A stretch of DNA of 64,000 bases, taken from contig SVOJ01000001.1 of the NCBI GenBank assembly GCA_015066385.1, positions 248,001 to 312,000 on the forward strand, given 5' to 3'. Each line of letters begins with the position of its first letter. Position 1 is the first letter of the stretch. Made by a program: the position numbers and the translations under genes. The notes beneath the pieces were generated by a model. The model was not told the DNA's origin. It was given only the letters and a program-made list of their open reading frames with translations, and did not search any database. Positions 1 to 64,000 of the stretch are shown here, in pieces. Source of the stretch: Oscillospiraceae bacterium (GTDB lineage Bacteria; Bacillota; Clostridia; Oscillospirales; Acutalibacteraceae).

Positions 1-475
1 ATCCAACGGCGGATTCGGTTATATCATCGAAATCAAAAACGGCGGCGACCTCGGCTACAAAGCCACGGATGAGCTGTATCGCATTCTCACAGAACGCGAT
101 ATGCTTTCCAAAGTTGTCGTCGGCACGTTCAACGGGGAAGTCACCAAATATATGGACGAAAACTACCCCGATCTGATCCGCTCTGCCTCCATTGTTGAAG
201 CTGTATTTTTCTTCCTTCGTGCAACCTTTAACATCCCCGCCGATGAAGATACCTTCAAATACGATGCTCTGCAGGTGCCGTCTTTGGCTGTTGTGCTGAA
301 CCTTGCAAGCACCCGTGTTATCAATTATGCGCATGAACACAATCTTGCCATGCAGTATTGGACGATCAACGATCCGTATGAATGTGCAAGAATAGCCCAA
401 AACGGCGGTGATGCCATCATGTCCGACTATCCCGATATGGCATATGCCGTTGTGCACGGAACATACGAATGGTGA
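1..475 (+). CDS. Glycerophosphodiester phosphodiesterase, C-terminal part (partial)
   Basis: The frame is open from base 2 to the stop at 473-475, so the gene starts upstream of the window. About 157 residues are visible. They look like the end of a GDPD-family TIM barrel: a GYIIEIKN strand near the edge, then 'MQYWTINDP' followed by 'IAQNGGDAIMSDYPD', which match the last two barrel strands of that family (the tryptophan strand and the 'GVDGIxTDxP' strand). The family hydrolyses glycerophosphodiesters to sn-glycerol 3-phosphate and an alcohol. The N-terminal catalytic HRG motif lies outside the window. A perfect inverted repeat follows six bases after the stop. The family call is fairly secure; substrate and cellular location cannot be judged. 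Confidence 0.8.
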   Translation, partial: SNGGFGYIIEIKNGGDLGYKATDELYRILTERDMLSKVVVGTFNGEVTKYMDENYPDLIRSASIVEAVFFFLRATFNIPADEDTFKYDALQVPSLAVVLNLASTRVINYAHEHNLAMQYWTINDPYECARIAQNGGDAIMSDYPDMAYAVVHGTYEW

Positions 476-480
476 ATGAA

Positions 481-508
481 GGCTTATCGGGCTAAAGTCC
501 GATAAGCC
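481..508 (+). terminator. Hairpin after the GDPD gene
   Basis: GGCTTATCGG and CCGATAAGCC form a perfect 10-bp stem around an 8-base loop, just after the stop codon. The T-run after it is short (TT then AAATGC), so it may be a weak terminator or an mRNA-stabilising hairpin. It is followed by a low-complexity stretch of AAAATGCAAAATG-type repeats up to about 545. Confidence 0.6.
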
Positions 509-588
509 TTAAATGCAAAATGCAAAATTCAAAATGCAAAATGAAAGGGTCGCTTCGCTCCGATTTATAGATTTTGTGCGATAAATTA

Positions 589-657
589 CGGTTTATCGGT
601 GAGTAGCCAATCACGGGGACGGTACTGTGATTGATTCCCCGAAATCCCGATAAACCG
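589..657. repeat. REP-like nested inverted repeat
   Basis: CGGTTTATCGG (589-599) pairs with CCGATAAACCG (647-657). Inside it CAATCAC (608-614) pairs with GTGATTG (626-632) around a GGGGACGG core. The two-level symmetry and the G-rich core resemble dispersed REP/MITE-like units. I see no second full copy in the window, so mobility is inference. The rest of 512-708 holds no gene. Confidence 0.45.
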
Positions 658-708
658 AAATTTTTCAATTTCTTATTTCTGTTCTATGAAAAATAATTGT
701 TATTTTGC

Positions 709-737
709 TTGACAAGGCTTAACTTGTTTGCTATAAT
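709..737 (+). promoter_or_regulatory. Sigma-A promoter of tRNA-Val
   Basis: TTGACA at 709-714 and TATAAT at 732-737, both perfect consensus with a 17-bp spacer, end 21 bases before the tRNA. Confidence 0.9.
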
Positions 738-758
738 AAATGCCGTTGAAATGAATAC

Positions 759-835
759 GGGGGCGTAGCTCAGTTGGTTAGAGCGCCTGCTTCACACGCA
801 GGAGGTCTGCAGTTCGAGTCTGCACGTCCCCACCA
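759..835 (+). tRNA. tRNA-Val (anticodon CAC)
   Basis: A 77-base cloverleaf with encoded CCA. The acceptor GGGGGCG pairs with CGTCCCC, the D arm is GCTC/GAGC, the anticodon stem is CCTGC/GCAGG around loop TTCACAC (anticodon CAC at 793-795), and the T arm is TGCAG/CTGCA around TTCGAGT. It reads the Val codon GTG. It has a perfect promoter upstream and a terminator directly downstream, so it is a single-gene unit. Confidence 0.95.
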
Positions 836-870
836 AAAAAATCGGCAAGCCGCGGCTTGTCGATTTTTTT
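836..870 (+). terminator. Rho-independent terminator of tRNA-Val
   Basis: AATCG-G-CAAGCC pairs with GGCTTG-T-CGATT around a GC loop, followed by seven Ts. It starts immediately after the tRNA CCA end. The T-run leads straight into the hairpin array. Confidence 0.85.
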
Positions 871-872
871 AT

Positions 873-1058
873 CCAATCCGCAGGATTGGCATGTAATCAC
901 GGCGCAGCCGTGTATGTAATCAGCGAAGCTGTATGTAATTCACAGCCGGTACTGCTGCGGATTGATTACATACATTTCCTTACGGAAATGATTCCATACA
1001 ACACTTCGTGTTGATGCCATACCGCCTGTGGCGGATTTCATACAATGCTTGCGCATTG
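873..1058 (+). repeat. Hairpin array, copy 1 (small palindromes with fixed linkers)
   Basis: This is a string of short, mostly perfect hairpins: CCAATCC-GCA-GGATTGG (873-889), CACGGC-GCA-GCCGTG (898-912), CAGC-GAA-GCTG (921-931), an irregular middle (940-970), CATTTCC-TTAC-GGAAATG (973-990), CAACAC-TTC-GTGTTG (999-1013), CCGCC-TGT-GGCGG (1022-1034) and CAATGC-TTGC-GCATTG (1043-1058). The linkers are 8 bases, TATGTAAT-like in the first half and ATNCCATA/ATTTCATA-like in the second. A homologous copy lies in inverted orientation at 27331-27503. In both cases the array begins right after the T-run of a tRNA terminator and reads in the tRNA direction. No open frame of note is present. It may be an RNA, a protein-binding array or a mobile repeat. 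Confidence 0.8.
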
Positions 1059-1068
1059 ATTTTTTTTG

Positions 1069-1095
1069 CAGAACCTGCCCGGTTCTGTTTTTTTA
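1069..1095 (+). terminator. Rho-independent terminator after the hairpin array
   Basis: CAGAACC (1069-1075) pairs with GGTTCTG (1081-1087) around TGCCC, followed by seven Ts. It suggests that the array is transcribed, either as its own RNA or by read-through from tRNA-Val. Confidence 0.75.
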
Positions 1096-1117
1096 TTTGA
1101 GAATTTTCTCAATCCGC

Positions 1118-1146
1118 TTGCACTTGGTCGCTTAATATGCTATATT
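1118..1146 (+). promoter_or_regulatory. Promoter of the LRR surface protein gene
   Basis: TTGCAC at 1118-1123 and TATATT at 1141-1146 with a 17-bp spacer. The expected transcription start, near 1151-1154, coincides with the first base of the 17-bp stem of the structured leader. Confidence 0.65.
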
Positions 1147-1150
1147 GAAA

Positions 1151-1328
1151 CTACCACACTATAATTTAATAATGCAACTCAATTTAAGGGTAGTCGTGTT
1201 TTTACCGTTTTGGTAAAAGCACTAACTTTGTTATTTCGATTTTCCCTTAGTTGAGAAATGAAATTATAGTGTGGTAGCTAATCGAAGTTGGTGTTTTTCG
1301 TGTGTGCTTGACTTCGGTTAGCACACAC
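1151..1328 (+). promoter_or_regulatory. Structured 5' leader with terminator/antiterminator
   Basis: The leader begins with a perfect 17-bp stem, CTACCACACTATAATTT (1151-1167) with its complement at 1261-1277. Nested inside are CTCAA-(T)-TTAAGGG (1178-1190) with CCCTTAGTTGAG (1244-1255), and TTTTACC (1200-1206) with GGTAAAA (1212-1218), extended by GTG/CAC. After this, bases 1280-1288 (AATCGAAGT) can pair over 9 bp, with one G-U, with 1311-1319, which is the loop of the terminator at 1300-1328. The two foldings exclude each other, which is the architecture of an attenuator or riboswitch. No known aptamer or T-box is recognised. A MITE inserted in the 5' UTR would also explain the outer inverted repeat. 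Confidence 0.6.
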
Positions 1329-1337
1329 TTTTTTTAT
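1300..1337 (+). terminator. Leader (attenuator) terminator before the LRR gene
   Basis: GTGTGTGCT (1300-1308) and AGCACACAC (1320-1328) form a perfect 9-bp stem followed by seven Ts. It lies between the promoter and the ribosome binding site AAGGAGG (1341-1347), so it would stop transcription of the gene just downstream unless it is prevented. Confidence 0.8.
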
Positions 1338-1355
1338 TTTAAGGAGGATGTTGAA

Positions 1356-4235
1356 ATGAAGCACACATTCAAAAAGAGTATTGCTGTTATTCTTGCAACA
1401 CTCATGCTGCTCACGGCTGCACCAATGGCAGGCTTTGTCGTCATTGAATTGCCGGGAGTTTCTTATGCGCAAGCCTCAGAAATCCTTGATTCCGGCACGT
1501 ATGGAGCATTTGTCTGGACATTGGATAAGGATTACACGCTGACCATATCCGGCTCCGGTGAACTTACGGGAGAGTATCCGTGGGAATCCTATCGCAATTA
1601 TATTAAAACTTTGATCATTGATGACGGGTTGACGCATTTATCCTATGATACTTTTGAAAATTATACCTCGCTTGTCAGCGTTACTATACCGGCTGATAGT
1701 ATCACTCATTGGTCATCTCATATTTTCAGGGGATGTTCGGCATTGACCGAAATCAATGTATCAAATCCGACGGAATATGAATTCTCTGTAGATGGCGTAT
1801 TATATCTTGGTGATACATTACGGAGGTATCCTGAAGGAAAAAGAGATGTATCTTTTTCTGTGCCTGATACAGTTAGCACAATAGGTTGTGGAGCTTTTTC
1901 TGACAATGTTTGGTTGCAAAGTGTTTCTATTCCTGCAAATGTCACATCCGTTGAATCCGGTGCATTCAGTGGATGTTCTACATTGTCGTCTGTTACCTTT
2001 GATGAAAACAGCCGCGTGAGTTTGATTGAAGAGGATGTTTTTCGGGATTGTACGGCATTAGTAGGAATTGAATTGCCCGAGAGTGTTATGACTGTTTTTG
2101 GCGGTGCATTCACAAATACTGCATTTTTCAATGATTCTTCCAATTGGGAGAATGGTGTATTATATATTGGCAAACATCTGATTCGAGCAAACAAAGATGC
2201 ATCTTCTTCGTATACTGTTAAAGACGGAACGAAATCCATTGCTACATATGCTTTTTATGGTTGTTCTTTGTATGACATTACCATTCCGGACAGTGTGATA
2301 GGTATAGGTATGTCGGCTTTTGATGAAACACCCTACTACTACGATCAATCCAATTGGATTGACGGATGTTTTTATGCGGATGATCATTTGATAATGAGAT
2401 CTGCAGATATAGCAGGTGATTACACCATCAAAGATGGTACCAAATCCGTTAGCATGTATGCATTTTACGGTTGCACTGAACTCACATCTATTACGATTCC
2501 CAGCAGTGTGAAAAGTATTGGAATTGCAGCTTTTGGTGATTGCTCTTCCCTTACTTCTGTTTCGTTTGCAACGGACAGTCAGTTGTTATATATTGACTAT
2601 TTTGCATTTAGTGGTTCTGCACTGACAGCAATGCGCATTCCTGATAATGTTGAAATTATTGCATATGATGCTTTTGCTGACTGTTCAGCATTGACAATAA
2701 TCAGTATTCCGAGCAGTGTTGAATATATCGCATCTGGTGCATTTGAAGAATGCACATCCCTTTCTGCTGTATATATCGAAGACATTGATGCGTGGTGCAA
2801 TATTGATTTTGCGGATATAGAAAGTTCTCCATTGGTTGTTGCCGCAGCAATAAATAGTTCTTATTGTCCTTTGTATCTGAACAATGAACCGGTAACGGAA
2901 ATAACTGTTTCATCTTCCAAAGGTAATGCAATAAAAGATTATGCATTAACTTATTGTTTCACTTTGATGAAAGCCAATATTCAAGAGGGTATTGAGACCA
3001 TCGGCAATTATGCATTCATGGGTTGTACTTCACTTTCGTCCGTTGCGCTTTCGACCGATGTAAAAGTTATTGAAGATGAAGCATTCAATTTTTGCTTCTC
3101 GCTGACTGATGTTTATTATGGCGGCACAGAAGAAGAATGGAATGCAATTGAAATCGGCATTAACAATGATTATTTGCTGAATGCTACCATTCACTTTAAT
3201 TCAACAGGGGAATGTGCCCATGTCCCAAGCACCGTTACCCAGCCGGAAAGCTGTACCGTAAACGGCTACATACTGACAGTCTGTGACCTGTGCGGTGAGC
3301 AGTTGTCATTTGAAACCATTCCGGCGGCACACGCCTGGGGCGAATGGATTGAAACAAAGACCGCAACCTGCGTGCAGGTTGGTGAAGAAACACGCACCTG
3401 CGGCAGATGCGGTGAAACCGAAACCCGTGAAACGGCAATTGGCGACCATGATTTCAGTGCGGAATGGACGATTGACGTTGAGTCCACCTGTGCGCAGGAA
3501 GGCAGTCAGTCCCGTCATTGCAAATACTGTTCTGCAACGACCGATGCAAAACTCGTGGAAAAGAAAGAACATACTTTTGGTGAATGGTATGTTGTGATTG
3601 AACCGACTTTGCTTGCGGACGGTAAAAAGGAACGCAAGTGTTCTGCTTGTCATGCAACCGAGGAAGAAGCAATTGAAAAACTTCTCTATAAAGAATATGT
3701 CAATGAAGAAACGGGAATCGGCGTCGGTGTTACCAAGGAAGCTTACGGCGGTAAGGATATCACCGTTGAAATTGAGGAAGTCTTTGACGGCAGTCAGTTT
3801 GTGACGAATAACTATGGAAAAATCCGCACATGGAATATCAAAACCCATCTGAACGGCGAAAAGGTGCAACCTCTTGAACCTGTATACATCAGGATTCCGC
3901 TTCCTGCCGATTACAATGCAAACAGAATATTTGTATACCATGTCAATTCGCAGACCGGTGTGAGTGAAAAACTTGCAAGCGAGGTCATTGACGGTTATAT
4001 CTGCTTCTACACCGATTCATTCAGCCGCTTTATCATAGTCGATGAAAGCAGTTTGATTGAAACACCCGATCCGGATGATCCTGATGTTCCCGATGAACCT
4101 GATGAACCCACCAAAAATTGCTCCCACCTTTGCCACAAGGACGGCATTCTCGGCTTCTTCTGGAAAATCATCCGCTTCTTCTGGAAGCTGTTCGGCATGA
4201 ATCCCATCTGTGAATGCGGTGCGGCGCATTATTAA
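1356..4235 (+). CDS. Secreted BspA-like leucine-rich repeat protein with Cys-repeat region and conserved C-terminal tail
   Basis: The 959-residue product starts at ATG 1356, eight bases after AAGGAGG; an in-frame ATG at 1302 lies inside the leader terminator and is unlikely. The signal peptide is at residues 1-37 (MKHTFKK followed by a hydrophobic core). LRR_5/BspA-type repeats ('SITIPSSVKSIGIAAFGDCSSL') fill about 40-615. Next come three or four HxxxxxxxxxxTCxxxGxxxxxCxxCG units (about 618-795), typical of Clostridia surface proteins. A beta-rich region leads to an acidic PDPDDPDVPDEPDEP linker (about 902-917). The final 40 residues hold CSHLCH, FFWKIIRFFWKLFGM and CECGAAHY. That tail recurs, nearly unchanged, in the GLUG protein at the right end. 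It probably binds host or cell-surface ligands; the function of the tail is unknown. Confidence 0.85.
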   Translation: MKHTFKKSIAVILATLMLLTAAPMAGFVVIELPGVSYAQASEILDSGTYGAFVWTLDKDYTLTISGSGELTGEYPWESYRNYIKTLIIDDGLTHLSYDTFENYTSLVSVTIPADSITHWSSHIFRGCSALTEINVSNPTEYEFSVDGVLYLGDTLRRYPEGKRDVSFSVPDTVSTIGCGAFSDNVWLQSVSIPANVTSVESGAFSGCSTLSSVTFDENSRVSLIEEDVFRDCTALVGIELPESVMTVFGGAFTNTAFFNDSSNWENGVLYIGKHLIRANKDASSSYTVKDGTKSIATYAFYGCSLYDITIPDSVIGIGMSAFDETPYYYDQSNWIDGCFYADDHLIMRSADIAGDYTIKDGTKSVSMYAFYGCTELTSITIPSSVKSIGIAAFGDCSSLTSVSFATDSQLLYIDYFAFSGSALTAMRIPDNVEIIAYDAFADCSALTIISIPSSVEYIASGAFEECTSLSAVYIEDIDAWCNIDFADIESSPLVVAAAINSSYCPLYLNNEPVTEITVSSSKGNAIKDYALTYCFTLMKANIQEGIETIGNYAFMGCTSLSSVALSTDVKVIEDEAFNFCFSLTDVYYGGTEEEWNAIEIGINNDYLLNATIHFNSTGECAHVPSTVTQPESCTVNGYILTVCDLCGEQLSFETIPAAHAWGEWIETKTATCVQVGEETRTCGRCGETETRETAIGDHDFSAEWTIDVESTCAQEGSQSRHCKYCSATTDAKLVEKKEHTFGEWYVVIEPTLLADGKKERKCSACHATEEEAIEKLLYKEYVNEETGIGVGVTKEAYGGKDITVEIEEVFDGSQFVTNNYGKIRTWNIKTHLNGEKVQPLEPVYIRIPLPADYNANRIFVYHVNSQTGVSEKLASEVIDGYICFYTDSFSRFIIVDESSLIETPDPDDPDVPDEPDEPTKNCSHLCHKDGILGFFWKIIRFFWKLFGMNPICECGAAHY

Positions 4236-4264
4236 AAACAATCAATAACAGCATAAACAAAATC

Positions 4265-4295
4265 ACCGCCGGGGAGTTGGTTGCTCCCCGGCGGT
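4265..4295. terminator. Strong GC-rich hairpin between convergent genes
   Basis: ACCGCCGGGGAG pairs perfectly with CTCCCCGGCGGT around TTGGTTG. It lies 30 bases after the LRR gene and 20 bases after the stop of the convergent esterase gene, so it probably serves both. Neither side has a long T-run. Nearly the same sequence (CCGCCGGGGA) forms the hairpin after the GLUG surface protein gene at 60247-60270. Confidence 0.7.
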
Positions 4296-4315
4296 GTGCT
4301 ATGTTATCTTTCAAT

Positions 4316-6559
4316 TCAGCTGAACAACAACATAATTCTGCTGAAAATCATCAGGAAAAATGCCTTGATTTTTGCTATAAGGCTGCTTTCGTTGCCGAGG
4401 TTCAGTTGTACATTTACATCTTCTCTTTCTTCGCTGTCTGCGGTGAAACGGAAGTCATCCACGCTGATGTCTGCACCTGCCGCGCCGAGGTCTGCGAATG
4501 TGAATGTCACATTCTTAACATCATTGAGCACATTGTGCGAATAGGTGGAGGTTGCCTTGTTGCCTTGCGGATAGAGTGTGTTCAGGTCGAGGGTGACGGT
4601 GTGCCATTCGCCGTCGGCAGGGATGGTTGCATCATCCATGATTTTTGCAGTGTACCAATCGCAGTTGCTGTTGCCCGTTTCAATGCGCAGTTCGTCAAAA
4701 CGGACCGCTTCGCTGGATTCCACACGGACTTTGAAAGACAGTGTTCCGTAGTTGCTCCAATTCAGGTCTGCATCTTGGAAATATGCAGTTTTGCCGTTTT
4801 CGTTGTAAGTGAAATTCGGGCTGATGCTGAAGGTGTCGCTGTTGCCGTCTGCACAAACAAGCAAACCTTTTTCGCCGCTGTAGGCACTGCTTTCAGCAAA
4901 GCGGAGTGTTGCATTGCTTACATTCCATGTGTTGTAAAAACCGCTGTATTCGTTGCTGTGGCAATGCCAGTAGGAGTCATAATCGCAGTTTGTCCATGCT
5001 TCGTTCTGCCACGTGTGCGCCGTGCGGAACCGGTTTGTGATGAACGGGGAGACTGCCAAAAGTTTTTCGCCGTTTCTCGATGCAAACAGATTTGCTTTGC
5101 CGTTGTATTGCGCAAAGGCATAGGTGGCACTTGCGGGATTTTCAATGCCGTCGCAATAAATACGGACGGTGTCATTGGAAACCAGTTGAGCATCTGCCGC
5201 AACATAAATTCCGTCATCGCCGCAGATTGCAAAGCCGTAAAGTGTATCGCCGTCAACCATAAGACCGTCACCGATGTTATTCAGTGTCACATAAATGCTG
5301 TTGTCTTTGTAGACGATTTTTGATTTGTAGGGTGCGCTGTAACTGTCATGCCTGTCATAAACGAGTCCCAGTGCCGCATAAGCCATTTTTTCACCGACTT
5401 CCTGCTTGCAGATGGGGTGAATGGCATGTGTGACGACATCGTAGGAAAGCGGAATATCATAAATCGAAGTCATGGCTCTGCTGTCGGGCTGCAGGCTTTG
5501 CATGTCTGCAAATTCCGCATTTTTGGACTGCAGTGCATTGGCATCACCGTATGAATAAGAAGCCAGCTGCGTATAAACAATGGGCAGAAGCCCGTCTTTG
5601 TAATTAAAGTATTCCGTATAAGATTTTTGCAGCAGATTGAATGCTCTTGTATACTGACCGTTTTCCCAGAAAAGATCCGTTTCCCCTTGATACCAGATCA
5701 TACCCGACAGACGGAAGTTTTTCAGGGGGGCAATCTTGTCGTTGAAATTGCAGGTCATATCCGAGCTGAAATTGATTTTGTCTTCTTTCCAATCGGCAAG
5801 AGCAATATATCTGCCGTCGGCTTTGCAGTCGTTGAGTACACCGACATCATTTTCAATCGCTTCACGCGAAAGCCATGTCAGAATGGATGTGCCGCCTAAG
5901 TTCGCATTGAGAATGCCGACGGGCATATCCAGTTTTTCGATCATTTCTTCTGCAAAGAAGTAGCCGACCGCACTCAGTCCGTACACATTTTCATCCGTAC
6001 CCTTGTACCAATTTACCGCAACCCCGTAATCCGTGATGGGTTTTGCCGGATAATGTTCGATGTTGCCGTCATAACCGCCTTGTGCCGGTACGGCAAGAAA
6101 ACGCAGTGCATCACTGCCGACAATGCCGTTTTGTTGCATGGATATCCCCGTTTCGGACTGACCGAGCGGCATCTGCATGTTGGATTGACCGCCTGCCAGC
6201 CACAATTCACCGAATACAACCCCCGTCAATACGGCAAACTGCTTGTTGTTGACGGTCAATGTAATGCTGTATTCATCATAACCACCTGCGGGAGCAGGAA
6301 AACTGACTTTGAATGTGCCGTCGGGGGCAACGACCGCGTTTGCCGTCTGTATGCTTGTGCCTGTTGCGTTTTTAAGGGTCAATGCAATGTTTGCACCGGG
6401 CGTGCCCGTGCCGGCAAGCACGGCTTCATCCAACTGCTTGAACAACATGTTGTTACCGTAGTAACTGTAAAGTTTTGCTTGTGCTTCGTCAGCAACGGCA
6501 AAAGCCGCCGAGCCGAGCAAAAAAGCAACCGTCATAAGAATACTGAGCATCTTTTTCAT
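4316..6559 (-). CDS. Secreted sialate O-acetylesterase-like protein with C-terminal carbohydrate-binding-like domain
   Basis: The 747-residue product has a signal peptide (MKKMLSILMTVAFLLGSAAFA) and starts behind GGAGG. The core resembles SGNH-fold sialate O-acetylesterases: 'GELWLAGGQSNMQMPLGQSE' carries the nucleophile block GQSNM near residue 130, then 'NANLGGTSILTWLS', 'MIWYQGETDLFW' and a late 'VVTHAIHPICKQEVGEKMA' that supplies the Asp/His-type block. Such enzymes remove acetyl groups from sialic acids or plant polysaccharides. About 530-710 form a beta-sandwich-like module ('NWSNYGTLSFKVRVES'). The protein ends in a short hydrophobic/basic tail, FFLMIFSRIMLLFS, reminiscent of tails on three other secreted proteins here. 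It is divergent from the GH30 gene, so it probably joins the local glycan-use locus. The exact acetylated substrate is unknown. Confidence 0.8.
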   Translation of the reverse strand: MKKMLSILMTVAFLLGSAAFAVADEAQAKLYSYYGNNMLFKQLDEAVLAGTGTPGANIALTLKNATGTSIQTANAVVAPDGTFKVSFPAPAGGYDEYSITLTVNNKQFAVLTGVVFGELWLAGGQSNMQMPLGQSETGISMQQNGIVGSDALRFLAVPAQGGYDGNIEHYPAKPITDYGVAVNWYKGTDENVYGLSAVGYFFAEEMIEKLDMPVGILNANLGGTSILTWLSREAIENDVGVLNDCKADGRYIALADWKEDKINFSSDMTCNFNDKIAPLKNFRLSGMIWYQGETDLFWENGQYTRAFNLLQKSYTEYFNYKDGLLPIVYTQLASYSYGDANALQSKNAEFADMQSLQPDSRAMTSIYDIPLSYDVVTHAIHPICKQEVGEKMAYAALGLVYDRHDSYSAPYKSKIVYKDNSIYVTLNNIGDGLMVDGDTLYGFAICGDDGIYVAADAQLVSNDTVRIYCDGIENPASATYAFAQYNGKANLFASRNGEKLLAVSPFITNRFRTAHTWQNEAWTNCDYDSYWHCHSNEYSGFYNTWNVSNATLRFAESSAYSGEKGLLVCADGNSDTFSISPNFTYNENGKTAYFQDADLNWSNYGTLSFKVRVESSEAVRFDELRIETGNSNCDWYTAKIMDDATIPADGEWHTVTLDLNTLYPQGNKATSTYSHNVLNDVKNVTFTFADLGAAGADISVDDFRFTADSEEREDVNVQLNLGNESSLIAKIKAFFLMIFSRIMLLFS

Positions 6560-6652
6560 AAATATTACCTCCGTAATATGTTTGTTCTATTGTAGCAAAA
6601 TAGATAAAATTTGTAAATAGGAAATTTATTTTTTATATCAATAAAACAATGC

Positions 6653-6681
6653 TTGCTTTTTTTGCTTTAAAAAACTATAAT
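6653..6681 (+). promoter_or_regulatory. Promoter of the glycosidase operon
   Basis: TTGCTT at 6653-6658 and TATAAT at 6676-6681 with a 17-bp spacer, 30 bases before the GH30 start. Confidence 0.7.
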
Positions 6682-6710
6682 AAAACCAAAATATGCCTTG
6701 AGGTGAGCAG

Positions 6711-8267
6711 ATGAACATACTAATCAAAATTGCATCCCGTATCATTGCGGCGTTTCTTTCTGTGGTTTGTTTCTTTATGGGAGTGATCGGTGTGAATAAA
6801 TGGCCGACAAGCGAATCGGTTGAAAACAATATAAACACGGGCAAGACCGTTGTGGATGAAGATGCCCGCTATCAGACCATGACAGGCTTCGGTGCTTCCG
6901 CTTGCTGGTGGGGCAAAGATGTCGGTGCATGGGACAATGCAGAAGATGTGATTGCCCTTTTATATGATGACGAAAAGGGAATAGGGCTGAATATTTACCG
7001 CTATAACCTCGGTGCAGGCAGTGAGGGTGATGAAAATATGTATGTTGCCTACAATCGCACCGAAACATTCCTGAACGAAGACGGCACGCTTGATTTTACC
7101 AAAGATGCCGCCGCTCGGAATGCCCTCAGCATTGCAAAGAAGATTGCAGGGGATGACCTGCGTGTGGTTCTGTTTGCAAACAGCCCGCCTGTAAGCCTTA
7201 CCAAAAACGGCAAAGCCTACGGTGCTCCCGCAGAAGACGGTGCACCGCTTGAAAGCAATATTTCCACGGAAAACTATGAAGCCTATGCAGATTACCTGTA
7301 TGCCTGTGCGGAACATTTTCTGAACGAAGGCTACCGTGTTGTGGATGTGTCTGCCGTGAATGAACCGCAGTATGCATGGCGCGCATGGTACAATGCAGAC
7401 GGTTCATTCTCCTGCAATCAGGAAGGTTGCCACTATGAACCGCACCAAGTGCTTGACCTGCTGAAAGTGCTTGTTGAAAGGTTCAAGTGCAGTGATGTCG
7501 ATAAAAAGGGCTGCAAAGTATCCATGTTTGAATCGGGTGAAATACAGGAACAGGGAACTGTTCCCGCTTCTTACATTGATCTGCTTGTCGGCATCAATAA
7601 GGATAATTATTTCAATAATCGTCCCTTGCGCAAATATTTTGACACCATCACGACCCATGCCTATTGGTCTTCCGCCGAAACAAAAAAAGCAGCCGCCGAT
7701 TATCTGAACGAAAAGTATCCCGATTACAGCATTGCCTGCACCGAATACTGCCAGATGCTCAATGATTGGAACACGGGTGTGCATGATTATTTTGAACAAA
7801 ACGGCGCAACCAACGGACTGACCATCGACTTCGGTATTGCCATGGCAAATATCATCATGGACGATCTGACCATTCTCAATGCCGTGGAATGGAACTGGTG
7901 GACAGGCTGTTCTTACGGTGTTTACACAGACGGTCTTGTGTATCTTGACCGTGATGATCATACCAATCTGACCACCGCAAAGAGATTGTGGTGCCTTGGC
8001 AACTTCTCAAAATTTATTGATGAAGGTGCGGTGCGGATTGCTTGTTCATCCGGCAATGATAATCTTCGCAGTGTTGCATTCCGCAACCCCGACGGCACAA
8101 CGGCAATCGTTTATATCAATGATACCGATTCTGCCATGCAGACCGAACTGCCCGCAGAGAATTACTCGGTTTATGTCACCGATGCAACCCGCGACCTTGA
8201 AAAGGTTGCAAACAACGGCACAATCCTTGAAATTCCTGCAATGTCTGTTGTAACAGTTGTTATGTAA
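6711..8267 (+). CDS. Glycoside hydrolase family 30-like enzyme
   Basis: The 518-residue protein has an N-terminal membrane segment (residues about 3-27) that may be a signal anchor. GH30 features are 'YQTMTGFGASACWWG' at the start of the barrel, 'FANSPPVSLTKNGKAYG', the acid/base glutamate in 'SAVNEPQYAW' (about E218) and the nucleophile glutamate in 'ACTEYCQM' (about E345). A small C-terminal beta domain ends in 'ILEIPAMSVVTVVM', usual for the family. GH30 members cut beta-1,6-galactan, beta-1,6-glucan, xylan or glucosylceramide; the sequence looks closest to the galactanase-like group, but that is inference. It lies 24 bases before the alpha/beta hydrolase gene and five genes with sugar functions follow or flank it. 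Confidence 0.85.
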   Translation: MNILIKIASRIIAAFLSVVCFFMGVIGVNKWPTSESVENNINTGKTVVDEDARYQTMTGFGASACWWGKDVGAWDNAEDVIALLYDDEKGIGLNIYRYNLGAGSEGDENMYVAYNRTETFLNEDGTLDFTKDAAARNALSIAKKIAGDDLRVVLFANSPPVSLTKNGKAYGAPAEDGAPLESNISTENYEAYADYLYACAEHFLNEGYRVVDVSAVNEPQYAWRAWYNADGSFSCNQEGCHYEPHQVLDLLKVLVERFKCSDVDKKGCKVSMFESGEIQEQGTVPASYIDLLVGINKDNYFNNRPLRKYFDTITTHAYWSSAETKKAAADYLNEKYPDYSIACTEYCQMLNDWNTGVHDYFEQNGATNGLTIDFGIAMANIIMDDLTILNAVEWNWWTGCSYGVYTDGLVYLDRDDHTNLTTAKRLWCLGNFSKFIDEGAVRIACSSGNDNLRSVAFRNPDGTTAIVYINDTDSAMQTELPAENYSVYVTDATRDLEKVANNGTILEIPAMSVVTVVM

Positions 8268-8291
8268 TTTGTAAACAGGGGAGAGAAAATT

Positions 8292-9200
8292 ATGAGAAGT
8301 TTTATGGCGGCTTTTTCAAGCGGTGTCATTCGTGCGGTCGGCATGAAAAGAGTATACAATCATGAAAAGACCTGCTCGTTGTATATGTCCTATTGTGCGC
8401 GTATGTCTGCTAAACCTTATAAAATCCCGTCCGGTGTGCGAATGAATGCACAGACGGATTATTACCGCTTTTGCGATACGGACATCATTTATTTGCAGGC
8501 AAAGGACCGCAAGCCGAAACAATACATCCTCTATTTGCACGGCGGGGCATATATGGAGCAACCCGTTGTGTTTCAGTGGAATTTTATCAAAAAAGTTATT
8601 CACGAAACAAATGCGGCTGTGATTGCACCCATTTACAACAAAACTCCGCGACACACATACGAACAGGCTTACACAATGCTCTATGCACTTTACAGAGAAC
8701 TGTTAAAGCATACAGCACCCGAAAATATCATTTTTCTCGGTGATTCTGCAGGCGGCGGTCTTGCTCTTGCATTTGCACAGGATTTGCTCAAAACGGATCT
8801 TCCGCAACCGCAACAGTTGATTCTGCTGTCGCCGTGGGTGGATATTTCCATGTCAAATGATGATATGGATGCTTTGGATAAAGTCGATCCGAATCTTGGA
8901 AAAAAAGGACTGATTACCGTTGCAAAAGCATGGGCAGGTAATACCGATCTGCACGACCCGAAACTGAGCCCCTTGTTCGGCTCCAATGTAGGTCTTGCAA
9001 AAACAGCTCTGTTTGTCGGCACGCGTGAAATGCTTCTGCCCGATTGCAGAATTTACCGTGAAAAGGCACTTGCCGACGGCGTGGATTTTACTTATGTTGA
9101 ACAAGAGGGTGGCAACCACTGTTATCCGTTTTATCCGACCCCCGAGGCTAAAAAGGCAAAAAAACAAATTATAAATCTCATCAATACAGGAAGGATTTAA
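8292..9200 (+). CDS. Alpha/beta hydrolase, HSL-type esterase
   Basis: The 302-residue cytoplasmic protein carries the HSL-family oxyanion motif HGG ('LYLHGGAYMEQP', about residue 81) and the nucleophile elbow GDSAGG with Ser near residue 152. The acid and base are in 'PDCRIYREKA' and 'GGNHCYPF'. Family members deacetylate or hydrolyse short acyl esters. It starts at ATG 8292 behind GGGGAGAG, and the GH2 gene starts 4 bases after its stop, so the two are translationally linked. A role in removing acyl groups from imported oligosaccharides fits the context but is inferred. Confidence 0.85.
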   Translation: MRSFMAAFSSGVIRAVGMKRVYNHEKTCSLYMSYCARMSAKPYKIPSGVRMNAQTDYYRFCDTDIIYLQAKDRKPKQYILYLHGGAYMEQPVVFQWNFIKKVIHETNAAVIAPIYNKTPRHTYEQAYTMLYALYRELLKHTAPENIIFLGDSAGGGLALAFAQDLLKTDLPQPQQLILLSPWVDISMSNDDMDALDKVDPNLGKKGLITVAKAWAGNTDLHDPKLSPLFGSNVGLAKTALFVGTREMLLPDCRIYREKALADGVDFTYVEQEGGNHCYPFYPTPEAKKAKKQIINLINTGRI

Positions 9201-9204
9201 AATT

Positions 9205-12159
9205 ATGGCATTGCAATATCACCGCCAATTGGAAAACATTCATGTCAATACCATGGCACCGCGTGCGTATTTCATTCCCTTTGAAACGCACGAATGCAAA
9301 AACGCAGACCGCGAAAAATCGGAGTTCTTTTATTTGCTGGGCGGCGAATGGGATTTTCTGTTTATTCCCGATGTCGAAAGAGTCGGTGTTGAAAAAGAAG
9401 GCTTTGCGGAACATGTAGTCTGCCCTGATACCATCACCGTGCCGAAGTGCTGGCAGATGTACACCGACCGCAACTATGATCCCCCGCAGTATATCAATCA
9501 GGACTATCCGTTCCCCGTGGATCCGCCGCATCTGCCCGATGCCATTCCCGGCGGTTTTTACAGAAGAAAATTCAACTTTACCAAAAAAGAAAACAAATTG
9601 TATTGGCTCAATTTCGAGGGCGTTTCACCTTGTTTTTATCTTTGGATCAATGATAAATTTGTCGGCTTCAGCAGTGTCAGCCACTCAACAAGCGAATTTG
9701 ATGTGACCGATTATCTTGTTGACGGTGAAAACAAGATTGAGCTGCTTGTTGTCAAATATTGTGTCGGTACTTATCTTGAAGACCAGGACTTTTTCCGTCT
9801 TTCGGGCATTTTCAGGGATGTCTATGTGCTTGAACGGGATGAAAAATGCATCCGCGATATTTTTGTAAAACCCGTTGTCAGCGAAGATCTGAAAACTGCT
9901 GAAATTTTTGTGGATGTTGATTTTACGGCAGATACTACGCTTGCATGGAGTCTGCGTGATCCCGACGGTGCACCCGTCGGACAGCACGGTGTTGAAACGG
10001 GCAGTTTCAAAGTCACTCTCGAAAATCCCGTTCTCTGGAATCCCGAACAACCGAAGCTGTATGAATTTTTCATCACCTGCGGTGAGGAATGTATTTCTGT
10101 TCCCGTTGCAATCCGCCGTTTTGAAATCAAGAACAAAACCGTTCTGCTCAACGGTGTTAAGGTCAAGGCAAAGGGTGTCAACAGACATGATAATCACCCT
10201 GAAACGGGTTATGCTGTTACGGTGGATGAAATGCGCAAAGACCTGTATCTGATGAAACGTGCCAATGTCAACACCATCCGCACCTCGCATTATCCGAATG
10301 ATCCCCGATTTATGGAAATGTGCGACCGTCTGGGCTTTATGGTTGTGGACGAAGCCGACCTTGAAACCCACGGTATGGGCTATAATTACGGCGATTGGTA
10401 TTGGGATTATTGGGCATTCCTTTGTGACGATCCCGCATGGAAGAATATCTGTGTTGATCGTGCTGTCCGTCTGTTTGAACGCGACAAAAACCGCGGCTGT
10501 GTCGTGCTGTGGTCACTCGGTAATGAATCGGGTTGCGGTGAAAACCACCGTCACATGGCTTCTTACATCCGTGCTCGTGATGACCGTGCACTGATTCACT
10601 ATGAAAACGCACATCTTGAATACCAGGCACGGCTCAATAAAGACTTTACCGATATTTCCGACGTAGAAAGCCGTATGTATGCCACGATTGAATATCTCGA
10701 AGAATATCTCAACAACCCCGAAAACACAAAACCGTTCTTCTATTGCGAATATGTCGATTCCATGAGCACAGGCGATGTTTACAAGCATTGGGACGGCTTT
10801 GAAGAAAAGGACAATTACTTCGGTGCCTGCATCTGGGAATTTTCCGATCATGCCGTCAACATCGGCACAAAGGAAAAACCGAAATACCGCTACGGTGGCG
10901 ATTGGGGTGAAGAACCCAATGACTTTATCTGCTGTATCGACGGTCTTGTGTATCCCGACCGTAGCCTTCGCCCGGGTTACTATGACATGAAAAAGGTCTA
11001 TGAACCCTTTGCCGTGTCTTATGCAAATGGCAGTGTCTGCATCAGAAACAAGAAGTTCTACACCTCGAGTGAAGATTTCTGTATGGTCTGGAATATTCAG
11101 CAGGACGGCAAAGAAATTCTGGCAGGCAGAATCGATGACCTTTGCCTTGATGCACAGCAGACCAAAGAATATGTTTTGTTTGCGGATGCCGCATTCACGG
11201 GCAATACAACGCTCAATCTCTCTTTCCGTCAGAAAAATGCCAACGAATGGGCAGAAGCCGATTACGAAGTTGCTTTCGCACAGTTCGCTTTGTCCGAAAC
11301 TGTTATGCAGGCAGACGATACGGTCGTAAATGAAATCAAAGTCGAAGAAAAAGCATTGGAATATGTTGTCCGTGTCTGTGATGTACAATACACGCTTGAC
11401 CGCCTGACGGGATTGCTTACCGATCTTGACAAAAACGGCGACAAACTTTTGACCGAACCCTTGGCAATTGCTGTATACCGTCCATGGCGTTATAACACAC
11501 GCGGTGAGGACGAAACCTGGAATCGTGCCCGTTATGACCGACTTCGCCATAAGTGCTATAACACATCTTTAAAAACCGACGAAAACGGCAATGTTGTTAT
11601 TGAATCTGAGGTGTCGCTTGCCGCCGCCGCCATGCCGCCTGCCATGCACATAAAATTGACATATACAATTAAAAAGGACGGCTCATTGACCGTCTGCAGT
11701 GATGTCAAAGTTACCCACAATGCCCCCGCTTTACCGCAGTTCGGTTTTGTATGGAAACTGCCCGCAGGCTTCGAAAATGCCGAATACTACGGCTACGGCC
11801 CGCATGAATCTTATGCCGAGCGTTGGCAGAGCACACAGTTGGGATTGTATAAATCCACTGTAACCGATTTGTATGAACCCTATATTGCTCCGCAGGAATC
11901 TTCTGCCCGCCTTGGTACAAAATATGCCTGCCTTACAAATGAAAACGGCAGCCGTGTTCGTTTTTATTCAGAAGCACTCAACGGTTTCTCATTTAAGGCA
12001 TTGCATTATACAAACGAAATTTTGCGCAATACAAAGCATCACGATGAACTCGTGCCGCTTGATGAAACGATTGTATCAACATTGTATCGCATCGGCTATC
12101 CGTCTGTTAAGGTGGACGAAAAAGAATTCTCGTTTGCCGTCACAGTGTTGCCGTACTAA
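9205..12159 (+). CDS. Beta-galactosidase-like glycoside hydrolase family 2
   Basis: The 984-residue protein has the five-domain LacZ layout: a sugar-binding domain (about 45-205, 'YWLNFEGVSPCFYLWIN'), an Ig-like domain, the catalytic TIM barrel from about 305 ('KAKGVNRHDNHPETGY'), acid/base Glu in 'WSLGNESGCG' (about 440), nucleophile Glu in 'FFYCEYVDSM' (about 514), and the C-terminal small-chain domain with 'YYGYGPHESYAERW'. No signal peptide is present, so it acts inside the cell on imported galactosides. The length is close to the LacZ norm. It is the last gene of the operon beginning with GH30 and is closed by a strong terminator. Substrates other than lactose are possible. Confidence 0.9.
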   Translation: MALQYHRQLENIHVNTMAPRAYFIPFETHECKNADREKSEFFYLLGGEWDFLFIPDVERVGVEKEGFAEHVVCPDTITVPKCWQMYTDRNYDPPQYINQDYPFPVDPPHLPDAIPGGFYRRKFNFTKKENKLYWLNFEGVSPCFYLWINDKFVGFSSVSHSTSEFDVTDYLVDGENKIELLVVKYCVGTYLEDQDFFRLSGIFRDVYVLERDEKCIRDIFVKPVVSEDLKTAEIFVDVDFTADTTLAWSLRDPDGAPVGQHGVETGSFKVTLENPVLWNPEQPKLYEFFITCGEECISVPVAIRRFEIKNKTVLLNGVKVKAKGVNRHDNHPETGYAVTVDEMRKDLYLMKRANVNTIRTSHYPNDPRFMEMCDRLGFMVVDEADLETHGMGYNYGDWYWDYWAFLCDDPAWKNICVDRAVRLFERDKNRGCVVLWSLGNESGCGENHRHMASYIRARDDRALIHYENAHLEYQARLNKDFTDISDVESRMYATIEYLEEYLNNPENTKPFFYCEYVDSMSTGDVYKHWDGFEEKDNYFGACIWEFSDHAVNIGTKEKPKYRYGGDWGEEPNDFICCIDGLVYPDRSLRPGYYDMKKVYEPFAVSYANGSVCIRNKKFYTSSEDFCMVWNIQQDGKEILAGRIDDLCLDAQQTKEYVLFADAAFTGNTTLNLSFRQKNANEWAEADYEVAFAQFALSETVMQADDTVVNEIKVEEKALEYVVRVCDVQYTLDRLTGLLTDLDKNGDKLLTEPLAIAVYRPWRYNTRGEDETWNRARYDRLRHKCYNTSLKTDENGNVVIESEVSLAAAAMPPAMHIKLTYTIKKDGSLTVCSDVKVTHNAPALPQFGFVWKLPAGFENAEYYGYGPHESYAERWQSTQLGLYKSTVTDLYEPYIAPQESSARLGTKYACLTNENGSRVRFYSEALNGFSFKALHYTNEILRNTKHHDELVPLDETIVSTLYRIGYPSVKVDEKEFSFAVTVLPY

Positions 12160-12166
12160 AAAAATA

Positions 12167-12204
12167 AACCTCTTGCCGCTGCTTCGGCAAGAGGTTTTTT
12201 CTTT
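12167..12204. terminator. Bidirectional terminator between GH2 and ligase genes
   Basis: CCTCTTGCCG pairs with CGGCAAGAGG around CTGCTT, followed by TTTTTTCTTT on the plus strand and by TTTATTTTTTT on the minus strand. It lies between convergent genes. Confidence 0.9.
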
Positions 12205-13894
12205 AGTTGAGCGTTTGTGTCAGACTTATAAAGTCAATTTTATCCATGCGCGTTCGCGGCATTTTATCCAATACGCAGATTTCTCTGGGAACGGAAAAAC
12301 GCGACAGTTTTTCAGCGCAAAGAGTTGTGATTGTCTGCTTGTATTCATCGAGTTTTTCAAGTTGCGCACCGGGCGCAAGGGTGATATACAAACGAACAAT
12401 CGGTTTTCCCTGTTCGTTATAGCCCTGTACGGCGCAATTTTCGTGGATAAAGGGAAGCGGTTCAAGCAGATTTTCAATATCGGCAGGAAATACATTGTAA
12501 CCGGAAATGATAATCAGTCTTTTTCTTCTTGCGATGAATGTAAGAAAACGATCTTCATCCATCTTTGCAAGGTCGCCTGTCAGCACCCATTGTGTGCCGT
12601 TTTCATCCGTGTAAATGCCTTCTCCGTGTCTGCCGTCATCGGTCAGGTATCCTTTCATAACGCAGTCACCCGTAATGGCAACTTCGCCTACCGTACCGTA
12701 CGGCACCTCCTTTTTGTCTTCATCAAGAATTACAATGCGGGCGGTTTCAAAGTCGGTGCCGACTGTGCCGGGTTTTGTGTTCCACAAAATATTGGAGCAA
12801 TCGCAGGCGCTGCATTCCGTCAGTCCGTAACCGGGCATCAGAATGGCAGTGGAACCGTGTGCTTCCATAAAAGTGTTGAAGCGGTTCATGAATTCAATCG
12901 GCACATTGTCGCCGCCGATGTACGCATATTTGATGTGTTGCAGGTGTTCACCCGGGAAATTCGGATGGTCAAGCAATTTGCGATACATATTCGGAACACC
13001 GACAAGATCATAACACGGGTTCTTTTTGAGAATATCAATGTAATCATCCGCGTTGAAACTCATCATCAGAATGCACTTGTTGCCGGCGAAAATGGCGCAA
13101 AGAAGTGTACAGCAAAGACCGAAGCAATGGAAGAATGGAAGTGCCGCAATGTTTGATTTGCTGCCGGGGACATCATCCGAGGGGATCATGAGGGAGAATT
13201 TGTTGTTGATGGCGGCATTGATGTTGGTGGAAGACAACATAATGGTCTTGCTTTGTCCCGTGGTACCGCCGCCGTTCATGTAGAAGCCGACAAGGTCACC
13301 GCTGCGGGAGATACCCTCTGTGGTTTTACCTTGGCAATCGCGAAGAATATCACCGTAGAATGTGAAGTTGCAAGCATCATCTGCGGCTGCAATATGGTCT
13401 GCATTGGGCCGTACGGTCAGTTTGTCTTCCGCTTTTACTGCATACAGTGCAGGAGTGGATACAATTACCTGTACACCCATTGCACCAAGGGTTTTTGCGT
13501 GTTTTGCAAAAGAAAAATCGGGAAGTAAAACACCTTTTGATTTTGTGAATTCAAGTGCAGCGCGCATGGCATCGGACGGAAACATCGGATGCAATAAACT
13601 TGTTATACAGCCGATTTTGTTCAATGCAAAAAGAATGACAACTTCTTCGACTGTGTTTGGTGTAAACAATGTAAACACATCGCCAACCTGAAAATGCAAT
13701 TCTTCTTTGAAGTAGTATGCAAGACTGTCAATATCTGCAAGAATTTCGCTTCGCTGATGATCCGTTCCCATGAATTGCAGAATGGGATAGTCATCTTTGA
13801 TATGCTGTGTGCAGGCAAGAAAGTATTCATAGCAGTTCATATCCGCGTAGTGCGGCAGAATATCTTTCATTGTGTATTGCGGCTTTGTAATCAT
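12203..13894 (-). CDS. AMP-forming acyl-CoA synthetase/ligase, paralog 1
   Basis: The 563-residue product starts at the second ATG of ATGTGTATG (13894), six bases after GGAGG; longer in-frame starts lack an RBS. It belongs to the class I adenylate-forming superfamily: P-loop-like 'MNGGGTTGQSKTIMLSS' (about 215), 'GYGLTECSACD' (about 355), the hinge 'LTGDLAKMDEDRFLTFIARRKRLIIISGYNVFPADIE' region (described here by its TGD and R residues) and the catalytic Lys in 'RTRMDKIDF' near the C-terminus. Such enzymes activate a carboxylate to an acyl-AMP and then a thioester. Paralogs 2 and 3 lie at 14064 and 30280. The carboxylate is unknown; a long-chain or aromatic acid is possible. Confidence 0.8.
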   Translation of the reverse strand: MITKPQYTMKDILPHYADMNCYEYFLACTQHIKDDYPILQFMGTDHQRSEILADIDSLAYYFKEELHFQVGDVFTLFTPNTVEEVVILFALNKIGCITSLLHPMFPSDAMRAALEFTKSKGVLLPDFSFAKHAKTLGAMGVQVIVSTPALYAVKAEDKLTVRPNADHIAAADDACNFTFYGDILRDCQGKTTEGISRSGDLVGFYMNGGGTTGQSKTIMLSSTNINAAINNKFSLMIPSDDVPGSKSNIAALPFFHCFGLCCTLLCAIFAGNKCILMMSFNADDYIDILKKNPCYDLVGVPNMYRKLLDHPNFPGEHLQHIKYAYIGGDNVPIEFMNRFNTFMEAHGSTAILMPGYGLTECSACDCSNILWNTKPGTVGTDFETARIVILDEDKKEVPYGTVGEVAITGDCVMKGYLTDDGRHGEGIYTDENGTQWVLTGDLAKMDEDRFLTFIARRKRLIIISGYNVFPADIENLLEPLPFIHENCAVQGYNEQGKPIVRLYITLAPGAQLEKLDEYKQTITTLCAEKLSRFSVPREICVLDKMPRTRMDKIDFISLTQTLN

Positions 13895-13939
13895 ACACAT
13901 CCTCCGATAAAAGTGTCTTGTTTTGAGTGCAATATCAGT

Positions 13940-13968
13940 ATTGTATTCAAAATATAGTTTGAAGTCAA
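13940..13968 (-). promoter_or_regulatory. Promoter of ligase paralog 1
   Basis: On the minus strand TTGACT (13963-13968) and TACAAT (13940-13945) with a 17-bp spacer. It shows that this ligase gene is transcribed separately from paralog 2, whose terminator lies upstream. Confidence 0.75.
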
Positions 13969-14006
13969 TAGACAAAAAGAAAAAAAACTATTAAAAAATC
14001 ATTACA

Positions 14007-14048
14007 GCAAAAAAGGTGACAACAAGCAAGAATTGTCACCTTTTTTGC
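14007..14048. terminator. Terminator between ligase paralogs
   Basis: GCAAAAAAGGTGACAA and TTGTCACCTTTTTTGC form a perfect 16-bp stem around ten bases. It lies 15 bases after the stop of paralog 2 and has T-runs on either strand. Confidence 0.9.
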
Positions 14049-14063
14049 TGAGCGGAAACTTAA

Positions 14064-15755
14064 TTAAGCAAGTGTTTCGGTCAGTTTTACAAAGTCGATC
14101 TTATCCATACGGGTTCTCGGCATTGCATCCAGCACGCGGATATCTCTGGGAACAGAATAGGAATTGAGAGATTCCGCACACATATCCGTGATCATCTTTT
14201 TGTACGCATCGAGTTTTGCAATATTGCCGTTCTCGGACAAAGTTATGTAAAGACGGACAATCGGTTTCTTGTTATCGTCATAGCCTTGTACAGCACAGCA
14301 TTCATGGATGAAAGGCAAGGGTTCAAGCAGATTTTCAATATCGGCAGGGAATACATTGAATCCTGCGATGATAATCAGTCTTTTCTTTCTTGCAATGAAA
14401 GTGATGAATCCATCTTCGTCCATGCTTGCAAGGTCGCCGGTCATGATCCATCTTTTTCCGTCTTTGTCAATGTAAACGCCTTCATTTTCTCTGCCGTCAG
14501 GCATCAGATAACCCTGCATGACAACTTCGCCTGTCATGCCGAGTTCACCGACCGTGCCGCGGGGAACAGGATTATGATTGTCATCAAAAATGACAATATC
14601 GGAATAAATAAGATCCGTACCGACCGTGCCGGGCTTGTATGCCCAAAGAGAGTTGGTTGTATCGCATGCACTGCATTCGGTCAGACCGTAACCTGCCATC
14701 AGCAGAGCGATAGAACCGTTTTCAGCCATAATGGTGTTGAATCTGTTGAGGAAATCAAACGGAACATTGTCACCGCCGATATAGGCATAGCGGACATGTT
14801 TGAGATGTTCTCCGTAAAATTCGGGTGTATCAAGCAGTTTGCGGAACATATTCGGCACGCCGACAATTTCAAAAATCTTGTTGTTCTTAAGAAGTTTGAT
14901 ATATTCATCCGCATCAAACTTAGGCATCAGAATACTCTTTTGTCCCGAGAACAGAGCACTGAGCAAAACGGCACAAAGACCGAAAGCATGGAAAAACGGC
15001 AATGCGGAAATGTTAGCATAAGTGCCGGCAGGACAATCAAATGCAATAAATGCGGATGTGGCATCGTTAATAGCGGCATTGATATTTCTTGAAGACAGAC
15101 GGATGGTTCTGCTGACCCCCGTTGTGCCCCCGCCGTTCATGTAAAGGGCAGTCGCGTTTCCGTTGCGTCTTACGCATTCAACGGTCTTCCCCTGATTTCT
15201 TTTGAGAATATCACCGAAAAATTCATAGGTGAAGTCTTCACCGCAAGCGCTCAAAGCCTGCTCATTCGGACGAATTGCAAACTTCTTTTCGGCAGGCACT
15301 GCATAAATTGCAGGTGCGCATACAACGACTTTGATGCCCGTTTCCTGCAATGCTTTTGCATGTGCAGGTGTTGCGGCATCGAGAATCAGAATCCCCTTTG
15401 AATTTGTGTATTCCACGGCAGAGCGCATGGCATCCGACGGAAGCAGAGGATGCAGAAGTGCGGCGATACAACCGATTTTATTAAGCGCAAAGAGCATAAC
15501 GATTTCTTCAATCGTATTGGGTGTAAAAAGAGTAAAAACATCACCGGGATTCATGCCGAGTTCTTCTTTGAAGTAATGGGCAAGACTATCCACATCGGAA
15601 AGAAATTCTGAACGCATATGGTCTTTTCCCATGAATTGCAGGATTGCATAGTCTTCCTTGTGGTGCCATGTGCTGGCGAGGAAGTATTCATAAATACTCA
15701 TGTTATTGAAAGCCGGCAAAAGATCTTGCACGGTAAACTGCGGTTTTTTCATCAC
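14064..15755 (-). CDS. AMP-forming acyl-CoA synthetase/ligase, paralog 2
   Basis: The 563-residue product is a clear paralog of the neighbouring gene, from 'KKPQFTVQDLLPAFNNMSIYEYFL' (start region) to 'RTRMDKIDF' at the end. The P-loop-like segment reads 'GGGTTGVSRTIRLS': the usual lysine is arginine, unlike the TTGQSK of paralog 1. The hinge/TGD block and 'GFNVFPADIENLLEP' are intact. The start is GTG (15755) or the ATG directly after it; GGAGG is 10 bases before the GTG. A palindrome, GTGACACTGTGTCAC, lies 105 bases upstream and a related site lies ahead of paralog 3. The substrate is unknown. Tandem divergent copies suggest related but distinct acids. Confidence 0.8.
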   Translation of the reverse strand: MMKKPQFTVQDLLPAFNNMSIYEYFLASTWHHKEDYAILQFMGKDHMRSEFLSDVDSLAHYFKEELGMNPGDVFTLFTPNTIEEIVMLFALNKIGCIAALLHPLLPSDAMRSAVEYTNSKGILILDAATPAHAKALQETGIKVVVCAPAIYAVPAEKKFAIRPNEQALSACGEDFTYEFFGDILKRNQGKTVECVRRNGNATALYMNGGGTTGVSRTIRLSSRNINAAINDATSAFIAFDCPAGTYANISALPFFHAFGLCAVLLSALFSGQKSILMPKFDADEYIKLLKNNKIFEIVGVPNMFRKLLDTPEFYGEHLKHVRYAYIGGDNVPFDFLNRFNTIMAENGSIALLMAGYGLTECSACDTTNSLWAYKPGTVGTDLIYSDIVIFDDNHNPVPRGTVGELGMTGEVVMQGYLMPDGRENEGVYIDKDGKRWIMTGDLASMDEDGFITFIARKKRLIIIAGFNVFPADIENLLEPLPFIHECCAVQGYDDNKKPIVRLYITLSENGNIAKLDAYKKMITDMCAESLNSYSVPRDIRVLDAMPRTRMDKIDFVKLTETLA

Positions 15756-15793
15756 TTTATTTTTTCCTCCGTTTTTTCAATGGTAAAAATGTG

Positions 15794-15824
15794 TATATGT
15801 TTTAGTGTAAAAATAATTTGTCAA
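15794..15824 (-). promoter_or_regulatory. Candidate promoter of ligase paralog 2
   Basis: TTGACA on the minus strand (15819-15824) is followed by weak -10 options (AACATA, ACATAT or CATATA) 17-19 bases on. The palindromic operator is about 36 bases upstream of the -35. Confidence 0.45.
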
Positions 15825-15860
15825 TAAATATTTAATAAAAATGCGCATTATTATTAAATT

Positions 15861-15875
15861 GTGACACTGTGTCAC
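15861..15875. promoter_or_regulatory. Palindromic operator-like site GTGACAC-T-GTGTCAC
   Basis: This is a perfect 15-base palindrome with a 1-base centre, typical in size and form of a TetR-family operator. On the minus strand it continues as TGTCACAATTTAAT. The same TGTCACAATT string occurs twice upstream of ligase paralog 3 (32004-32019 and 32086-32095). The 308-bp gap it sits in (15756-16063) is otherwise AT-rich. It could also serve the divergent esterase gene. Confidence 0.6.
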
Positions 15876-16004
15876 CAATCATTTTACTTGTTTTTCGTCT
15901 GCTTGTCAATATGATTATTATTAAAAATAAAAATTTTTAATATGCTTGTCACGGTAATTATTTATTGTTGGCAAAAAAAGTATGTGAAAGGTGAATTTTG
16001 TTAA

Positions 16005-16033
16005 TTGACATGTGTTATGATTTTTGATAAACT
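16005..16033 (+). promoter_or_regulatory. Promoter of the secreted esterase gene
   Basis: TTGACA (16005-16010) and TAAACT (16028-16033) with a 17-bp spacer, 30 bases before the ATG. Confidence 0.75.
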
Positions 16034-16063
16034 ATATACAAGTAAACAACGGAGGCTTGCATT

Positions 16064-17122
16064 ATGAAAAAAATAAAAAAAGTTTTAGCTGTTTTGCTGA
16101 CAGTGTGTCTGCTTGTTTCCGGTTTTTGTATTGCCGTGAGTGCATCGGGCAGAAAAACCGCACTTCCTACCTCTGCAGGTATTCAGGCGTTGCGCAATGA
16201 ATTTGACAGCGATGTTGCTCCCAAAGCGGGCGGTTATGCTTTGGATTATTGCTATTATTCTCCTGTCGGCACAAATGACAATACAAAATACCCTCTTGTT
16301 ATTTTCCTGCACGGCATCGGCCATGCTGATTATGCAGGGGCGCAGTTGGCAGACAGTGATATGCCGTATTGGGCTTCTTCCGAATTGCAGGGTCGTTTTT
16401 CGGAAGGCGGTGCTTTTATTCTTCTCCCCCGCGCACCCGAACATAAACTTGTTTATTGGGGAACATCCTTGATTGAACCGCTGCGCGCTGTCATTGATGA
16501 TATGATCGCAAAACACGGTGATAATATTGACACAAGCAAAATCTTCATCGGCGGCAGTTCTGCAGGTGCCGAAATGACCTGGAATATGATTGTTGCTTTT
16601 CCGGATTATTTTGCGGGTGCATTTCCCATTGCCGCAACCGGTACGGTAACGGCAGCCAATGTCAAAACCTGTTCCGATGTTGCAATCTGGATGATTGCCA
16701 GCAGTAAGGACCCTGTTATCAGCTACATTGCAACAACCCAGCCTCTTTGGAACAATGTCTGTAAATACAATAACCAGCCCGAAAACTGCCGTCTGACCAC
16801 TCTTTCCAAGGTTATAGAACCTGCCGGTGGTTCAGCAAGTGACAATCATCACATGGCAAAAGTGGTTACTTATGACCTGCACATGCTTGATGGCAGTACC
16901 TATCTGAATGCAACCACTGTGGACGGCAACGGAAATACGGTTTCTCTGGTCAGTCCCAATGGCATGATTTCATGGATGAACGGTGTTTCTTCTGCCTACG
17001 GTGGAGAAACAGGGTCGGATTCCGGGAATATCAATGTGAATCCTCTGACCCAAGCATTGGACCTTATCCGCAATTTCTTTTTGAAAATTGTTAACATTTT
17101 CCAACGCCTGTTCGGTTTATGA
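16064..17122 (+). CDS. Secreted alpha/beta hydrolase (PHB-depolymerase/CE1-like esterase) with C-terminal tail
   Basis: The 352-residue protein starts behind ACGGAGG with a signal peptide (MKKIKKVLAVLLTVCLLVSGFC). The fold is shown by 'YPLVIFLHGIGHADYAG' (oxyanion strand), the nucleophile elbow GGSSAG (about S167), 'MIASSKDPVIS' (Asp region) and 'SASDNHHMAKVV' (His region). Such extracellular esterases remove feruloyl, acetyl or similar esters from polysaccharides; the substrate is not determined. The last 16 residues, FFLKIVNIFQRLFGL plus a leading Asn, match the FFWKIIRFFWKLFGM tail of the LRR and GLUG proteins, but without their Cys/His frame. The next gene starts within its stop codon (ATGA overlap), so the two are coupled. 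Confidence 0.85.
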   Translation: MKKIKKVLAVLLTVCLLVSGFCIAVSASGRKTALPTSAGIQALRNEFDSDVAPKAGGYALDYCYYSPVGTNDNTKYPLVIFLHGIGHADYAGAQLADSDMPYWASSELQGRFSEGGAFILLPRAPEHKLVYWGTSLIEPLRAVIDDMIAKHGDNIDTSKIFIGGSSAGAEMTWNMIVAFPDYFAGAFPIAATGTVTAANVKTCSDVAIWMIASSKDPVISYIATTQPLWNNVCKYNNQPENCRLTTLSKVIEPAGGSASDNHHMAKVVTYDLHMLDGSTYLNATTVDGNGNTVSLVSPNGMISWMNGVSSAYGGETGSDSGNINVNPLTQALDLIRNFFLKIVNIFQRLFGL

Positions 17123-17802
17123 GTATCTTTTTCAAAAAACAACCGGAAACGCAGGGCGCAATCCCTGCGTTTTATGATGATTATAAGGAAATCCGTGATG
17201 AGTCTTGGCGCATTCTTGCCGAAAACGGAATAAAAGAGTTGCCGATTGATTTGGTTTGTATTTGCGATGCGGAAAATATAGATGTGTATTCCTATTCACA
17301 GGCGGAAGTCCTGATTGCAAGTCTGCATCTTCAGAAGCAATGTAAAGCAGGTGGCTGCTTGACTTTGATGCCGGACGGTCGTCGAATTATTCTGTATGAT
17401 GATTGTGTACCCATTGAAATGCGTCGATTTCTGATTGCCTGCGGTATCGGTTATTTTGTCCTCGGTTATGCAAAACAAGAAAAATGTAATGAAAATACAG
17501 TTGTTTTGTTTTCATCTGAAGAAGAATTGCAGGCAGGCATTTTTGCAGGCAGACTGCTTGCCCCCTTGAGTGTGTTGTGGGCGATGGGGGTGCAGAATGC
17601 TGATGAAATCCGCCGTGTTTGTCTGATTCCCAAAGCAACTGCAGAAAAGCGGTTTTCGCGTTTGGGTGAAATGGATTTGCGTAATCTTGAAAGCGGCGCA
17701 AAAAGCGGAGTCGGAACGATGTTTTTGTCAGGATACGAACGGTGTGCATTTCGTAATTTTTCAGGATTTGCAGAAGAATACAGGCAGAAAATAAAAAAAT
17801 AA
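17119..17802 (+). CDS. ImmA/IrrE-like protein lacking the zinc-site residues
   Basis: The 227-residue cytoplasmic protein shares the ImmA/IrrE layout: an N-terminal helical part ('IKELPIDLVCICDAENIDVYSYS', compare the LPxxLxxLAxxLGIxV of that family), 'RRIILYDDCVPIEMRRFLIACGIGYFVLGY' positions 90-116, and 'FAGRLLAPLSVLWAMGVQNADEI' followed by 'KATAEKRFSRL'. In active members the central helix is AHELGHxxLGH; here the same positions read ACGIGYFVLGY, so both histidines, the glutamate and the third ligand are all replaced. The fold is inferred from this register. A zinc-protease activity is therefore not expected. It is translationally coupled to the secreted esterase gene, which is an unusual partner. 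It could be a regulatory or scaffold pseudo-enzyme. Confidence 0.6.
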   Translation: MSIFFKKQPETQGAIPAFYDDYKEIRDESWRILAENGIKELPIDLVCICDAENIDVYSYSQAEVLIASLHLQKQCKAGGCLTLMPDGRRIILYDDCVPIEMRRFLIACGIGYFVLGYAKQEKCNENTVVLFSSEEELQAGIFAGRLLAPLSVLWAMGVQNADEIRRVCLIPKATAEKRFSRLGEMDLRNLESGAKSGVGTMFLSGYERCAFRNFSGFAEEYRQKIKK

Positions 17803-17837
17803 TTTATGAATGCCGGAATTTGATTGGTAAAAAAAAG

Positions 17838-17884
17838 AATCGCAGGGATTGTACAAAATGTGCAACACCTGCGATTTTTTAATT
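17838..17884. terminator. Bidirectional terminator
   Basis: AATCGCAGG pairs with CCTGCGATT across 21 bases that hold a smaller GTTGTAC-like pairing, followed by TTTTAATTTT on the plus strand. The minus strand shows TTCTTTTTTTT. It separates the convergent ImmA-like and pflA genes. Confidence 0.85.
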
Positions 17885-18598
17885 TTATAAAATGGATTTT
17901 GCAAAGGTTTGTAAGGCAGTAAGCTGTTCACGGGGGAGTGCTGATTTTTCTTTCAATGGATTTTCTATTTGCAAGGCATCATATTTTATGAAACCGAGTG
18001 TGTGAAAACCGAGCAATTCCCAATCCGTTATTTTGTTTTTGAACGGACGCAGAATGGCGGCATATCGACAAATTGATTCTTCTGTATCATTGTAACCGGG
18101 AACAATGACCGTACGGATACGGGTCGGAATGTTGTTTTCGGTCAGGAATGTGAGTGTGTCAAGGGTTCTTTGCAAACTTCCCGCCGTGTGTGCGTAATAT
18201 TCTTCTTGCGTTGCAAATTTCAAATCAAGCAGGACCGATTCGCAAACAAGAAAAACTTTTTTTACCGCATCGCTTAACGCAACATTACCCGCCGTGTCAA
18301 TGCAACTGCCGATCTCATTTTCACGCAACTGCAAAATAAGGTCTGCCAGTTCATCTGCCTGCAAAAGCGGCTCCCCGCCCGAAAAAGTAACACCGCCGTT
18401 GCCTGCTTTCATGTAGGGTTTACAACGCAGGATCTTTTTTAAGATCTGTTCGTTTGTGTATTCTTTGCCGGTCTGCATCGTCCATGTGTCCGGGTTGTGG
18501 CAATAGATGCAACGCAACGGACATCCGGCAAGAAAGACGGCATAACGCAGACCGTCGCCGTCCCTTGCGGCAAGCGATTCAAAAGAATGTACAAGCAT
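17885..18598 (-). CDS. pflA: Pyruvate formate-lyase activating enzyme
   Basis: The 237-residue radical SAM protein has the CxxxCxxC cluster motif in 'GCPLRCIYCHNPDTW' (about residues 26-36), then 'GGVTFSGGEPLLQ' (the SAM-binding GGE motif) and the activase pattern 'SCIDTAGN'. It installs the glycyl radical on PflB by hydrogen abstraction from its glycine. It starts one base after the pflB stop codon, so the two form an operon, and it ends at a bidirectional terminator. Length and motifs match PflA. Confidence 0.95.
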   Translation of the reverse strand: MLVHSFESLAARDGDGLRYAVFLAGCPLRCIYCHNPDTWTMQTGKEYTNEQILKKILRCKPYMKAGNGGVTFSGGEPLLQADELADLILQLRENEIGSCIDTAGNVALSDAVKKVFLVCESVLLDLKFATQEEYYAHTAGSLQRTLDTLTFLTENNIPTRIRTVIVPGYNDTEESICRYAAILRPFKNKITDWELLGFHTLGFIKYDALQIENPLKEKSALPREQLTALQTFAKSIL

Positions 18599-18599
18599 A

Positions 18600-20828
18600 T
18601 TACATTTTATCGTGGAAGGTTCTTGCGATCACTTCCAGCTGTTTGTCTTTTGTCAGTTTGTTGAAATTGACAGCATACCCCGAAACGCGGATGGTCAGAT
18701 TCGGATACAATGTCGGGTCTTCCATTGCGGCAATCAGTTTTTCTCTGTCAAGCACATTGACATTCAGGTGATGTGCACCCTGTGAGAAATAACCATCCAG
18801 CACAGCAACCAGTTTTTCACTTCTGTCATCTGCATCTGCACCGAGTGTGTCGGGAGTGATGGAGAATGTGTTGGAAATTCCGTCCTGACAGCATGCATAG
18901 TCGAGTTTTGCAACCGAGTTCAGGGAGGCCAGTGCACCGTCCATATCTCTGCCGTGCATGGGGTTTGCACCCGGTGCAAAGGGTTCACCTGCTTTTCTTC
19001 CGTCGGGGGTGGTACCCGTCTTTTTGCCGTAAACAACGTTGGACGTGATGGTCAGTACGGAAAGGGTGTGTTTTGCACCTCTGTAAGTCGGGGTCTTGCA
19101 AAGTTCGGAGTAGAAGTATTCTGTGATCCACTGTGCAATTTCATCGACTCTGTCATCATCGTTGCCGTATTTCGGGAACTCACCTTCGGTAATAAAGTCG
19201 GTAATCAGTCCGTTTTCACCGTGAACGGGTGTTACGCGGGCATATTTGATAGCGGAAAGCGAGTCGGTGAGTACCGACAGACCGCTGACACCGAATGCCA
19301 TCAGTCTTTCAACCACCGTGTCGTGGAAGCCCATGATCAGGCGTTCGTAGGCATATTTATCGTGCATGAAGTGGATGATGTTCATCGTGTTGACATACAA
19401 TTTTGCCATCCATGCCATGTATGTTTTCAGGGTTTCAATCACTTCTTCATAATTGAGTACCTCGCCGTCGGGGAAGACTTTACCCTCGGGGGCGATCTGC
19501 GTGCCGTGGATTTCGTCCTTGCCGCCGTTGAGTGCCATCAGCAATACTTTCGGCAGATTACATCTTGCACCGAAGAACTGCATCTGTTTGCCTTCCTTCA
19601 TAGCGGAAACGCAACAGGCAATGGCATAATCATCGCCGTAATCCGGGCGCATGCGGTCGTCATTTTCATACTGAATGGAGTCGGTGTCGACCGAAACCTT
19701 CGCACAGTATTTTTTGAATGCGGCAGGTAAGTTTTCGGACCAGAGAATTGTAATGTTCGGTTCCGCTGAAGGACCGAGATTGTAAAGTGTATGCAGCATG
19801 CGGAAACAGTTTTTGGTAACAAGTGTTCTGCCGTCTTCGCACATACCGCCTTCCGAACAGGTGACCCATACGGGATCGCCTGCAAAAAGGTCATTGTATT
19901 CAGGAGTACGCAGATGACGGATCAGACGCAGTTTGATGACAAGATCATCCATCAGTTCCTGTGCCTGACTTTCGGTCAATGTGCCTTCGGCGATGTCACG
20001 TTCCATGTAAATATCGAGGAATGTGGTTATTCTGCCGATGCTGTTTGCCGCACCGTTTTGTTCTTTCTGCCCGCCGAGATAAGCAAAATACAGCCACTGC
20101 ACGGCTTCATAAGCATTTTCGGCAGGTCTGCGGATGTCACAACCGTACTGCTCAGCCATGGTAACAAGTTGCTTCATGAATTCAACTTGCTTTGCAATGT
20201 CTTCCAACAAGCGGATATTTTCTTCCGACATATCCTGTCTGCCGAGTTCATCTGCATCTTTTGCTTTTTGTGCAAGCAGAAAATCCATGCCGTAAAGAGC
20301 AAGTCTGCGGTAGTCGCCGATGAGTCTGCCTCTGCCGTAGGCATCGGGAAGCCCTGTCAGAATACCTGCATGGCGAGCCTTTCTCATATCCTTGGTATAG
20401 GCGCGGAAAACGCCTGTGTTGTGGGTGGTTCTGTATAAAAAGTCATCGCGGATTTTTTCACTGATCTTGTAACCGTATGCCGTGCAGGCCTGTTCGGCAT
20501 TGCGGAATCCTGCAAAGGGATTCACAGCGCGTACCAGCGGTTTTTCGGTCTGCAGACCGAGAATGATGTCTTTGCCTTTTTCAATGTAACCGGGGGCATA
20601 CGTCAGAATGGAGGAAACTCGGTCGGTGTCAATGTCAAGAACACCGCCTTTTTCCTGCTCCAGTCTGAACAGTTCCTGCACTTTTGCAAACAGTTCTTCT
20701 GTTCTTTGTGTCGGCGGGGCAAGAAAACTTTCATCGCCTTCGTAAGGGGTATAATTCAGGCGGATAAAGTCAGAAACAGCAATGTTTTCGCACCATATGC
20801 CTTTTTTGAATCCTCTCCAAGCTTCCAT
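18600..20828 (-). CDS. pflB: Formate C-acetyltransferase (pyruvate formate-lyase)
   Basis: The 742-residue glycyl-radical enzyme converts pyruvate and CoA to acetyl-CoA and formate in anaerobic sugar fermentation. The adjacent active-site cysteines are in 'IACCVSAM' (about 404-405), and the radical glycine is in '[14 protein letters not shown]' (about 715). '[20 protein letters not shown]' and '[12 protein letters not shown]' are typical PflB blocks. It starts at ATG 20828 behind GGAGG. Its mRNA carries a ZTP (pfl) riboswitch with an overlapping terminator directly upstream and a perfect promoter. Full length, no oddities. Confidence 0.97.
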
Positions 20829-20841
20829 GTTGTTGTCCTCC

Positions 20842-20958
20842 GAAAAAAAATAAAAACGTCCGGGCGCAGAAAAATAATCCTGCCCAGGCGTTCGGCATCT
20901 TACAAGTTATCCGTTCCCTCGCAGTGCTCTGCGTTACGCCGGTAGCGGATACATTTGT
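20842..20958 (-). ncRNA. ZTP/ZMP (pfl motif) riboswitch
   Basis: Read on the minus strand, P1 is ATCCG/CGGAT. The conserved internal loop reads CTACCGGCGTAA opposite AGGGAA, and P2 is CGCAG-AGCA-CTGCG. The downstream pseudoknot domain contains TGCCGAACGCCTGGGCA, the hallmark CGCCUGGGCA segment of this class. The segment CGCCTGGGCAG can instead pair with CTGCGCCCGGACG, followed by TTTTTATTTTTTTT. That gives a terminator overlapping P3, the usual expression platform. Established knowledge: this class senses ZTP/ZMP, a signal of folate (10-formyl-THF) shortage, and turns on formate and purine genes; pflB supplies formate. The class was named after this gene. Confidence 0.88.
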
Positions 20959-20987
20959 ATTATAACAGACATGTGTAATTATGTCAA
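20959..20987 (-). promoter_or_regulatory. Promoter of the riboswitch-pflB-pflA operon
   Basis: On the minus strand TTGACA (20982-20987) and TATAAT (20959-20964), both perfect, with a 17-bp spacer. Transcription would start at the first bases of the aptamer. Confidence 0.9.
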
Positions 20988-21018
20988 GAAAAATCCCGCC
21001 GAAAATGACGGCGGGAAC
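20988..21018 (-). terminator. Terminator of the phosphoesterase gene
   Basis: CCCGCCG pairs with CGGCGGG around TCATTTT, followed by ATTTTTC on the minus strand. It directly abuts the -35 of the pfl promoter. Confidence 0.85.
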
Positions 21019-21022
21019 TGTA

Positions 21023-21985
21023 TTATTTTATTGCAATGTGAATATCATGCTCGGGTACCCAGATACCCTTTGCAAAATCTCTTGCTCTGAAGATAACTTC
21101 GTCTTCGTAAACTTCTGCAATAAAGCCGAGTCCGGATCCGTTGTAGTCGCCTGTTTTGTTTTCAATTGAAAAAGAGGGAACATTGACAAGGTGAACCCCG
21201 TCCTTGATTTCATACAGGAAATCAACAAAACCCGTGTGCAGATGACCGGTAAGAAAGACAACATTTTCATATTTATTCATGATTTCAAACAGCTGATCGT
21301 TCTGATCGCCGACACTGCCTGCTGTATCGGACGGACTGTTCCATGTGTCGGGCAGACCGTGTGTCAGTTTCAGCGGCTGATGGCAAAGAACAAAGGTCAG
21401 CTTTCCGTTTTCAGCGTGCAGTTCGCTGTCAAGCCAGTCAAGCTGTTCCCGGCTGAGATATGTTTCTTCAAACTTGGTTTTATCGGAACCGAGTGTGATG
21501 AATTTGTAGCCGTTGATAACTTCGGACTGATGCAATGCGGTCATATTGTTATCGCCGTTGAGAGCATTTGCAAACTCGGTGAATCTATTGGTTGCCTGCG
21601 AGTACAGACGAAGGCGAATGTCATGGTTGCCGGAAACTGCAATATAACGGGTGTTCATGCCTGAAAGTTTGTCAATAACAAGCTGATATTCTTCTTCGAG
21701 TCCGTTTTCTGCAACATCACCCAACAGAAGAACAGCATCATAATCATATTCAGCAGCCTTCAGATCCATGCAGGCAGCTTCAAAAGAGCGGTATCTTGCA
21801 AACATATAGTTGGAGATCTGCGGGTCGGCAAGTGCTGCAAAAGTAAGTTGCACCTGATCTTCATTCAACACTTTGATCGGATCTTCCGTGGACGGAGCCA
21901 CAACACCGCCGCTGACGCTGTAAACCAGGCTGAGAATCAGCAGGAACAATTTGTAAAACAGTTTTTGAATAATGTTCAGTGTCAT
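21023..21985 (-). CDS. Exported calcineurin-like metallophosphoesterase
   Basis: The 320-residue protein has an N-terminal hydrophobic segment (residues 4-26) acting as signal peptide or anchor. The metal-binding motifs appear in order: 'ALADPQIS' (D), 'LLGDVAENG' (GD), 'AVSGNHDIR' (GNHD, about 118), 'VLCHQPLK' (H) and 'FLTGHLHTGF' (GHxH, about 227). These coordinate two metals for phosphomono- or diester hydrolysis. It is a single-gene unit with its own promoter and terminator, divergent from the zinc-ribbon operon. The substrate is unknown. Confidence 0.88.
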   Translation of the reverse strand: MTLNIIQKLFYKLFLLILSLVYSVSGGVVAPSTEDPIKVLNEDQVQLTFAALADPQISNYMFARYRSFEAACMDLKAAEYDYDAVLLLGDVAENGLEEEYQLVIDKLSGMNTRYIAVSGNHDIRLRLYSQATNRFTEFANALNGDNNMTALHQSEVINGYKFITLGSDKTKFEETYLSREQLDWLDSELHAENGKLTFVLCHQPLKLTHGLPDTWNSPSDTAGSVGDQNDQLFEIMNKYENVVFLTGHLHTGFVDFLYEIKDGVHLVNVPSFSIENKTGDYNGSGLGFIAEVYEDEVIFRARDFAKGIWVPEHDIHIAIK

Positions 21986-22015
21986 TTTTAATCCCCCATA
22001 ACAACATTTATAATA

Positions 22016-22044
22016 AAAATAACACAGAAAACAACAAGTGTCAA
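22016..22044 (-). promoter_or_regulatory. Promoter of the phosphoesterase gene
   Basis: Minus-strand TTGACA (22039-22044) and TATTTT (22016-22021) with a 17-bp spacer. Confidence 0.7.
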
Positions 22045-22083
22045 GGGGTTATTTTGCTGCGGTGTTACTTTGCTTTTTTGCGG

Positions 22084-22112
22084 TTGACAATTCTATTATT
22101 AAAGTGTATAAT
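22084..22112 (+). promoter_or_regulatory. Promoter of the zinc-ribbon/GPH transporter operon
   Basis: TTGACA (22084-22089) and TATAAT (22107-22112), perfect boxes with a 17-bp spacer, about 77 bases before the first ATG. Confidence 0.9.
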
Positions 22113-22188
22113 AAAAGAATGAAAATCGGGCAAATTTTGGTAAAATCAGCCAAAAGAAATTGTGTTTGTCCGAAAAGGAGGAGTTCTT

Positions 22189-23079
22189 ATGAGTGCTTGT
22201 CCTAAATGCGGGAGAAAATTGCGCATTTTTGACATCAGCCAGTTTTGCCCTGCTTGCGGCGTGAATATGCGTTTCTTCAACTTTGAAGAAAACTTTTTAC
22301 GTGAAGCAAAAATGGCTGAACTTTCGCAGGCAGGTTTGAAAGTAAAACTGCGCAATCTGAAATATTCTTTCTCGGGATCAAAGTGGGTTACTGCAAAACT
22401 GATTGTGATGCTGTTGCCACTGCTGTCACTTCTGATTCCGTCGGGTAATTTTTCCGTGTCCATGCCGTTTCTGACGAATGAAGCCCATTTCGGCATTCTC
22501 GGCTTTATAAATGCCTTTACCAATGGTACTGTCATGTATGTATTGGGCATGACCGGTTCTGAACTTGAAGGATTTGCATTTGCCGCACTTCGGAATGCCG
22601 TGATCGGCTACGTCGTTATTGCATTGTGTGCAGTGTTCTGTGTTGTTTTTTCATTGTTCGGCTTTGCAAGCATCAGGAACATGCAGAAGGGGGCCACCAT
22701 TTTTGCAGGACTCGGCATGGTTGCATCGATTGCAGATATGATCCTGATTGGTGTCTTTGCAAATACGGTCAAGGAATCCCTTTTGGTTTCGGGCAGTTTC
22801 GGTTTCGGTTTGATTGTGTCTGTTCTGATGTTCGGTGCTGTGTTTTTTGTCAATCTTATGTTGTGGAAAAAAGGTATTCACCCCGTATATGACGAGGGTG
22901 TTGAAGAGCGCGTTGCCATTTATAAAAAGGTAAAAGCAGGCGAAATCAACATCGACGACCTGCCGCAACCGGTTGTGGAAACGGAAGCAACAAGAAAAAT
23001 CGATGCTGCCATTGCCGCGGAAGAAGCGGCTTTCAGACAGCAGTTCAATATGGAAGCAGGGAAGGAGGCCGCACAATGA
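22189..23079 (+). CDS. Zinc-ribbon multi-pass membrane protein, unknown function
   Basis: The 296-residue product starts at ATG 22189 behind AAAGGAGG. It opens with a four-cysteine zinc ribbon, 'CPKCGRKLRIFDISQFCPACG' (two CxxC pairs, residues 4-24). About five hydrophobic segments follow (near 66-86, 105-122, 133-160, 166-190 and 198-220). A charged C-terminal tail contains 'VAIYKKVKAGEINIDDL'. Its stop overlaps the next start (ATGA). It is first in an operon with another zinc-ribbon membrane protein, a GPH transporter and a glycosidase, so a role at the membrane tied to sugar uptake is possible. No family is recognised. Confidence 0.8.
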   Translation: MSACPKCGRKLRIFDISQFCPACGVNMRFFNFEENFLREAKMAELSQAGLKVKLRNLKYSFSGSKWVTAKLIVMLLPLLSLLIPSGNFSVSMPFLTNEAHFGILGFINAFTNGTVMYVLGMTGSELEGFAFAALRNAVIGYVVIALCAVFCVVFSLFGFASIRNMQKGATIFAGLGMVASIADMILIGVFANTVKESLLVSGSFGFGLIVSVLMFGAVFFVNLMLWKKGIHPVYDEGVEERVAIYKKVKAGEINIDDLPQPVVETEATRKIDAAIAAEEAAFRQQFNMEAGKEAAQ

Positions 23080-24479
23080 AAGAGAAAAAGTTTGATAAAT
23101 CCAAACTGCTGACCGCGGTTGTTGTCTGCATTCTGATCTTCTTCTTTGTCGGCGGATTCATGCTCGGTCTTGACAGAATCAGTGCCATGGAAGGCACATT
23201 CCCACCGAATGATATCACCGAAGGTCTGACACCTGCTCCCGAAACCGCCGAAGAGGCAGTTGCTTATCTGTTTGCGATGCTTGATAAAGCGGTTGCGGAT
23301 GTGCCGTCTGTCACCTGTGATGATTATTTTTCGGCAGGTTCCGATTCCCTGACCACCGACGGTTCGGATCATTTCAATCAGACCCTGCAGTTTGCAATGG
23401 ACAATTTCATTTCTCACATTTCTTCTGTTGAAGAAAATGACACGGATATTACCTCCGTTGGCTTCGGTGAAGGCGCAGACAAGGTGTTGCAGATGCCCGA
23501 TATCACCGCAGAAGATGTTGAATCCTTCACTTGTTCTTACATTTATTATTCTTGTCCGTCCTGCGGCAAAACAAGTGATGTTCCGCTTGACCTTTGCGAG
23601 GATTGCGGTTCTTTGAGGGCTTACTTCAAAAAATATCATAATGAATATGATATAACCCTTGTTCTCAATGTCGGCTCGCCGGAAGATGAAAACAGTGCTC
23701 TTATCCGTAACTTCAAGCCCAGAAACGCAGAACAGATTACTGCACTCACAAGCGATGTGTTGGCTACATCCGCAGATGTGAATGTTGCCGATGTTCAGTA
23801 CGACAAATTCATCATTCAATTCAGAGTCAATCGCCTGACAGATGAGATATCTTATCTGCGTTATGCAAAAGATATGACCGTATCTTCTGCTGTATCTTTT
23901 AAAAACGACTATGAAAAACTCGGACAGAAGAATATTACCCTTGCTTTGCAGGAAAACAAGGCATTCCATTTCACATGGCCGAGTCTGACACTCTCCGAGC
24001 AGAAACTCGTTATTGAACCCAAAGGTACGGATAATCTGCTTGCAACACTTGTTTGTGAAAATCCGTTTGCCATGACGGTCACATGGACTTCGTCCGACGA
24101 AAGCATTGCAACCGTTGATGAAGAAGGATATATCGATGTCTTTAAAAAGACAGGGGAAGCCACCATTACCGCATCCTTTGAATACCTCGGAAAAACGTAT
24201 TCCGATACCTGCACTGTTTTTGTCAGAGTGCCTGTTGAATCCATGAAAATGCTCGACAAAGATGTAACACTTGCTGTCGGTGAAACCGCAACGCTTGAAA
24301 CAAAAGTTTCACCGTCCGATGCGACCGTGCAGACCGTTACCTGGTACACGGAAGACGAAACAATTGCAACCGTGAATGCAGACGGTGTTGTCACTGCCGT
24401 TGCAAAGGGCACTTGTATTGTGTATGCCTTGTCCGATGACGGCTACTACAGATCGACTTGTGAGGTGACTGTTGAATGA
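23076..24479 (+). CDS. Membrane-anchored protein with zinc ribbon and two BIG2-like Ig domains
   Basis: The 467-residue product overlaps the preceding gene by 4 bases and the following transporter gene by 4 bases. A transmembrane segment at residues about 8-31 anchors it; the rest is probably outside. A second four-Cys zinc ribbon, 'CPSCGKTSDVPLDLCEDCG', lies at about 160-180. The C-terminal 160 residues form two bacterial Ig-like (BIG2) domains: 'WTSSDESIATVDEEGYIDV' and 'WYTEDETIATVNADGVV'. BIG2 domains usually occur on surface proteins that bind carbohydrate or other cells. Being coupled to a sugar symporter suggests a surface sugar-capture role, but that is inference. Confidence 0.82.
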   Translation: MKEKKFDKSKLLTAVVVCILIFFFVGGFMLGLDRISAMEGTFPPNDITEGLTPAPETAEEAVAYLFAMLDKAVADVPSVTCDDYFSAGSDSLTTDGSDHFNQTLQFAMDNFISHISSVEENDTDITSVGFGEGADKVLQMPDITAEDVESFTCSYIYYSCPSCGKTSDVPLDLCEDCGSLRAYFKKYHNEYDITLVLNVGSPEDENSALIRNFKPRNAEQITALTSDVLATSADVNVADVQYDKFIIQFRVNRLTDEISYLRYAKDMTVSSAVSFKNDYEKLGQKNITLALQENKAFHFTWPSLTLSEQKLVIEPKGTDNLLATLVCENPFAMTVTWTSSDESIATVDEEGYIDVFKKTGEATITASFEYLGKTYSDTCTVFVRVPVESMKMLDKDVTLAVGETATLETKVSPSDATVQTVTWYTEDETIATVNADGVVTAVAKGTCIVYALSDDGYYRSTCEVTVE

Positions 24480-26089
24480 GTGAAAATAATAAAAGCGTAA
24501 AAAACTTTGTGGAAGGTGTTTTTACTGCGGAAGATAATTCCGCGGCAAAACTGCAGGACGAGCAAAGAAGTAAATACAGCAGTCTTGCAATCAAAATGTT
24601 CCATACCAATGTTCTGACACCCAAGGAAATGTTTCTGCCCGCCATTGCAGAATTTGCAACCAAGGTTTTGGGTGGTGTCAATGTTTACAGAACCCTCTAT
24701 TTTGTCAATGTTTTAAAGATTGACATGGTGTATGTCACCGTTATTCTGTCGCTGATCAGTATTTATGATATGCTCAATAATCCTCTCATGGGGGCGATTT
24801 ACGACAAAACCAGAACCCGTTGGGGCAAAGCAAGACCTTACATCATTTTCGGTGCCATTCCTTATTTTGCAAGTACATTCATGTTGTATTCGGGTGCGTT
24901 GTTTTTAGGCGAGCGTTCAGGTGATGACCCTGCAAAAATCGTATTCGTTTTTACCATGCTCTTTATTCAGGAAACCTTTTCGACCATTTACAACATTCCG
25001 CGCGGTAATCTGCTATCCTTGCAGACCGCCAACCCGCAGGACAGAATCAATGTCGGTTTGTTGAACACCTACATCGGTGAAATCGGTTCGCAGGCGGTCT
25101 ATACCATTTTCCCGCCCATCATGGAACTCAACAACAAGGGTTACATCAACTTCCCCATGTCATCTCTCTTCTGCATTCTTGCGGCCATTGCTTGTTCTTT
25201 GGGTTCTGTCGGCAACATTGCCATGGCAATCGGGTGCAACGAGCGAATTGCACTGCAGCCCAAGCCCGCTCCCATTACCAAGACCATGTTCTATGTTCTC
25301 AAAAACAAGTATGCACTTCGTAACTTCATTGCAGGATTTGCGACCTCATGGTGGAGCAGCGGCGGCTATTCATGGGACGTTGTAACCCAGCAGGAAATTT
25401 TCGGCGGTTCCATCAATTCCTTTATTGCCTATTTGCCCTACAATACAATCGATATGCCCAGTGCCGCGCTGATTCCGAAGTTCAAGAAGATTTTCAAGAA
25501 CAACAACCGCAATGCACTGATCGCTCTTCGATTGTGGGATATGGTTGCCGCAGCCGGTATGCTTCTGTTTGGTTTGCCGTTGGTTGAAAAGAAGTGGGCA
25601 ATGATCGGTGTTTATGCTCTGTTCCACGGTTTGGAAGCCATCAATAACGGTCCTGCCAACGTTTTTGAATCCGAAGTCGGCAGAGAAATCAGCGACTATA
25701 CAGAATATATGACAGGTGAACGTCCGGACGGTACCATTAACATTCTGACGGACCTGGTTTCCAAAATCACCCAGCCGCTCAATGCCATCTTTACGGTGTT
25801 CCTGTTTAAGTGGTCGGGCTATGATGCCACCATTCCCATGCTCCCGTGGTCACAGGGCAGCAAGACCATTTATCAGAAGGTTTGGTTCCTGTTTGTCGGT
25901 ATCGGATTGTTCCCGAAATTCCTGCACATCATTCCGTATTTCTTCTATGACCTTGTCGGTGAAAAGAGAGAACAGATGTATGTGGCTCTCAATGAACGTC
26001 GTGCACTGCTTGCAAAAGAGCAGACCGTCAATGAAGAAATCGTGGAAATGATGCAATCCCTTGAAGAAACGGTTGAGGTTGATAAATAA
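24476..26089 (+). CDS. GPH-family (MFS_2) sugar:cation symporter
   Basis: The 537-residue membrane protein has about 12 hydrophobic segments. The conserved GPH loop after TM2 reads 'DMLNNPLMGAIYDKTRTRWGKARPYIIFG' (residues about 95-125: the NPxxGxxxDxTxxRWGKxRP signature). Such symporters import glycosides, pentosides or hexuronides with H+ or Na+. The N- and C-terminal extensions (about 50 and 60 residues) are cytoplasmic and charged. It is coupled by a 4-base overlap to the BIG2 protein gene, and a glycosidase gene starts 2 bases after its stop, so its substrate is probably hydrolysed by that enzyme. Confidence 0.9.
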   Translation: MSENNKSVKNFVEGVFTAEDNSAAKLQDEQRSKYSSLAIKMFHTNVLTPKEMFLPAIAEFATKVLGGVNVYRTLYFVNVLKIDMVYVTVILSLISIYDMLNNPLMGAIYDKTRTRWGKARPYIIFGAIPYFASTFMLYSGALFLGERSGDDPAKIVFVFTMLFIQETFSTIYNIPRGNLLSLQTANPQDRINVGLLNTYIGEIGSQAVYTIFPPIMELNNKGYINFPMSSLFCILAAIACSLGSVGNIAMAIGCNERIALQPKPAPITKTMFYVLKNKYALRNFIAGFATSWWSSGGYSWDVVTQQEIFGGSINSFIAYLPYNTIDMPSAALIPKFKKIFKNNNRNALIALRLWDMVAAAGMLLFGLPLVEKKWAMIGVYALFHGLEAINNGPANVFESEVGREISDYTEYMTGERPDGTINILTDLVSKITQPLNAIFTVFLFKWSGYDATIPMLPWSQGSKTIYQKVWFLFVGIGLFPKFLHIIPYFFYDLVGEKREQMYVALNERRALLAKEQTVNEEIVEMMQSLEETVEVDK

Positions 26090-26090
26090 T

Positions 26091-27320
26091 ATGGAACAGT
26101 TTATAAAGGATCAGATTTATTACAGTCTTCGCTATTTTCCGTCCAATCTCATTAAGTCATTTTTTATCCCCAAAGAAACGCAAGCAACAAAAGCCCTTCG
26201 CAAGAAGGGCTTTGTCTGCGGTGTCTGCCACCCGAATGAAAATTTTGAACAGATAAAACAGTCGAATCTTGATTGGATCCGTATTGATATTCCGTATCCG
26301 TTTGATAAAGAAGGCAATGAAACGGACGGCTATATCAGTTTTAAAAACCGTTGTCGTTCTTATGTTGAACACGGTATCAAAGTGATGGCCGTAACCCCCT
26401 ATGCAACGGAGTATATTGCAAACGGTGCAGACCCTCGCACGGCTGACGGTGAAAAGCAAGCCCGTGCAACGGCAAGATTTCTGATCGAAGATCTGAAAGA
26501 CCTTGTTGCAGGGTTGCAGATCACCAACGAAATGGGCATACCTCGCTTTACCATTCCGTTGACCATGGATGAAGCTGTTGCTTTCATTGCCTTGCATCTG
26601 GAAGAAATGTATCCGAAAAGGGGAGACATTATTCTCGGTTATAACTCCGCAGGACCGCAGGCGGATCTGCATTCCAAACTGCGTCCGTGGCATAAATATT
26701 GCGACTATGTCGGAATTGATATTTATCTCGGTTGTTTCTTTTCTGCCCCCGGTTTTATGTTCCTGTTTACGGCATTAACCCGCTATCTGTATGCTCTGAC
26801 AGGAAAGCCAGTGCTGATTCAGGAATTCGGCTATCTCAGCGGCGGTAAACCGAAAACAAAGAAACAGAAGATCGATATTCTGCGCCGTTACGGTGTCGGA
26901 AGTGAAACCGAAGCCAAAAACAATATTTCCCGTTTTGTCGAAGCCTTGCCCGACACCATGCGCGAGCATGTGAAATATGTTTGCGGTAATGATCCTGAAA
27001 AGTATTTCGGTTTCATTTTTAAGAGCGATTATGTCAACCATCTTTACACCGAATTGCCGCGTATTACAAAGATTCCCGGCTATGAACACACGCCCGACGG
27101 GCAGGCAAAATTCTTTTCGGATATTTTAGAAAAGTTTTATAACACAAAGCACATCTGCGGTGCATTCATTTATTGCTATGCCGATCCGCCTGCATGTTAC
27201 TATTGCGGGCAGTCCGATTGTCCGACCGAAACCCGTTGGGGATTGGTTGATAAAGACGGAAAGCCGAAACCGTCTTATTATGCCGTGCAGGAGAAATTGG
27301 CGGAGTTGAAGAACAGATAA
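26091..27320 (+). CDS. GH-A-clan glycoside hydrolase-like protein, family not assigned
   Basis: The 409-residue protein has no signal peptide. It shows TIM-barrel features of clan A: 'SNLDWIRIDIPYP' (early strand), an acid/base candidate Glu in 'LQITNEMGIPR' (about E146), 'DYVGIDIYLG' and a nucleophile candidate Glu in 'PVLIQEFGYLSGG' (about E246). A late 'AFIYCYADPPACYYCGQSDC' holds four cysteines, which is unusual. It starts at ATG 26091, two bases after the transporter stop; a longer in-frame ATG at 26061 lies inside the transporter gene. The gene position says it degrades whatever the GPH symporter brings in. I cannot assign a GH family. Confidence 0.7.
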   Translation: MEQFIKDQIYYSLRYFPSNLIKSFFIPKETQATKALRKKGFVCGVCHPNENFEQIKQSNLDWIRIDIPYPFDKEGNETDGYISFKNRCRSYVEHGIKVMAVTPYATEYIANGADPRTADGEKQARATARFLIEDLKDLVAGLQITNEMGIPRFTIPLTMDEAVAFIALHLEEMYPKRGDIILGYNSAGPQADLHSKLRPWHKYCDYVGIDIYLGCFFSAPGFMFLFTALTRYLYALTGKPVLIQEFGYLSGGKPKTKKQKIDILRRYGVGSETEAKNNISRFVEALPDTMREHVKYVCGNDPEKYFGFIFKSDYVNHLYTELPRITKIPGYEHTPDGQAKFFSDILEKFYNTKHICGAFIYCYADPPACYYCGQSDCPTETRWGLVDKDGKPKPSYYAVQEKLAELKNR

Positions 27321-27330
27321 ACAATAGGAA

Positions 27331-27503
27331 GCATTGTATGCAATCCGTCGCGAGACGGTATGGAATCAACACGAAGTGTTGTATGGAATCATCTCAAGGA
27401 GATGTATGTAATCAATCCGCAGTGTATAAAACAAGAATTACATGCACAGCTTTGCGGTGATTACATACACCTGCGGTGATTACATACCAATCCTGCGGAT
27501 TGG
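27331..27503 (-). repeat. Hairpin array, copy 2
   Basis: Read on the minus strand this repeats the design of 873-1058: CCAATCC-GCA-GGATTGG (27487-27503, identical stem), TATGTAAT linker, CACC-GCA-GGTG, a CACCGCAAAGCTGTG unit, an irregular middle ending in CTGCGGATTGATTACATA, CATCTC-CTT-GAGATG, ATTCCATA, CAACAC-TTC-GTGTTG (identical), ATTCCATA, CCGTC-TCGC-GACGG, ATTGCATA, and a truncated CAATGC end. Several stems differ from copy 1 but keep pairing. It starts right after the terminator T-run of tRNA-Gln(TTG), and ends 11 bases from the stop of the glycosidase gene. Confidence 0.8.
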
Positions 27504-27538
27504 ATAAAAAAACCTCGTTCATAAGAACGAGGTTTTTT
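27504..27538 (-). terminator. Terminator of tRNA-Gln(TTG)
   Basis: AACCTCGTTC and GAACGAGGTT form a perfect 10-bp stem around TTAT (minus strand), followed by seven Ts. It begins directly after the tRNA CCA end. Confidence 0.9.
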
Positions 27539-27613
27539 TGGCTGGGGTGGTTGGACTCGAACCAACGAATGGCGGAGTCAAAGTCCGATGTGTTACCGCT
27601 TCACCACACCCCA
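27539..27613 (-). tRNA. tRNA-Gln (anticodon TTG)
   Basis: A 75-base tRNA with encoded CCA. The acceptor TGGGGTG pairs with CACCCCA, the anticodon loop CTTTGAC holds TTG, and the T arm is GTTGG/CCAAC around TTCGAGT. It reads the Gln codon CAA. The position 27-43 pair is a mismatch. Confidence 0.93.
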
Positions 27614-27630
27614 ATGTATTTTGCTCAATA

Positions 27631-27659
27631 AGTATAGCAAAACTCAAGCCGTATGTCAA
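27631..27659 (-). promoter_or_regulatory. Promoter of tRNA-Gln(TTG)
   Basis: Minus-strand TTGACA (27654-27659) and TATACT (27631-27636) with a 17-bp spacer. Confidence 0.85.
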
Positions 27660-27681
27660 CAGCATTTTAAAAATAATTCTG

Positions 27682-27710
27682 TTTACTTGCAGATTTATTT
27701 ATGTTACAAT
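27682..27710 (+). promoter_or_regulatory. Promoter of the oxidoreductase-fucosidase operon
   Basis: TTTACT (27682-27687) and TACAAT (27705-27710) with a 17-bp spacer. It is divergent from the tRNA-Gln promoter. Confidence 0.65.
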
Positions 27711-27743
27711 ATTTTCATAATTTATAATATGGTGGGTGGTAAT

Positions 27744-28982
27744 ATGCAAAAAATCCGTATCGGTGTTTTTGGTCTTCGCAGAGGTTCATCCTTTTTTGAT
27801 GCCATCAAAGACTGTGAGGGGGAAATTGTTGCCGTTTGTGAAAAAGATGAAGCACAAGTGGAAGAAGTACGCAAGAATCTGCCGAAAGATGTTGCGGTGT
27901 ATTCCGATTTTGATTCGTTTTTAACGCATCCCATGGATGCTGTCCTGCTGGCAAACTTTTTTCATGAGCATGCCCCCTTTGCAATCCGCTGTCTTGAAAA
28001 GGGCATTCATGTTTTAAGTGAATGCACGGCGGGATCAACACTTGCCGAATGTGCGGCACTGGCAAGAGCTGCCCGTAAAAGTGATGCCGTTTATATGCTT
28101 GCTGAAAATTATCCGTTTATGATCTTCAATCAGGAAATGAAACGTATCTGCGATGAGGGAACATTGGGTAAAATTTATTATGCCGAGGGTGAATACAATC
28201 ATCCCATTGATTGGTATGATACCCCCGCCGTTCGTTCCATTCGTCCTTACGAAAAACATTGGCGTAACTTCCTGCCGCGTTCTTATTATATCACCCATTC
28301 TCTGGCGCCCATCATGTATGCTACAGGTGTATTTCCCGCTCGTGTATCGGCAATGGCAATCAACCATCCATTGCCTGCAGACTGCCCGACAGCGGGCCAT
28401 GTGTCTGACATAGCGGCAATTGTCACAACGCAGAATCATGATGGTTCCGTATTTAAAGTAACGGGTTGTGCCGCATTCGGCGCACACGGGAATTCTTATC
28501 GCATCTGCGGTGAAAAAGGGCAGATCGAAAACTTACGCGGCATGGGCGATAAAGTTATGTTACGATATAATGCCTGGCAGATTCCGCAAGGAAAAAAAGA
28601 AGTCAATCTCTATAAACCGAAATGGTCAACTGCCGATCGCAAATCCGCAAGAGCCGCAGGACATGGCGGCGGCGATTATTTTGTTGTCCGCTATTTCTTT
28701 GAAAGTATCCGTGACGGCAAACCGCCTGTTTTTGATTACCGTTTTGCTACCGCGCTTTCTGCCGTTGCAATCCTTGCGCATCGCAGTATTCTGAACGGTT
28801 CTGCACCGTTTGACATTCCCGATTTCGGCAGGGAAGAAGACTGCGCAAAATATGAGAACGATACCCTTTCACCGTTTTATTATTCCGACGGCACAGCCCC
28901 GAGTATTCCTTGCTGTTCGGATGAAAACTATTTACCGACCTGCGAACAGTTGAATTCTTATGTTGCGGTCAACAGAAATTGA
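27744..28982 (+). CDS. Gfo/Idh/MocA-family oxidoreductase
   Basis: The 412-residue product starts at ATG 27744 behind GGGTGGTAA. An N-terminal Rossmann fold ('IRIGVFGLRRGSSFFDAI', 'IVAVCEKDEAQVEEV') is followed by the family's 'HVLSECTAGSTLAEC' stretch (the EKP region; here ECT replaces EKP) and the C-terminal alpha/beta domain. Members oxidise or epimerise sugars with NAD(P). The first glycine motif is GLRRGS rather than GxGxxG, and the EKP lysine is replaced by threonine, so catalysis may differ from standard dehydrogenases. It is followed after 19 bases by a GH29 fucosidase gene; a NAD-dependent glycosidase-like role or sugar oxidation is possible. Confidence 0.82.
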   Translation: MQKIRIGVFGLRRGSSFFDAIKDCEGEIVAVCEKDEAQVEEVRKNLPKDVAVYSDFDSFLTHPMDAVLLANFFHEHAPFAIRCLEKGIHVLSECTAGSTLAECAALARAARKSDAVYMLAENYPFMIFNQEMKRICDEGTLGKIYYAEGEYNHPIDWYDTPAVRSIRPYEKHWRNFLPRSYYITHSLAPIMYATGVFPARVSAMAINHPLPADCPTAGHVSDIAAIVTTQNHDGSVFKVTGCAAFGAHGNSYRICGEKGQIENLRGMGDKVMLRYNAWQIPQGKKEVNLYKPKWSTADRKSARAAGHGGGDYFVVRYFFESIRDGKPPVFDYRFATALSAVAILAHRSILNGSAPFDIPDFGREEDCAKYENDTLSPFYYSDGTAPSIPCCSDENYLPTCEQLNSYVAVNRN

Positions 28983-29001
28983 ATAAAATGGAGGTATTTC
29001 T

Positions 29002-30222
29002 GTGAAATTAAAGCCAACGCCTGCACAAAGGGCATATAATGATCTTGAGCTCGGAATCTTTTTTCATTTCGGTATCCGTACTTTCAATGAAGAACATCGT
29101 GATTGGGATATGAAGCCGATGGAGTTGTCCACATTTAATCCCACGCAGCTTGATTGCGAAGCATGGATGCGTGATGTGGTGCGTATGGGCGGAAAATATA
29201 CCGTTCTTACCACCAAACACCACGATGGTTTTTGTCTTTGGAGAACAAAGTATTCGGATTTTGCCGTGCAGAATACGCCGTTCAAAGACGGCGACGGTGA
29301 TGTCATCCGTGAATACTGTGAAGCCTGCCGAAAATACGGGATCAAAGTGGGGCTTTATTATTCCTGTGCACAATTCGGCAGTAAGGATATGGACAGTAAA
29401 ACATACAACGATTTTGTCTGCGGCCAATTGGAAGAACTGCTTGTCAATTACGGCAAAATCGATATTCTGTGGTTTGACAGTTGCGGCAGTGAAAACTATG
29501 ATTTTGATGTAAAACGCATTCAAAAGACCATATACGGCTTGCAACCGGAAGTTCTCGTGTTCGGTTCATGGGGAGAAGACATCCGTTGGATCGGCAACGA
29601 ATGGGGGCTGGCACCCATGCCGAACGACAATACCGTTGATGGTTTTTATGCCCCCGGAGAGTGCGATTGCTGTATCACCCGCAAAGAAAATGAAAACTTC
29701 TGGTTTTACAATGAAACAAACCGCAATTTTGTAAGAACACCCGAAGAACTGGTTGCTTTGTATCTGTACTCCGTCGGCAGAGGTGCAAATCTTCTTGTTA
29801 ATATCGCCCCCGATCGCCGCGGACTTCTGCCCGAAGAAAATGTCAGTTTGATGGAAGATATGCACAAAGAACTGAAAAGAAGATATGAAGAATGCATCAT
29901 AAAAACCGATGGTTTTGAATATGACAAACAGAATAAAGAATATGTTTTGTGTTTTGACAGGCATTACCTGACCGATACGCTGATTTTGTCGGAAAACAAT
30001 ACCGACGGCGAAAAAATAAAATCTTTCTCCGTTTATGCATCACAGCATATGCATGACCGGGGCATAAAAGTATATTCTTCCGATACCGTCGGCAAAAAAC
30101 ACATCTGCACATTCCCGCCTATCCGCGCCGGCCGCATTTCGATTGTGTTGAACGATGCGGATGAAACGGCAGAAATCACCAATATGAAAGCTTGCTATCA
30201 CAGCGGAAAACAACTGCATTAA
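29002..30222 (+). CDS. Alpha-L-fucosidase, GH29
   Basis: The 406-residue cytoplasmic enzyme starts at GTG 29002 behind GGAGG. GH29 signatures are 'LELGIFFHFGIRTF' near the start, 'GGKYTVLTTKHHDGFCLW' (about 60-80, with the HHDGF block) and 'GKIDILWFDSCGSENY', where the Asp (about D159) is the expected nucleophile. A GSWG and an NIAPDRRGLL block follow. It is shorter than many GH29 enzymes and carries only a small C-terminal beta domain. It would release L-fucose from host-type glycans. It lies in an operon with the oxidoreductase gene and ends at a clear terminator. Confidence 0.9.
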   Translation: MKLKPTPAQRAYNDLELGIFFHFGIRTFNEEHRDWDMKPMELSTFNPTQLDCEAWMRDVVRMGGKYTVLTTKHHDGFCLWRTKYSDFAVQNTPFKDGDGDVIREYCEACRKYGIKVGLYYSCAQFGSKDMDSKTYNDFVCGQLEELLVNYGKIDILWFDSCGSENYDFDVKRIQKTIYGLQPEVLVFGSWGEDIRWIGNEWGLAPMPNDNTVDGFYAPGECDCCITRKENENFWFYNETNRNFVRTPEELVALYLYSVGRGANLLVNIAPDRRGLLPEENVSLMEDMHKELKRRYEECIIKTDGFEYDKQNKEYVLCFDRHYLTDTLILSENNTDGEKIKSFSVYASQHMHDRGIKVYSSDTVGKKHICTFPPIRAGRISIVLNDADETAEITNMKACYHSGKQLH

Positions 30223-30228
30223 AAAAGG

Positions 30229-30268
30229 AATCCTCCCGTTCTGCAAATGGCAGATAGGAGGATTTTTT
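30229..30268. terminator. Terminator after the fucosidase gene
   Basis: AATCCTCC pairs with GGAGGATT, with an inner CTGC/GCAG pairing, followed by TTTT on the plus strand. On the minus strand AATCCTCC is followed by TTTTTT, so it also serves ligase paralog 3. Confidence 0.85.
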
Positions 30269-30279
30269 GTTTGCTTATA

Positions 30280-31986
30280 TCAGGTCTTGTGTTCTTCGGT
30301 GCGAATTTCCGTCAGTTTTAAGAAGTCCACTTTTTCAAGTCTTGTTCTGGGCAGTGCATCAATCACACGGATATCACGCGGAATGGAAAATACAGTCAAT
30401 GTTTCCGAACAAAGATCGGTAATGATCTTTTTGTATTCTTCAAGGTTTTCTTCATCGGCTGTTTCACTCAGAACAATGTACAAACGGACGATCGGCTTTT
30501 TCTCATCGTCATAACCTTGTACAGCGCAGGTTTCTTTGAGGAAATCAAGTGGTTCAAGCAGGTTTTCAATATCAGCAGGGAAGACATTGTAGCCGGAAAT
30601 GATGATCAATCTCTTTTTGCGTGCCGCAAATGTTACGAAGTTGTCTTCATCCATTGTTCCCATGTCGCCCGTCAGCACCCATTTTGTGCCTTCTGCGTCA
30701 ACATAAATACCTTCGCCGGCTCTGCCGTCAGGCATCAGATAGCCTTGCATGATGGATTCGCCTGTAATGCCGATTTCACCGAGTTCACCGCAGGGAAGTT
30801 TGTTTTTGTCATCGTCAAAAACAGCAACACGGTTTTTGCCCAGTGGAACACCGACCGTGCCCGCTTTGGTTGCCCACGGCAGGTTGCACACGTCAACCGC
30901 ACCGCATTCGGTCAGTCCGTAGCCGGGCATGAGAGTACCGACGGACCCGTTTTCAGCCATAATGGAATTGAATCGGGTCAAAAAGTCAATCGGAACATAA
31001 TCGCCGCCCGAGAAAGCATATTCCACACTCTTGAGATGTTCGCCCGGAAATTCGGGATGATCGAGCAGTTTGCGGAACATATTGGGAACACCGACAATTT
31101 CAAAGCAGGTATTTTTTTTGAGAATTTCAATGTATTCATCCGCCTCAAAACGAACCATGGGAATGCACTTTGCACCGTTGTAAACAGTGGAAAGCAAGCC
31201 TGCACACAGGCCGAAGGCATGGAAGAACGGGAGTGTCGCGATCTTGCAGGCAACACCGGGATCATATTTGTTTGGATAAATTTCGCCAAGGGTATTGTAG
31301 GCCACCGCGTTGAGTGCTGTGCCCGACAGCATAATGGTTCTGCTGACGCCGGTAGTGCCGCCGCCGTTCATGTAAACAGCCGTCAGATCGCCGCTTCTTT
31401 CAGGACCTTCTATGGTTCTGCCTGCATATTTTTTCAGGATATCACCAAAGAAATCATATGCAAATTTACCTTCAGCGGTTTGCATAAGTTGCGCATCAAG
31501 TTGTACGAACGGTTTTTTGACGACAGGTGCGGCATACAGAGTTGCAGTAGTTACAACCACAGGTATATTCATTTCTTTGAGTGTATCTGCGTGCAGGGAG
31601 ATAAATTTGTCAAGAATCAGAATTCCTTTGGATTTTGTGTATTCCACGGATGCGCGCATGGCTTCGGACGGAAACAACGGATGGATCATATTGGCGATAC
31701 ATCCGAGCTTATTCAGTGCAAAGAATATGATAATTTCTTCCACCGTGTTCGGCGTGAACAAAGAAAATGCATCACCTTCCTGCAAGCCGAGTTCTTCTTT
31801 GAAATAGCAGGCAAGCGAATCTATATCTGCAAGAATTTCCGAACGCATATGGTCGGTAAATTTGAATTGAATCATCGGATAATCTTCTTTGAACTTGTGC
31901 GTGCAGGCGAGAAAATATTCATAGCAGTTCAAATCGGAATAATACGGAGATATGTCTTGTGCTGTAAAACGCGGTTTTTTATACAT
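30280..31986 (-). CDS. AMP-forming acyl-CoA synthetase/ligase, paralog 3
   Basis: The 568-residue product is the third member of the family. It starts 'YKKPRFTAQDISPYYSDLNCYEYFL', nearly in register with paralogs 1 and 2. It has 'GGGTTGVSRTIMLSG' (Arg in place of the P-loop Lys, as in paralog 2), 'GYGLTECGAVD', 'LTGDMGTMDEDNFVTFAARKKRLIIISGYNVFP' blocks (by TGD, R and K residues) and 'RTRLEKVDF' with the catalytic Lys. The start is behind AGGAG. Its promoter is excellent and is followed directly by an operator-like TTGTGACACTTTGTAA, so it is probably repressed. It is a single-gene unit. The substrate is unknown. Confidence 0.8.
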   Translation of the reverse strand: MYKKPRFTAQDISPYYSDLNCYEYFLACTHKFKEDYPMIQFKFTDHMRSEILADIDSLACYFKEELGLQEGDAFSLFTPNTVEEIIIFFALNKLGCIANMIHPLFPSEAMRASVEYTKSKGILILDKFISLHADTLKEMNIPVVVTTATLYAAPVVKKPFVQLDAQLMQTAEGKFAYDFFGDILKKYAGRTIEGPERSGDLTAVYMNGGGTTGVSRTIMLSGTALNAVAYNTLGEIYPNKYDPGVACKIATLPFFHAFGLCAGLLSTVYNGAKCIPMVRFEADEYIEILKKNTCFEIVGVPNMFRKLLDHPEFPGEHLKSVEYAFSGGDYVPIDFLTRFNSIMAENGSVGTLMPGYGLTECGAVDVCNLPWATKAGTVGVPLGKNRVAVFDDDKNKLPCGELGEIGITGESIMQGYLMPDGRAGEGIYVDAEGTKWVLTGDMGTMDEDNFVTFAARKKRLIIISGYNVFPADIENLLEPLDFLKETCAVQGYDDEKKPIVRLYIVLSETADEENLEEYKKIITDLCSETLTVFSIPRDIRVIDALPRTRLEKVDFLKLTEIRTEEHKT

Positions 31987-32003
31987 GTTGAAGTTCTCCT
32001 GAA

Positions 32004-32019
32004 TTGTGACACTTTGTAA
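32004..32019. promoter_or_regulatory. Operator-like site downstream of the paralog 3 promoter
   Basis: TTGTGACACTTTGTAA is an imperfect palindrome. On the minus strand it reads TTACAAAGTGTCACAA, sharing GTGTCACAATT with the perfect palindrome at 15861-15875. It lies just downstream of the expected transcription start, where a repressor would block initiation. A third AATTGTGACA sits at 32086-32095, about 26 bases upstream of the -35. Confidence 0.55.
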
Positions 32020-32031
32020 TAAATTGATTAT

Positions 32032-32060
32032 ATTTTAGCACAACTGAATAAAATTGTCAA
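32032..32060 (-). promoter_or_regulatory. Promoter of ligase paralog 3
   Basis: Minus-strand TTGACA (32055-32060) and TAAAAT (32032-32037) with a 17-bp spacer. Confidence 0.8.
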
Positions 32061-32153
32061 CTTACACATTTAGGGCACTTGCTCAAATTGTGACAAAAAA
32101 AGGATGTTTGTCATTAATTAAAGTCAACAATTTTAAGTTTATCAAGAATTATA

Positions 32154-32182
32154 TTGATTACCTTTTGTTTGTGTGGTAAAAT
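32154..32182 (+). promoter_or_regulatory. Promoter of the epimerase-kinase operon
   Basis: TTGATT (32154-32159) and TAAAAT (32177-32182) with a 17-bp spacer, 35 bases before the epimerase ATG. Confidence 0.7.
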
Positions 32183-32216
32183 TTATATAAAACCACAAGC
32201 AAGAATGGAGAGCAGT

Positions 32217-32888
32217 ATGGATAAATATATCTCGGCATCCGTCATGTGTGCCGATCAGATGCATCTTGCAGAGCAAATTAAGGATTTTGAAAAAGCAGGG
32301 ATCGATTATCTGCATGTGGATATCATGGACGGCCATTTTGTTCCGAATATCACACTGGGATTTGACTTTGTAAAAGACCTCAAAAAAATCACAGACATCC
32401 CTTTGGATGTGCACATGATGGTCGAAAATCCCTTTGCATTTCTCGAATATCTTCCGCTTGAAAAGGAAGATATTCTTTGTGTGCATTATGAAGCCGAAAC
32501 ACACATTCACAGAACTCTTGAACAGATTAAGAAAAAAGGTTGCAAAGCAGGTCTTGCACTGAATCCGGCCACTCCTTTGGAATGTGCAAAGTATCTTACG
32601 GATTACATGGATCTGCTTCTTGTGATGACCGTCAGCCCCGGTTTTGCAGGGCAAAAACTCTTTGCCGCTGCCGAACGCAAAACCGCAGATGCAAGAAAAA
32701 TGCTGAATGACTGCAATTGCAAGCATATTCCCATTGAAGTGGACGGCAACATCAGCATTCCCAATGCACAAAAACTCAACAAGTGCGGCGCTGATATTTT
32801 TGTGCTGGGCACAAGCAGTCTGTTTTTGAAAGACAAATCTTTATTTGATGCGGCTGTTGATTTCAGAACTGCTCTCAGGGAGGAATGA
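32217..32888 (+). CDS. Ribulose-phosphate 3-epimerase family protein
   Basis: The 223-residue TIM barrel starts at ATG 32217 behind GGAGAG. The signatures are 'ISASVMCADQMHLAEQI', the metal-site 'LHVDIMDGHFVPNITLG' (about 32-48: D and H ligands), 'LDVHMMVENP' and 'LVMTVSPGFAGQKL' (phosphate-binding loop). The final 'IEVDGNIS' carries the second catalytic Asp. The family interconverts D-ribulose 5-phosphate and D-xylulose 5-phosphate, or D-allulose 6-phosphate and fructose 6-phosphate. Pairing with a ribokinase-like gene 3 bases downstream suggests use of a dedicated sugar rather than the core pentose pathway; that is inference. Confidence 0.88.
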   Translation: MDKYISASVMCADQMHLAEQIKDFEKAGIDYLHVDIMDGHFVPNITLGFDFVKDLKKITDIPLDVHMMVENPFAFLEYLPLEKEDILCVHYEAETHIHRTLEQIKKKGCKAGLALNPATPLECAKYLTDYMDLLLVMTVSPGFAGQKLFAAAERKTADARKMLNDCNCKHIPIEVDGNISIPNAQKLNKCGADIFVLGTSSLFLKDKSLFDAAVDFRTALREE

Positions 32889-32891
32889 AAA

Positions 32892-33800
32892 TTGTTTGAC
32901 AGTATTCGGTCTGCCGTGGTCGGCAGCATCAATATGGATATCATTTTAAGCGCGCAGCACTTGCCCGAAGTCGGTGAAAATGTGCTCGGCAGTGATTATT
33001 CTTATGCTTTCGGCGGAAAAGGGGCCAATCAGGCAACCGCACTTGCCCGCCTTGGGGCAAAAGTGAAAATGATCGGCAAGGTGGCAGATGACGCCAACGG
33101 ACAAAGCCTTCTTGCCAATTTGAAAAATAATAACATCAATGTGGCAGGTGTTGCCGTGAACGGCTCACAAACAGGGCTTGCCGCCATTTTACTCGACGGA
33201 CAGGGAAGAAACCGTATTATAGTCTATGAGGGGGCAAATGCGGAAATTGACCCGACAGAAGCCGAACAACATATTGACGATTCACTCAATCTTCTGCTGG
33301 TGCAGTTTGAAACCGCCGAAGAGGTCGTGACAAAATGTGTCAACCGTGCTGTTGCGAAAAACATTATGACGGTTGTGGATTGCGGTCCCGCAAAACCGTT
33401 CTGTCTTGAAAAAATGCAGGGAATCACCATTCTTTCACCCAATGAAAGCGAAACAAAAGCTCTGACGGGCATTTTTCCCGATGATGAAGAAAAAATCCTG
33501 ACTGCATCACGGATTTTAAAAGAACGCAGTCTGGCACAGTTTGTCGTGCTTAAACTCGGTGAAAAGGGATGTTCCGTTTTTGACGGTGAGAACTTAACTC
33601 TTTTGCCGCCGTATCCGGCCAAAGTTGCAGACACCACCGCCGCAGGGGATTGTTTCACTGCTGCCATGGCACTCGAATTTGCAAAAAACGGTGATATTAT
33701 AAAAGCATGCGAGTTCGGCAACAAAGCAGGTGCTTTTGCTGTCAGTAAACTCGGTGCACAGAACTCCATGCCGACATTGAAAGAACTTCTGAATATGTGA
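32892..33800 (+). CDS. PfkB-family sugar kinase (ribokinase-like)
   Basis: The 302-residue kinase starts at TTG 32892 behind AGGGAGG. Ribokinase features are 'VVGSINMDIILSAQHLP', 'YAFGGKGANQATALARLG' (the first PfkB signature, about 40-57), 'TILSPNESETKAL' and the C-terminal catalytic 'VADTTAAGDCFTAAMA' (about 249-264, Asp as base with the anion hole AAGD). It phosphorylates a sugar with ATP, plausibly ribose or another ketose/aldose given the epimerase gene upstream. The next gene starts 9 bases after its stop. Confidence 0.88.
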   Translation: MFDSIRSAVVGSINMDIILSAQHLPEVGENVLGSDYSYAFGGKGANQATALARLGAKVKMIGKVADDANGQSLLANLKNNNINVAGVAVNGSQTGLAAILLDGQGRNRIIVYEGANAEIDPTEAEQHIDDSLNLLLVQFETAEEVVTKCVNRAVAKNIMTVVDCGPAKPFCLEKMQGITILSPNESETKALTGIFPDDEEKILTASRILKERSLAQFVVLKLGEKGCSVFDGENLTLLPPYPAKVADTTAAGDCFTAAMALEFAKNGDIIKACEFGNKAGAFAVSKLGAQNSMPTLKELLNM

Positions 33801-33809
33801 GGAATCTAT

Positions 33810-34868
33810 ATGGAAACGCTCGTTAAAGGAATTGCCTACCACGGAAACAGAATGCTTAACCATGTGCGGGAAGATATGCAGGAACTGGCTGCAAGTGGTT
33901 TTAATTCCGTTCTGCACATGTTTTCGCACAACGACTGGGACAGACATAATAACATCATGGGTGAGATCTTTTCGATTTCGGATTATTACGGCCTCGATGT
34001 CTGGGTCGATAACTGGGGTCTCGGAGGCCCTCCCGGAGATAAATCCCACTTTTTGTCCTATTACCCGCAAGCACATCAAATCAACTCTGACGGTACCATC
34101 AATGCTGTACGGGTGTGTTATAACCATGCCTCTTTCGTCGATTTTACAAAACGGTGGATTGATGCCGTTTATAATGCAGGTGCAAGAAAAATTTTCTGGG
34201 ACGAACCCCATCTTGCCGATGATCGTGCAGGGGATGTAAGAACATGGACCTGCCGCTGTGAAGTGTGCAAAAAACTGTTTGAAGAACGCTATAACAAACC
34301 CATGCCCACTCTTTTTACAAAAGAAATTGAAGAATTCCGCAAGTGGACGATCACCAATTATTTTCAAACTGTTGCACAGTATGCCAAGGACAAGGGAATG
34401 TACAATTCCGTCTGTGTGATGTTCAGCAGCAATGTGAGTAAAGATGCCGTGGATCTCGGTGTGGATTTAGAGAGTATCTGTTCTTGTCCGGCTCTTGATA
34501 ACATCGGTTCGGATCCTTACTGGATCGGTGCTGTCAATTCCAATTACGAAGATGTCTATCGCTTTGTGTATGAAAAATCAAAGCAGAATCTGGATGTCTG
34601 CCGACAATATAATAAAGACCACAATCTGTGGCTGCAGGCATTCAATGTCGGTGTCAACAGGGAAGAAGAACTCATTGCCGCCGCCGATGCAATTTATGAT
34701 GCAGGTGCAAGAACGATTTTTGCATGGGGATTCAAAGGATCGGATGCCAACGATTACCGTGCAAAGGCACCTGAGCGCACCTGGTATACATGCAAAGCGG
34801 CATTTGAACGCATCAGCGAACGCTATCGAAATGAATGTCGGGAAAAAGCACGCAAACAAATTTTTTAA
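33810..34868 (+). CDS. Putative TIM-barrel glycosidase-like protein, family unknown
   Basis: The 352-residue cytoplasmic protein starts behind GTGAGGA. The pattern of alternating helices and strands ('FNSVLHMFSHNDWDRH', 'GLDVWVDNWGLGGPPG', 'GARKIFWDEPHLAD', 'NLWLQAFNVGVNREEE', 'GARTIFAWGFKGSDAND') suggests a TIM barrel. The Glu in 'FWDEPH' (about residue 134) after beta-4 is where clan-A enzymes carry their acid/base. A CxCxxC cluster, 'WTCRCEVCKKLF', follows directly and may bind metal. I do not recognise a named family. The operon (epimerase, kinase, membrane GT-C-like protein) makes a sugar role plausible. Confidence 0.6.
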   Translation: METLVKGIAYHGNRMLNHVREDMQELAASGFNSVLHMFSHNDWDRHNNIMGEIFSISDYYGLDVWVDNWGLGGPPGDKSHFLSYYPQAHQINSDGTINAVRVCYNHASFVDFTKRWIDAVYNAGARKIFWDEPHLADDRAGDVRTWTCRCEVCKKLFEERYNKPMPTLFTKEIEEFRKWTITNYFQTVAQYAKDKGMYNSVCVMFSSNVSKDAVDLGVDLESICSCPALDNIGSDPYWIGAVNSNYEDVYRFVYEKSKQNLDVCRQYNKDHNLWLQAFNVGVNREEELIAAADAIYDAGARTIFAWGFKGSDANDYRAKAPERTWYTCKAAFERISERYRNECREKARKQIF

Positions 34869-34894
34869 AATAAAGAAAAAAGAGGACAGCAATC

Positions 34895-36640
34895 ATGACT
34901 TTGCGAAAAAAGTTTGAAAATGCAGATAAAAATGTTTTATTCAGACATCTTATTTTTATTGCATTTTTGTATTTTGCATCTTGCTTGTTATTGTGGAAAT
35001 GCAAAATCGGTTTCGGAAATGTGGATGAAAGTTTCTACCTGACCATTCCCTACAGACTGTTTCAGGGGGATGCACTTTTTGTGCATGAATGGCACTTGTC
35101 GCAAATGGCAGGGGTGCTGACATATCCGATTGTTTCTTTATATCTCAAAATAAAGGGAAGCACAGTCGGTATTGTTCTGTTTATGCGATATGTTTGTACC
35201 GTTTTGCAATTGCTGACCGCTGTCTTTTTATATATCCGTCTGCACGAAATCAATTGGTTCGGTGCCTTGTTTGCATCTTTGAGTTATGTGCTTTACATCC
35301 CGTTCGGCATCATGGCACTTTCTTACAATTCAATGGCTGTTATGCTGTTGGTTCTCTGCACCACCATTCTGATCACCGCTGAAAAACACAAATCTGTGCA
35401 ATATGTGATTGCAGGATTGTTTTTTGCGGGGGCTGTTTTGTGCTGTCCGTATCTTGCGTTTGTGTTTATACTTTATGCTGTTGCGGTTTTTGCTTATTGT
35501 CTTTTCACAAAAATCAGAAAAAAGACAATTTCAAAAGATTGTACACCTTATTCAATAAAAGGTGTTCTTTTTCTTGGCATCGGTGCCGCCATTGCCGCGG
35601 TCATTTTTGCCGTATTTGTGCTTTCGCGAGCATCTTTGAGCGAAATTATTGAAGCATTTCCGTCCATTATGAACGACCCTGAACACCCCGCAAGCACACT
35701 CAAAGAAATCACGCAAAAATTTTTCAGGGTTATTTATCAATCCAATGCAATGTCAAAGTATATTTATCCCGTTCTGCTTGCACTGTTCGGTGTTTGCCTT
35801 GCGGATAAGCAACGGCACGGCAGAAAGGTTGTTTATGTTTCAATCGCAGCTGTCGCGGCTGTCATCATGCTTGTTGCAAGTTTTCATCTGAATAACTACA
35901 TAAACCATATCATGTGGCCGTTGAACATTCTTGCATTGTTCATCGTTGCCGTTTCCGAAAAACGCATTGTGAGGTATATTTTTGCCTGCAACTGGATCAT
36001 CGGCATTGCCTATGCTTTTTGCCTGAATGCAACCTCCAATCAGGGGTTTTATGCCATTTCTTCCGCTTCATCCGTTGCTCTGGTCGGCAGCATTATGATC
36101 ATTGCCGTATTTGTTGCTGAGGTAAAAGAAAAGCAGAAAAACACAGATGCCGAACAATTTGTGATGATTCTTGTTTGCCTGAGTCTTGTGTTGCAACTCG
36201 GTTGTCAGACCGTGCTTCGCTACAAAAGCGTATTCTGGGAAACAGATATGAAATCGCAGACACAGCTTATTGAAGACGGACACAATAAAGGTCTTTATGT
36301 CACGCAGTCAAAACTGAGTTATTATTATGCTTGCTTGGAAAATCTGGAAACACTTGAAGATTATGACTCAGATAAGGTGTTGTTTTTGTCGGATACAACA
36401 TGGTATTATCTTGCGGCAGAAACGCAACTGTGTACCTATTCTGCATGGATGTCGGGTGTGAATGAACATTCGCTTGACAGGCTTGAGGAATATTACAGGA
36501 TCAGCCCCGAAAAACTGCCCGATCTTGTGTATGCCGATGTTGCAAACAAAGCCATCGCAGAGAAATTCTGCGAACGGTTCGGATATACGATCGACAGGGA
36601 AGATACGGTTATTATTGCGACAAAAAACGTTGCGGAATAA
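34895..36640 (+). CDS. Multi-pass membrane protein, GT-C glycosyltransferase-like
   Basis: The 581-residue protein has about 11-12 hydrophobic segments, beginning at residues 18-37. The first outside loop carries 'GNVDESFYLTIPYRLFQGDALFVHEWH', with the acidic DE pair where GT-C enzymes (ArnT/PMT type) have their catalytic Asp. A soluble C-terminal region follows ('DYDSDKVLFLSDTTWYYLA'). GT-C enzymes transfer sugars from lipid-phosphate carriers on the outer face of the membrane. It is encoded 26 bases after the TIM-barrel gene in an otherwise catabolic operon, which is unexpected. The function is inferred from topology only. Confidence 0.65.
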   Translation: MTLRKKFENADKNVLFRHLIFIAFLYFASCLLLWKCKIGFGNVDESFYLTIPYRLFQGDALFVHEWHLSQMAGVLTYPIVSLYLKIKGSTVGIVLFMRYVCTVLQLLTAVFLYIRLHEINWFGALFASLSYVLYIPFGIMALSYNSMAVMLLVLCTTILITAEKHKSVQYVIAGLFFAGAVLCCPYLAFVFILYAVAVFAYCLFTKIRKKTISKDCTPYSIKGVLFLGIGAAIAAVIFAVFVLSRASLSEIIEAFPSIMNDPEHPASTLKEITQKFFRVIYQSNAMSKYIYPVLLALFGVCLADKQRHGRKVVYVSIAAVAAVIMLVASFHLNNYINHIMWPLNILALFIVAVSEKRIVRYIFACNWIIGIAYAFCLNATSNQGFYAISSASSVALVGSIMIIAVFVAEVKEKQKNTDAEQFVMILVCLSLVLQLGCQTVLRYKSVFWETDMKSQTQLIEDGHNKGLYVTQSKLSYYYACLENLETLEDYDSDKVLFLSDTTWYYLAAETQLCTYSAWMSGVNEHSLDRLEEYYRISPEKLPDLVYADVANKAIAEKFCERFGYTIDREDTVIIATKNVAE

Positions 36641-36653
36641 GGGGAATTCTCTT

Positions 36654-37838
36654 ATGAATGAAAAATTCAGAATTGCATCCTTATTGCATACAGATGTAAA
36701 ACAGACCGCATTGCATGACTATGATGTGAATACGGCACAGAAAGTCCGTGATTATCACAGATCATTCCCCATGTATAAGCAAACACCGCTGTGTTGCATG
36801 CAAAACACAGCGGCAGATTTGGGGTTAGGAAATATCTATGTCAAAAATGAAGCCGAACGTTTCGGGTTGAACGCTTTTAAGGTGCTCGGCGGCAGTTTTG
36901 CCGTGGGTAGTATTCTTGCCGAAAGAGCAGGAAAAAATATTTTTGATACCGATTACACGCAACTTATTTCCGCGGAAATAAAAAATAAAAACAAAGACCT
37001 CACGTTCATCACTGCCACCGACGGCAACCACGGCAGAGGGGTTGCATGGTCTGCAACGCAGTTTGGTTGCAAAAGTATTGTTTATATGCCCAAAGGTTCG
37101 GTTGCCCAACGGCTTGAAAACATCAGTAAAGCGGGTGCAGATGCGAGTATCACGGATCTGAATTACGATGATACCGTCCGCCTTGCAACAAAACACGCCA
37201 ACGAAAACGGCTTTTATCTTGTGCAAGACACGGCATTCGGCGATTATGTTGAAATCCCCAAACGCATCATGCAGGGCTATTGCACCATGGCACTCGAAGC
37301 ACACGAACAATTGCCCGAAAAACCGACCCACATCTTTTTGCAGGCGGGTGTCGGTTCCATGGCGGCGGCAGTTACGGCATTTTTTGCTTCTGTTTACGGT
37401 GAAAATCGCCCCGTTATAACGATTGTTGAACCCCTGACGGCAGACTGTTTTTACCGTACCGCAAAGGCAAATGACGGTAAATTGCACAGCGTGGAAGGCG
37501 ATATGAAAACCATCATGGCAGGTCTTGCCTGCGGTGAGCCGTGCAGTCTTGCATGGGATATTTTGTCGCAATATGCCGATCATTTTATCTCGTTCCATGA
37601 CGAAGCCGCCGCAGACGGTATGCGTCTTCTTGCAAGACCTTTCGGAAATGACATGCCGATTGTCGCAGGGGAGAGCGGGGCTGCCGCTTTCGGCTGTGTG
37701 GCAGAAATCATGCGCAATCCCGAGTTGTCGGAACTGCGTAAAATTTTGCAATTGAATGAAAACAGTGTTGTTTTGTTTTTTAACACGGAAGGTGCAACGG
37801 ATACGGAAAATTATTACAGGATTATCAATGCAAGGTAA
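36654..37838 (+). CDS. dpaL: Diaminopropionate ammonia-lyase
   Basis: The 394-residue PLP enzyme starts at ATG 36654 behind AAGGGGAA. Features: 'YVKNEAERFGLNAFKVLGGSFA', where the Lys (about K77) binds PLP; 'FITATDGNHGRGVAWSATQFG' (the phosphate/substrate-binding block); 'TIVEPLTADCFY'; 'SVEGDMKTIMAGLACGEPC'; and a C-terminal 'GESGAAAFG'. These match diaminopropionate ammonia-lyase, which converts 2,3-diaminopropionate to pyruvate and ammonia. It lies 13 bases after the membrane gene. Its last 25 bases overlap the 3' end of the convergent membrane protein gene, with no terminator visible between them. Confidence 0.88.
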   Translation: MNEKFRIASLLHTDVKQTALHDYDVNTAQKVRDYHRSFPMYKQTPLCCMQNTAADLGLGNIYVKNEAERFGLNAFKVLGGSFAVGSILAERAGKNIFDTDYTQLISAEIKNKNKDLTFITATDGNHGRGVAWSATQFGCKSIVYMPKGSVAQRLENISKAGADASITDLNYDDTVRLATKHANENGFYLVQDTAFGDYVEIPKRIMQGYCTMALEAHEQLPEKPTHIFLQAGVGSMAAAVTAFFASVYGENRPVITIVEPLTADCFYRTAKANDGKLHSVEGDMKTIMAGLACGEPCSLAWDILSQYADHFISFHDEAAADGMRLLARPFGNDMPIVAGESGAAAFGCVAEIMRNPELSELRKILQLNENSVVLFFNTEGATDTENYYRIINAR

Positions 37839-38380
37839 ACAGGAAGAGCCAGAAGTATCAATCCTGCTATGAAAGGTACTGCAACTGCGCCGATCGGTTT
37901 TGCACGCTTGTCAACACAAATGTAAGGTTTTGACGGGTTAATGAAAATGGTGTAACTGTTGTAATCTTTATATAACTTGTCGATTGTTTTTCTGTCATAG
38001 CCAACAAAGCTGTGCTGACGATATTCCTTGTTTTCGTAAACATAGAAAAATCGCGGATAATAAGTAGATGAACCCTTGACGGTTTCTCTTTTACAGTCCA
38101 GGTAAGTTGCATTGACTTCCTGTGTGCATTTTTTTGATGTGATGACCACAGATGCGGAAAGCCCAAATAAAAACAAAGTGCCTGTGAGAAAAAAACTGAT
38201 CGAGATGACGGACATATCGATTTTAAAGAAATAACAATAAATGAGAAATATCGAAGAAACTGCAAAAAGAATGGCTGAAGCAATGCCGGCACTTCTTTTC
38301 TGCGGTTTTTTTAATGCACAGTGAACGGATAACGCTATCCCTGCGATATACAGGATTGCAATCATATAGATTTCTTTCAA
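37814..38380 (-). CDS. Small membrane protein, DUF3592-like, paralog of upstream gene
   Basis: The 188-residue protein probably starts at TTG 38380, whose TTGA overlaps the stop of the upstream gene and lies 10 bases after GGAG; an ATG at 38365 is the alternative but is 25 bases from the RBS. It has paired N-terminal hydrophobic segments (about 8-25, 35-60 and 65-80), a central soluble domain with 'NKEYRQHSFVGYDRKTIDKLYKDYNSYTIFINPSKP' (described by its Y, F and NPxKP residues), then a C-terminal hairpin of two hydrophobic segments. The same architecture occurs in the next gene upstream. DUF3592 proteins are of unknown function. Confidence 0.65.
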   Translation of the reverse strand: MKEIYMIAILYIAGIALSVHCALKKPQKRSAGIASAILFAVSSIFLIYCYFFKIDMSVISISFFLTGTLFLFGLSASVVITSKKCTQEVNATYLDCKRETVKGSSTYYPRFFYVYENKEYRQHSFVGYDRKTIDKLYKDYNSYTIFINPSKPYICVDKRAKPIGAVAVPFIAGLILLALPVYLALIIL

Positions 38381-38904
38381 ATTACAGCATCTCCTTTCAG
38401 ATGAAAACCAATAACAATACAAGCAATGCTGATCAGTATAACAAAGCAACAAATCGGCACAACTCTTTTTTTGTTAAAAACACAGCGTTCAGGCTTGTTC
38501 GGATTGATCCAGATGGTATATTCTTTGTTTTCTTCAAACAGCCTTTTGATTTTTCGTTTTGAATACTGGTCAATGGTTTCACGGTCTTCGTATTGTTTAT
38601 CCTCAAATTTGTAACTGAACACAAGGGCATATTGCCAATTATTGCCGGTCAGACTGTGTCCTTTGAAAACTGCGGTGACCGGTTCATTGCACTTCGTCGT
38701 GCGCACGATTGCGAGTATTGTGATGCTCAATAGCAATACACCTAGACCGGAGATTGCCACAGGTGCATTGGTCTGCATCATGTATGCGAATCCGAAGATA
38801 AATGCGAAGAATACAACAGGAATCAATACAATGGTCAATATAAAGGGTACATTACCTTTCAGTCTTTTTTTTGCAGACTTGAACAGATCAAGGTATTCAT
38901 TCAT
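38377..38904 (-). CDS. Small membrane protein, DUF3592-like
   Basis: The 175-residue protein starts at ATG 38904 behind AAAGGAG. It has two N-terminal hydrophobic segments (about 20-42 and 48-65), a soluble middle with 'DKQYEDRETIDQYSKRKIKRLFEENKEYTIWINPNKP' (NPNKP is shared as NPSKP by the paralog), and a C-terminal hydrophobic helix. The shared middle 'EYTIWINPNKPERCV' resembles the 'Y.V.YNP.NP' end of DUF3592 domains. Its stop overlaps the start of the next gene by 4 bases, giving translational coupling. Tandem duplication is likely. Confidence 0.68.
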   Translation of the reverse strand: MNEYLDLFKSAKKRLKGNVPFILTIVLIPVVFFAFIFGFAYMMQTNAPVAISGLGVLLLSITILAIVRTTKCNEPVTAVFKGHSLTGNNWQYALVFSYKFEDKQYEDRETIDQYSKRKIKRLFEENKEYTIWINPNKPERCVFNKKRVVPICCFVILISIACIVIGFHLKGDAVI

Positions 38905-38917
38905 AAAACACACTCCT

Positions 38918-39313
38918 TTAAGGTTTGCAAAAATACGGTCCGCACCAATCGCATTCGTGTGTACGCACATAAGTCCATGAAAAATCTTTTGCAACAATGT
39001 AAATATCAATGCCCGTCTCGTTGTCCAATTCTTCTGCAGAAATTTTTCCTGTCATCGTAATTTTCTCAAGACGGTTGCGGTGTTCGTAAAATTTGACAGC
39101 ATCTGTGTATTTTAAGTTGTTAAAAGCCGCTCTTGCTTCATCACCCTTCAAACAAGGAACCTTGCACCATGTAAACAAATGCCACAATAAATTGCCACCG
39201 TAAGTAACATGGGCTTCAATCATCTTTTTGCTGACATTTTTCCCGAACACCGAAAGCCATTTATCTTTCAGTTTATTGCTGTCTGTGATATAGGAAAGAA
39301 TGTTCTCATCCAT
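38918..39313 (-). CDS. DUF4275-like protein
   Basis: The 131-residue cytoplasmic protein starts at ATG 39313 behind GAAAGAGGAA. 'NLLWHLFTWCKVPCLKGDEARAAFNNL' (residues about 41-67) resembles the WHxFS...CLxGxEAxxAF core of DUF4275 proteins, which are of unknown function. It ends in 'HECDWCGPYFCKP', a cysteine-rich tail that may bind metal. It lies 13 bases upstream of the membrane protein pair and probably shares their transcript. Confidence 0.6.
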   Translation of the reverse strand: MDENILSYITDSNKLKDKWLSVFGKNVSKKMIEAHVTYGGNLLWHLFTWCKVPCLKGDEARAAFNNLKYTDAVKFYEHRNRLEKITMTGKISAEELDNETGIDIYIVAKDFSWTYVRTHECDWCGPYFCKP

Positions 39314-39402
39314 GTGTGTTCCTCTTTCATTTAAAATGGTTCTTAATGATTAAAGGATAGCATCAATCGGAATATTTGTCAATCGGTATGTGTATATACC
39401 TG

Positions 39403-39661
39403 CGGTGATGTCTTTTTTTATTGGCAGAGGAATAGGGATTCGACTCTCGCACTGCGGTGCCCGGTCAGGCGCGGCTCTTCAGGCTGACGGCCCCGTCCCC
39501 CTTTGTCTGCTTCGCAGACATTTCCCCCACACTGTGGGGGAATCTTCCACCGGACGTTCATTCACTCCCGCGCCGCTTCGAATCCCTATTATCAAAACGA
39601 AATAAAAAAAACACCACCTATCGGTGATGTCTTTTTTATTGGCAGAGGAATAGGGATTCGA
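39403..39661 (-). repeat. 40-bp direct repeat of the tRNA-Gln 3' end flanking a hairpin-rich unit
   Basis: The sequence from tRNA acceptor/T-arm through its terminator start (39622-39661) is repeated at 39403-39443 with one extra T. Between them, 39431-39590 is bounded by 13-bp inverted repeats AATAGGGATTCGA / TCGAATCCCTATT, which are themselves the tRNA T-arm. Internal hairpins include GTCTGC-TTC-GCAGAC and TTCCCCCACACTGTGGGGGAA. The layout looks like a tRNA-derived att duplication around a short non-coding element. No protein is encoded. Confidence 0.75.
39604..39637 (-). terminator. Terminator of tRNA-Gln(CTG)
   Basis: On the minus strand ACATCACC pairs with GGTGGTGT around GATA, followed by eight Ts. 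The repeat copy at 39403 preserves only the first arm. Confidence 0.85.
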
Positions 39662-39713
39662 ACCCCAACAAACAGAGTCAGAGTCTGTCGTGCTACCGTT
39701 ACACCATTCCTCT
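39640..39713 (-). tRNA. tRNA-Gln (anticodon CTG)
   Basis: A 74-base tRNA with encoded CCA. Acceptor AGAGGAA/TTCCTCT, anticodon stem ACAGA/TCTGT around CTCTGAC (anticodon CTG), T arm TGGGG/CCCTA around TTCGAAT. It reads CAG. Together with the tRNA at 27539 it covers both Gln codons. Confidence 0.93.
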
Positions 39714-39725
39714 AAACGCATTGCT

Positions 39726-39754
39726 ATTATACACACCGAATGGGGTGTTGTCAA
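39726..39754 (-). promoter_or_regulatory. Promoter of tRNA-Gln(CTG)
   Basis: Minus-strand TTGACA (39749-39754) and TATAAT (39726-39731), perfect, with a 17-bp spacer. Confidence 0.9.
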
Positions 39755-39802
39755 GTCTTTTTTTGAAAAATTTTCATTTATTTTTATTATTTATTTTATG
39801 GA

Positions 39803-39841
39803 ATAAAAAACATCGGTGCGGGTTGAATTTTCGCACCGATG
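39803..39841 (-). terminator. Terminator of nagB
   Basis: CATCGGTGCG pairs with CGCACCGATG, followed by TTTTTTATT on the minus strand, 18 bases after the nagB stop. Confidence 0.9.
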
Positions 39842-39859
39842 AAAGATATTTTTTCAGTT

Positions 39860-40582
39860 TTACAGCAGGGAAGCGGCGGCTTTGTCAAGAAGCAATACGC
39901 AGTCTGCGTGGTTCTGCAGAATGGAAGCGGGTACTTGGGCAGTCACTTCGCCCTTGACCGTGTCGTGAATTGCCTGTGCCTTTGCGGGGCCTGTTGCAAT
40001 CAGAACGATTTTCTTTGCTGCCATGATGGATCCGACACCCATGGTCAGTGCATAATGCGGCATGGGATTTTCGTCAAAATAACGGCTGTTTGCCTGCAGG
40101 GTGCTGTCGGTCAGCTTGACCTTGAATGTGCCCGTTGTGAATTCATCGGCGGGTTCATTGAAGCCGATGTGGCCGTTGTTGCCGATGCCGAGCAGCTGAA
40201 TGTCAATCCCGCCTGCGGCTGCAATGGCAGCATCAAAATCGGCGGCTTCCTTTTCTGCATCTTCTGCGTTGCCGTCCAGAATATGCACGTTTTCTTCTTT
40301 GATATCCACAGCATTGAAAAGATTTTCATGCATGAAGGTGTAGTAACTGTTTTTGTCATCCTTGGGCAGATCGCAGTATTCGTCAAGGTTGAATGTGCGG
40401 ATGTCTGCAAAGCTGATTTCGCCTGCCTTGTACATTTCAATCAGACAATTATAAGTCGGCACGGGGGATGCACCCGTGGCAAGACCGAGCACACTTGCAG
40501 GGTTCTTTTTGATCTGCGTTGCAAAAATATCAGCGGCGGCAAGAGCCAGTTCGTTTGCATTTTCAAAAATTCTGATTTCCAT
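39860..40582 (-). CDS. nagB: Glucosamine-6-phosphate deaminase
   Basis: The 240-residue enzyme is typical in length for the short NagB. Motifs: 'VLGLATGASPVPTYN' (substrate phosphate loop, about 32-46), 'FNLDEYCDLP' (the catalytic Asp), 'LLGIGNNGHIGFNEPADEF' (the GNDGHIAFNEP signature, here GNNGHIGFNEP) and 'MGVGSIMAAKKIVLIATG'. It converts glucosamine 6-phosphate to fructose 6-phosphate and ammonia, feeding amino sugars into glycolysis. The Asp of the signature (GxxG-D-GHI) is Asn here. It is a single-gene unit with a perfect promoter and a terminator. Confidence 0.93.
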   Translation of the reverse strand: MEIRIFENANELALAAADIFATQIKKNPASVLGLATGASPVPTYNCLIEMYKAGEISFADIRTFNLDEYCDLPKDDKNSYYTFMHENLFNAVDIKEENVHILDGNAEDAEKEAADFDAAIAAAGGIDIQLLGIGNNGHIGFNEPADEFTTGTFKVKLTDSTLQANSRYFDENPMPHYALTMGVGSIMAAKKIVLIATGPAKAQAIHDTVKGEVTAQVPASILQNHADCVLLLDKAAASLL

Positions 40583-40610
40583 AACAAACCATCCTTATCA
40601 TTTTTGCATT

Positions 40611-40639
40611 ATTATACCACTGTTCTCTGTGCGTGTCAA
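40611..40639 (-). promoter_or_regulatory. Promoter of nagB
   Basis: Minus-strand TTGACA (40634-40639) and TATAAT (40611-40616), perfect, with a 17-bp spacer. Confidence 0.9.
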
Positions 40640-40645
40640 TGCAAA

Positions 40646-41890
40646 TCACTCGGCTTTTTCCTTTCCGAGCGAGCAAAGAAGCAGCCAAAGGGAAGAAAAG
40701 AAGCCGAGTTTTTCTACTTCCTTATCAGCCACAAGCGGAATTTCCGCAATCACTTCCTCAGCCGCAAATACGGTGAGTGTTCCGAGTTGCTGTCCCTTTT
40801 CCACGGGGGCTTCAATTTCACTGACGAGTTCCACCTTTTGTGTCACAGTTTCGCTTGTGCCTTTTTTCAGCAAAACACCCTTCACATCTTCTGCAAAAAC
40901 GGGACGGATCACACGTTCTTTGCCGTGCAGAACCGCCACTTCGGTAATCAGGGAATCATCCAGAACAGGGGTATAATTCTCATAATTGGCAAATCCCCAG
41001 TTGAGCATGGATTTTGCGGATTCAAAACGGTCGGAACTGTTTTCGGAACCCATCACCACGGCAATCAGATTCAGCCCGTTGCGTGTTGCACTTGCCGAAA
41101 CGCAACAGCCTGCTTTTTCGGTGGTGCCTGTTTTTAATCCTGTTGCACCGTTGTAAAAACGAATGAGCTTGTTGGTGTTCACAATTTCCGTTTCACCGTT
41201 GCGCAAAGTATCCATCCAGATTGTTGTGTAATCCGTGATAAACGGATACTGCAACAATGCCTGTGACATCAGTGCCACATCGTAAGCGGTGGTCAGATGA
41301 TTGCTTGCGGTATCATCAAGCCCCGTGCAGTTTTCAAAGGTCGTGTTTGTCATCCCCAACTGTGCGGCTTTTTCATTCATCTGTTGCACAAAGGCTTCGT
41401 CACTGCCCGCAATGTGTTCACCGAGTGCTGTGCAGGCATCGTTTGCACTGTAAACGGCAGTGGCTTTGAGCAGATCGTTTACGGTCATGGTCTCTCCGGG
41501 TTCAAGCCAGATCTGTGAGCCGCCGCGGGAAGCGGCTGTTTCACTGACCGTTACGCTGTCACCGAGTGCAATTTTGCCGCTGTCAATGGCTTCGCAGATG
41601 AGAAGTAACGACATGATTTTGGTAACGGAAGCAGGATAAACCGCTTCGTTTTCATTGAGTGCAAGCAGAACTTTCCCTGAATCCGCATCCATCAGCACGG
41701 CAGACTTGGCTTTGATCTGCTGTGTGAATTCCACGGCTTGTGCTTCCTGCGAATAGATCATGTTTTCATCGACTGCAAGTTCTTCTGTTTCAGTCATGTC
41801 TGCAACCGAGGTCTGATCCGCAAAAACGGGCACAACAAAACCCCACAGAATGCACAGTGCCAATAAGATGGCTGTAAGTTTTTTCTTCAT
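40646..41890 (-). CDS. D-alanyl-D-alanine carboxypeptidase (PBP5/DacF family)
   Basis: The 414-residue exported enzyme starts behind GGAGGG with a signal peptide (MKKKLTAILLALCILWGFVVPVFA). The three penicillin-binding motifs are SVTK (Ser88), SAN (about 148) and KTG in 'LKTGTTEKAG' (about 255). A C-terminal beta domain ('EIEAPVEKGQQLGTL') and a final amphipathic anchor ('KLGFFSSLWLLLCSLGKEKAE') complete the PBP5 pattern. It trims the terminal D-alanine of peptidoglycan stem peptides at the outer membrane face. It may be DacF-like, but the subgroup is not certain. Confidence 0.93.
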   Translation of the reverse strand: MKKKLTAILLALCILWGFVVPVFADQTSVADMTETEELAVDENMIYSQEAQAVEFTQQIKAKSAVLMDADSGKVLLALNENEAVYPASVTKIMSLLLICEAIDSGKIALGDSVTVSETAASRGGSQIWLEPGETMTVNDLLKATAVYSANDACTALGEHIAGSDEAFVQQMNEKAAQLGMTNTTFENCTGLDDTASNHLTTAYDVALMSQALLQYPFITDYTTIWMDTLRNGETEIVNTNKLIRFYNGATGLKTGTTEKAGCCVSASATRNGLNLIAVVMGSENSSDRFESAKSMLNWGFANYENYTPVLDDSLITEVAVLHGKERVIRPVFAEDVKGVLLKKGTSETVTQKVELVSEIEAPVEKGQQLGTLTVFAAEEVIAEIPLVADKEVEKLGFFSSLWLLLCSLGKEKAE

Positions 41891-41957
41891 AATACCCTCC
41901 GGACAAAATTATTCAATCAATTCTATTCACCTGTACAATAAAAAATACCGCTTCGGA

Positions 41958-41986
41958 TTGATTTGCAGTGAAAAGTGTTGTATAAT
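41958..41986 (+). promoter_or_regulatory. Promoter of mtaB
   Basis: TTGATT (41958-41963) and TATAAT (41981-41986) with a 17-bp spacer. Confidence 0.8.
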
Positions 41987-42022
41987 ATAATCCTTATTTA
42001 TTACACGTATGTGGTGAACAAC

Positions 42023-43297
42023 ATGAATGTCCGTTTTTATACCTTAGGTTGCAAAGTCAATCAATATGAATCCGAGCAAATACGCTGTTTGCTTGCAAAA
42101 TCCCCGTTGGCAGACACCGATGTCGATATTTATATCGTCAATTCCTGTACCGTAACGGCGGAAAGCTCGCGCAAAACAAGACAGGCTCTCAATCGTATCC
42201 GCAAAGACAATCCAGACTCCGTGCTGGTTCTGACGGGCTGTTATCCGCAGGCATTCCCCGAAGAAGCCGCACAAACGGTTGCAGACATTGTAACGGGAAA
42301 TCGTTCCAATATAAAAATTGTTGAATTGATTTTCTCGTTTTTGCAGACGGGAAAAAGAGTGATCGCTGTTGAAGATCACGAAAAAAATGAAACATATACC
42401 GAATTTGCAATTGATGACTTTTCGGGGCACACAAGAGCTTTTATAAAGATTCAGGACGGCTGTAACCGTTTTTGTTCTTATTGCATTATTCCTTATGCAC
42501 GAGGCAGATCCCGTTCGAGAAAATTGGAAGATATTGAAGCGGAATTGAAAACACTCGCATCAAAAGGCTACAGGGAAGTGGTGCTGACAGGGATTGACCT
42601 TTCCGTTTACGGGGCAGACATCGGCTGTGATCTTGCCGATGCGGTCACGCTTGCACAAAGCATAGACGGCATTGACCGCATCCGTTTAGGTTCTCTTGAG
42701 CCCGATAAAATGACGGGGATGCAGTTATCCCGTTTTGCGGATTGCGATAAATTCTGTCCGCAGTTCCATTTGTCTTTGCAAAGCGGCAGTGATGCCGTTC
42801 TGAAACGCATGAACCGCCATTACACAAGCGCGGAATATGCAAATCTTTGTGAACAGATTCGCACGCAGTTTGCGGATGCCGTCATTACAACGGACATCAT
42901 TACGGGATTCCCCGGTGAAACCGAAGAAGATTTCCGTCAGACGATCGAATTTGTCAAACAGATCGGTTTTGAAAAGGTGCATGTTTTCCCATATTCCGAG
43001 CGAAGCGGCACGAGAGCCGTTCAATTTGACGGCAGGGTAGAGAAAAAAGTTCGCGAAGCGCGTGCAAGGGAATTAACGCAGGTATGTAACAAAATCCGTC
43101 AGCAGTTCCTGCTTTCGCAAATCGGCAAAACCGTTGAAGTGCTTTTTGAAACGCCGAAAAACGGCATCCAGCAGGGCTTTACCGCCAATTACACCCCCGT
43201 GCATGTTGTCGGAAAAGAAAACTTATGCGGCAAAGCCTTGCCTGTTCGCATAACCGCGGCAGACGAAGACAATTGTGTTGCAGAATTGGCAGAATAA
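42023..43297 (+). CDS. mtaB: tRNA t6A37 methylthiotransferase MtaB
   Basis: The 424-residue enzyme is placed at ATG 42023 ('MNVRFYTLGCKVNQYES', the family start). The N-terminal MTTase domain has its three cluster cysteines in 'LGCKVN', 'NSCTVT' and 'TGCYPQ'. The radical SAM cluster is in 'IQDGCNRFCSYCIIPYARG' (about 146-164). The C-terminal TRAM domain is 'IGKTVEVLFETPKNGIQQGFTANY'. MtaB adds a methylthio group to t6A at position 37 of tRNAs for ANN codons. The TCTVT and KVNQYES signatures separate it from RimO and MiaB. Confidence 0.93.
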   Translation: MNVRFYTLGCKVNQYESEQIRCLLAKSPLADTDVDIYIVNSCTVTAESSRKTRQALNRIRKDNPDSVLVLTGCYPQAFPEEAAQTVADIVTGNRSNIKIVELIFSFLQTGKRVIAVEDHEKNETYTEFAIDDFSGHTRAFIKIQDGCNRFCSYCIIPYARGRSRSRKLEDIEAELKTLASKGYREVVLTGIDLSVYGADIGCDLADAVTLAQSIDGIDRIRLGSLEPDKMTGMQLSRFADCDKFCPQFHLSLQSGSDAVLKRMNRHYTSAEYANLCEQIRTQFADAVITTDIITGFPGETEEDFRQTIEFVKQIGFEKVHVFPYSERSGTRAVQFDGRVEKKVREARARELTQVCNKIRQQFLLSQIGKTVEVLFETPKNGIQQGFTANYTPVHVVGKENLCGKALPVRITAADEDNCVAELAE

Positions 43298-43342
43298 AAA
43301 ATACAAAAATTATGTTATTTTGGAAAACAGGAGTGTTATAAG

Positions 43343-43771
43343 ATGAAGAAGAATTATATTGTTTTGAGCATTGCTGTTGTTTTAATCGGATTTGTTATTT
43401 TCTGTTTCTGTTACAAAAATGATATTAGTCAAGAACAATATATCAAGGATGAAAGCAATTACATCACCGTAACGGGTACTGTATCCTATCTTTCGTTTAA
43501 TGATGATCGAACAGTGTTGCATATTGCTCTTACTGATTTAAGTGAAAAACTTGACGACAACGCATTTAAAGTCTTCGGTGAGAATTTAAAAGTATTGCAA
43601 CAGAAAAATATTGAACAAAAATTATCAGTCGGAATGAATGTGTCCATTACAACAGCACCGAAATATTTTGGTGACGGATATGTTTTTCCCGTTGCTGCGC
43701 TTGTTGTTGATGGGGATGAGTTGTTGGATTTTGAAACAGGACTGAAAAATATCAGAGAGCAGGACGAATAA
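43343..43771 (+). CDS. Small membrane-anchored protein, unknown function
   Basis: The 142-residue protein starts behind CAGGAG. A transmembrane segment (residues 5-24, ending FCFCYK) anchors an outside domain of about 115 residues with predicted beta strands ('NYITVTGTVSYLSFNDDRTVLHIAL', 'MNVSITTAPKYFGDGYVFPVAALVVDG'), possibly an OB-like fold. Codon use is more AT-rich than in the neighbours. It ends at a terminator shared with the opposite strand. I recognise no family. Confidence 0.65.
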   Translation: MKKNYIVLSIAVVLIGFVIFCFCYKNDISQEQYIKDESNYITVTGTVSYLSFNDDRTVLHIALTDLSEKLDDNAFKVFGENLKVLQQKNIEQKLSVGMNVSITTAPKYFGDGYVFPVAALVVDGDELLDFETGLKNIREQDE

Positions 43772-43810
43772 AAAAAGGAACCGCACAAGAAATTATCTTT
43801 CAATAGTAAA

Positions 43811-43850
43811 ATAAAAATCACCATAACTGCCCGTTATGGTGATTTCTTTT
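43811..43850. terminator. Bidirectional terminator
   Basis: AAATCACCATAAC and GTTATGGTGATTT form a perfect 13-bp stem around five bases. The minus strand has TTATTTTA after the stem's own Ts, the plus strand only CTTTT, so it may chiefly end the structured RNA read on the minus strand. Confidence 0.85.
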
Positions 43851-43852
43851 GC

Positions 43853-44040
43853 ATAAGTGCCCCACATTGCCGTCGTGCGGTAATTCTAACCTGCAATAAT
43901 AGCAGGTTGGGTGCCGCCCGTCTGTTTCACGCTTCCTTCATCCGATTTGCATCGGGAGGCCTGCAATCCGCAGCCGGAGTCAAGCTCCCTAAATTATGAG
44001 TGTTGGGTTAGTATTGACCGCAACTACTCGAACAACGCAG
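43853..44040. ncRNA. Structured non-coding RNA, possibly 6S RNA
   Basis: The 188-bp gap has no open frame but folds strongly. An outer stem GCGGT-(5x5 loop)-TAACC with GGTTA...ACCGC spans about 43882-44023. Inside are CCTGC-AATAATA-GCAGG, CCGAT-TTGC-ATCGG and GGAG-TCAAG-CTCC hairpins. The rod-like layout with an internal bubble resembles 6S RNA, and its GC content is higher than usual for intergenic DNA here. The strand is uncertain: the minus strand has the better terminator directly after the fold (43811-43850). I could not confirm a promoter. SRP RNA is unlikely because the CAGGTCCGGAAGG-type loop is absent. Confidence 0.45.
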
Positions 44041-44058
44041 GGTGATAAAGCTTCAATT

Positions 44059-44373
44059 TTATTCTTCTTCGTCAATATCGTAGAACTCGGAAAGTCTTTC
44101 AATAAAGAGTTCTTCGATGGCTTCATACGTATCGTCATCGTCAATCTGCGACAGGAATGCATCGCCGTTTTCATCCATAGTGGACTCAAGAATGATCAAT
44201 TCGATGTTGCTGACGGCATCATCGTCTTCCTCTTCGTCGGTGGGGACTACGGCAACATACTCTTTACCGTCATCGGTATACAGTCTGTCCAGAACTTCAA
44301 AAACATATTCATCTCCGTTTTCATCCGAAACGGAAATAAATTCGGGATTGTAATTTTCGTCCAATTTATTCAC
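44059..44373 (-). CDS. DUF1292 family protein
   Basis: The 104-residue acidic protein starts behind GAGGTGAAT. 'ISVSDENGDEYVFEVLDRLYTDDGKEYVAVVP' (described by its DENGxE and YVAV residues) is the DUF1292 core, followed by an acidic stretch 'TDEEEDDDA' and 'IELIILESTMDENGD'. Homologs in Bacillota are small cytoplasmic proteins often encoded near ruvX/alaS; their role is unknown. Here the gene is alone at the end of the minus-strand acn-icd-rex cluster. Confidence 0.88.
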   Translation of the reverse strand: MNKLDENYNPEFISVSDENGDEYVFEVLDRLYTDDGKEYVAVVPTDEEEDDDAVSNIELIILESTMDENGDAFLSQIDDDDTYEAIEELFIERLSEFYDIDEEE

Positions 44374-44454
44374 CTCAATTTATCTGTATTCTACCACAGA
44401 ACACAGTGTATTGTCAATTCCCGATACCGTTATTTATATGGCAAAAGCGGGGAA

Positions 44455-45315
44455 TTATTCCGAGAATGCGGCTTCCCATGTGAAGTTGAAAACTTCATCG
44501 GCGGGCAGACTCTGAATTGCAACCTTTTGTGAAAAATCGGCCACTTTGTTAGTGTCGTCATTGACACCGCACCAGGGTTCAATGCAAACATACGGAGCGG
44601 CAGGCTTTGCCCAGATGCCGAGATACGGCGCACCGCCGAGATTGAATTTTACCGTGCGGTCATGTTTGTCGCTGCAAAGAGTCACATGTTCGGATCTGAT
44701 ACCGCTGAGAATCAGAGCATCCTCATTGAAAATGTCCTTTGTGATCACAATATCCGTTTCATCATTGAGTACGGGGATGCGGTCGGGCAGACGAAGCGAA
44801 TGTACAAGGTCAATTTTTTCGGTGCTGAGTGTTTCTTTTTCATCAAAACGAAGAACATCGCCGATTGCACAGTTGAATGCGGGATGTGCACCGAGGGAGA
44901 AGTACATGGTGTTTTCATTTTTATTGACAACATCATGCGAAACACGCAGTGTATTTTCTGCAACAGTGTATGTCACAATCAGGTCAAAATCAAAAGGATA
45001 AATGGCTTTCGTTGCACTGCTTTCGCTGAGAATGAAAGTCATGGTGTCTTCATCCTTGGAAAGCAGAGAAAAATCGGACTTTCTTGCAAAGCCATGCTTG
45101 GGCATGGTGTATTCCGTGCCGCCCAGTGTGTATTTGTCGTCAATCAGTCTGCCGACAATGGGAAAAAGAATCGGTGCCTGACCGTACCAGATGGATTCAT
45201 CCCCTTGCCAGAGGTATTCAAAGCCTGTTTTTTTGGAAACAACGCTTGTCAATTCTGCGCCGTGTTCCTTGACACCTACGCGGATAAAATCATTTTCAAT
45301 GTAATGGACTGCCAT
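44455..45315 (-). CDS. Aldose 1-epimerase (LacX-like)
   Basis: The 286-residue protein starts at the ATG 45315, ten bases after AAAGG; an ATG three codons earlier overlaps that RBS. The galactose mutarotase-like fold shows 'GAELTSVVSKKTGFEYLWQGD', 'PILFPIVGRL', 'KHGFARKSDF' (catalytic His) and 'SLGAHPAFNC' (second His), plus the catalytic Glu in 'VCIEPWCG'. LacX-like members act on aldoses or aldose phosphates. It is in the same direction as, and 15 bases downstream of, the small propeller-like gene. Confidence 0.9.
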   Translation of the reverse strand: MAVHYIENDFIRVGVKEHGAELTSVVSKKTGFEYLWQGDESIWYGQAPILFPIVGRLIDDKYTLGGTEYTMPKHGFARKSDFSLLSKDEDTMTFILSESSATKAIYPFDFDLIVTYTVAENTLRVSHDVVNKNENTMYFSLGAHPAFNCAIGDVLRFDEKETLSTEKIDLVHSLRLPDRIPVLNDETDIVITKDIFNEDALILSGIRSEHVTLCSDKHDRTVKFNLGGAPYLGIWAKPAAPYVCIEPWCGVNDDTNKVADFSQKVAIQSLPADEVFNFTWEAAFSE

Positions 45316-45330
45316 GGTGAACATCCTTTC

Positions 45331-46005
45331 TTATTGTAATAAATATATGCCGGAGGGTAAAACAACAAAGCAATCTTGATTGATTTGCAGATATTGCAGA
45401 ACCGCTTCTTCAAATGCCTGATACGGCGTGACCGAGAAATCCTGCAAGGAAACGGCAAGAACACATTTGCTGGTCTTGCTGCACACAAACAAAGAATCCT
45501 TGGTTGCAAAAACACAAAATGGGGTAGCAAAGGAAGTATTTTCGGTATTGCCCAGCCGCATATCAATACGGTATTTGTCGCAATGATAACGCACCACCGC
45601 ATTTGCATCGGGCACCGCAAACCAAAGGTATGTTCCGTCATAAGCAAGACTGCGCACTGCATTTCCGTTGTATTGTAATCTTTCCGTATGCAGTAATTTG
45701 CCGTCGTCGGCAAAAATACCGATCTCGCCGCCGGGATACACAATGCACACTCTGCCGTCTTTAAGCCTCTGTGCTTCGCAGGAAATGTAGTCATCCAAGC
45801 ATTCCGTGATTTTTGCAAAAGACGGGCCGAATTTGGTCATCAGGTAAGCATTTTTTGTAACCGTGGCAATGGATTTTGATTTTGCATCAAAACTGTAAAA
45901 AGAGGCTTTGTATTGACCGTCCGGTGTCTGTTCTTTGAGCACAAACAGAATGCCTTGCTGATAAGCTATCAGATCAATTACTTTTTTGCCGATAATTTTA
46001 ATCAT
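45331..46005 (-). CDS. Small beta-propeller-like protein, unknown function
   Basis: The 224-residue cytoplasmic protein starts behind AGAGGA. It is built of short beta-rich repeats ('QQGILFVLKEQTPDGQYKASFYS', 'LKDGRVCIVYPGGEIGIFADDGKLL', 'AYDGTYLWFAVPDANAVVRYHC', 'ATKDSLFVCSKTSKCVLAVSL'), each with an aromatic and a D/G turn, like an incomplete propeller. No enzyme motif is visible. It sits between rex and the aldose epimerase gene, with 13 and 15 bases separation, so it is co-transcribed. Function is unknown. Confidence 0.6.
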   Translation of the reverse strand: MIKIIGKKVIDLIAYQQGILFVLKEQTPDGQYKASFYSFDAKSKSIATVTKNAYLMTKFGPSFAKITECLDDYISCEAQRLKDGRVCIVYPGGEIGIFADDGKLLHTERLQYNGNAVRSLAYDGTYLWFAVPDANAVVRYHCDKYRIDMRLGNTENTSFATPFCVFATKDSLFVCSKTSKCVLAVSLQDFSVTPYQAFEEAVLQYLQINQDCFVVLPSGIYLLQ

Positions 46006-46018
46006 AACAAATCCTCTG

Positions 46019-46654
46019 TCACAGGCTGCACTTCATCTGATAGGAAAGCGTCATCAGACTGTCGCTGAGATGCACATTTTCAACAATGGCATCGGGATGG
46101 TCCTTGGAAATATCATAATGTGTGAAATTCCAGAACGAATGAATACCAAGCGAGGAAAGGCGTGTAACCAGTTCTTTTGCACTGTCATCGGGAACACAGA
46201 GAATGGCTGCCTGCGGCTTGTGCAATCTGCAGAAATCATTCAGATTGTCCATGGAACGAATGGGCAGATCTTTGATTTTCAGTCCCGAAAACAGGGAAGC
46301 GGCATCAAAAATGGCGGTCAGTTCAAATCCGAGTGTTTCAAAGGGCATGTGTGTTGCAACGGCACGGCCGAGGTTACCTGCGCCGATGAGAATGATCTTG
46401 CAGGTGTGGCCGATGCCGAGAATGCTTGCGATCTCGCTTTTTAAATCTGAAATATTATAGCCGTAGCCCTGCTGTCCGAATCCGCCGAAGCAGTTCAGAT
46501 CCTGTCGGATCTGTGATGCGGTCACTCCCATTTTTTCAGACAAAGCTTTTGACGAAATACGGGCAATGCCTGCATTTTCAAGGTCTGAAAGAAAACGGTA
46601 ATAACGGGGAAGACGGCGGATAACAGAGGGGGATATTTTAGCGGAATCCTTCAA
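46019..46654 (-). CDS. rex: Redox-sensing transcriptional repressor Rex
   Basis: The 211-residue protein has an N-terminal winged helix ('SPSVIRRLPRYYRFLSDLENAG', 'ISSKALSEKMGVTASQIRQDLNCFGGFGQQGYGY') and a C-terminal Rossmann domain ('KIILIGAGNLGRAVATH'). Rex binds operators at low NADH and is released when the NADH/NAD ratio rises. TTG 46654 behind AAAGGTGAT is the best start; a GTG three codons upstream overlaps the RBS. Its place after acn and icd links it to carbon flow. I see no clear TTGTTAA-type Rex operator in the nearby promoter regions. Confidence 0.93.
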   Translation of the reverse strand: MKDSAKISPSVIRRLPRYYRFLSDLENAGIARISSKALSEKMGVTASQIRQDLNCFGGFGQQGYGYNISDLKSEIASILGIGHTCKIILIGAGNLGRAVATHMPFETLGFELTAIFDAASLFSGLKIKDLPIRSMDNLNDFCRLHKPQAAILCVPDDSAKELVTRLSSLGIHSFWNFTHYDISKDHPDAIVENVHLSDSLMTLSYQMKCSL

Positions 46655-46674
46655 AGGAATCACCTTTCTTTGTT

Positions 46675-47841
46675 TTATTGCAGAGAAGTCAGTGTCTGCA
46701 TGACATAATTGCCGAATTCTTCACAGGTACAACCGTCTGCACGGCCTGTGATCTTCATTGCGGCATCGGGTGCCATACAGATGTCAAGTGCCTTTTCAAG
46801 GCGGTCACTTTCTTCCTGTCTGCCGATGTGGGAAAGAAGCATAACAGCGGCACGAAGCATGGAGCAGGGATCGGCATACTGTGCTCTGCCTTCTTTGACC
46901 ATACGCGGTGCCGAGCCGTGAATGGCTTCAAACATAGCATACTGCTTGCCGAGGTTTGCACTGCCTGCCGTGCCGACACCACCCTGGAATTCGGCGGCTT
47001 CATCGGTGATGATGTCACCGTAAAGGTTTGGAAGAACAAAGACTTTGAAGTCTGTACGGCGTTTTTTGTCAATCAGCTTTGCCGTCATAATGTCAATATA
47101 CCATTCATCGGTGATGATATCGGGATATTCTTTGCCGATTTCGCGGCAAAGGTTGAGGAATTTGCCGTCGGTGGTTTTGATTACGTTTGCCTTTTGAATA
47201 ATGGAAACACGGTCTTTGCCGTTGCGTTTTGCATAATCATAGGCGAGTTTTGCTACGCGCTGTGTGCCTTCGGTTGTGGTAACAACAAAGTCCATGGCAA
47301 GTTCATCCGTCACATGAACACCTTTGGAGCCGACTGCATAAGCACCTTCCGTGTTTTCACGGAAGAAGGTCCAGTCAATGCCCTCTTCGGGTACTTTGAC
47401 GGGTCTGACATTAGCAAAAAGATCCAATGCTTTACGCATGGCAACGTTTGCACTTTCAATATTGGGAAGACCGTCGCCGGCCTGCGGCGTGGTGGTCGGA
47501 CCTTTGAGGATAACATGGCACTTCTTGAGTTCGGCAAGCACATCATCGGGAATGGCTTTCATGTGTGCAATACGGTTTTCAATGGTCAATCCGTCAATGA
47601 CGCGGAACTCGATTTTGCCTGCTTCAACATCCTTTTTCAGAAGGAATTCAAGCACGCGTGCGGCTTCTTTTGTGATGATCGGGCCGATGCCGTCACCGCC
47701 GCATACGCCGATGACGATGGTGTCAAGTGCTTCGTAATCCGTAAAATCCTTGACGGATTTGATGTTTTCGTTTCTTTCGAGCTGCTCTGCCAACAACTTT
47801 TTGAAGTGTTCGGCAGCGGCTTCAATTTCTTTCGTATACAT
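46675..47841 (-). CDS. icd: Isocitrate/isopropylmalate-type dehydrogenase, probably isocitrate dehydrogenase
   Basis: The 388-residue protein has the family blocks 'VCGGDGIGPIITKEA', 'HVILKGPTTTPQAGDGLPNIESANVAMRKALDLFANVRPVK' (isocitrate-phosphate site: S-x-N-x-x-x-R), 'FRENTEGAYAVG' and 'NLYGDIITDEAAEFQGGVGTAGSANLG' with the metal aspartates. The SxNxxxR is typical of isocitrate rather than isopropylmalate. It converts isocitrate to 2-oxoglutarate. Pairing with the aconitase gene 9 bases upstream supports this assignment. Cofactor preference is not decided. Confidence 0.88.
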   Translation of the reverse strand: MYTKEIEAAAEHFKKLLAEQLERNENIKSVKDFTDYEALDTIVIGVCGGDGIGPIITKEAARVLEFLLKKDVEAGKIEFRVIDGLTIENRIAHMKAIPDDVLAELKKCHVILKGPTTTPQAGDGLPNIESANVAMRKALDLFANVRPVKVPEEGIDWTFFRENTEGAYAVGSKGVHVTDELAMDFVVTTTEGTQRVAKLAYDYAKRNGKDRVSIIQKANVIKTTDGKFLNLCREIGKEYPDIITDEWYIDIMTAKLIDKKRRTDFKVFVLPNLYGDIITDEAAEFQGGVGTAGSANLGKQYAMFEAIHGSAPRMVKEGRAQYADPCSMLRAAVMLLSHIGRQEESDRLEKALDICMAPDAAMKITGRADGCTCEEFGNYVMQTLTSLQ

Positions 47842-47849
47842 ATTTAACT

Positions 47850-49787
47850 TTATTCCTTTCCGAGGTTTGCAGTGTAGTTGAGCAGACCGCCTGCGGCCAG
47901 AATGTCTTTCTGTCTTTCGGAGAAATCGGTGGTCAGTTCATACTGTTCGTTCTTTGTTTTATTGATAAGTATTGCATTGGTGTTTTCTGCAACCGATGTG
48001 CGGATGTTCTGCAGAACAATTTCATCCCCCTGTGCAATGCGGTCATAGTCTTCTGCATTCACAAATGTCAGCGGAAGAATACCGGAGTTGATAAGATTTG
48101 CCTTGTGCATTCTTGCAAAGGAAACCGCAACAACGGCACGGATGCCGAGATACAGCGGAACAAGTGCCGCATGTTCACGGGAAGAACCCTGTCCGTAGTT
48201 GGCACCGCCGATAATGATACCTGATTTTTCTTCTTTGCAACGTGCGGCAAAAGATTCATCGCAAACCGCAAAGCAGAATTGCGACAGGTGCGGCACATTG
48301 GAGCGGTAGGGCAAAATCTTTGCACCGGCGGGCATAATGTGGTCGGTAGTGATATTGTCGCCGACTTTCAGAAGCACTTTGCTTTCGATGCTTTCTTCCA
48401 GTGCCTTGCCGGTGGGAACTTCTTTGATGTTCGGGCCGTAAATGACTTCGCAATCCTTATAATTTTCAGCAGAACTCGGAAGTGCTACCATGTTGTCGTT
48501 GATTGTGAAGTATTCGGGCATATTGATTTCGGGCATATCGCCGAGCGTGGTCGGGTCGGACAGATAACCGTTGATCGCAGAAAGAGCAGCAACTTCGGGG
48601 CTTACAAGATAAACGCCTGCATCAGCCGTACCGGAGCGGCCCAGGAAGTTTCTGTTGAAAGTACGAAGCGAAATACCTGCCGAGTTGGGGGATTGTCCCA
48701 TACCGATACACGGCCCGCATGCACTTTCAAGAATTCTTGCACCTGCATCAATCATATCTGCCAGTGCACCGTTGGCGGCAAGCATATTGAGAACCTGCTT
48801 GGAACCGGGCGCAATGGACAGACTGACGGACGGATGCACGGTCTTACCCTTGAGGATAGCCGCAACTTTAAGCATATCAAACAGGGAAGAGTTGGTGCAC
48901 GAGCCGATGCAGACCTGATCAATTTTAAGCTGACCGATCTCTTCAACCGTTTTCACATTGTCGGGCATGTGCGGCATGGCAGCCATCGGACGAAGTGCAG
49001 AAAGGTCAATGTTGATTTCTTCATCATACACGGCATCTTCATCTGCCGACAACGGAACATATACTTCTTCACGTCTTTGTGCTCTGAGGAATGCTTTGGT
49101 GATTTCATCGGACGGGAAGATGGATGTAGTGGCCCCCAATTCTGCGCCCATGTTTGTAATGGTTGCACGTTCGGGGACGGACAGTGTTTTGACACCATCA
49201 CCCGTATATTCAATGATCTTGCCCACGCCGCCCTTGACGGACATAATGCGAAGCACTTCAAGAATAACGTCTTTTGCGGCAACCCAGGGGTTGAGTTTGC
49301 CTGTAAGGTTTACTTTGACAATTTTCGGCATGGGAATGTAGTATGTGCCGCCGCCCATTGCGACCGCAACGTCAAGACCGCCTGCCCCCATGGCGAGCAT
49401 GCCGATACCGCCACCCGTAGGTGTGTGGCTGTCAGAACCGAGCAATGTTTTTCCGGGAATGCCGAAGCGTTCAAGATGAACCTGATGGCAGATGCCGTTG
49501 CCGGGACGCGAAAAGCGAATGCCGCGTTTGTAGGCAACTGTTTGAATGAATCTGTGGTCGTCTGCATTTTCAAAGCCGTTTTGCAGTGTGTTGTGATCTA
49601 TGTAAGCAACCGAAAGTTCTGTTTTTACTCTTTCAATGCCCATGGCCTCAAACTGAAGATAAGCCATGGTGCCTGTTGCGTCCTGTGTCAGCGTCTGGTC
49701 AATGCGCAGTCCGATTTCCGAACCGGGAATCATTTCGCCGCAAACAAGGTGACTGCTGATGATTTTTTGTGCTAATGTCAGTCCCAT
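47850..49787 (-). CDS. acn: Aconitate hydratase
   Basis: The 645-residue enzyme starts at ATG 49787 behind AAGGAGA. Aconitase features: 'LLGSDSHTPTGGGIGMLAMGAGGLDVA', cluster cysteines in 'VCIGSCTNSS' and 'ESACGPCIGMGQSP', 'FNRNFLGRSG', and the swivel domain with 'GGANYGQGSSREHAALVP'. Length matches the short Clostridia/Thermotoga-type aconitase. It converts citrate to isocitrate through cis-aconitate. It opens the acn-icd-rex operon under a perfect promoter and, with icd, makes 2-oxoglutarate for glutamate synthesis in an incomplete TCA cycle. Confidence 0.94.
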   Translation of the reverse strand: MGLTLAQKIISSHLVCGEMIPGSEIGLRIDQTLTQDATGTMAYLQFEAMGIERVKTELSVAYIDHNTLQNGFENADDHRFIQTVAYKRGIRFSRPGNGICHQVHLERFGIPGKTLLGSDSHTPTGGGIGMLAMGAGGLDVAVAMGGGTYYIPMPKIVKVNLTGKLNPWVAAKDVILEVLRIMSVKGGVGKIIEYTGDGVKTLSVPERATITNMGAELGATTSIFPSDEITKAFLRAQRREEVYVPLSADEDAVYDEEINIDLSALRPMAAMPHMPDNVKTVEEIGQLKIDQVCIGSCTNSSLFDMLKVAAILKGKTVHPSVSLSIAPGSKQVLNMLAANGALADMIDAGARILESACGPCIGMGQSPNSAGISLRTFNRNFLGRSGTADAGVYLVSPEVAALSAINGYLSDPTTLGDMPEINMPEYFTINDNMVALPSSAENYKDCEVIYGPNIKEVPTGKALEESIESKVLLKVGDNITTDHIMPAGAKILPYRSNVPHLSQFCFAVCDESFAARCKEEKSGIIIGGANYGQGSSREHAALVPLYLGIRAVVAVSFARMHKANLINSGILPLTFVNAEDYDRIAQGDEIVLQNIRTSVAENTNAILINKTKNEQYELTTDFSERQKDILAAGGLLNYTANLGKE

Positions 49788-49830
49788 ATTATTTGTCTCC
49801 TTAAAAATGTCATTAAAAATGTCACCCAAC

Positions 49831-49859
49831 ATTATATTACTTTATTTTAGTAATGTCAA
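49831..49859 (-). promoter_or_regulatory. Promoter of the acn-icd-rex operon
   Basis: Minus-strand TTGACA (49854-49859) and TATAAT (49831-49836), perfect, with a 17-bp spacer that itself holds TTACT/AGTAA symmetry. Two AAAAATGTCA direct repeats lie between the start site and the RBS. Confidence 0.88.
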
Positions 49860-49885
49860 CTCATATTAAATATTTTAAATAAAAC

Positions 49886-49914
49886 TTGAAAAAAAATAAT
49901 AATTATGGTATACT
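49886..49914 (+). promoter_or_regulatory. Promoter of tepA
   Basis: TTGAAA (49886-49891) and TATACT (49909-49914) with a 17-bp spacer. It rules out a start upstream for the ClpP-like gene. Confidence 0.7.
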
Positions 49915-49963
49915 TCATTATAATCGCCTTAATATCGCCTATAATGATAGCGAGGTGATTGCT

Positions 49964-50683
49964 ATGCATCGTGCAGATGCTTCATTTTCTGCAGAAGACT
50001 TTACTGTAATGAATGAATCGCAGGGGACGGAAGATGCCCCCGAGTCGGTTACGGATTCGGACGGTGCCGTTGTTTTTAAGAAAAACGGAAAGACTTTTTA
50101 CTGCCTGACCATTATCGGACAGATAGAAGGTCATTATATTCTTCCTGCGCAGAATAAAACAACAAAGTACGAGCATTTGATTCCGAAATTGGTTGCAATT
50201 GAAGAAAAAGAGGAAATAGACGGACTTTTGATTATCCTTAACACCGTAGGGGGAGATATTGAAGCGGGGCTTGCGATTGCCGAACTGATTGCGGGAATGC
50301 GCAAACCTACGGTTTCTCTCGTGCTTGGCGGCGGGCATTCGATCGGTGTACCCTTGGCGGTCGCCGCAAAAAAGTCCTTTATTGCAAAAACCGCAACCAT
50401 GACTTTACACCCTGTCCGCATGAGCGGAACGGTACTCGGAGTACAGCAACAATTGAATTATTTTCAGAATATTCAGGAACGCATTGTCGGATTTGTTACT
50501 GAAAATTCCGCTGTTGGTGCCGATCGTTTTCGTGAACTGATGTTGCATTCGGGTGAATTGGTTATGGATCTCGGAACGGTGCTTGACGGCGAACGAGCCG
50601 TACGCGAAGGTCTGATAGATGCTGTCGGTTCTCTGGGTGAGGCACTTTCAGCTCTTGAAAACATGGCAGACAAAGAAGAATAA
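49964..50683 (+). CDS. tepA: ClpP-like serine protease (TepA family)
   Basis: The 239-residue protein starts at ATG 49964 behind GAGGTGAT. It has the ClpP fold: 'GLLIILNTVGGDIEAGLAIAELI', then 'VLGGGHSIGVPLAVAAKKSF' with the nucleophile Ser in HSIG (about 128) and 'ATMTLHPVRMSG' with the His. TepA is a ClpP-type protease found next to spoIIIE/ftsK in Bacillus, named for a role in protein translocation. That synteny is repeated here, which supports the assignment. The 70-base gap to ftsK holds no terminator. Confidence 0.88.
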   Translation: MHRADASFSAEDFTVMNESQGTEDAPESVTDSDGAVVFKKNGKTFYCLTIIGQIEGHYILPAQNKTTKYEHLIPKLVAIEEKEEIDGLLIILNTVGGDIEAGLAIAELIAGMRKPTVSLVLGGGHSIGVPLAVAAKKSFIAKTATMTLHPVRMSGTVLGVQQQLNYFQNIQERIVGFVTENSAVGADRFRELMLHSGELVMDLGTVLDGERAVREGLIDAVGSLGEALSALENMADKEE

Positions 50684-50754
50684 AAACAAGAGGCGAGCCT
50701 TTTGTTTTACATAACATCATTATTATCGGGATTTATAAAAAAGGAGAACACATT

Positions 50755-53583
50755 TTGGCACAGCAAACAAAGAAAACCACTCAGAAAAATAACGCTTCCG
50801 CCACAAGATCCACTGCGGCAAAAAAGAAAACAAACACACAAAAAGGCGGCTCGCGGAAAAATACTAAAAAGAAAAAACAGAAAACATTATTTGATATTGT
50901 TGCACAGGAATCTTTTATTTACATATTGATGCTTTTGCTCGGTATCCTGTTGCTGTTGCTCACTTTTGTCAACGGCGGCTTCATGACCCCATGGAATAAA
51001 TTGCGTAGCTGCTATTTCGGAATTCTGGGGTTGAATGCATTCCTGACACCGATTCTTTGCTTGTTCCGCGCAGTTATGGGTATTGCCGGACGTGATAAAT
51101 TCAGTTATCGGATAAAGTCGATCTGGCTTTTTGTCGGTGTGCTTCTGATCGGTGCAATCAATTTTGTCAGCACACAGGCTGATCCCGCTGTTTCATTCAG
51201 CGAATCGCTCGTTGATATTCTGAGCGAACTGTGGACCGGCAGTCAATCGTTCTTTGTAACGGCAAGCGGGTTGTTTTCCGCTGTTGTCGGCGGTGCACTT
51301 TTTGCACTCGGGCAAAACCGCATTCTTGCCAATGTGTTGCTGAGTCTGTTGGTTGTGGCGGATATTATGTTGTTGTTCCGTTTGACACCGCAACGCATCT
51401 ATCAGAAACTTGAACAACCCATTGATCAGCTTCTCTATCTGCTCAAACGTAATCACGAAAATGCAATGGAGAAAAAGGATCTTGAAGCACAGGCGCGTGA
51501 TGAGAGAGACAGAAATATCCGCGAAAAAACACAACGCGGTGTTGTGGCAGGGGATGCAGGGAAAAGTCAGAAAAATCCGGCAGGAACGGAATCTTCACGT
51601 CGAGGACGAAACAGTAAGAACGTGCCGCCGGCGGATGAGGACGGATTTTCTGTACCTGTCAAGAGTCCGGTTACAGCGGCAAGCACAAAAGCATTGATTG
51701 AAGAGTTTGAAAAAGACATTGCGCCCGTAAAAGAAAGGGATTCTGCAATGTACAAACCGATTCCCGATCTTTTTGCAGTAGCTGATTCTGAAATTGCAGA
51801 TATTTTTACAACAGCACAAACACAGGAACCGGTTGCGGCAAAGCCGCCCATTGTGAATACACCGTTTGCCCCTGCCGCGAGGGAAATGCAGGAGAATACA
51901 GAAAACACAGTTGCCGATGAAAACAAGAAAGTCGTAACGGAAAAAACGGAACCTGTTGAAGCATTATCAGAGGCTGAAAAGGCAGCGGCAAAGGAAGAAC
52001 TGGATGCCGCTCTGGAAGCAGCGGAAGAAGCGGAAATCGTGTATGAATTGCCGCCCATTGATATTTTGTCCAAGCCCAAACAGCAGGCAAATGTCAACAA
52101 TGAGGCAGAATTGCAAGGAAATGGTGAAAAACTCATTGCCGCGCTGAAAAGTTTCAATGTTGCCGCAAGTATTCAGGCAATCGTGCCCGGTCCTACGGTT
52201 ACAAGATATGAATTGTCGCCCGCGCCGGGTGTTAAAATCAGTCGTTTTGTCAGCCTTGCGGATGACCTTGCGTTGCATCTTGCCGCACCGGCAGGTCTGC
52301 GTATTGAAGCCCCGATTCCGAACAAAGCGGCAATCGGTATTGAAGTGCCGAATAAATCCAGACGTGTTATTGCTTTCCGTGAAATTATTGATACAAAGGA
52401 TTATCGCAAGTCATCAAGCAAGCTTAATGCGGGGCTCGGTAAGGATATCGCAGGCAATATCATCTGTTGCGATATTGCCAAAATGCCGCACTTGCTTGTC
52501 GCAGGTACGACCGGCTCCGGTAAATCTGTCTGTATGAATACAATGATCTGCAGTCTGCTTTATAATGCAACACCCGACGAAGTCAAATTGTTACTGATAG
52601 ACCCCAAACAGGTTGAATTTTCCATTTACAACGGCATTCCGCATCTGCTTGTTCCCGTTGTGTCCGATCCGCGCAAAGCGGCAGGGGCATTGGCATGGGC
52701 TGTTACGGAAATGCTCAGCCGTTATAAAACACTCAATGCCAACGGTGCGCGTGATATCGGTGCTTACAATCAGATGTGTGACGAAAACGAAGGCATGAAA
52801 AAGATGCCGCAGATCGTTATTTTTATCGACGAATTGTCTGACCTTATGACCGTCGCTCCTTCTGAAGTGGAAGACTCCATTCAACGTCTTGCACAGATGG
52901 CACGTGCGGCAGGCATGCACCTTGTTATTGCCACCCAAAGACCGTCTGTAGACGTTATTACGGGTGTTATCAAGGCAAATATCCCGAGCCGTATTGCACT
53001 GTCCGTTTCTTCACAGGTAGACTCACGAACCATCATTGACTCTGTCGGTGCTGAAAAACTGATGGGCTACGGTGATATGCTCTATTATCCCGTCGGTGTT
53101 CCGAAACCCATGCGTGTGCAGGGCGCATTTTTGTCAGATGATGATATTTTCAATGTTGTCAACTTCATAAAAGGACAAGGCGCAACCAATTACAGCGATG
53201 ACGTTCAGCAGGAAATTGAACGCAATGCCGTACAGGAAAAGAAAAAAGGCGGTGCTTCCATGTCGGCAGGTGCAGGGGAAGCAGTGGACGAAGCATACGA
53301 AGAACTTGTGCAGAAAGCAATCGAACTGTTTGTCGGAACACCCGAAAAAGCATCTGTTTCTTCTTTGCAAAGACATCTTCGTCTGGGCTATTCCAAGGCG
53401 GGTAGTCTGATGGATGTGCTTGAAGAAAGAGGTATTGTCGGGCCGAGCGAAGGCAGTAAACCGCGCAAGGTATTGCTGACCAAGGCACAGTGGTATGAAA
53501 TGCAGGCAAGTTCTTCCGATGCTCCTGCAACAGAAACAGCAGAGAATGTACCGTTTGAACCTGATGTGAATGCAGATGAATAA
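50755..53583 (+). CDS. DNA translocase FtsK/SpoIIIE
   Basis: The 942-residue protein starts at TTG 50755 behind AAAAGGAG. Lysine-rich head, then four hydrophobic segments (about 55-80, 90-110, 122-145 and 165-200), a long charged linker (about 230-460), and the motor: the alpha/beta core with Walker A 'AGTTGSGKSVCMN' (about 583-595), Walker B 'IVIFIDELSDLM', 'VIATQRPSVDVITGVIKANIPSRI', and the gamma winged-helix domain at the end ('VSSLQRHLRLGYSKAGSLMD'), which recognises oriented DNA sequences. It pumps chromosomal DNA through the division or spore septum. Whether the role is vegetative or sporulation-specific cannot be told. Confidence 0.94.
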   Translation: MAQQTKKTTQKNNASATRSTAAKKKTNTQKGGSRKNTKKKKQKTLFDIVAQESFIYILMLLLGILLLLLTFVNGGFMTPWNKLRSCYFGILGLNAFLTPILCLFRAVMGIAGRDKFSYRIKSIWLFVGVLLIGAINFVSTQADPAVSFSESLVDILSELWTGSQSFFVTASGLFSAVVGGALFALGQNRILANVLLSLLVVADIMLLFRLTPQRIYQKLEQPIDQLLYLLKRNHENAMEKKDLEAQARDERDRNIREKTQRGVVAGDAGKSQKNPAGTESSRRGRNSKNVPPADEDGFSVPVKSPVTAASTKALIEEFEKDIAPVKERDSAMYKPIPDLFAVADSEIADIFTTAQTQEPVAAKPPIVNTPFAPAAREMQENTENTVADENKKVVTEKTEPVEALSEAEKAAAKEELDAALEAAEEAEIVYELPPIDILSKPKQQANVNNEAELQGNGEKLIAALKSFNVAASIQAIVPGPTVTRYELSPAPGVKISRFVSLADDLALHLAAPAGLRIEAPIPNKAAIGIEVPNKSRRVIAFREIIDTKDYRKSSSKLNAGLGKDIAGNIICCDIAKMPHLLVAGTTGSGKSVCMNTMICSLLYNATPDEVKLLLIDPKQVEFSIYNGIPHLLVPVVSDPRKAAGALAWAVTEMLSRYKTLNANGARDIGAYNQMCDENEGMKKMPQIVIFIDELSDLMTVAPSEVEDSIQRLAQMARAAGMHLVIATQRPSVDVITGVIKANIPSRIALSVSSQVDSRTIIDSVGAEKLMGYGDMLYYPVGVPKPMRVQGAFLSDDDIFNVVNFIKGQGATNYSDDVQQEIERNAVQEKKKGGASMSAGAGEAVDEAYEELVQKAIELFVGTPEKASVSSLQRHLRLGYSKAGSLMDVLEERGIVGPSEGSKPRKVLLTKAQWYEMQASSSDAPATETAENVPFEPDVNADE

Positions 53584-53584
53584 T

Positions 53585-55459
53585 ATGTTTTTACCGACCA
53601 CAAAACAAGAAATGCTCGAGCGGGGATGGGATGCCGTTGACTTTGTCTATGTCAGCGGTGATGCGTATGTTGACCATCCCAGTTTCGGTGCGGCAATTAT
53701 CACGAGAGTCCTCGAAAACGAGGGCTTTCGTGTTGCATTTTTAAGTCAGCCTGATTGGAAATCTGACCGTGATTTTCTGCAGTTCGGCAGACCCGAACTG
53801 GGGTTTCTTGTCTCATCGGGCAACATAGATTCCATGGTTGCACACTACACTGCGGCAAAGAAAAAACGCAGTGAAGATGCCTATACACCGGGCGGTGTTG
53901 CAGGCAAAAGACCTGATTATGCGGTTGAAGTCTATTGCAAAAAGATCCGTTCGCTCTTTGATGATATTCCCATTATAATCGGCGGTCTGGAAGCCTCTTT
54001 GCGCCGTTTTGCACACTATGACTATTGGAAAGACGAAGTCATACCGAGTATTCTCATTTCTTCCGCTGCCGACCTGCTTTCATTCGGCATGGGGGAACAT
54101 TCCATTACGGAAATCGCCGTACGACTTCGTAACGGGGAGGCGGTGTCCACAATTCGTGATGTTCGCGGTACCTGTTATGTCTGTCCGACAAGTGAAACAC
54201 CGTATGTCGGTGCGGAATGTCCGTCGTTTGAAAATGTAAAATCGAATAAAAAAGAATATGCGATTGCCGCACGGATTCAGCAGGATGAACAGGATCATAT
54301 CCGCGGCAAGCTCATAAAACAAAAACACGGAAAACAGATGCTTGTGCAGAATCCGCCGGCCTTGCCGCTGACAACAGAGGAAATGGATGCGGTATATGCG
54401 TTGCCGTATATGCGTGCATGGCATCCGTCTTATGATGCTCGCGGCGGTGTGCCGGGATTTCAGGAAGTGCAGTTTTCCGTTGCACATAACCGCGGTTGCT
54501 TCGGCGGTTGCAATTTCTGCTCACTGGCTTTCCATCAGGGCAGGTTTATCAGCACCCGAAGCCATGAATCGGTACTTCGTGAAGTTGAACTTTTGACAAA
54601 ACAGGATGGATTTAAGGGGTATATTCATGACATCGGAGGCCCGACTGCCAATTTCAGACAGCCCGCTTGTGAATTGCAAAAGGAAAAAGGCTTGTGCAAA
54701 GGCAAAAAGTGCCTTGCCCCCACACCTTGTCCCAACCTCAAGGCGGACCACAGTGATTATTTATCATTATTAAATAAAGCAAGACAAGTTCCGGGAGTCA
54801 AGAAAATATTCATCCGCTCGGGCATTCGTTTTGATTACCTGATGGCAGACAAGAATGATGCTTTTTTCCGTTCTCTTGTTGAAAATCATGTCAGCGGTCA
54901 ATTGAAGGTGGCACCTGAGCACACCTGTGATGCAGTGCTTGATAAAATGGGTAAACCGCATTCCGAGGTGTTCAGAGCATTTGCCAAAAAGTATTTTAAA
55001 ATAACAAATAAAATCGGTAAAGAGCAGTATCTTGTGCCGTATCTGATGTCGTCCCATCCGGGATGTACCTTGCAGGATGCTGTCGAATTGGCACTGTTTT
55101 TAAAGAAAGAACGCATGCGTCCCGAGCAGGTGCAGGATTTTTATCCGACCCCGGGTACAATCTCAACGGCTATGTTCTATACGGAGCTTGACCCTTATAC
55201 GATGGACAAGGTGTATGTTGCAAAGGACCCGCATGACAAAGCAATGCAACGTGCTTTGCTCAATTTCTGGATTCCCGAAAAGAAAGCGTTGGTTGTGCAG
55301 GCTTTGCGAAAAGCAGGGCGGACAGACCTGATCGGTACGGGTGTGGATTGCCTTGTGTATGATCCGAAATTCCATAAACAGCCGCAAAATCAGCAAAACA
55401 GAAACAAACCGAACAACAAGGAGTCTTCTTATGCCAACAAGAAGAAGCGTTGCAGATAA
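53585..55459 (+). CDS. YgiQ-family radical SAM protein
   Basis: The 624-residue protein starts at ATG 53585 ('MFLPTTKQEMLERGWD', the family start), two bases after ftsK. The N-terminal domain holds 'VYVSGDAYVDHPSFGAAIITRVLENEG' (residues 15-42 region). The radical SAM cluster is in 'HNRGCFGGCNFCSLAFHQGR' (CxxxCxxC, about 304-315). The ending 'PTPGTISTAMFYTELDPYT' is typical. The conserved function is unknown in this family. Its last 29 bases overlap the start of the next gene. It probably shares a transcript with ftsK. Confidence 0.9.
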   Translation: MFLPTTKQEMLERGWDAVDFVYVSGDAYVDHPSFGAAIITRVLENEGFRVAFLSQPDWKSDRDFLQFGRPELGFLVSSGNIDSMVAHYTAAKKKRSEDAYTPGGVAGKRPDYAVEVYCKKIRSLFDDIPIIIGGLEASLRRFAHYDYWKDEVIPSILISSAADLLSFGMGEHSITEIAVRLRNGEAVSTIRDVRGTCYVCPTSETPYVGAECPSFENVKSNKKEYAIAARIQQDEQDHIRGKLIKQKHGKQMLVQNPPALPLTTEEMDAVYALPYMRAWHPSYDARGGVPGFQEVQFSVAHNRGCFGGCNFCSLAFHQGRFISTRSHESVLREVELLTKQDGFKGYIHDIGGPTANFRQPACELQKEKGLCKGKKCLAPTPCPNLKADHSDYLSLLNKARQVPGVKKIFIRSGIRFDYLMADKNDAFFRSLVENHVSGQLKVAPEHTCDAVLDKMGKPHSEVFRAFAKKYFKITNKIGKEQYLVPYLMSSHPGCTLQDAVELALFLKKERMRPEQVQDFYPTPGTISTAMFYTELDPYTMDKVYVAKDPHDKAMQRALLNFWIPEKKALVVQALRKAGRTDLIGTGVDCLVYDPKFHKQPQNQQNRNKPNNKESSYANKKKRCR

Positions 55460-56354
55460 ACTCAAAAAACCGCTTCTGTACCTGTTTGTGTTTTTGTTTC
55501 TGCTGGGCGGCACGCTTTACTATTACATAAAAGGAGAAACCGATGCACCCGGTTTTTCGGATTGGCTGGACGATTACACCCCGGACGGAATGGAAGTTCA
55601 CTTTCTTGATGTCGGACAAGGGGCGTGCACCTTGTTGCTGTGCGGAGAAAGTGCCGTGCTTGTGGACGGCGGGGAATATGAATACGGATATGACATCGTT
55701 TCTTATCTGAAACATCACGGTGTTGAAAAACTCGATCTGCTGGTTGCAACACACCGTCATTCCGATCATATCGGCGGACTGATCGTTGTTTTGCAGAAAA
55801 TGGCTGTTGATGAAGTTCTGTTGAACGGCAGTTCGGCCGAAAATACCGATTCACAGGCGGAGTATGAATTTTCATCGCAACTGCTTCTCAACGGAGCAAC
55901 CGTAACAACCGCCGAGACAGATCTGCAATATTCATTTGACGGTATGCAGATATCGGTTCTGCAAGGTAAAAGTGAAAAGACGGATGAAAACGAAACTTCC
56001 GTTGTTCTGCGTGCTGACTTTGAGAATACATCGGTTTTGTTGACTGGTGATATCGGCAGTGTGACGGAAAGTGAATTGATTGCAAGCGATGTGTTGTTTG
56101 ATTGTGATATTCTGCAAGCCGCGCATCACGGCAGTAATAACTCCAACAGTGCCAACTTTATAGCACAGACCACGCCCGACATAGCGGTTATTTCCTGCGG
56201 TGAAAACAACCGCTATAATCACCCGGGTGAAGAAACGCTGGATCGTTTAAGACAAGCAAATACAGCCGTTTACAGAACCGATGTGATGGGAACGATTGTG
56301 TTTTCTTGTAATGATAACAACATAAAAATAATTTCAGACGGAAAGGACGAATAA
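55431..56354 (+). CDS. ComEC-type metallo-beta-lactamase hydrolase, membrane-anchored
   Basis: The 307-residue protein starts at ATG 55431 behind AAGGAG. An N-terminal membrane segment (about 15-35) exports the catalytic domain. The MBL motifs are in order: 'VHFLDVGQGACTLL', 'AVLVDGGEYEYG', 'LLVATHRHSDHIGGL' (HxHxDH equivalent: HRHSDH), 'VLLTGDIGS', and 'LQAAHHGSNNSNS'. This is the pattern of the ComEC C-terminal hydrolase, here without the channel domain. The substrate may be DNA or another phosphodiester. It overlaps ygiQ and lies 2 bases before the oxidoreductase gene. Confidence 0.87.
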   Translation: MPTRRSVADKLKKPLLYLFVFLFLLGGTLYYYIKGETDAPGFSDWLDDYTPDGMEVHFLDVGQGACTLLLCGESAVLVDGGEYEYGYDIVSYLKHHGVEKLDLLVATHRHSDHIGGLIVVLQKMAVDEVLLNGSSAENTDSQAEYEFSSQLLLNGATVTTAETDLQYSFDGMQISVLQGKSEKTDENETSVVLRADFENTSVLLTGDIGSVTESELIASDVLFDCDILQAAHHGSNNSNSANFIAQTTPDIAVISCGENNRYNHPGEETLDRLRQANTAVYRTDVMGTIVFSCNDNNIKIISDGKDE

Positions 56355-56356
56355 AA

Positions 56357-57418
56357 ATGGAAAAATTGAAAGTCGGTATCATCGGCACAGGCGGTATCAG
56401 CCAATGCCACACGGAAGGCTACAAAGAATTACCCGAACTGTGTGAAGTGGTTGCTTGCTGTGACATCGATGAAGAAAAGGTCAAAAAATATGCCGCCCGT
56501 TACGGGATCCCTCGTTGGTATACCGATTGCCGCGAAATGATGGCAAATGAAAAACTTGACTGTGTCAGTGTGTGTACATGGAACTCCGCACACAAGGAAT
56601 GCACGATTGTTGCTCTGGACGGCGGTGCAAATGTCATTTGCGAAAAGCCCATGGCAATGAATGCACAGGAAGCAAGAGAAATGAACGAAGCTGCAGAACG
56701 CAACGGCAAACTCCTGCAGGTTGGCTTTGTGCGCCGTTTTGGCAGAGATGCAGATACGGTTCTTGATTTTAAGAATGCAGGCATGATCGGCGATATTTAT
56801 TATGCCAAAGCGCAGTATCTGCGCCGCAGCGGTTGTCCCGGCGGTTGGTTCAAAGACAAGCGTTTTTCGGGCGGCGGTCCTCTGATAGACCTCGGCGTAC
56901 ACGTCATTGACCTTGCACGTTATCTTGCAGGCAATCCAAAACCTGTTTCCGCTTTCGGTTGCGCGTACGATAACCTTGGCCCGAACCGTGCAAATGGGGG
57001 ACAGGCGGCATGGGCGGTTGCTGATCTTGATGAACATCCCTATAATGTGGAAGATTTTGTTTCGGCTCTGATTCGCTTTGAAAACGGTTTCACGCTGCAG
57101 TTGGAAGCATCGTTCAATCTCAATATTCCGGAAGATCACGGTGAAGTTGACCTGTTCGGCACAAAAGCAGGTATCAAGATGGACGACAATGTTGAAATTT
57201 ATACCGATTTTGCAGGTAAGTTTGTCAATATGGCTCCCACGGGCAGAAACGGTTTTGATTTTACAGGCGGTTTCAATGCGGAAATCGCAGGATTCGTCAA
57301 TGCCGTTCTCGGCAATGCTCCCTGCAGAGCAACAGGTGAAGACGGGGAAGAACTGATGAAGATTATTGATGCGATTTACGAATCTGCATCAAAAGGTGTC
57401 AGCATCGACATTAAGTAA
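56357..57418 (+). CDS. Gfo/Idh/MocA-family oxidoreductase
   Basis: The 353-residue protein has 'LKVGIIGTGGISQCHTEGY' (GxGxxG dinucleotide site), 'NVICEKPMAMNAQEAREM' (the EKP Lys) and 'GGPLIDLGVHVIDLARYLAG' (catalytic Asp/His). The 'GGWFKDKRFSGGG' block fits inositol or sugar dehydrogenases. Unlike the paralog at 27744, all catalytic motifs are intact. It starts 2 bases after the ComEC-like gene, so it is the last gene of the ftsK transcript; the specific substrate is unknown. Confidence 0.92.
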   Translation: MEKLKVGIIGTGGISQCHTEGYKELPELCEVVACCDIDEEKVKKYAARYGIPRWYTDCREMMANEKLDCVSVCTWNSAHKECTIVALDGGANVICEKPMAMNAQEAREMNEAAERNGKLLQVGFVRRFGRDADTVLDFKNAGMIGDIYYAKAQYLRRSGCPGGWFKDKRFSGGGPLIDLGVHVIDLARYLAGNPKPVSAFGCAYDNLGPNRANGGQAAWAVADLDEHPYNVEDFVSALIRFENGFTLQLEASFNLNIPEDHGEVDLFGTKAGIKMDDNVEIYTDFAGKFVNMAPTGRNGFDFTGGFNAEIAGFVNAVLGNAPCRATGEDGEELMKIIDAIYESASKGVSIDIK

Positions 57419-57467
57419 TTAAAATAATAATAAAATAAAAAAAATTAAAAAATTTGTAAAAAAAGGC

Positions 57468-57496
57468 TTGACAAACGTGTAGGCGTCTGCTATAAT
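57468..57496 (+). promoter_or_regulatory. Promoter of tRNA-Leu(GAG)
   Basis: TTGACA (57468-57473) and TATAAT (57491-57496), both perfect, with a 17-bp spacer. Confidence 0.9.
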
Positions 57497-57527
57497 GCTC
57501 AATGTTCCGAGGGGAACACAAACGAAT

Positions 57528-57610
57528 GCGAGAGTGGCGGAATAGGCAGACGCGCACGTTTGAGGGGCGTGTGTTTTTACGTACGGGTTCAAGTCCCGTC
57601 TCTCGCACCA
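57528..57610 (+). tRNA. tRNA-Leu (anticodon GAG)
   Basis: An 83-base tRNA with encoded CCA and a class II variable arm. Acceptor GCGAGAG/CTCTCGC, anticodon stem CACGT/GCGTG around TTGAGGG (anticodon GAG), T arm ACGGG/CCCGT around TTCAAGT. It reads CTC. It borders the serine-recombinase element. Confidence 0.95.
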
Positions 57611-57611
57611 T

Positions 57612-57657
57612 ATTGAGTATTCATAAGGGATTTGACCTGTGAATACTCAATTTTTTT
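57612..57657 (+). terminator. Terminator of tRNA-Leu(GAG)
   Basis: ATTGAGTATTCA and TGAATACTCAAT form a perfect 12-bp stem around 16 bases, followed by six Ts. Confidence 0.92.
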
Positions 57658-57701
57658 GCTTAAAATAGAGTTTTGTATTTAATTTAATAGTTTTATGTAT
57701 C

Positions 57702-57731
57702 GTCGCATTCCTTTCGGAGTGCGACTTTTTT
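57702..57731 (+). terminator. Hairpin at the 3' edge of the recombinase gene
   Basis: GTCGCATTCC pairs with GGAGTGCGAC (one G-U) around TTTC, followed by six Ts on the plus strand, right against the recombinase stop codon. It could insulate the recombinase gene from tRNA read-through. Confidence 0.7.
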
Positions 57732-57732
57732 G

Positions 57733-59436
57733 TTATGCTGACTTTTCTGTAGGTTTCGCAATATAGCCTATTGCTACTCCCTGACGGGTATCTGCTGTGA
57801 AGCAAGGAGCGTCTGATTCAGGTATTTCAAGATAGCCTACAAAGTTATAATGAATCACAACTCTCTGTGTCTTGTTTTTGCCCTTGCCCTCTGCTTCATA
57901 AACATCAATGTGGTCAATGAGTTCGTGAATGAGAGGTGCTGTTATTGTTTCCATATCCAAGAACTTTCTTACTGCACCGATAAACATATCCTTGCTGTGC
58001 TGAACTGTCTGCATATTTGCAACCTTTTCTCTCAGGTTAAATATCCTGACCTTCAGTTCTGTTCTCTCAACCTCATATTTATGGGACATATGGGTAAACC
58101 ATTCATCCGTAACCTTGCCTGTTGCATTGTCCTCATACAGTTTCTCATAAAGAGAAGCAACTGACTGTTGACGGACTATTGCTTTCTGCAACTGCTCCTC
58201 AAGATGCTTTTTCTCGTCATAGAAATCCTTGTTTGTTTTCTTTTCAAGGATATCAACTAGAAGTTCCTCATCCTTTTGTAGCATTATCGCAAGGCGTTTA
58301 AGCTCAAAGATGACTATCTGTTCAAGAGCATCTGCACGAATATAGTGCCTTGTCTGACAAGTACCACGGGTATCCTTTACATAATTACTGCAAATGAAAT
58401 AATGAATATCCTTGTTGACGGTATTGGTATGATAACTCATATTACTGCCGCAATCAGCGCAACGGATAAGACCACTAAAGATATGCTTTCTTGCATTCTC
58501 TTTCTTAGGAGCTCTGCGTTTTGTTCTTGCAGTGTGCTTTTGTACCGTTTCCCAAGTGTCTCGGTCAATGATAGGCTCGTGAACATCCTTGAAGATTTTC
58601 CAATTCTCCACCGGATTATCAATACGGGTTTTGTTCTTGAAGTTTTTGGAATAGGTCTTGAAGTTGATAACATCGCCACAATACTCTTGCTGTGCTAATA
58701 TCTTTTGAATAGTAGTTTTACACCACTTGTACGGATTCGGTTGAGTTTTCTTTCCGCCACGGTTCAAACCTTTACTTTGCCAATATGCCATAGGGATAAG
58801 CACCTGTCTGTTCTGTAACTCCCTTGCAATAGCTTCGTTCCCCATACCCTCAAGACACATTCTGTAAATGTCCCTGACCACTTCTGCAGCTTCGGTATCA
58901 ATTATCCATTTTTTCTTGTTTTCGGGACTCTTCATATATCCGTAAGGTGGTTGAGATAATGGTTCACCCATATTTCCTCTGATTCTGTGTGCAGAGCGTA
59001 CTTTTCTTGAAATATCTCTCGCATACATTTCATTCATAACATTCTTGAATGGTGCGATTTCGTTTTCACCCTCATCACTGTCAACCATATCATTAACAGC
59101 GATGAACCTTACATTATGCTCAGGGAAATAGTTATCTGTATAATGACCAACCGAAACATAATCTCTGCCTAATCGGGAAAGGTCTTTGACAATAACAACT
59201 GAGATATATCCCATTTCAATATCGTCAAGAAGCTCCTGAAAAGCAGGTCTGTTGAAGTTCGTACCCGTATAGCCGTCATCAACATAATACTTGGTATTTG
59301 TTAAACCTAATTCCTTTGCCTTTTGTGTCAGCATTTTCTTTTGGTTGCCGATTGAATTACTCTCTGTTTCCGTACCGTCATCTCTTGATAATCGGCAGTA
59401 GATAGCAGTAATTCCGATGTTTGCTTCAGACTGCAT
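57733..59436 (-). CDS. Large serine recombinase (TndX/TnpX-like)
   Basis: The 567-residue product starts at ATG 59436, five bases after AAGGAGG. The resolvase domain has the nucleophile Ser in 'YCRLSRDDG' (Ser17), 'YVDDGYTGTNFNRPAFQELL' and 'VKDLSRLGRDYVSVG' (catalytic Arg residues). Next comes the recombinase domain ('QPPYGYMKSPENKKKWIIDTEAAEVV'), the zinc ribbon ('CADCGSNMSYHT' with later Cys residues), a coiled-coil region (about 390-460) and a C-terminal DUF4368-like end. It would integrate and excise an element at short att sites. It is read toward tRNA-Leu. Codon use is more AT-rich than in its neighbours, which points to horizontal transfer. Confidence 0.93.
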   Translation of the reverse strand: MQSEANIGITAIYCRLSRDDGTETESNSIGNQKKMLTQKAKELGLTNTKYYVDDGYTGTNFNRPAFQELLDDIEMGYISVVIVKDLSRLGRDYVSVGHYTDNYFPEHNVRFIAVNDMVDSDEGENEIAPFKNVMNEMYARDISRKVRSAHRIRGNMGEPLSQPPYGYMKSPENKKKWIIDTEAAEVVRDIYRMCLEGMGNEAIARELQNRQVLIPMAYWQSKGLNRGGKKTQPNPYKWCKTTIQKILAQQEYCGDVINFKTYSKNFKNKTRIDNPVENWKIFKDVHEPIIDRDTWETVQKHTARTKRRAPKKENARKHIFSGLIRCADCGSNMSYHTNTVNKDIHYFICSNYVKDTRGTCQTRHYIRADALEQIVIFELKRLAIMLQKDEELLVDILEKKTNKDFYDEKKHLEEQLQKAIVRQQSVASLYEKLYEDNATGKVTDEWFTHMSHKYEVERTELKVRIFNLREKVANMQTVQHSKDMFIGAVRKFLDMETITAPLIHELIDHIDVYEAEGKGKNKTQRVVIHYNFVGYLEIPESDAPCFTADTRQGVAIGYIAKPTEKSA

Positions 59437-59490
59437 TAATCCTCCTTCCCGGCAGTCAAACATATATATTCTGCATTCATTGTATTTCTA

Positions 59491-59556
59491 TCATCGGCAT
59501 CTGCCATTTGGTACATCAAGTCTCGGTCTGCCACGACCACGCTTCTTTTCTTCCAT
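59491..59556 (-). CDS. 21-residue basic peptide with AT-hook-like motif
   Basis: ATG 59556 lies 7 bases after AAAGGAGG. The 21-residue product is mostly basic and contains RGRGRPR (residues 6-12), the core of an AT-hook DNA-binding motif. It is 55 bases upstream of the recombinase start and in the same direction. A tiny excisionase-like or accessory DNA-binding peptide, or a leader peptide, are all possible. I do not recognise a named family. Confidence 0.5.
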   Translation of the reverse strand: MEEKKRGRGRPRLDVPNGRCR

Positions 59557-59804
59557 TTGTATTCCTCCTTTAAATGTATATTTTCCGATTGATTTTTGAT
59601 GATTTTTTCGTCTGTAATGCATCTTGTTTTATCGGTAGGGTAATTCCATTAACTACATATCAAAAGCCTCTTTTTGCCGTTTCACCCGAAATAGTTCCTG
59701 CCCCGGAATCACACCGCAGCGTTGCATCGCTCATATCATCGCAAAGTCATATCACTTTCGGACGGTCATTCAATTTTCAAGGTACATATAAATAAAGGTT
59801 TTTA

Positions 59805-59880
59805 GCAAAAAAGAAAAAGCACCGTACGAACTCGAATGGACATAGTTATCCCACATCCAATCGACTTTCGTTACGGTGCT
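59805..59880 (-). terminator. Long hairpin terminator within the element
   Basis: On the minus strand AGCACCGTA-A-CGAA pairs with TTCG-TACGGTGCT, with a further TCGA/TCGA and TGGA/TCCA pairing inside, followed by TTTTTCTTTTTT. It separates the fragment at 59920 from the recombinase unit. The 59557-59804 stretch shows no gene. Confidence 0.75.
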
Positions 59881-59919
59881 TGGTAGTTTTTCAGCTCTGA
59901 AAACAGAGTCCTGCCCCGC

Positions 59920-60072
59920 TTACGCGATTAAGAAAGTGGGTTCTTTCTTCTCTGCAACACGAATATGTATGTTCTTGCTGTGTTGCTCTTTTGAAATATA
60001 TGTACATTCGACTTCATACGGTGCCAAATAGTCCTCTGATGACCTTGCATCACGTTTAAAGTCATAATCATA
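59920..60072 (-). pseudogene. Open fragment without start codon (degraded element gene)
   Basis: A 50-codon frame ending in TAA reads 'YDFKRDARSSEDYLAPYEVE' and then 'IRVAEKKEPTFLIA', which looks like protein, but it has no ATG, GTG or TTG start and a stop lies directly upstream. It is probably the 3' end of an element gene whose 5' part was lost. No family is recognised. The 60073-60246 region, AT-rich, shows nothing else. Confidence 0.35.
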
Positions 60073-60246
60073 TTAAATTGTACCGTTTATTATAGAACAA
60101 ATGTTTGCTATTGTCGATAGTTTTTTGAAAAATTTTTCCTTTAATTTATTATGCTGTCGGTTTTTACCGATATCACATGGGATTAATTAAATAGTTTTGG
60201 GGAATAAAAGGTGCTTCCCGAAAAAAAGAGGTGATATACAGCAACA

Positions 60247-60270
60247 CCGCCGAGGATTTCTCCCCGGCGG
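60247..60270 (-). terminator. Hairpin after the GLUG surface protein gene
   Basis: CCGCCGGGGA pairs with TCCTCGGCGG (one G-U) around GAAA on the minus strand; TCTTTTTTT follows 14 bases later. The same CCGCCGGGGA occurs in the hairpin after the LRR gene at 4265-4295. Confidence 0.7.
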
Positions 60271-60294
60271 TAAGTTTATTTATTGGGTTTTAGT

Positions 60295-63200
60295 TTACCA
60301 ATGAGTTACACCGCAATCACAATACTGCTGAATGCCAAAGAGTTTCTGGAAGAAACGAATTATCTTCCAAAAGAACCTCATAAGAGTATTCCCACTGTGG
60401 CAGATATGGGCACAAATTTCGTCTGTGGGTTCGTCGGGCTGTTCTGGCTCATCAGGTGTGTCGGGCTGTTCGGGTCCTACGGGGTTCTCAAACTCGTGTC
60501 CGCAACCGTAGTCACACTTGTAGTCGCCGTTATCGTCTTTGTGCGTGAGAGCAGGATTTTCCTTTTCATCGGTTGCACCGCATCCGTTGTCGCAGGTCGC
60601 AACTTCTTTGCCTGCAACACCGCACTTGGCTTCTTCTGTTACTTCGTACTTTGTGAAGGAGTGTTCAAGCGCATCAACTGTTATTGTGTCTCTGTCAAGT
60701 TCTTCACCGCAAATATCACAGTAAACTACAAGGTCGTATGAGCCTGCAACACCACACTTGGGAGCAACCTCGTTTTCTTTTACTGCTTCAAGAGGCTCGT
60801 GAGTGAGAGCAGGAATTTCCCTTTCATCTGTTGCACCGCATCCGTTGTCGCAGACAGCCACTTTCTTGCCTTCGACTTCGCAAGCGGGTTCATCAACGAC
60901 TTCGTAGTTTGTGAAGACGTGAACACCGTTTGCACAGTTATTCATTGTTTCTGCAATGGCTTCGGCTCTTGCAAGCAGACCGCTGTTTGCAAGGTCGGCC
61001 ACTGAGGTGATTGCATTTGACTTGAGAGCGTCAAGTTCCTTCTTGATACCGTCAAGTTCTGCCTGCATTTCGTCGCTGACGGTTGCAGTTTCAAGGGCTT
61101 CGTCAATGCCTGCAATGACTTCGTCGATCACACTGTAGTCAGCCTTGCGCATGCTGCCGTCCTTGAGACCTGCAAGGAGCGTTTCAAGTTGATTTTCATA
61201 GTCATATGTTACCATGTTGCTGTCATGGGCAGCCTGCGAAAAATTGCCGTTATTGAGTTGCGCCTTGTGATAATTGTTAGGACCGTAATACTTGCCGCTT
61301 TCAGTGGGAATAATATTGTTCGGGTTACTGTCGATAAGGGCGTTGACTTCATCAAGAAGAGCTGTCATATACGAAAGGTCTGCCTTTTTCATCGTATTGT
61401 CGGCAAGCCCTGCCTTTATCGTGGAAATGATGTTGTTCAATGTCTGTGTGCCGTTGCTAACAGTCGACTGTTCGCTTTCGATTCTGTCAGCGCTCACTCC
61501 GTTCATCACAGCGCTCAGGGTTGATGTGTAATCCTGCTTCGGGCCGTCGATAAGGTCTGCTTTTGCAAGAAGTTCGCTGAGTTCTTCTACAGCGGCATCA
61601 AAGGCTGTGTAATCGGCTCTGTTGACAAATTCGGTGTCGACATTGCCGCAGTCGGGACAAGTGGTGACGATGCTGCCCTGTCCCCATGTGCCGTCGGCAT
61701 TCTGAACGGGACGGATCAGAGAACTAGTCGCATTTGCATGGTCGCAGACATAATCACAGACCGTGCATTCGCCGTCCATGAATTCATGTTCCGTTTTTTC
61801 GGAAATCTTGTCGCAGTCATCTGCGGTGCATTCTTTCCAATGTTTCGCGTTGTCATATACCCAATCGCCGCTGAAATCACAGGTGTGGAGCGTTACACCG
61901 CAGACTTCGCAAACTGATCCTGTCTGATTTTCGTGTGCACATTTAGCACCGCATCCGTTTGCGCAAACGCCGTCAAGGTTTGACCAGTTATGTGCAGGCT
62001 TTTCTGCCGACACATCGCTTGCATTGTTGGTATAAACCATTTCTTCGTCTTTGCAGGTGGTATAACCGCCGTAAACCTTGTCGCCGCCGAGTACGGGGGA
62101 AGCTTCTGTGCCGATGGTCTGTCCCCAGACCTGCTCGGTGCGAGCACCCTGCAGAAGATATGCCACCTCACCGGATGCAAACTGTTCTGCGGTTTTGACT
62201 TCCGCCTGACCTGCCGCATCTGCACCGTTGATACCGCCTTCAGCAGTGCCGGCAAGATAGTAACAATTGGTGAGCGTGCTGTTTTCAGCAGGATAGCACA
62301 CAACGCCGCCGACATCATCGCCGCTGACTATGGTAAGAGTGCCAATGTTATAGCAGTTCACAATGGTGCCATTGTTTTTACATGCTACGCCGCCCATTCC
62401 GCTGCCTTTGGAGGTTTTTGTAACACTACCGGCATTGTAGCAGTCCTCAACAGTGCCATAGTTATAACATACCACACCGCCGATGCCGGTATAAGACTGT
62501 ATCCAACCGTTGTTGCTGCAGTTTTTAACGGTGCCTCTATTTTCACCTGCCACGCCGGCGACAATATAATAGGCTTCCATACGACCGGTGTTTCTGCAAT
62601 TCTGCACGGTGCCATAGTTTGTTCCGACCAAGCCAACATAACTTGAGCCAAAGATATAACTGTCGGCAAGGGTCAAATTGCTGACCTTGCCTCCCTGACC
62701 GACATAGCCGAACAGGCCGACATGATTCTCATATTTCTTTATATACAAACCGCTGACCGTGAAATGATTACCGTCGAATGTGCCGGTGTATATGTAGTCA
62801 TCATCGCCGATACGGTTCCATGCACGGTAATCACTGCCGACTCCGTTCAGTGTGCCGTCTTCATTGAGAACATTATTATTAACGGTGATATCGGCAGTCA
62901 GTTCTGCACAGGCGGCCTTGTTTTTTGCCACATCGCCGTAGCCGGTGCTTACAATCGCCGAAAACCAATAGAGCTGACCTGCATTGGAAATCAGATAAGG
63001 ATCACTTTCGGTACCGCTGCCCGTTGCAGGCTCAAAAACGCCGCAAGAGCAGATGCCGTTGTTGGTGAAACTGCATACATGAAGCTCACCGCCGCAGATG
63101 CCGCAGATCGCACCCGTCTGATCTTCATGTGCACATTCCTTGCCGCAGTTTGCACAGATACCGTCCTTATTTGACCAATCGTGTGCAGGCTTTTCTGCCG

Positions 63201-64000
63201 GCACCTCGCCTGCCTTGTTGGTGAAAACCATACTTGCATCGTCTTTGCAGGTGGTATAACCGCCGTAAACCTTGTCGCCGCCGAATACGGGCATAGCATC
63301 TGTGCCGATCTTCTGTCCCCAGACCTGTTCGGCCTGTTCACCCTGCAGGAAATAGGCCACATCGCCCGAAGCAAACTGCTCTGCAGTTTTAACTTCTGCC
63401 TGACCCGCTATGTCCTTTCTTGCGATACCGCCGGCGGCAGTACCCGTAAGATAGTAGCAGGCAGTGACGGTGCCGTAATTGTTGCCCGAAATACCACCGA
63501 CAAACTCGCTGACGTTAACATTTGAGGTCGTGCATTTGACCATGCCGGTGTTGAAACAGTCGGAAATAACAGTGTTCTTGGGGTTCGCACCTGCGATACC
63601 GCCGATCCAAAGTCTGCCGATGACCTCGCCGGTATTATAACTACTCTTTACGGTATTCAGGTTATGACCGGCCACACCACCGATATAGTAGCTTTCTGTA
63701 TTTGTACCTTTGACTGTTGCGGTGTTGCTGCAGAATGTAACGATGCCGTCGTTGTGTCCTACAACGCCGCCTACCAGGGAGTGTCCGGACACATTGCCTG
63801 TGTTGCTGCAATGGATGAGTGTGCCGTCGTTGCTGCCGGCGATACCGCCGATATACATATCATTCCCCTCAACATTGCCTGTGTTGCTGCAATGGGTGAG
63901 TGTGCCGTTGTTGCTGCCGACAACACCGCCGATGGTATCGCCGTCACCGTAGTCAAAATCGTTGTTAAATCTGACAGTGCCGGTGTTATGGCAGTTTGAA
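60295..64000 (-). CDS. Giant GLUG-repeat surface protein with conserved C-terminal tail (5' end outside window)
   Basis: About 1,235 residues are visible and the frame runs off the right edge, so the N-terminus is not seen. GLUG-type repeats ('IGGIAGSNDGTLIHCSNTGNV') fill the first ~200 visible residues and recur at about 440-600. Between and after them are Cys-rich linkers ('CANCGKECAHEDQTGAICGICGG'). An alpha-helical stretch resembling FIVAR modules lies at about 790-1050, then Cys-repeat units, an acidic linker, and the last 40 residues with CAHICH, FFWKIIRFFQKLFGI and CDCGVTHW. This ending is shared with the LRR protein at the left end. It is probably a cell-surface adhesin or matrix protein. 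The nearby recombinase may be unrelated. Confidence 0.85.
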   Translation of the reverse strand, partial: SNCHNTGTVRFNNDFDYGDGDTIGGVVGSNNGTLTHCSNTGNVEGNDMYIGGIAGSNDGTLIHCSNTGNVSGHSLVGGVVGHNDGIVTFCSNTATVKGTNTESYYIGGVAGHNLNTVKSSYNTGEVIGRLWIGGIAGANPKNTVISDCFNTGMVKCTTSNVNVSEFVGGISGNNYGTVTACYYLTGTAAGGIARKDIAGQAEVKTAEQFASGDVAYFLQGEQAEQVWGQKIGTDAMPVFGGDKVYGGYTTCKDDASMVFTNKAGEVPAEKPAHDWSNKDGICANCGKECAHEDQTGAICGICGGELHVCSFTNNGICSCGVFEPATGSGTESDPYLISNAGQLYWFSAIVSTGYGDVAKNKAACAELTADITVNNNVLNEDGTLNGVGSDYRAWNRIGDDDYIYTGTFDGNHFTVSGLYIKKYENHVGLFGYVGQGGKVSNLTLADSYIFGSSYVGLVGTNYGTVQNCRNTGRMEAYYIVAGVAGENRGTVKNCSNNGWIQSYTGIGGVVCYNYGTVEDCYNAGSVTKTSKGSGMGGVACKNNGTIVNCYNIGTLTIVSGDDVGGVVCYPAENSTLTNCYYLAGTAEGGINGADAAGQAEVKTAEQFASGEVAYLLQGARTEQVWGQTIGTEASPVLGGDKVYGGYTTCKDEEMVYTNNASDVSAEKPAHNWSNLDGVCANGCGAKCAHENQTGSVCEVCGVTLHTCDFSGDWVYDNAKHWKECTADDCDKISEKTEHEFMDGECTVCDYVCDHANATSSLIRPVQNADGTWGQGSIVTTCPDCGNVDTEFVNRADYTAFDAAVEELSELLAKADLIDGPKQDYTSTLSAVMNGVSADRIESEQSTVSNGTQTLNNIISTIKAGLADNTMKKADLSYMTALLDEVNALIDSNPNNIIPTESGKYYGPNNYHKAQLNNGNFSQAAHDSNMVTYDYENQLETLLAGLKDGSMRKADYSVIDEVIAGIDEALETATVSDEMQAELDGIKKELDALKSNAITSVADLANSGLLARAEAIAETMNNCANGVHVFTNYEVVDEPACEVEGKKVAVCDNGCGATDEREIPALTHEPLEAVKENEVAPKCGVAGSYDLVVYCDICGEELDRDTITVDALEHSFTKYEVTEEAKCGVAGKEVATCDNGCGATDEKENPALTHKDDNGDYKCDYGCGHEFENPVGPEQPDTPDEPEQPDEPTDEICAHICHSGNTLMRFFWKIIRFFQKLFGIQQYCDCGVTHW

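Follow-up and report, generated by a model that had tools for sequence, protein, structure and literature searches.

The 64,000-nucleotide stretch of DNA analysed here (hereafter the window) is part of contig C21 of a 3.17 Mb assembly, and it encodes predicted exported proteins of unrelated domain composition whose C-termini look alike. This raises the question of what these ends have in common and what they might do. A first-pass annotation had placed four C-termini under a single aromatic and basic pattern, and had proposed that they represent a new anchoring or export signal. The four C-termini it quoted were confirmed by translation. The LRR_5 protein, whose likely start is at position 1356 (MKHTFKKSIAVILATLMLL...), ends in CSHLCH...FFWKIIRFFWKLFG...CECGAAHY, and the GLUG-repeat protein in CAHICH...FFWKIIRFFQKLFG...CDCGVTHW. 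The complete gene of the latter (C21:308295-315227) extends beyond the end of the window, and the predicted signal peptide is encoded in the outside part. Tails in which the helix is enclosed by two Cys/His clusters are named framed here, and those lacking the clusters, as in the two esterases, unframed. The positions of all these features are given in Table 1.

Table 1. Positions in the window of the four proteins and of the elements at their C-termini.
Feature	Position	Strand	Basis
LRR_5 (BspA-type) exported protein with framed tail	1302..4235	+	translation, Pfam, signal peptide heuristic
LRR_5 framed tail, complete, 38 residues up to stop	4119..4232	+	
LRR_5 tail, N-terminal Cys/His cluster CSHLCH	4119..4136	+	
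LRR_5 tail, amphipathic aromatic/cationic helix (tail positions 11-28)	4146..4199	+	
LRR_5 tail, C-terminal Cys/His knuckle CECGAAHY	4209..4232	+	
Exported SASA-family esterase, convergent with LRR gene	4316..6559	-	
SASA borderline unframed hydrophobic C-terminus AKIKAFFLMIFSRIMLLFS	4319..4375	-	profile 7.7, moment 0.23
Exported esterase, PHB-depolymerase-like (under curated cut-offs), unframed helix tail	16064..17122	+	
Esterase unframed amphipathic helix IRNFFLKIVNIFQRLFGL, without Cys/His	17066..17119	+	profile 29.0, moment 0.60
GLUG-repeat exported protein, part within window	60295..63858	-	
GLUG framed tail CAHICH...CDCGVTHW, 39 residues up to stop	60298..60414	-	
GLUG tail, amphipathic helix	60331..60384	-	

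The framed tail can be written as CxHxCH–(24–26 residues with an aromatic, cationic helix)–CxCGxxH[YWF]. When the genome of the window was searched with the LRR_5 tail, the GLUG tail was retrieved with an E-value of 7e-12; judged by their sequences, the two are homologous and represent one and the same element. The search returned 16 places, comprising 14 complete framed tails, one fragment (contig C47) and one unframed helix (contig C18). The clusters of the 14 framed tails are separated by 24 to 26 residues, and the last motif residue is located 0-6 residues before the stop.

A DNA pattern derived from the LRR_5 tail, which fixes the Cys/His frame and does not require a stop codon, matched one place in the window versus none in 100 shuffles. 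It identified 74 loci in 84,980 species genomes. All 74 are located within 0-8 residues of a stop, 66 of them exactly at the stop, which bears out the earlier claim that the tail always occupies the extreme C-terminus. According to their titles, all loci belong to metagenome-assembled genomes of Clostridia, Oscillospiraceae, Ruminococcaceae or Ruminococcus, and the hosts, where named, are goat, sheep, deer, yak, cattle, buffalo, horse and rabbit. Two further pattern sites are present on a viral contig equal to the chromosome of the window.

We also built a profile HMM from 13 tails of the window's genome, which likewise hold the Cys/His residues that the pattern fixes. Of 300 genomes from the family of the window's genome, 25 had a match, representing 10 of 135 genera; these include the doubtful G055, the sole match of its genus, and G148, which has the unframed helix only. 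Up to 23 matches per genome were obtained, some of them partial. In the order and class samples, this HMM had no match except in the window's own genome, and an HMM built from the 74 tails had none in the phylum sample. The 28 HMM loci (L049-L076) contain 25 readable framed tails; L060 was not recovered by the expression, L071 is unframed and L072 is doubtful. The tail codons give a pS of 0.83 and a pN of 0.27. Tail ends were in addition observed on short frames, of 21 residues at C47:99151-99213, 139 residues at L097 and 46 residues at L151. A 2383-residue exported protein in the sampled stretches of genome G224 (L177-L193) has an altered frame, CSCSCHRNGFWGILFRFFHTFISWFTGRINCCSNPDPRY, in which the first cluster is kept and the second is degenerate.

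The proteins carrying the tail are predominantly predicted to be exported, in agreement with the enrichment that the first-pass annotation had named as a check. A signal peptide was predicted for 47 of the 50 pattern loci with a complete frame (the other 24 of the 74 are cut upstream of the gene start and were omitted), versus 73 of the 296 genes of contig C21, with genes and signal peptides in both sets called heuristically by simple scripts of our own rather than by a trained predictor. The three carriers lacking a signal peptide are short, fragment-like frames of 139, 210 and 46 residues. By the same heuristic, 8 of 10 framed carriers in three sampled tail-bearing genomes have a signal peptide, and the 5' end of the two others looks altered or cut. 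The carriers have many domain types, although leucine-rich repeats dominate: the 48 that were scanned include 26 BspA-type LRR proteins, three calcineurin-like phosphoesterases, two GLUG proteins and two proteins with cohesin domains, as well as single proteins with rhamnosidase, lipase, transglutaminase, beta-helix and other domains. They match 27 Pfam families, and none of the 25 of these that are listed is a wall-binding domain.

Some observations on the surroundings of the tail are recorded here. In the LRR_5 protein and many other carriers, the tail is often preceded by repeated GH...TCT..G....C..CG units or D.D.DG.CD.CG segments, which are possibly metal-binding repeats themselves. Phage record PV036458.1 (annotated as a 'complete genome', Heliusvirales; host Oscillospirales, source human feces) is 99.995% identical to C21:124706-144843 over the 20,138 bases compared. 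Two proteins bearing the tail (C21:133783-140256 and 141136-144843) are encoded among the last large genes of this record, and these genes may be either prophage cargo or the result of a phage boundary drawn too wide. Beside them is an inverted duplicate of ~650 bases with 80% identity (C21:133189-133839 and 140554-141206), which overlaps a TetR-like regulator sequence; a similar regulator gene is present at L082 and L142.

The frame had been suggested to be a possible metal site, and the conservation of its residues is in line with that suggestion. Since the pattern demands C2, C6, H7, C32, C34, G35, H38 and D/E at position 33, the invariance of these residues in the 74-locus set is built in, and we therefore looked at positions left free. 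Position 4, at which the pattern also permitted Arg and Tyr, is occupied by His in 49 of the 72 distinct tails and by Cys in the other 23, and Gly10, which was not demanded, is present in all 72. Among the 25 HMM-found tails, which were read by eye and overlap partially with the pattern set, C6, H7, C32, C34 and H38 are conserved in all, C2 in 24 and G35 in 23, and position 4 is His in 18 and Cys in seven. Conserved Cys/His ligands with Cys–His exchange are a mark of structural metal-binding microdomains, and judging from these alignments the framed tail probably binds a metal. The alternative of a disulfide-locked hairpin without metal would suit the four Cys residues, in two pairs, that most tails hold. 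However, exchange of His for Cys combined with an odd number of Cys residues is a sign of metal ligands and not of disulfides. The exchange at position 4 results in five Cys residues in 23 of 72 tails, plain disulfides are disfavoured because the count is then odd, and His7 and His38 are conserved as well (25/25 in the HMM set); we regard this alternative as extremely improbable.

The description of the central part as an aromatic amphipathic helix with regularly spaced K/R also held. The hydrophobic moment has its maximum at 100-110 degrees (0.44, versus 0.25 for shuffled sequences). The polar positions 13, 17, 20, 24 and 27 form a single stripe of 80 degrees, with K/R at 17, 20, 24 and 27, and the positions outside the stripe are mostly bulky and hydrophobic. 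The White–Wimley interfacial sum averages -6.35 for the framed helices (range -9.43 to +0.80), compared with -5.46 for the C-terminal end of Escherichia coli PBP5 and a mean of +3.34 for 124,099 background 18-mers, only 0.4% of which are as low as the framed-tail mean. Like in-plane anchors of the PBP5 type, the tail is a C-terminal amphipathic helix on an exported protein. The basic stripe might instead bind teichoic acid or peptidoglycan, making the tail a wall- or polymer-binding motif; the net charge of the helix is indeed at least +1 in 72/72 cases (mean +2.8), but its best-conserved positions are aromatic and aliphatic, not basic, and such a function seems very unlikely.

To investigate the unframed tails, a profile was constructed from the 72 framed-tail helices and applied to stretches sampled from 12 genomes, three tail-bearing and nine tail-free. 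With a score limit of 7, which was chosen after the list for the window's genome had been seen, unframed C-terminal helices were detected in 9 of 152 signal-peptide proteins versus 0 of 421 other proteins of the three tail-bearing genomes (p = 5e-6), and versus 0 of 221 signal-peptide proteins of the nine tail-free genomes (p = 0.0003). When the two window proteins that had motivated this comparison are excluded, 7 of 150 remain (p = 0.0016). The count is 10/152 at a limit of 4 and 5/152 at a limit of 10 (p = 0.011), with 0/221 in tail-free genomes in both cases. When the last 42 residues were shuffled, 0.18 matches were obtained on average (maximum 2), and internal matches were found in 3/583 and 7/933 genes. 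Five of the nine tails are from the window's genome and four from G224; the G187 sample contains the framed tail and no unframed one. Their interfacial sums range from -0.19 to -5.90. The esterase tail scores highest, at 29.0, whereas no internal score in the 1516 sampled genes exceeds 14.4, and the SASA end is second-lowest and only weakly amphipathic. A relative, G148, has at a stop codon SNAGFFWRIISFFKNLFGIDRYVY, nearly a framed helix minus the frame.

The unframed helix tails are thus a looser second class. Uniting them with the framed tails was right (9/152 versus 0/221), and the single pattern drawn for all four window proteins applies to the LRR_5 protein, the GLUG protein and the esterase; its extension to the SASA protein (7.7, moment 0.23) was too strong, as this protein is a borderline case whose C-terminus appears closer to a plain hydrophobic end. 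Two large proteins with unframed helices were noted in passing. One, in the G224 sample (L177-L193), is 9342 residues long, is predicted to be exported and has the amphipathic helix LNWFQRLIKKIKEFFAKIFSIFK at its end. The other, of 1824 residues, is an exported protein encoded at C21:205305-210779 that has NAGPA and phosphoesterase domains, a choline-binding repeat and the helix tail; the repeat and the helix would possibly give it two anchors.

AlphaFold2, run with 74 alignment rows, predicted the framed tail with a mean pLDDT of 93.7 (85.3-93.7 across five models) and a pTM of 0.59. In the predicted structure, residues 10-24 are helical, the first cluster forms a helical turn, and a 30/36 bridge closes the CxCGxxH end. 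In this compact model, part of the hydrophobic face could pack on the cap instead of on lipid. No solved structure in the PDB matched the framed tail by sequence (0) or fold. Neither Pfam nor NCBIfam contains a model for it: the matches were weak (best E 0.011), namely pheromone VP1 for 8/74 tails and PSM epsilon for 2/74, both families of short amphipathic peptides, and six single Pfam matches. The libraries searched accordingly contain no signal of this form, as had been surmised. The string CECGAAHY occurs in no paper of the open-access library searched, and the framed tail is not described in the titles and abstract beginnings that searches of this library on C-terminal sorting, CTERM signals, amphipathic anchors, zinc folds and BspA proteins returned. 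Excerpts of a review of Gram-positive surface proteins (PMC12445088) name sortase signals, the lipobox, choline-binding, LysM, GW, SLH, CWB2 and SH3b as means of surface attachment and contain no such tail; in another (PMC5817068), the terms amphipathic, amphiphilic, C-terminal anchor, tail-anchored and peripheral are all absent.

We then considered what kind of element would explain these properties. As in LPXTG or PEP-CTERM systems, the tail might be a C-terminal sorting signal: a dedicated membrane protease or transpeptidase would recognise the frame and cleave off the tail in the course of linking the protein to the wall. It would share with such signals the strictly C-terminal position, conservation up to the last residue, the many types of cargo, the number of matches (as many as 23 in one genome, some of them partial) and the restriction to one family. 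However, none of 47 carriers has an LPXTG-like end or a C-terminal transmembrane stretch, as screened with regular expressions, and the K/R residues sit inside the helix. Co-occurrence with a processing or anchoring gene, which the first-pass annotation had named as support, did not emerge: no cluster of non-tail neighbouring genes is common to more than 3 of the 74 loci, sortase is present in all 44 genomes tested (20/20 tail-bearing and 24/24 tail-free), and exosortase (PF09721) was found in 0/20 tail-bearing genomes by a search that did find it in one control genome. An unlinked, distant processing factor is possible. Because conservation extends to the final residue and no transmembrane stretch followed by a basic end is present, an anchor is favoured over a processed export signal on these sequence features, and we consider a sorting signal quite unlikely.

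A dockerin-like docking module, in which a small domain folded by metal would bind to a surface receptor or to itself, would agree with the compact and confident predicted fold, and with the cohesin domains found in 2/48 carriers and in one protein with an unframed helix. On the other hand, the tail has no sequence likeness to a known domain, its hydrophobic face, going by the helix energetics, looks too wide for a 38-residue domain to bury, and unframed helices exist alone; this possibility is a distinctly weak one. We think it reasonably probable that the tail is a portable C-terminal module for surface retention, in which the framed form is a metal-capped, amphipathic in-plane membrane anchor resembling that of PBP5 and the unframed form a plain helix. 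Once the protein has been exported by Sec and has lost its signal peptide, the cationic and aromatic helix would embed itself, lying flat, in the outer leaflet of the cytoplasmic membrane, as the in-plane anchor of E. coli PBP5 does. The clusters C-x-[H/C]-x-C-H and C-x-C-G-x-x-H would bind a metal ion, most likely zinc, and wrap both peptide ends around the helix to form a small, stable cap. Unframed tails would do the same job with the helix only, and in both forms the tail would provide membrane binding and surface retention. Counting against an anchor is the strict conservation of the last eight residues, which exceeds what a plain anchor needs. An unlikely variant is a metal-switched anchor, in which the metal-bound cap orders the helix for insertion, and loss of the metal to chelators of the host or of competitors frees adhesins and enzymes together.

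The last 18 residues of E. coli PBP5 are a membrane anchor required for localisation and function (excerpts of PMC2909392), and in-plane membrane anchors have been described as a class (excerpts of PMC1564421). The PBP5 (DacA) anchor is similar to the tail in its position at the extreme C-terminus of an exported protein, its length of ~18 residues, its FFxKII... sequence with K on one face, and its moment and mean hydrophobicity (0.49 and 0.33, versus 0.46 and 0.43 for the LRR_5 tail); unlike the framed tail, it has no Cys/His frame. The helix profile finds its best place in PBP5 at the exact C-terminus, and because the score is low (3.0) the likeness, by this profile, seems to be one of kind rather than of ancestry. 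Anchors of this type are known for a few carboxypeptidases and are not known to occur as a portable C-terminus across LRR, GLUG and hydrolase proteins. The window's genome has four loci for S11 carboxypeptidases, and neither of the two that were read has such a tail; the one in the window ends in LGFFSSLWLLLCSLGKEKAE (helix-profile score 3.5). This counts against the anchor reading, because the closest known users of such anchors are without it here.

Other known systems resemble the tail in part. Sortase (LPXTG) signals are also C-terminal, portable and present on exported surface proteins, but differ in the features given above, the presence of sortase being independent of the tail. PEP-CTERM, GlyGly-CTERM and MYXO-CTERM are short homologous C-termini on unrelated exported proteins, as is the case here; unlike the PEP-CTERM type, the carriers lack a transmembrane stretch, their genomes lack exosortase (0/20) and no NCBIfam model matches. 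Small zinc-binding folds, such as the zinc ribbon and the treble clef, have a CxCG knuckle and one helix surrounded by Cys/His ligands, as in the framed tail, but do not match it by sequence or fold, and its helix differs in being membrane-like and placed between two ligand clusters. The C-terminal domain of type IX secretion belongs to Bacteroidota with por genes, whereas the carriers here are Clostridia.

For a family of gut Clostridia represented here only by metagenome assemblies, the tail offers a way to approach, from sequence, how large exported LRR, GLUG and hydrolase proteins may be kept at the surface. Its 38-position profile could unite many uncharacterised exported proteins in one surface set, and the framed tail might act as a short display tag. 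If the metal switch is true, a cell would shed a whole set of adhesins and enzymes at one time; as many as 23 tail matches, some of them partial, occur in a single genome.
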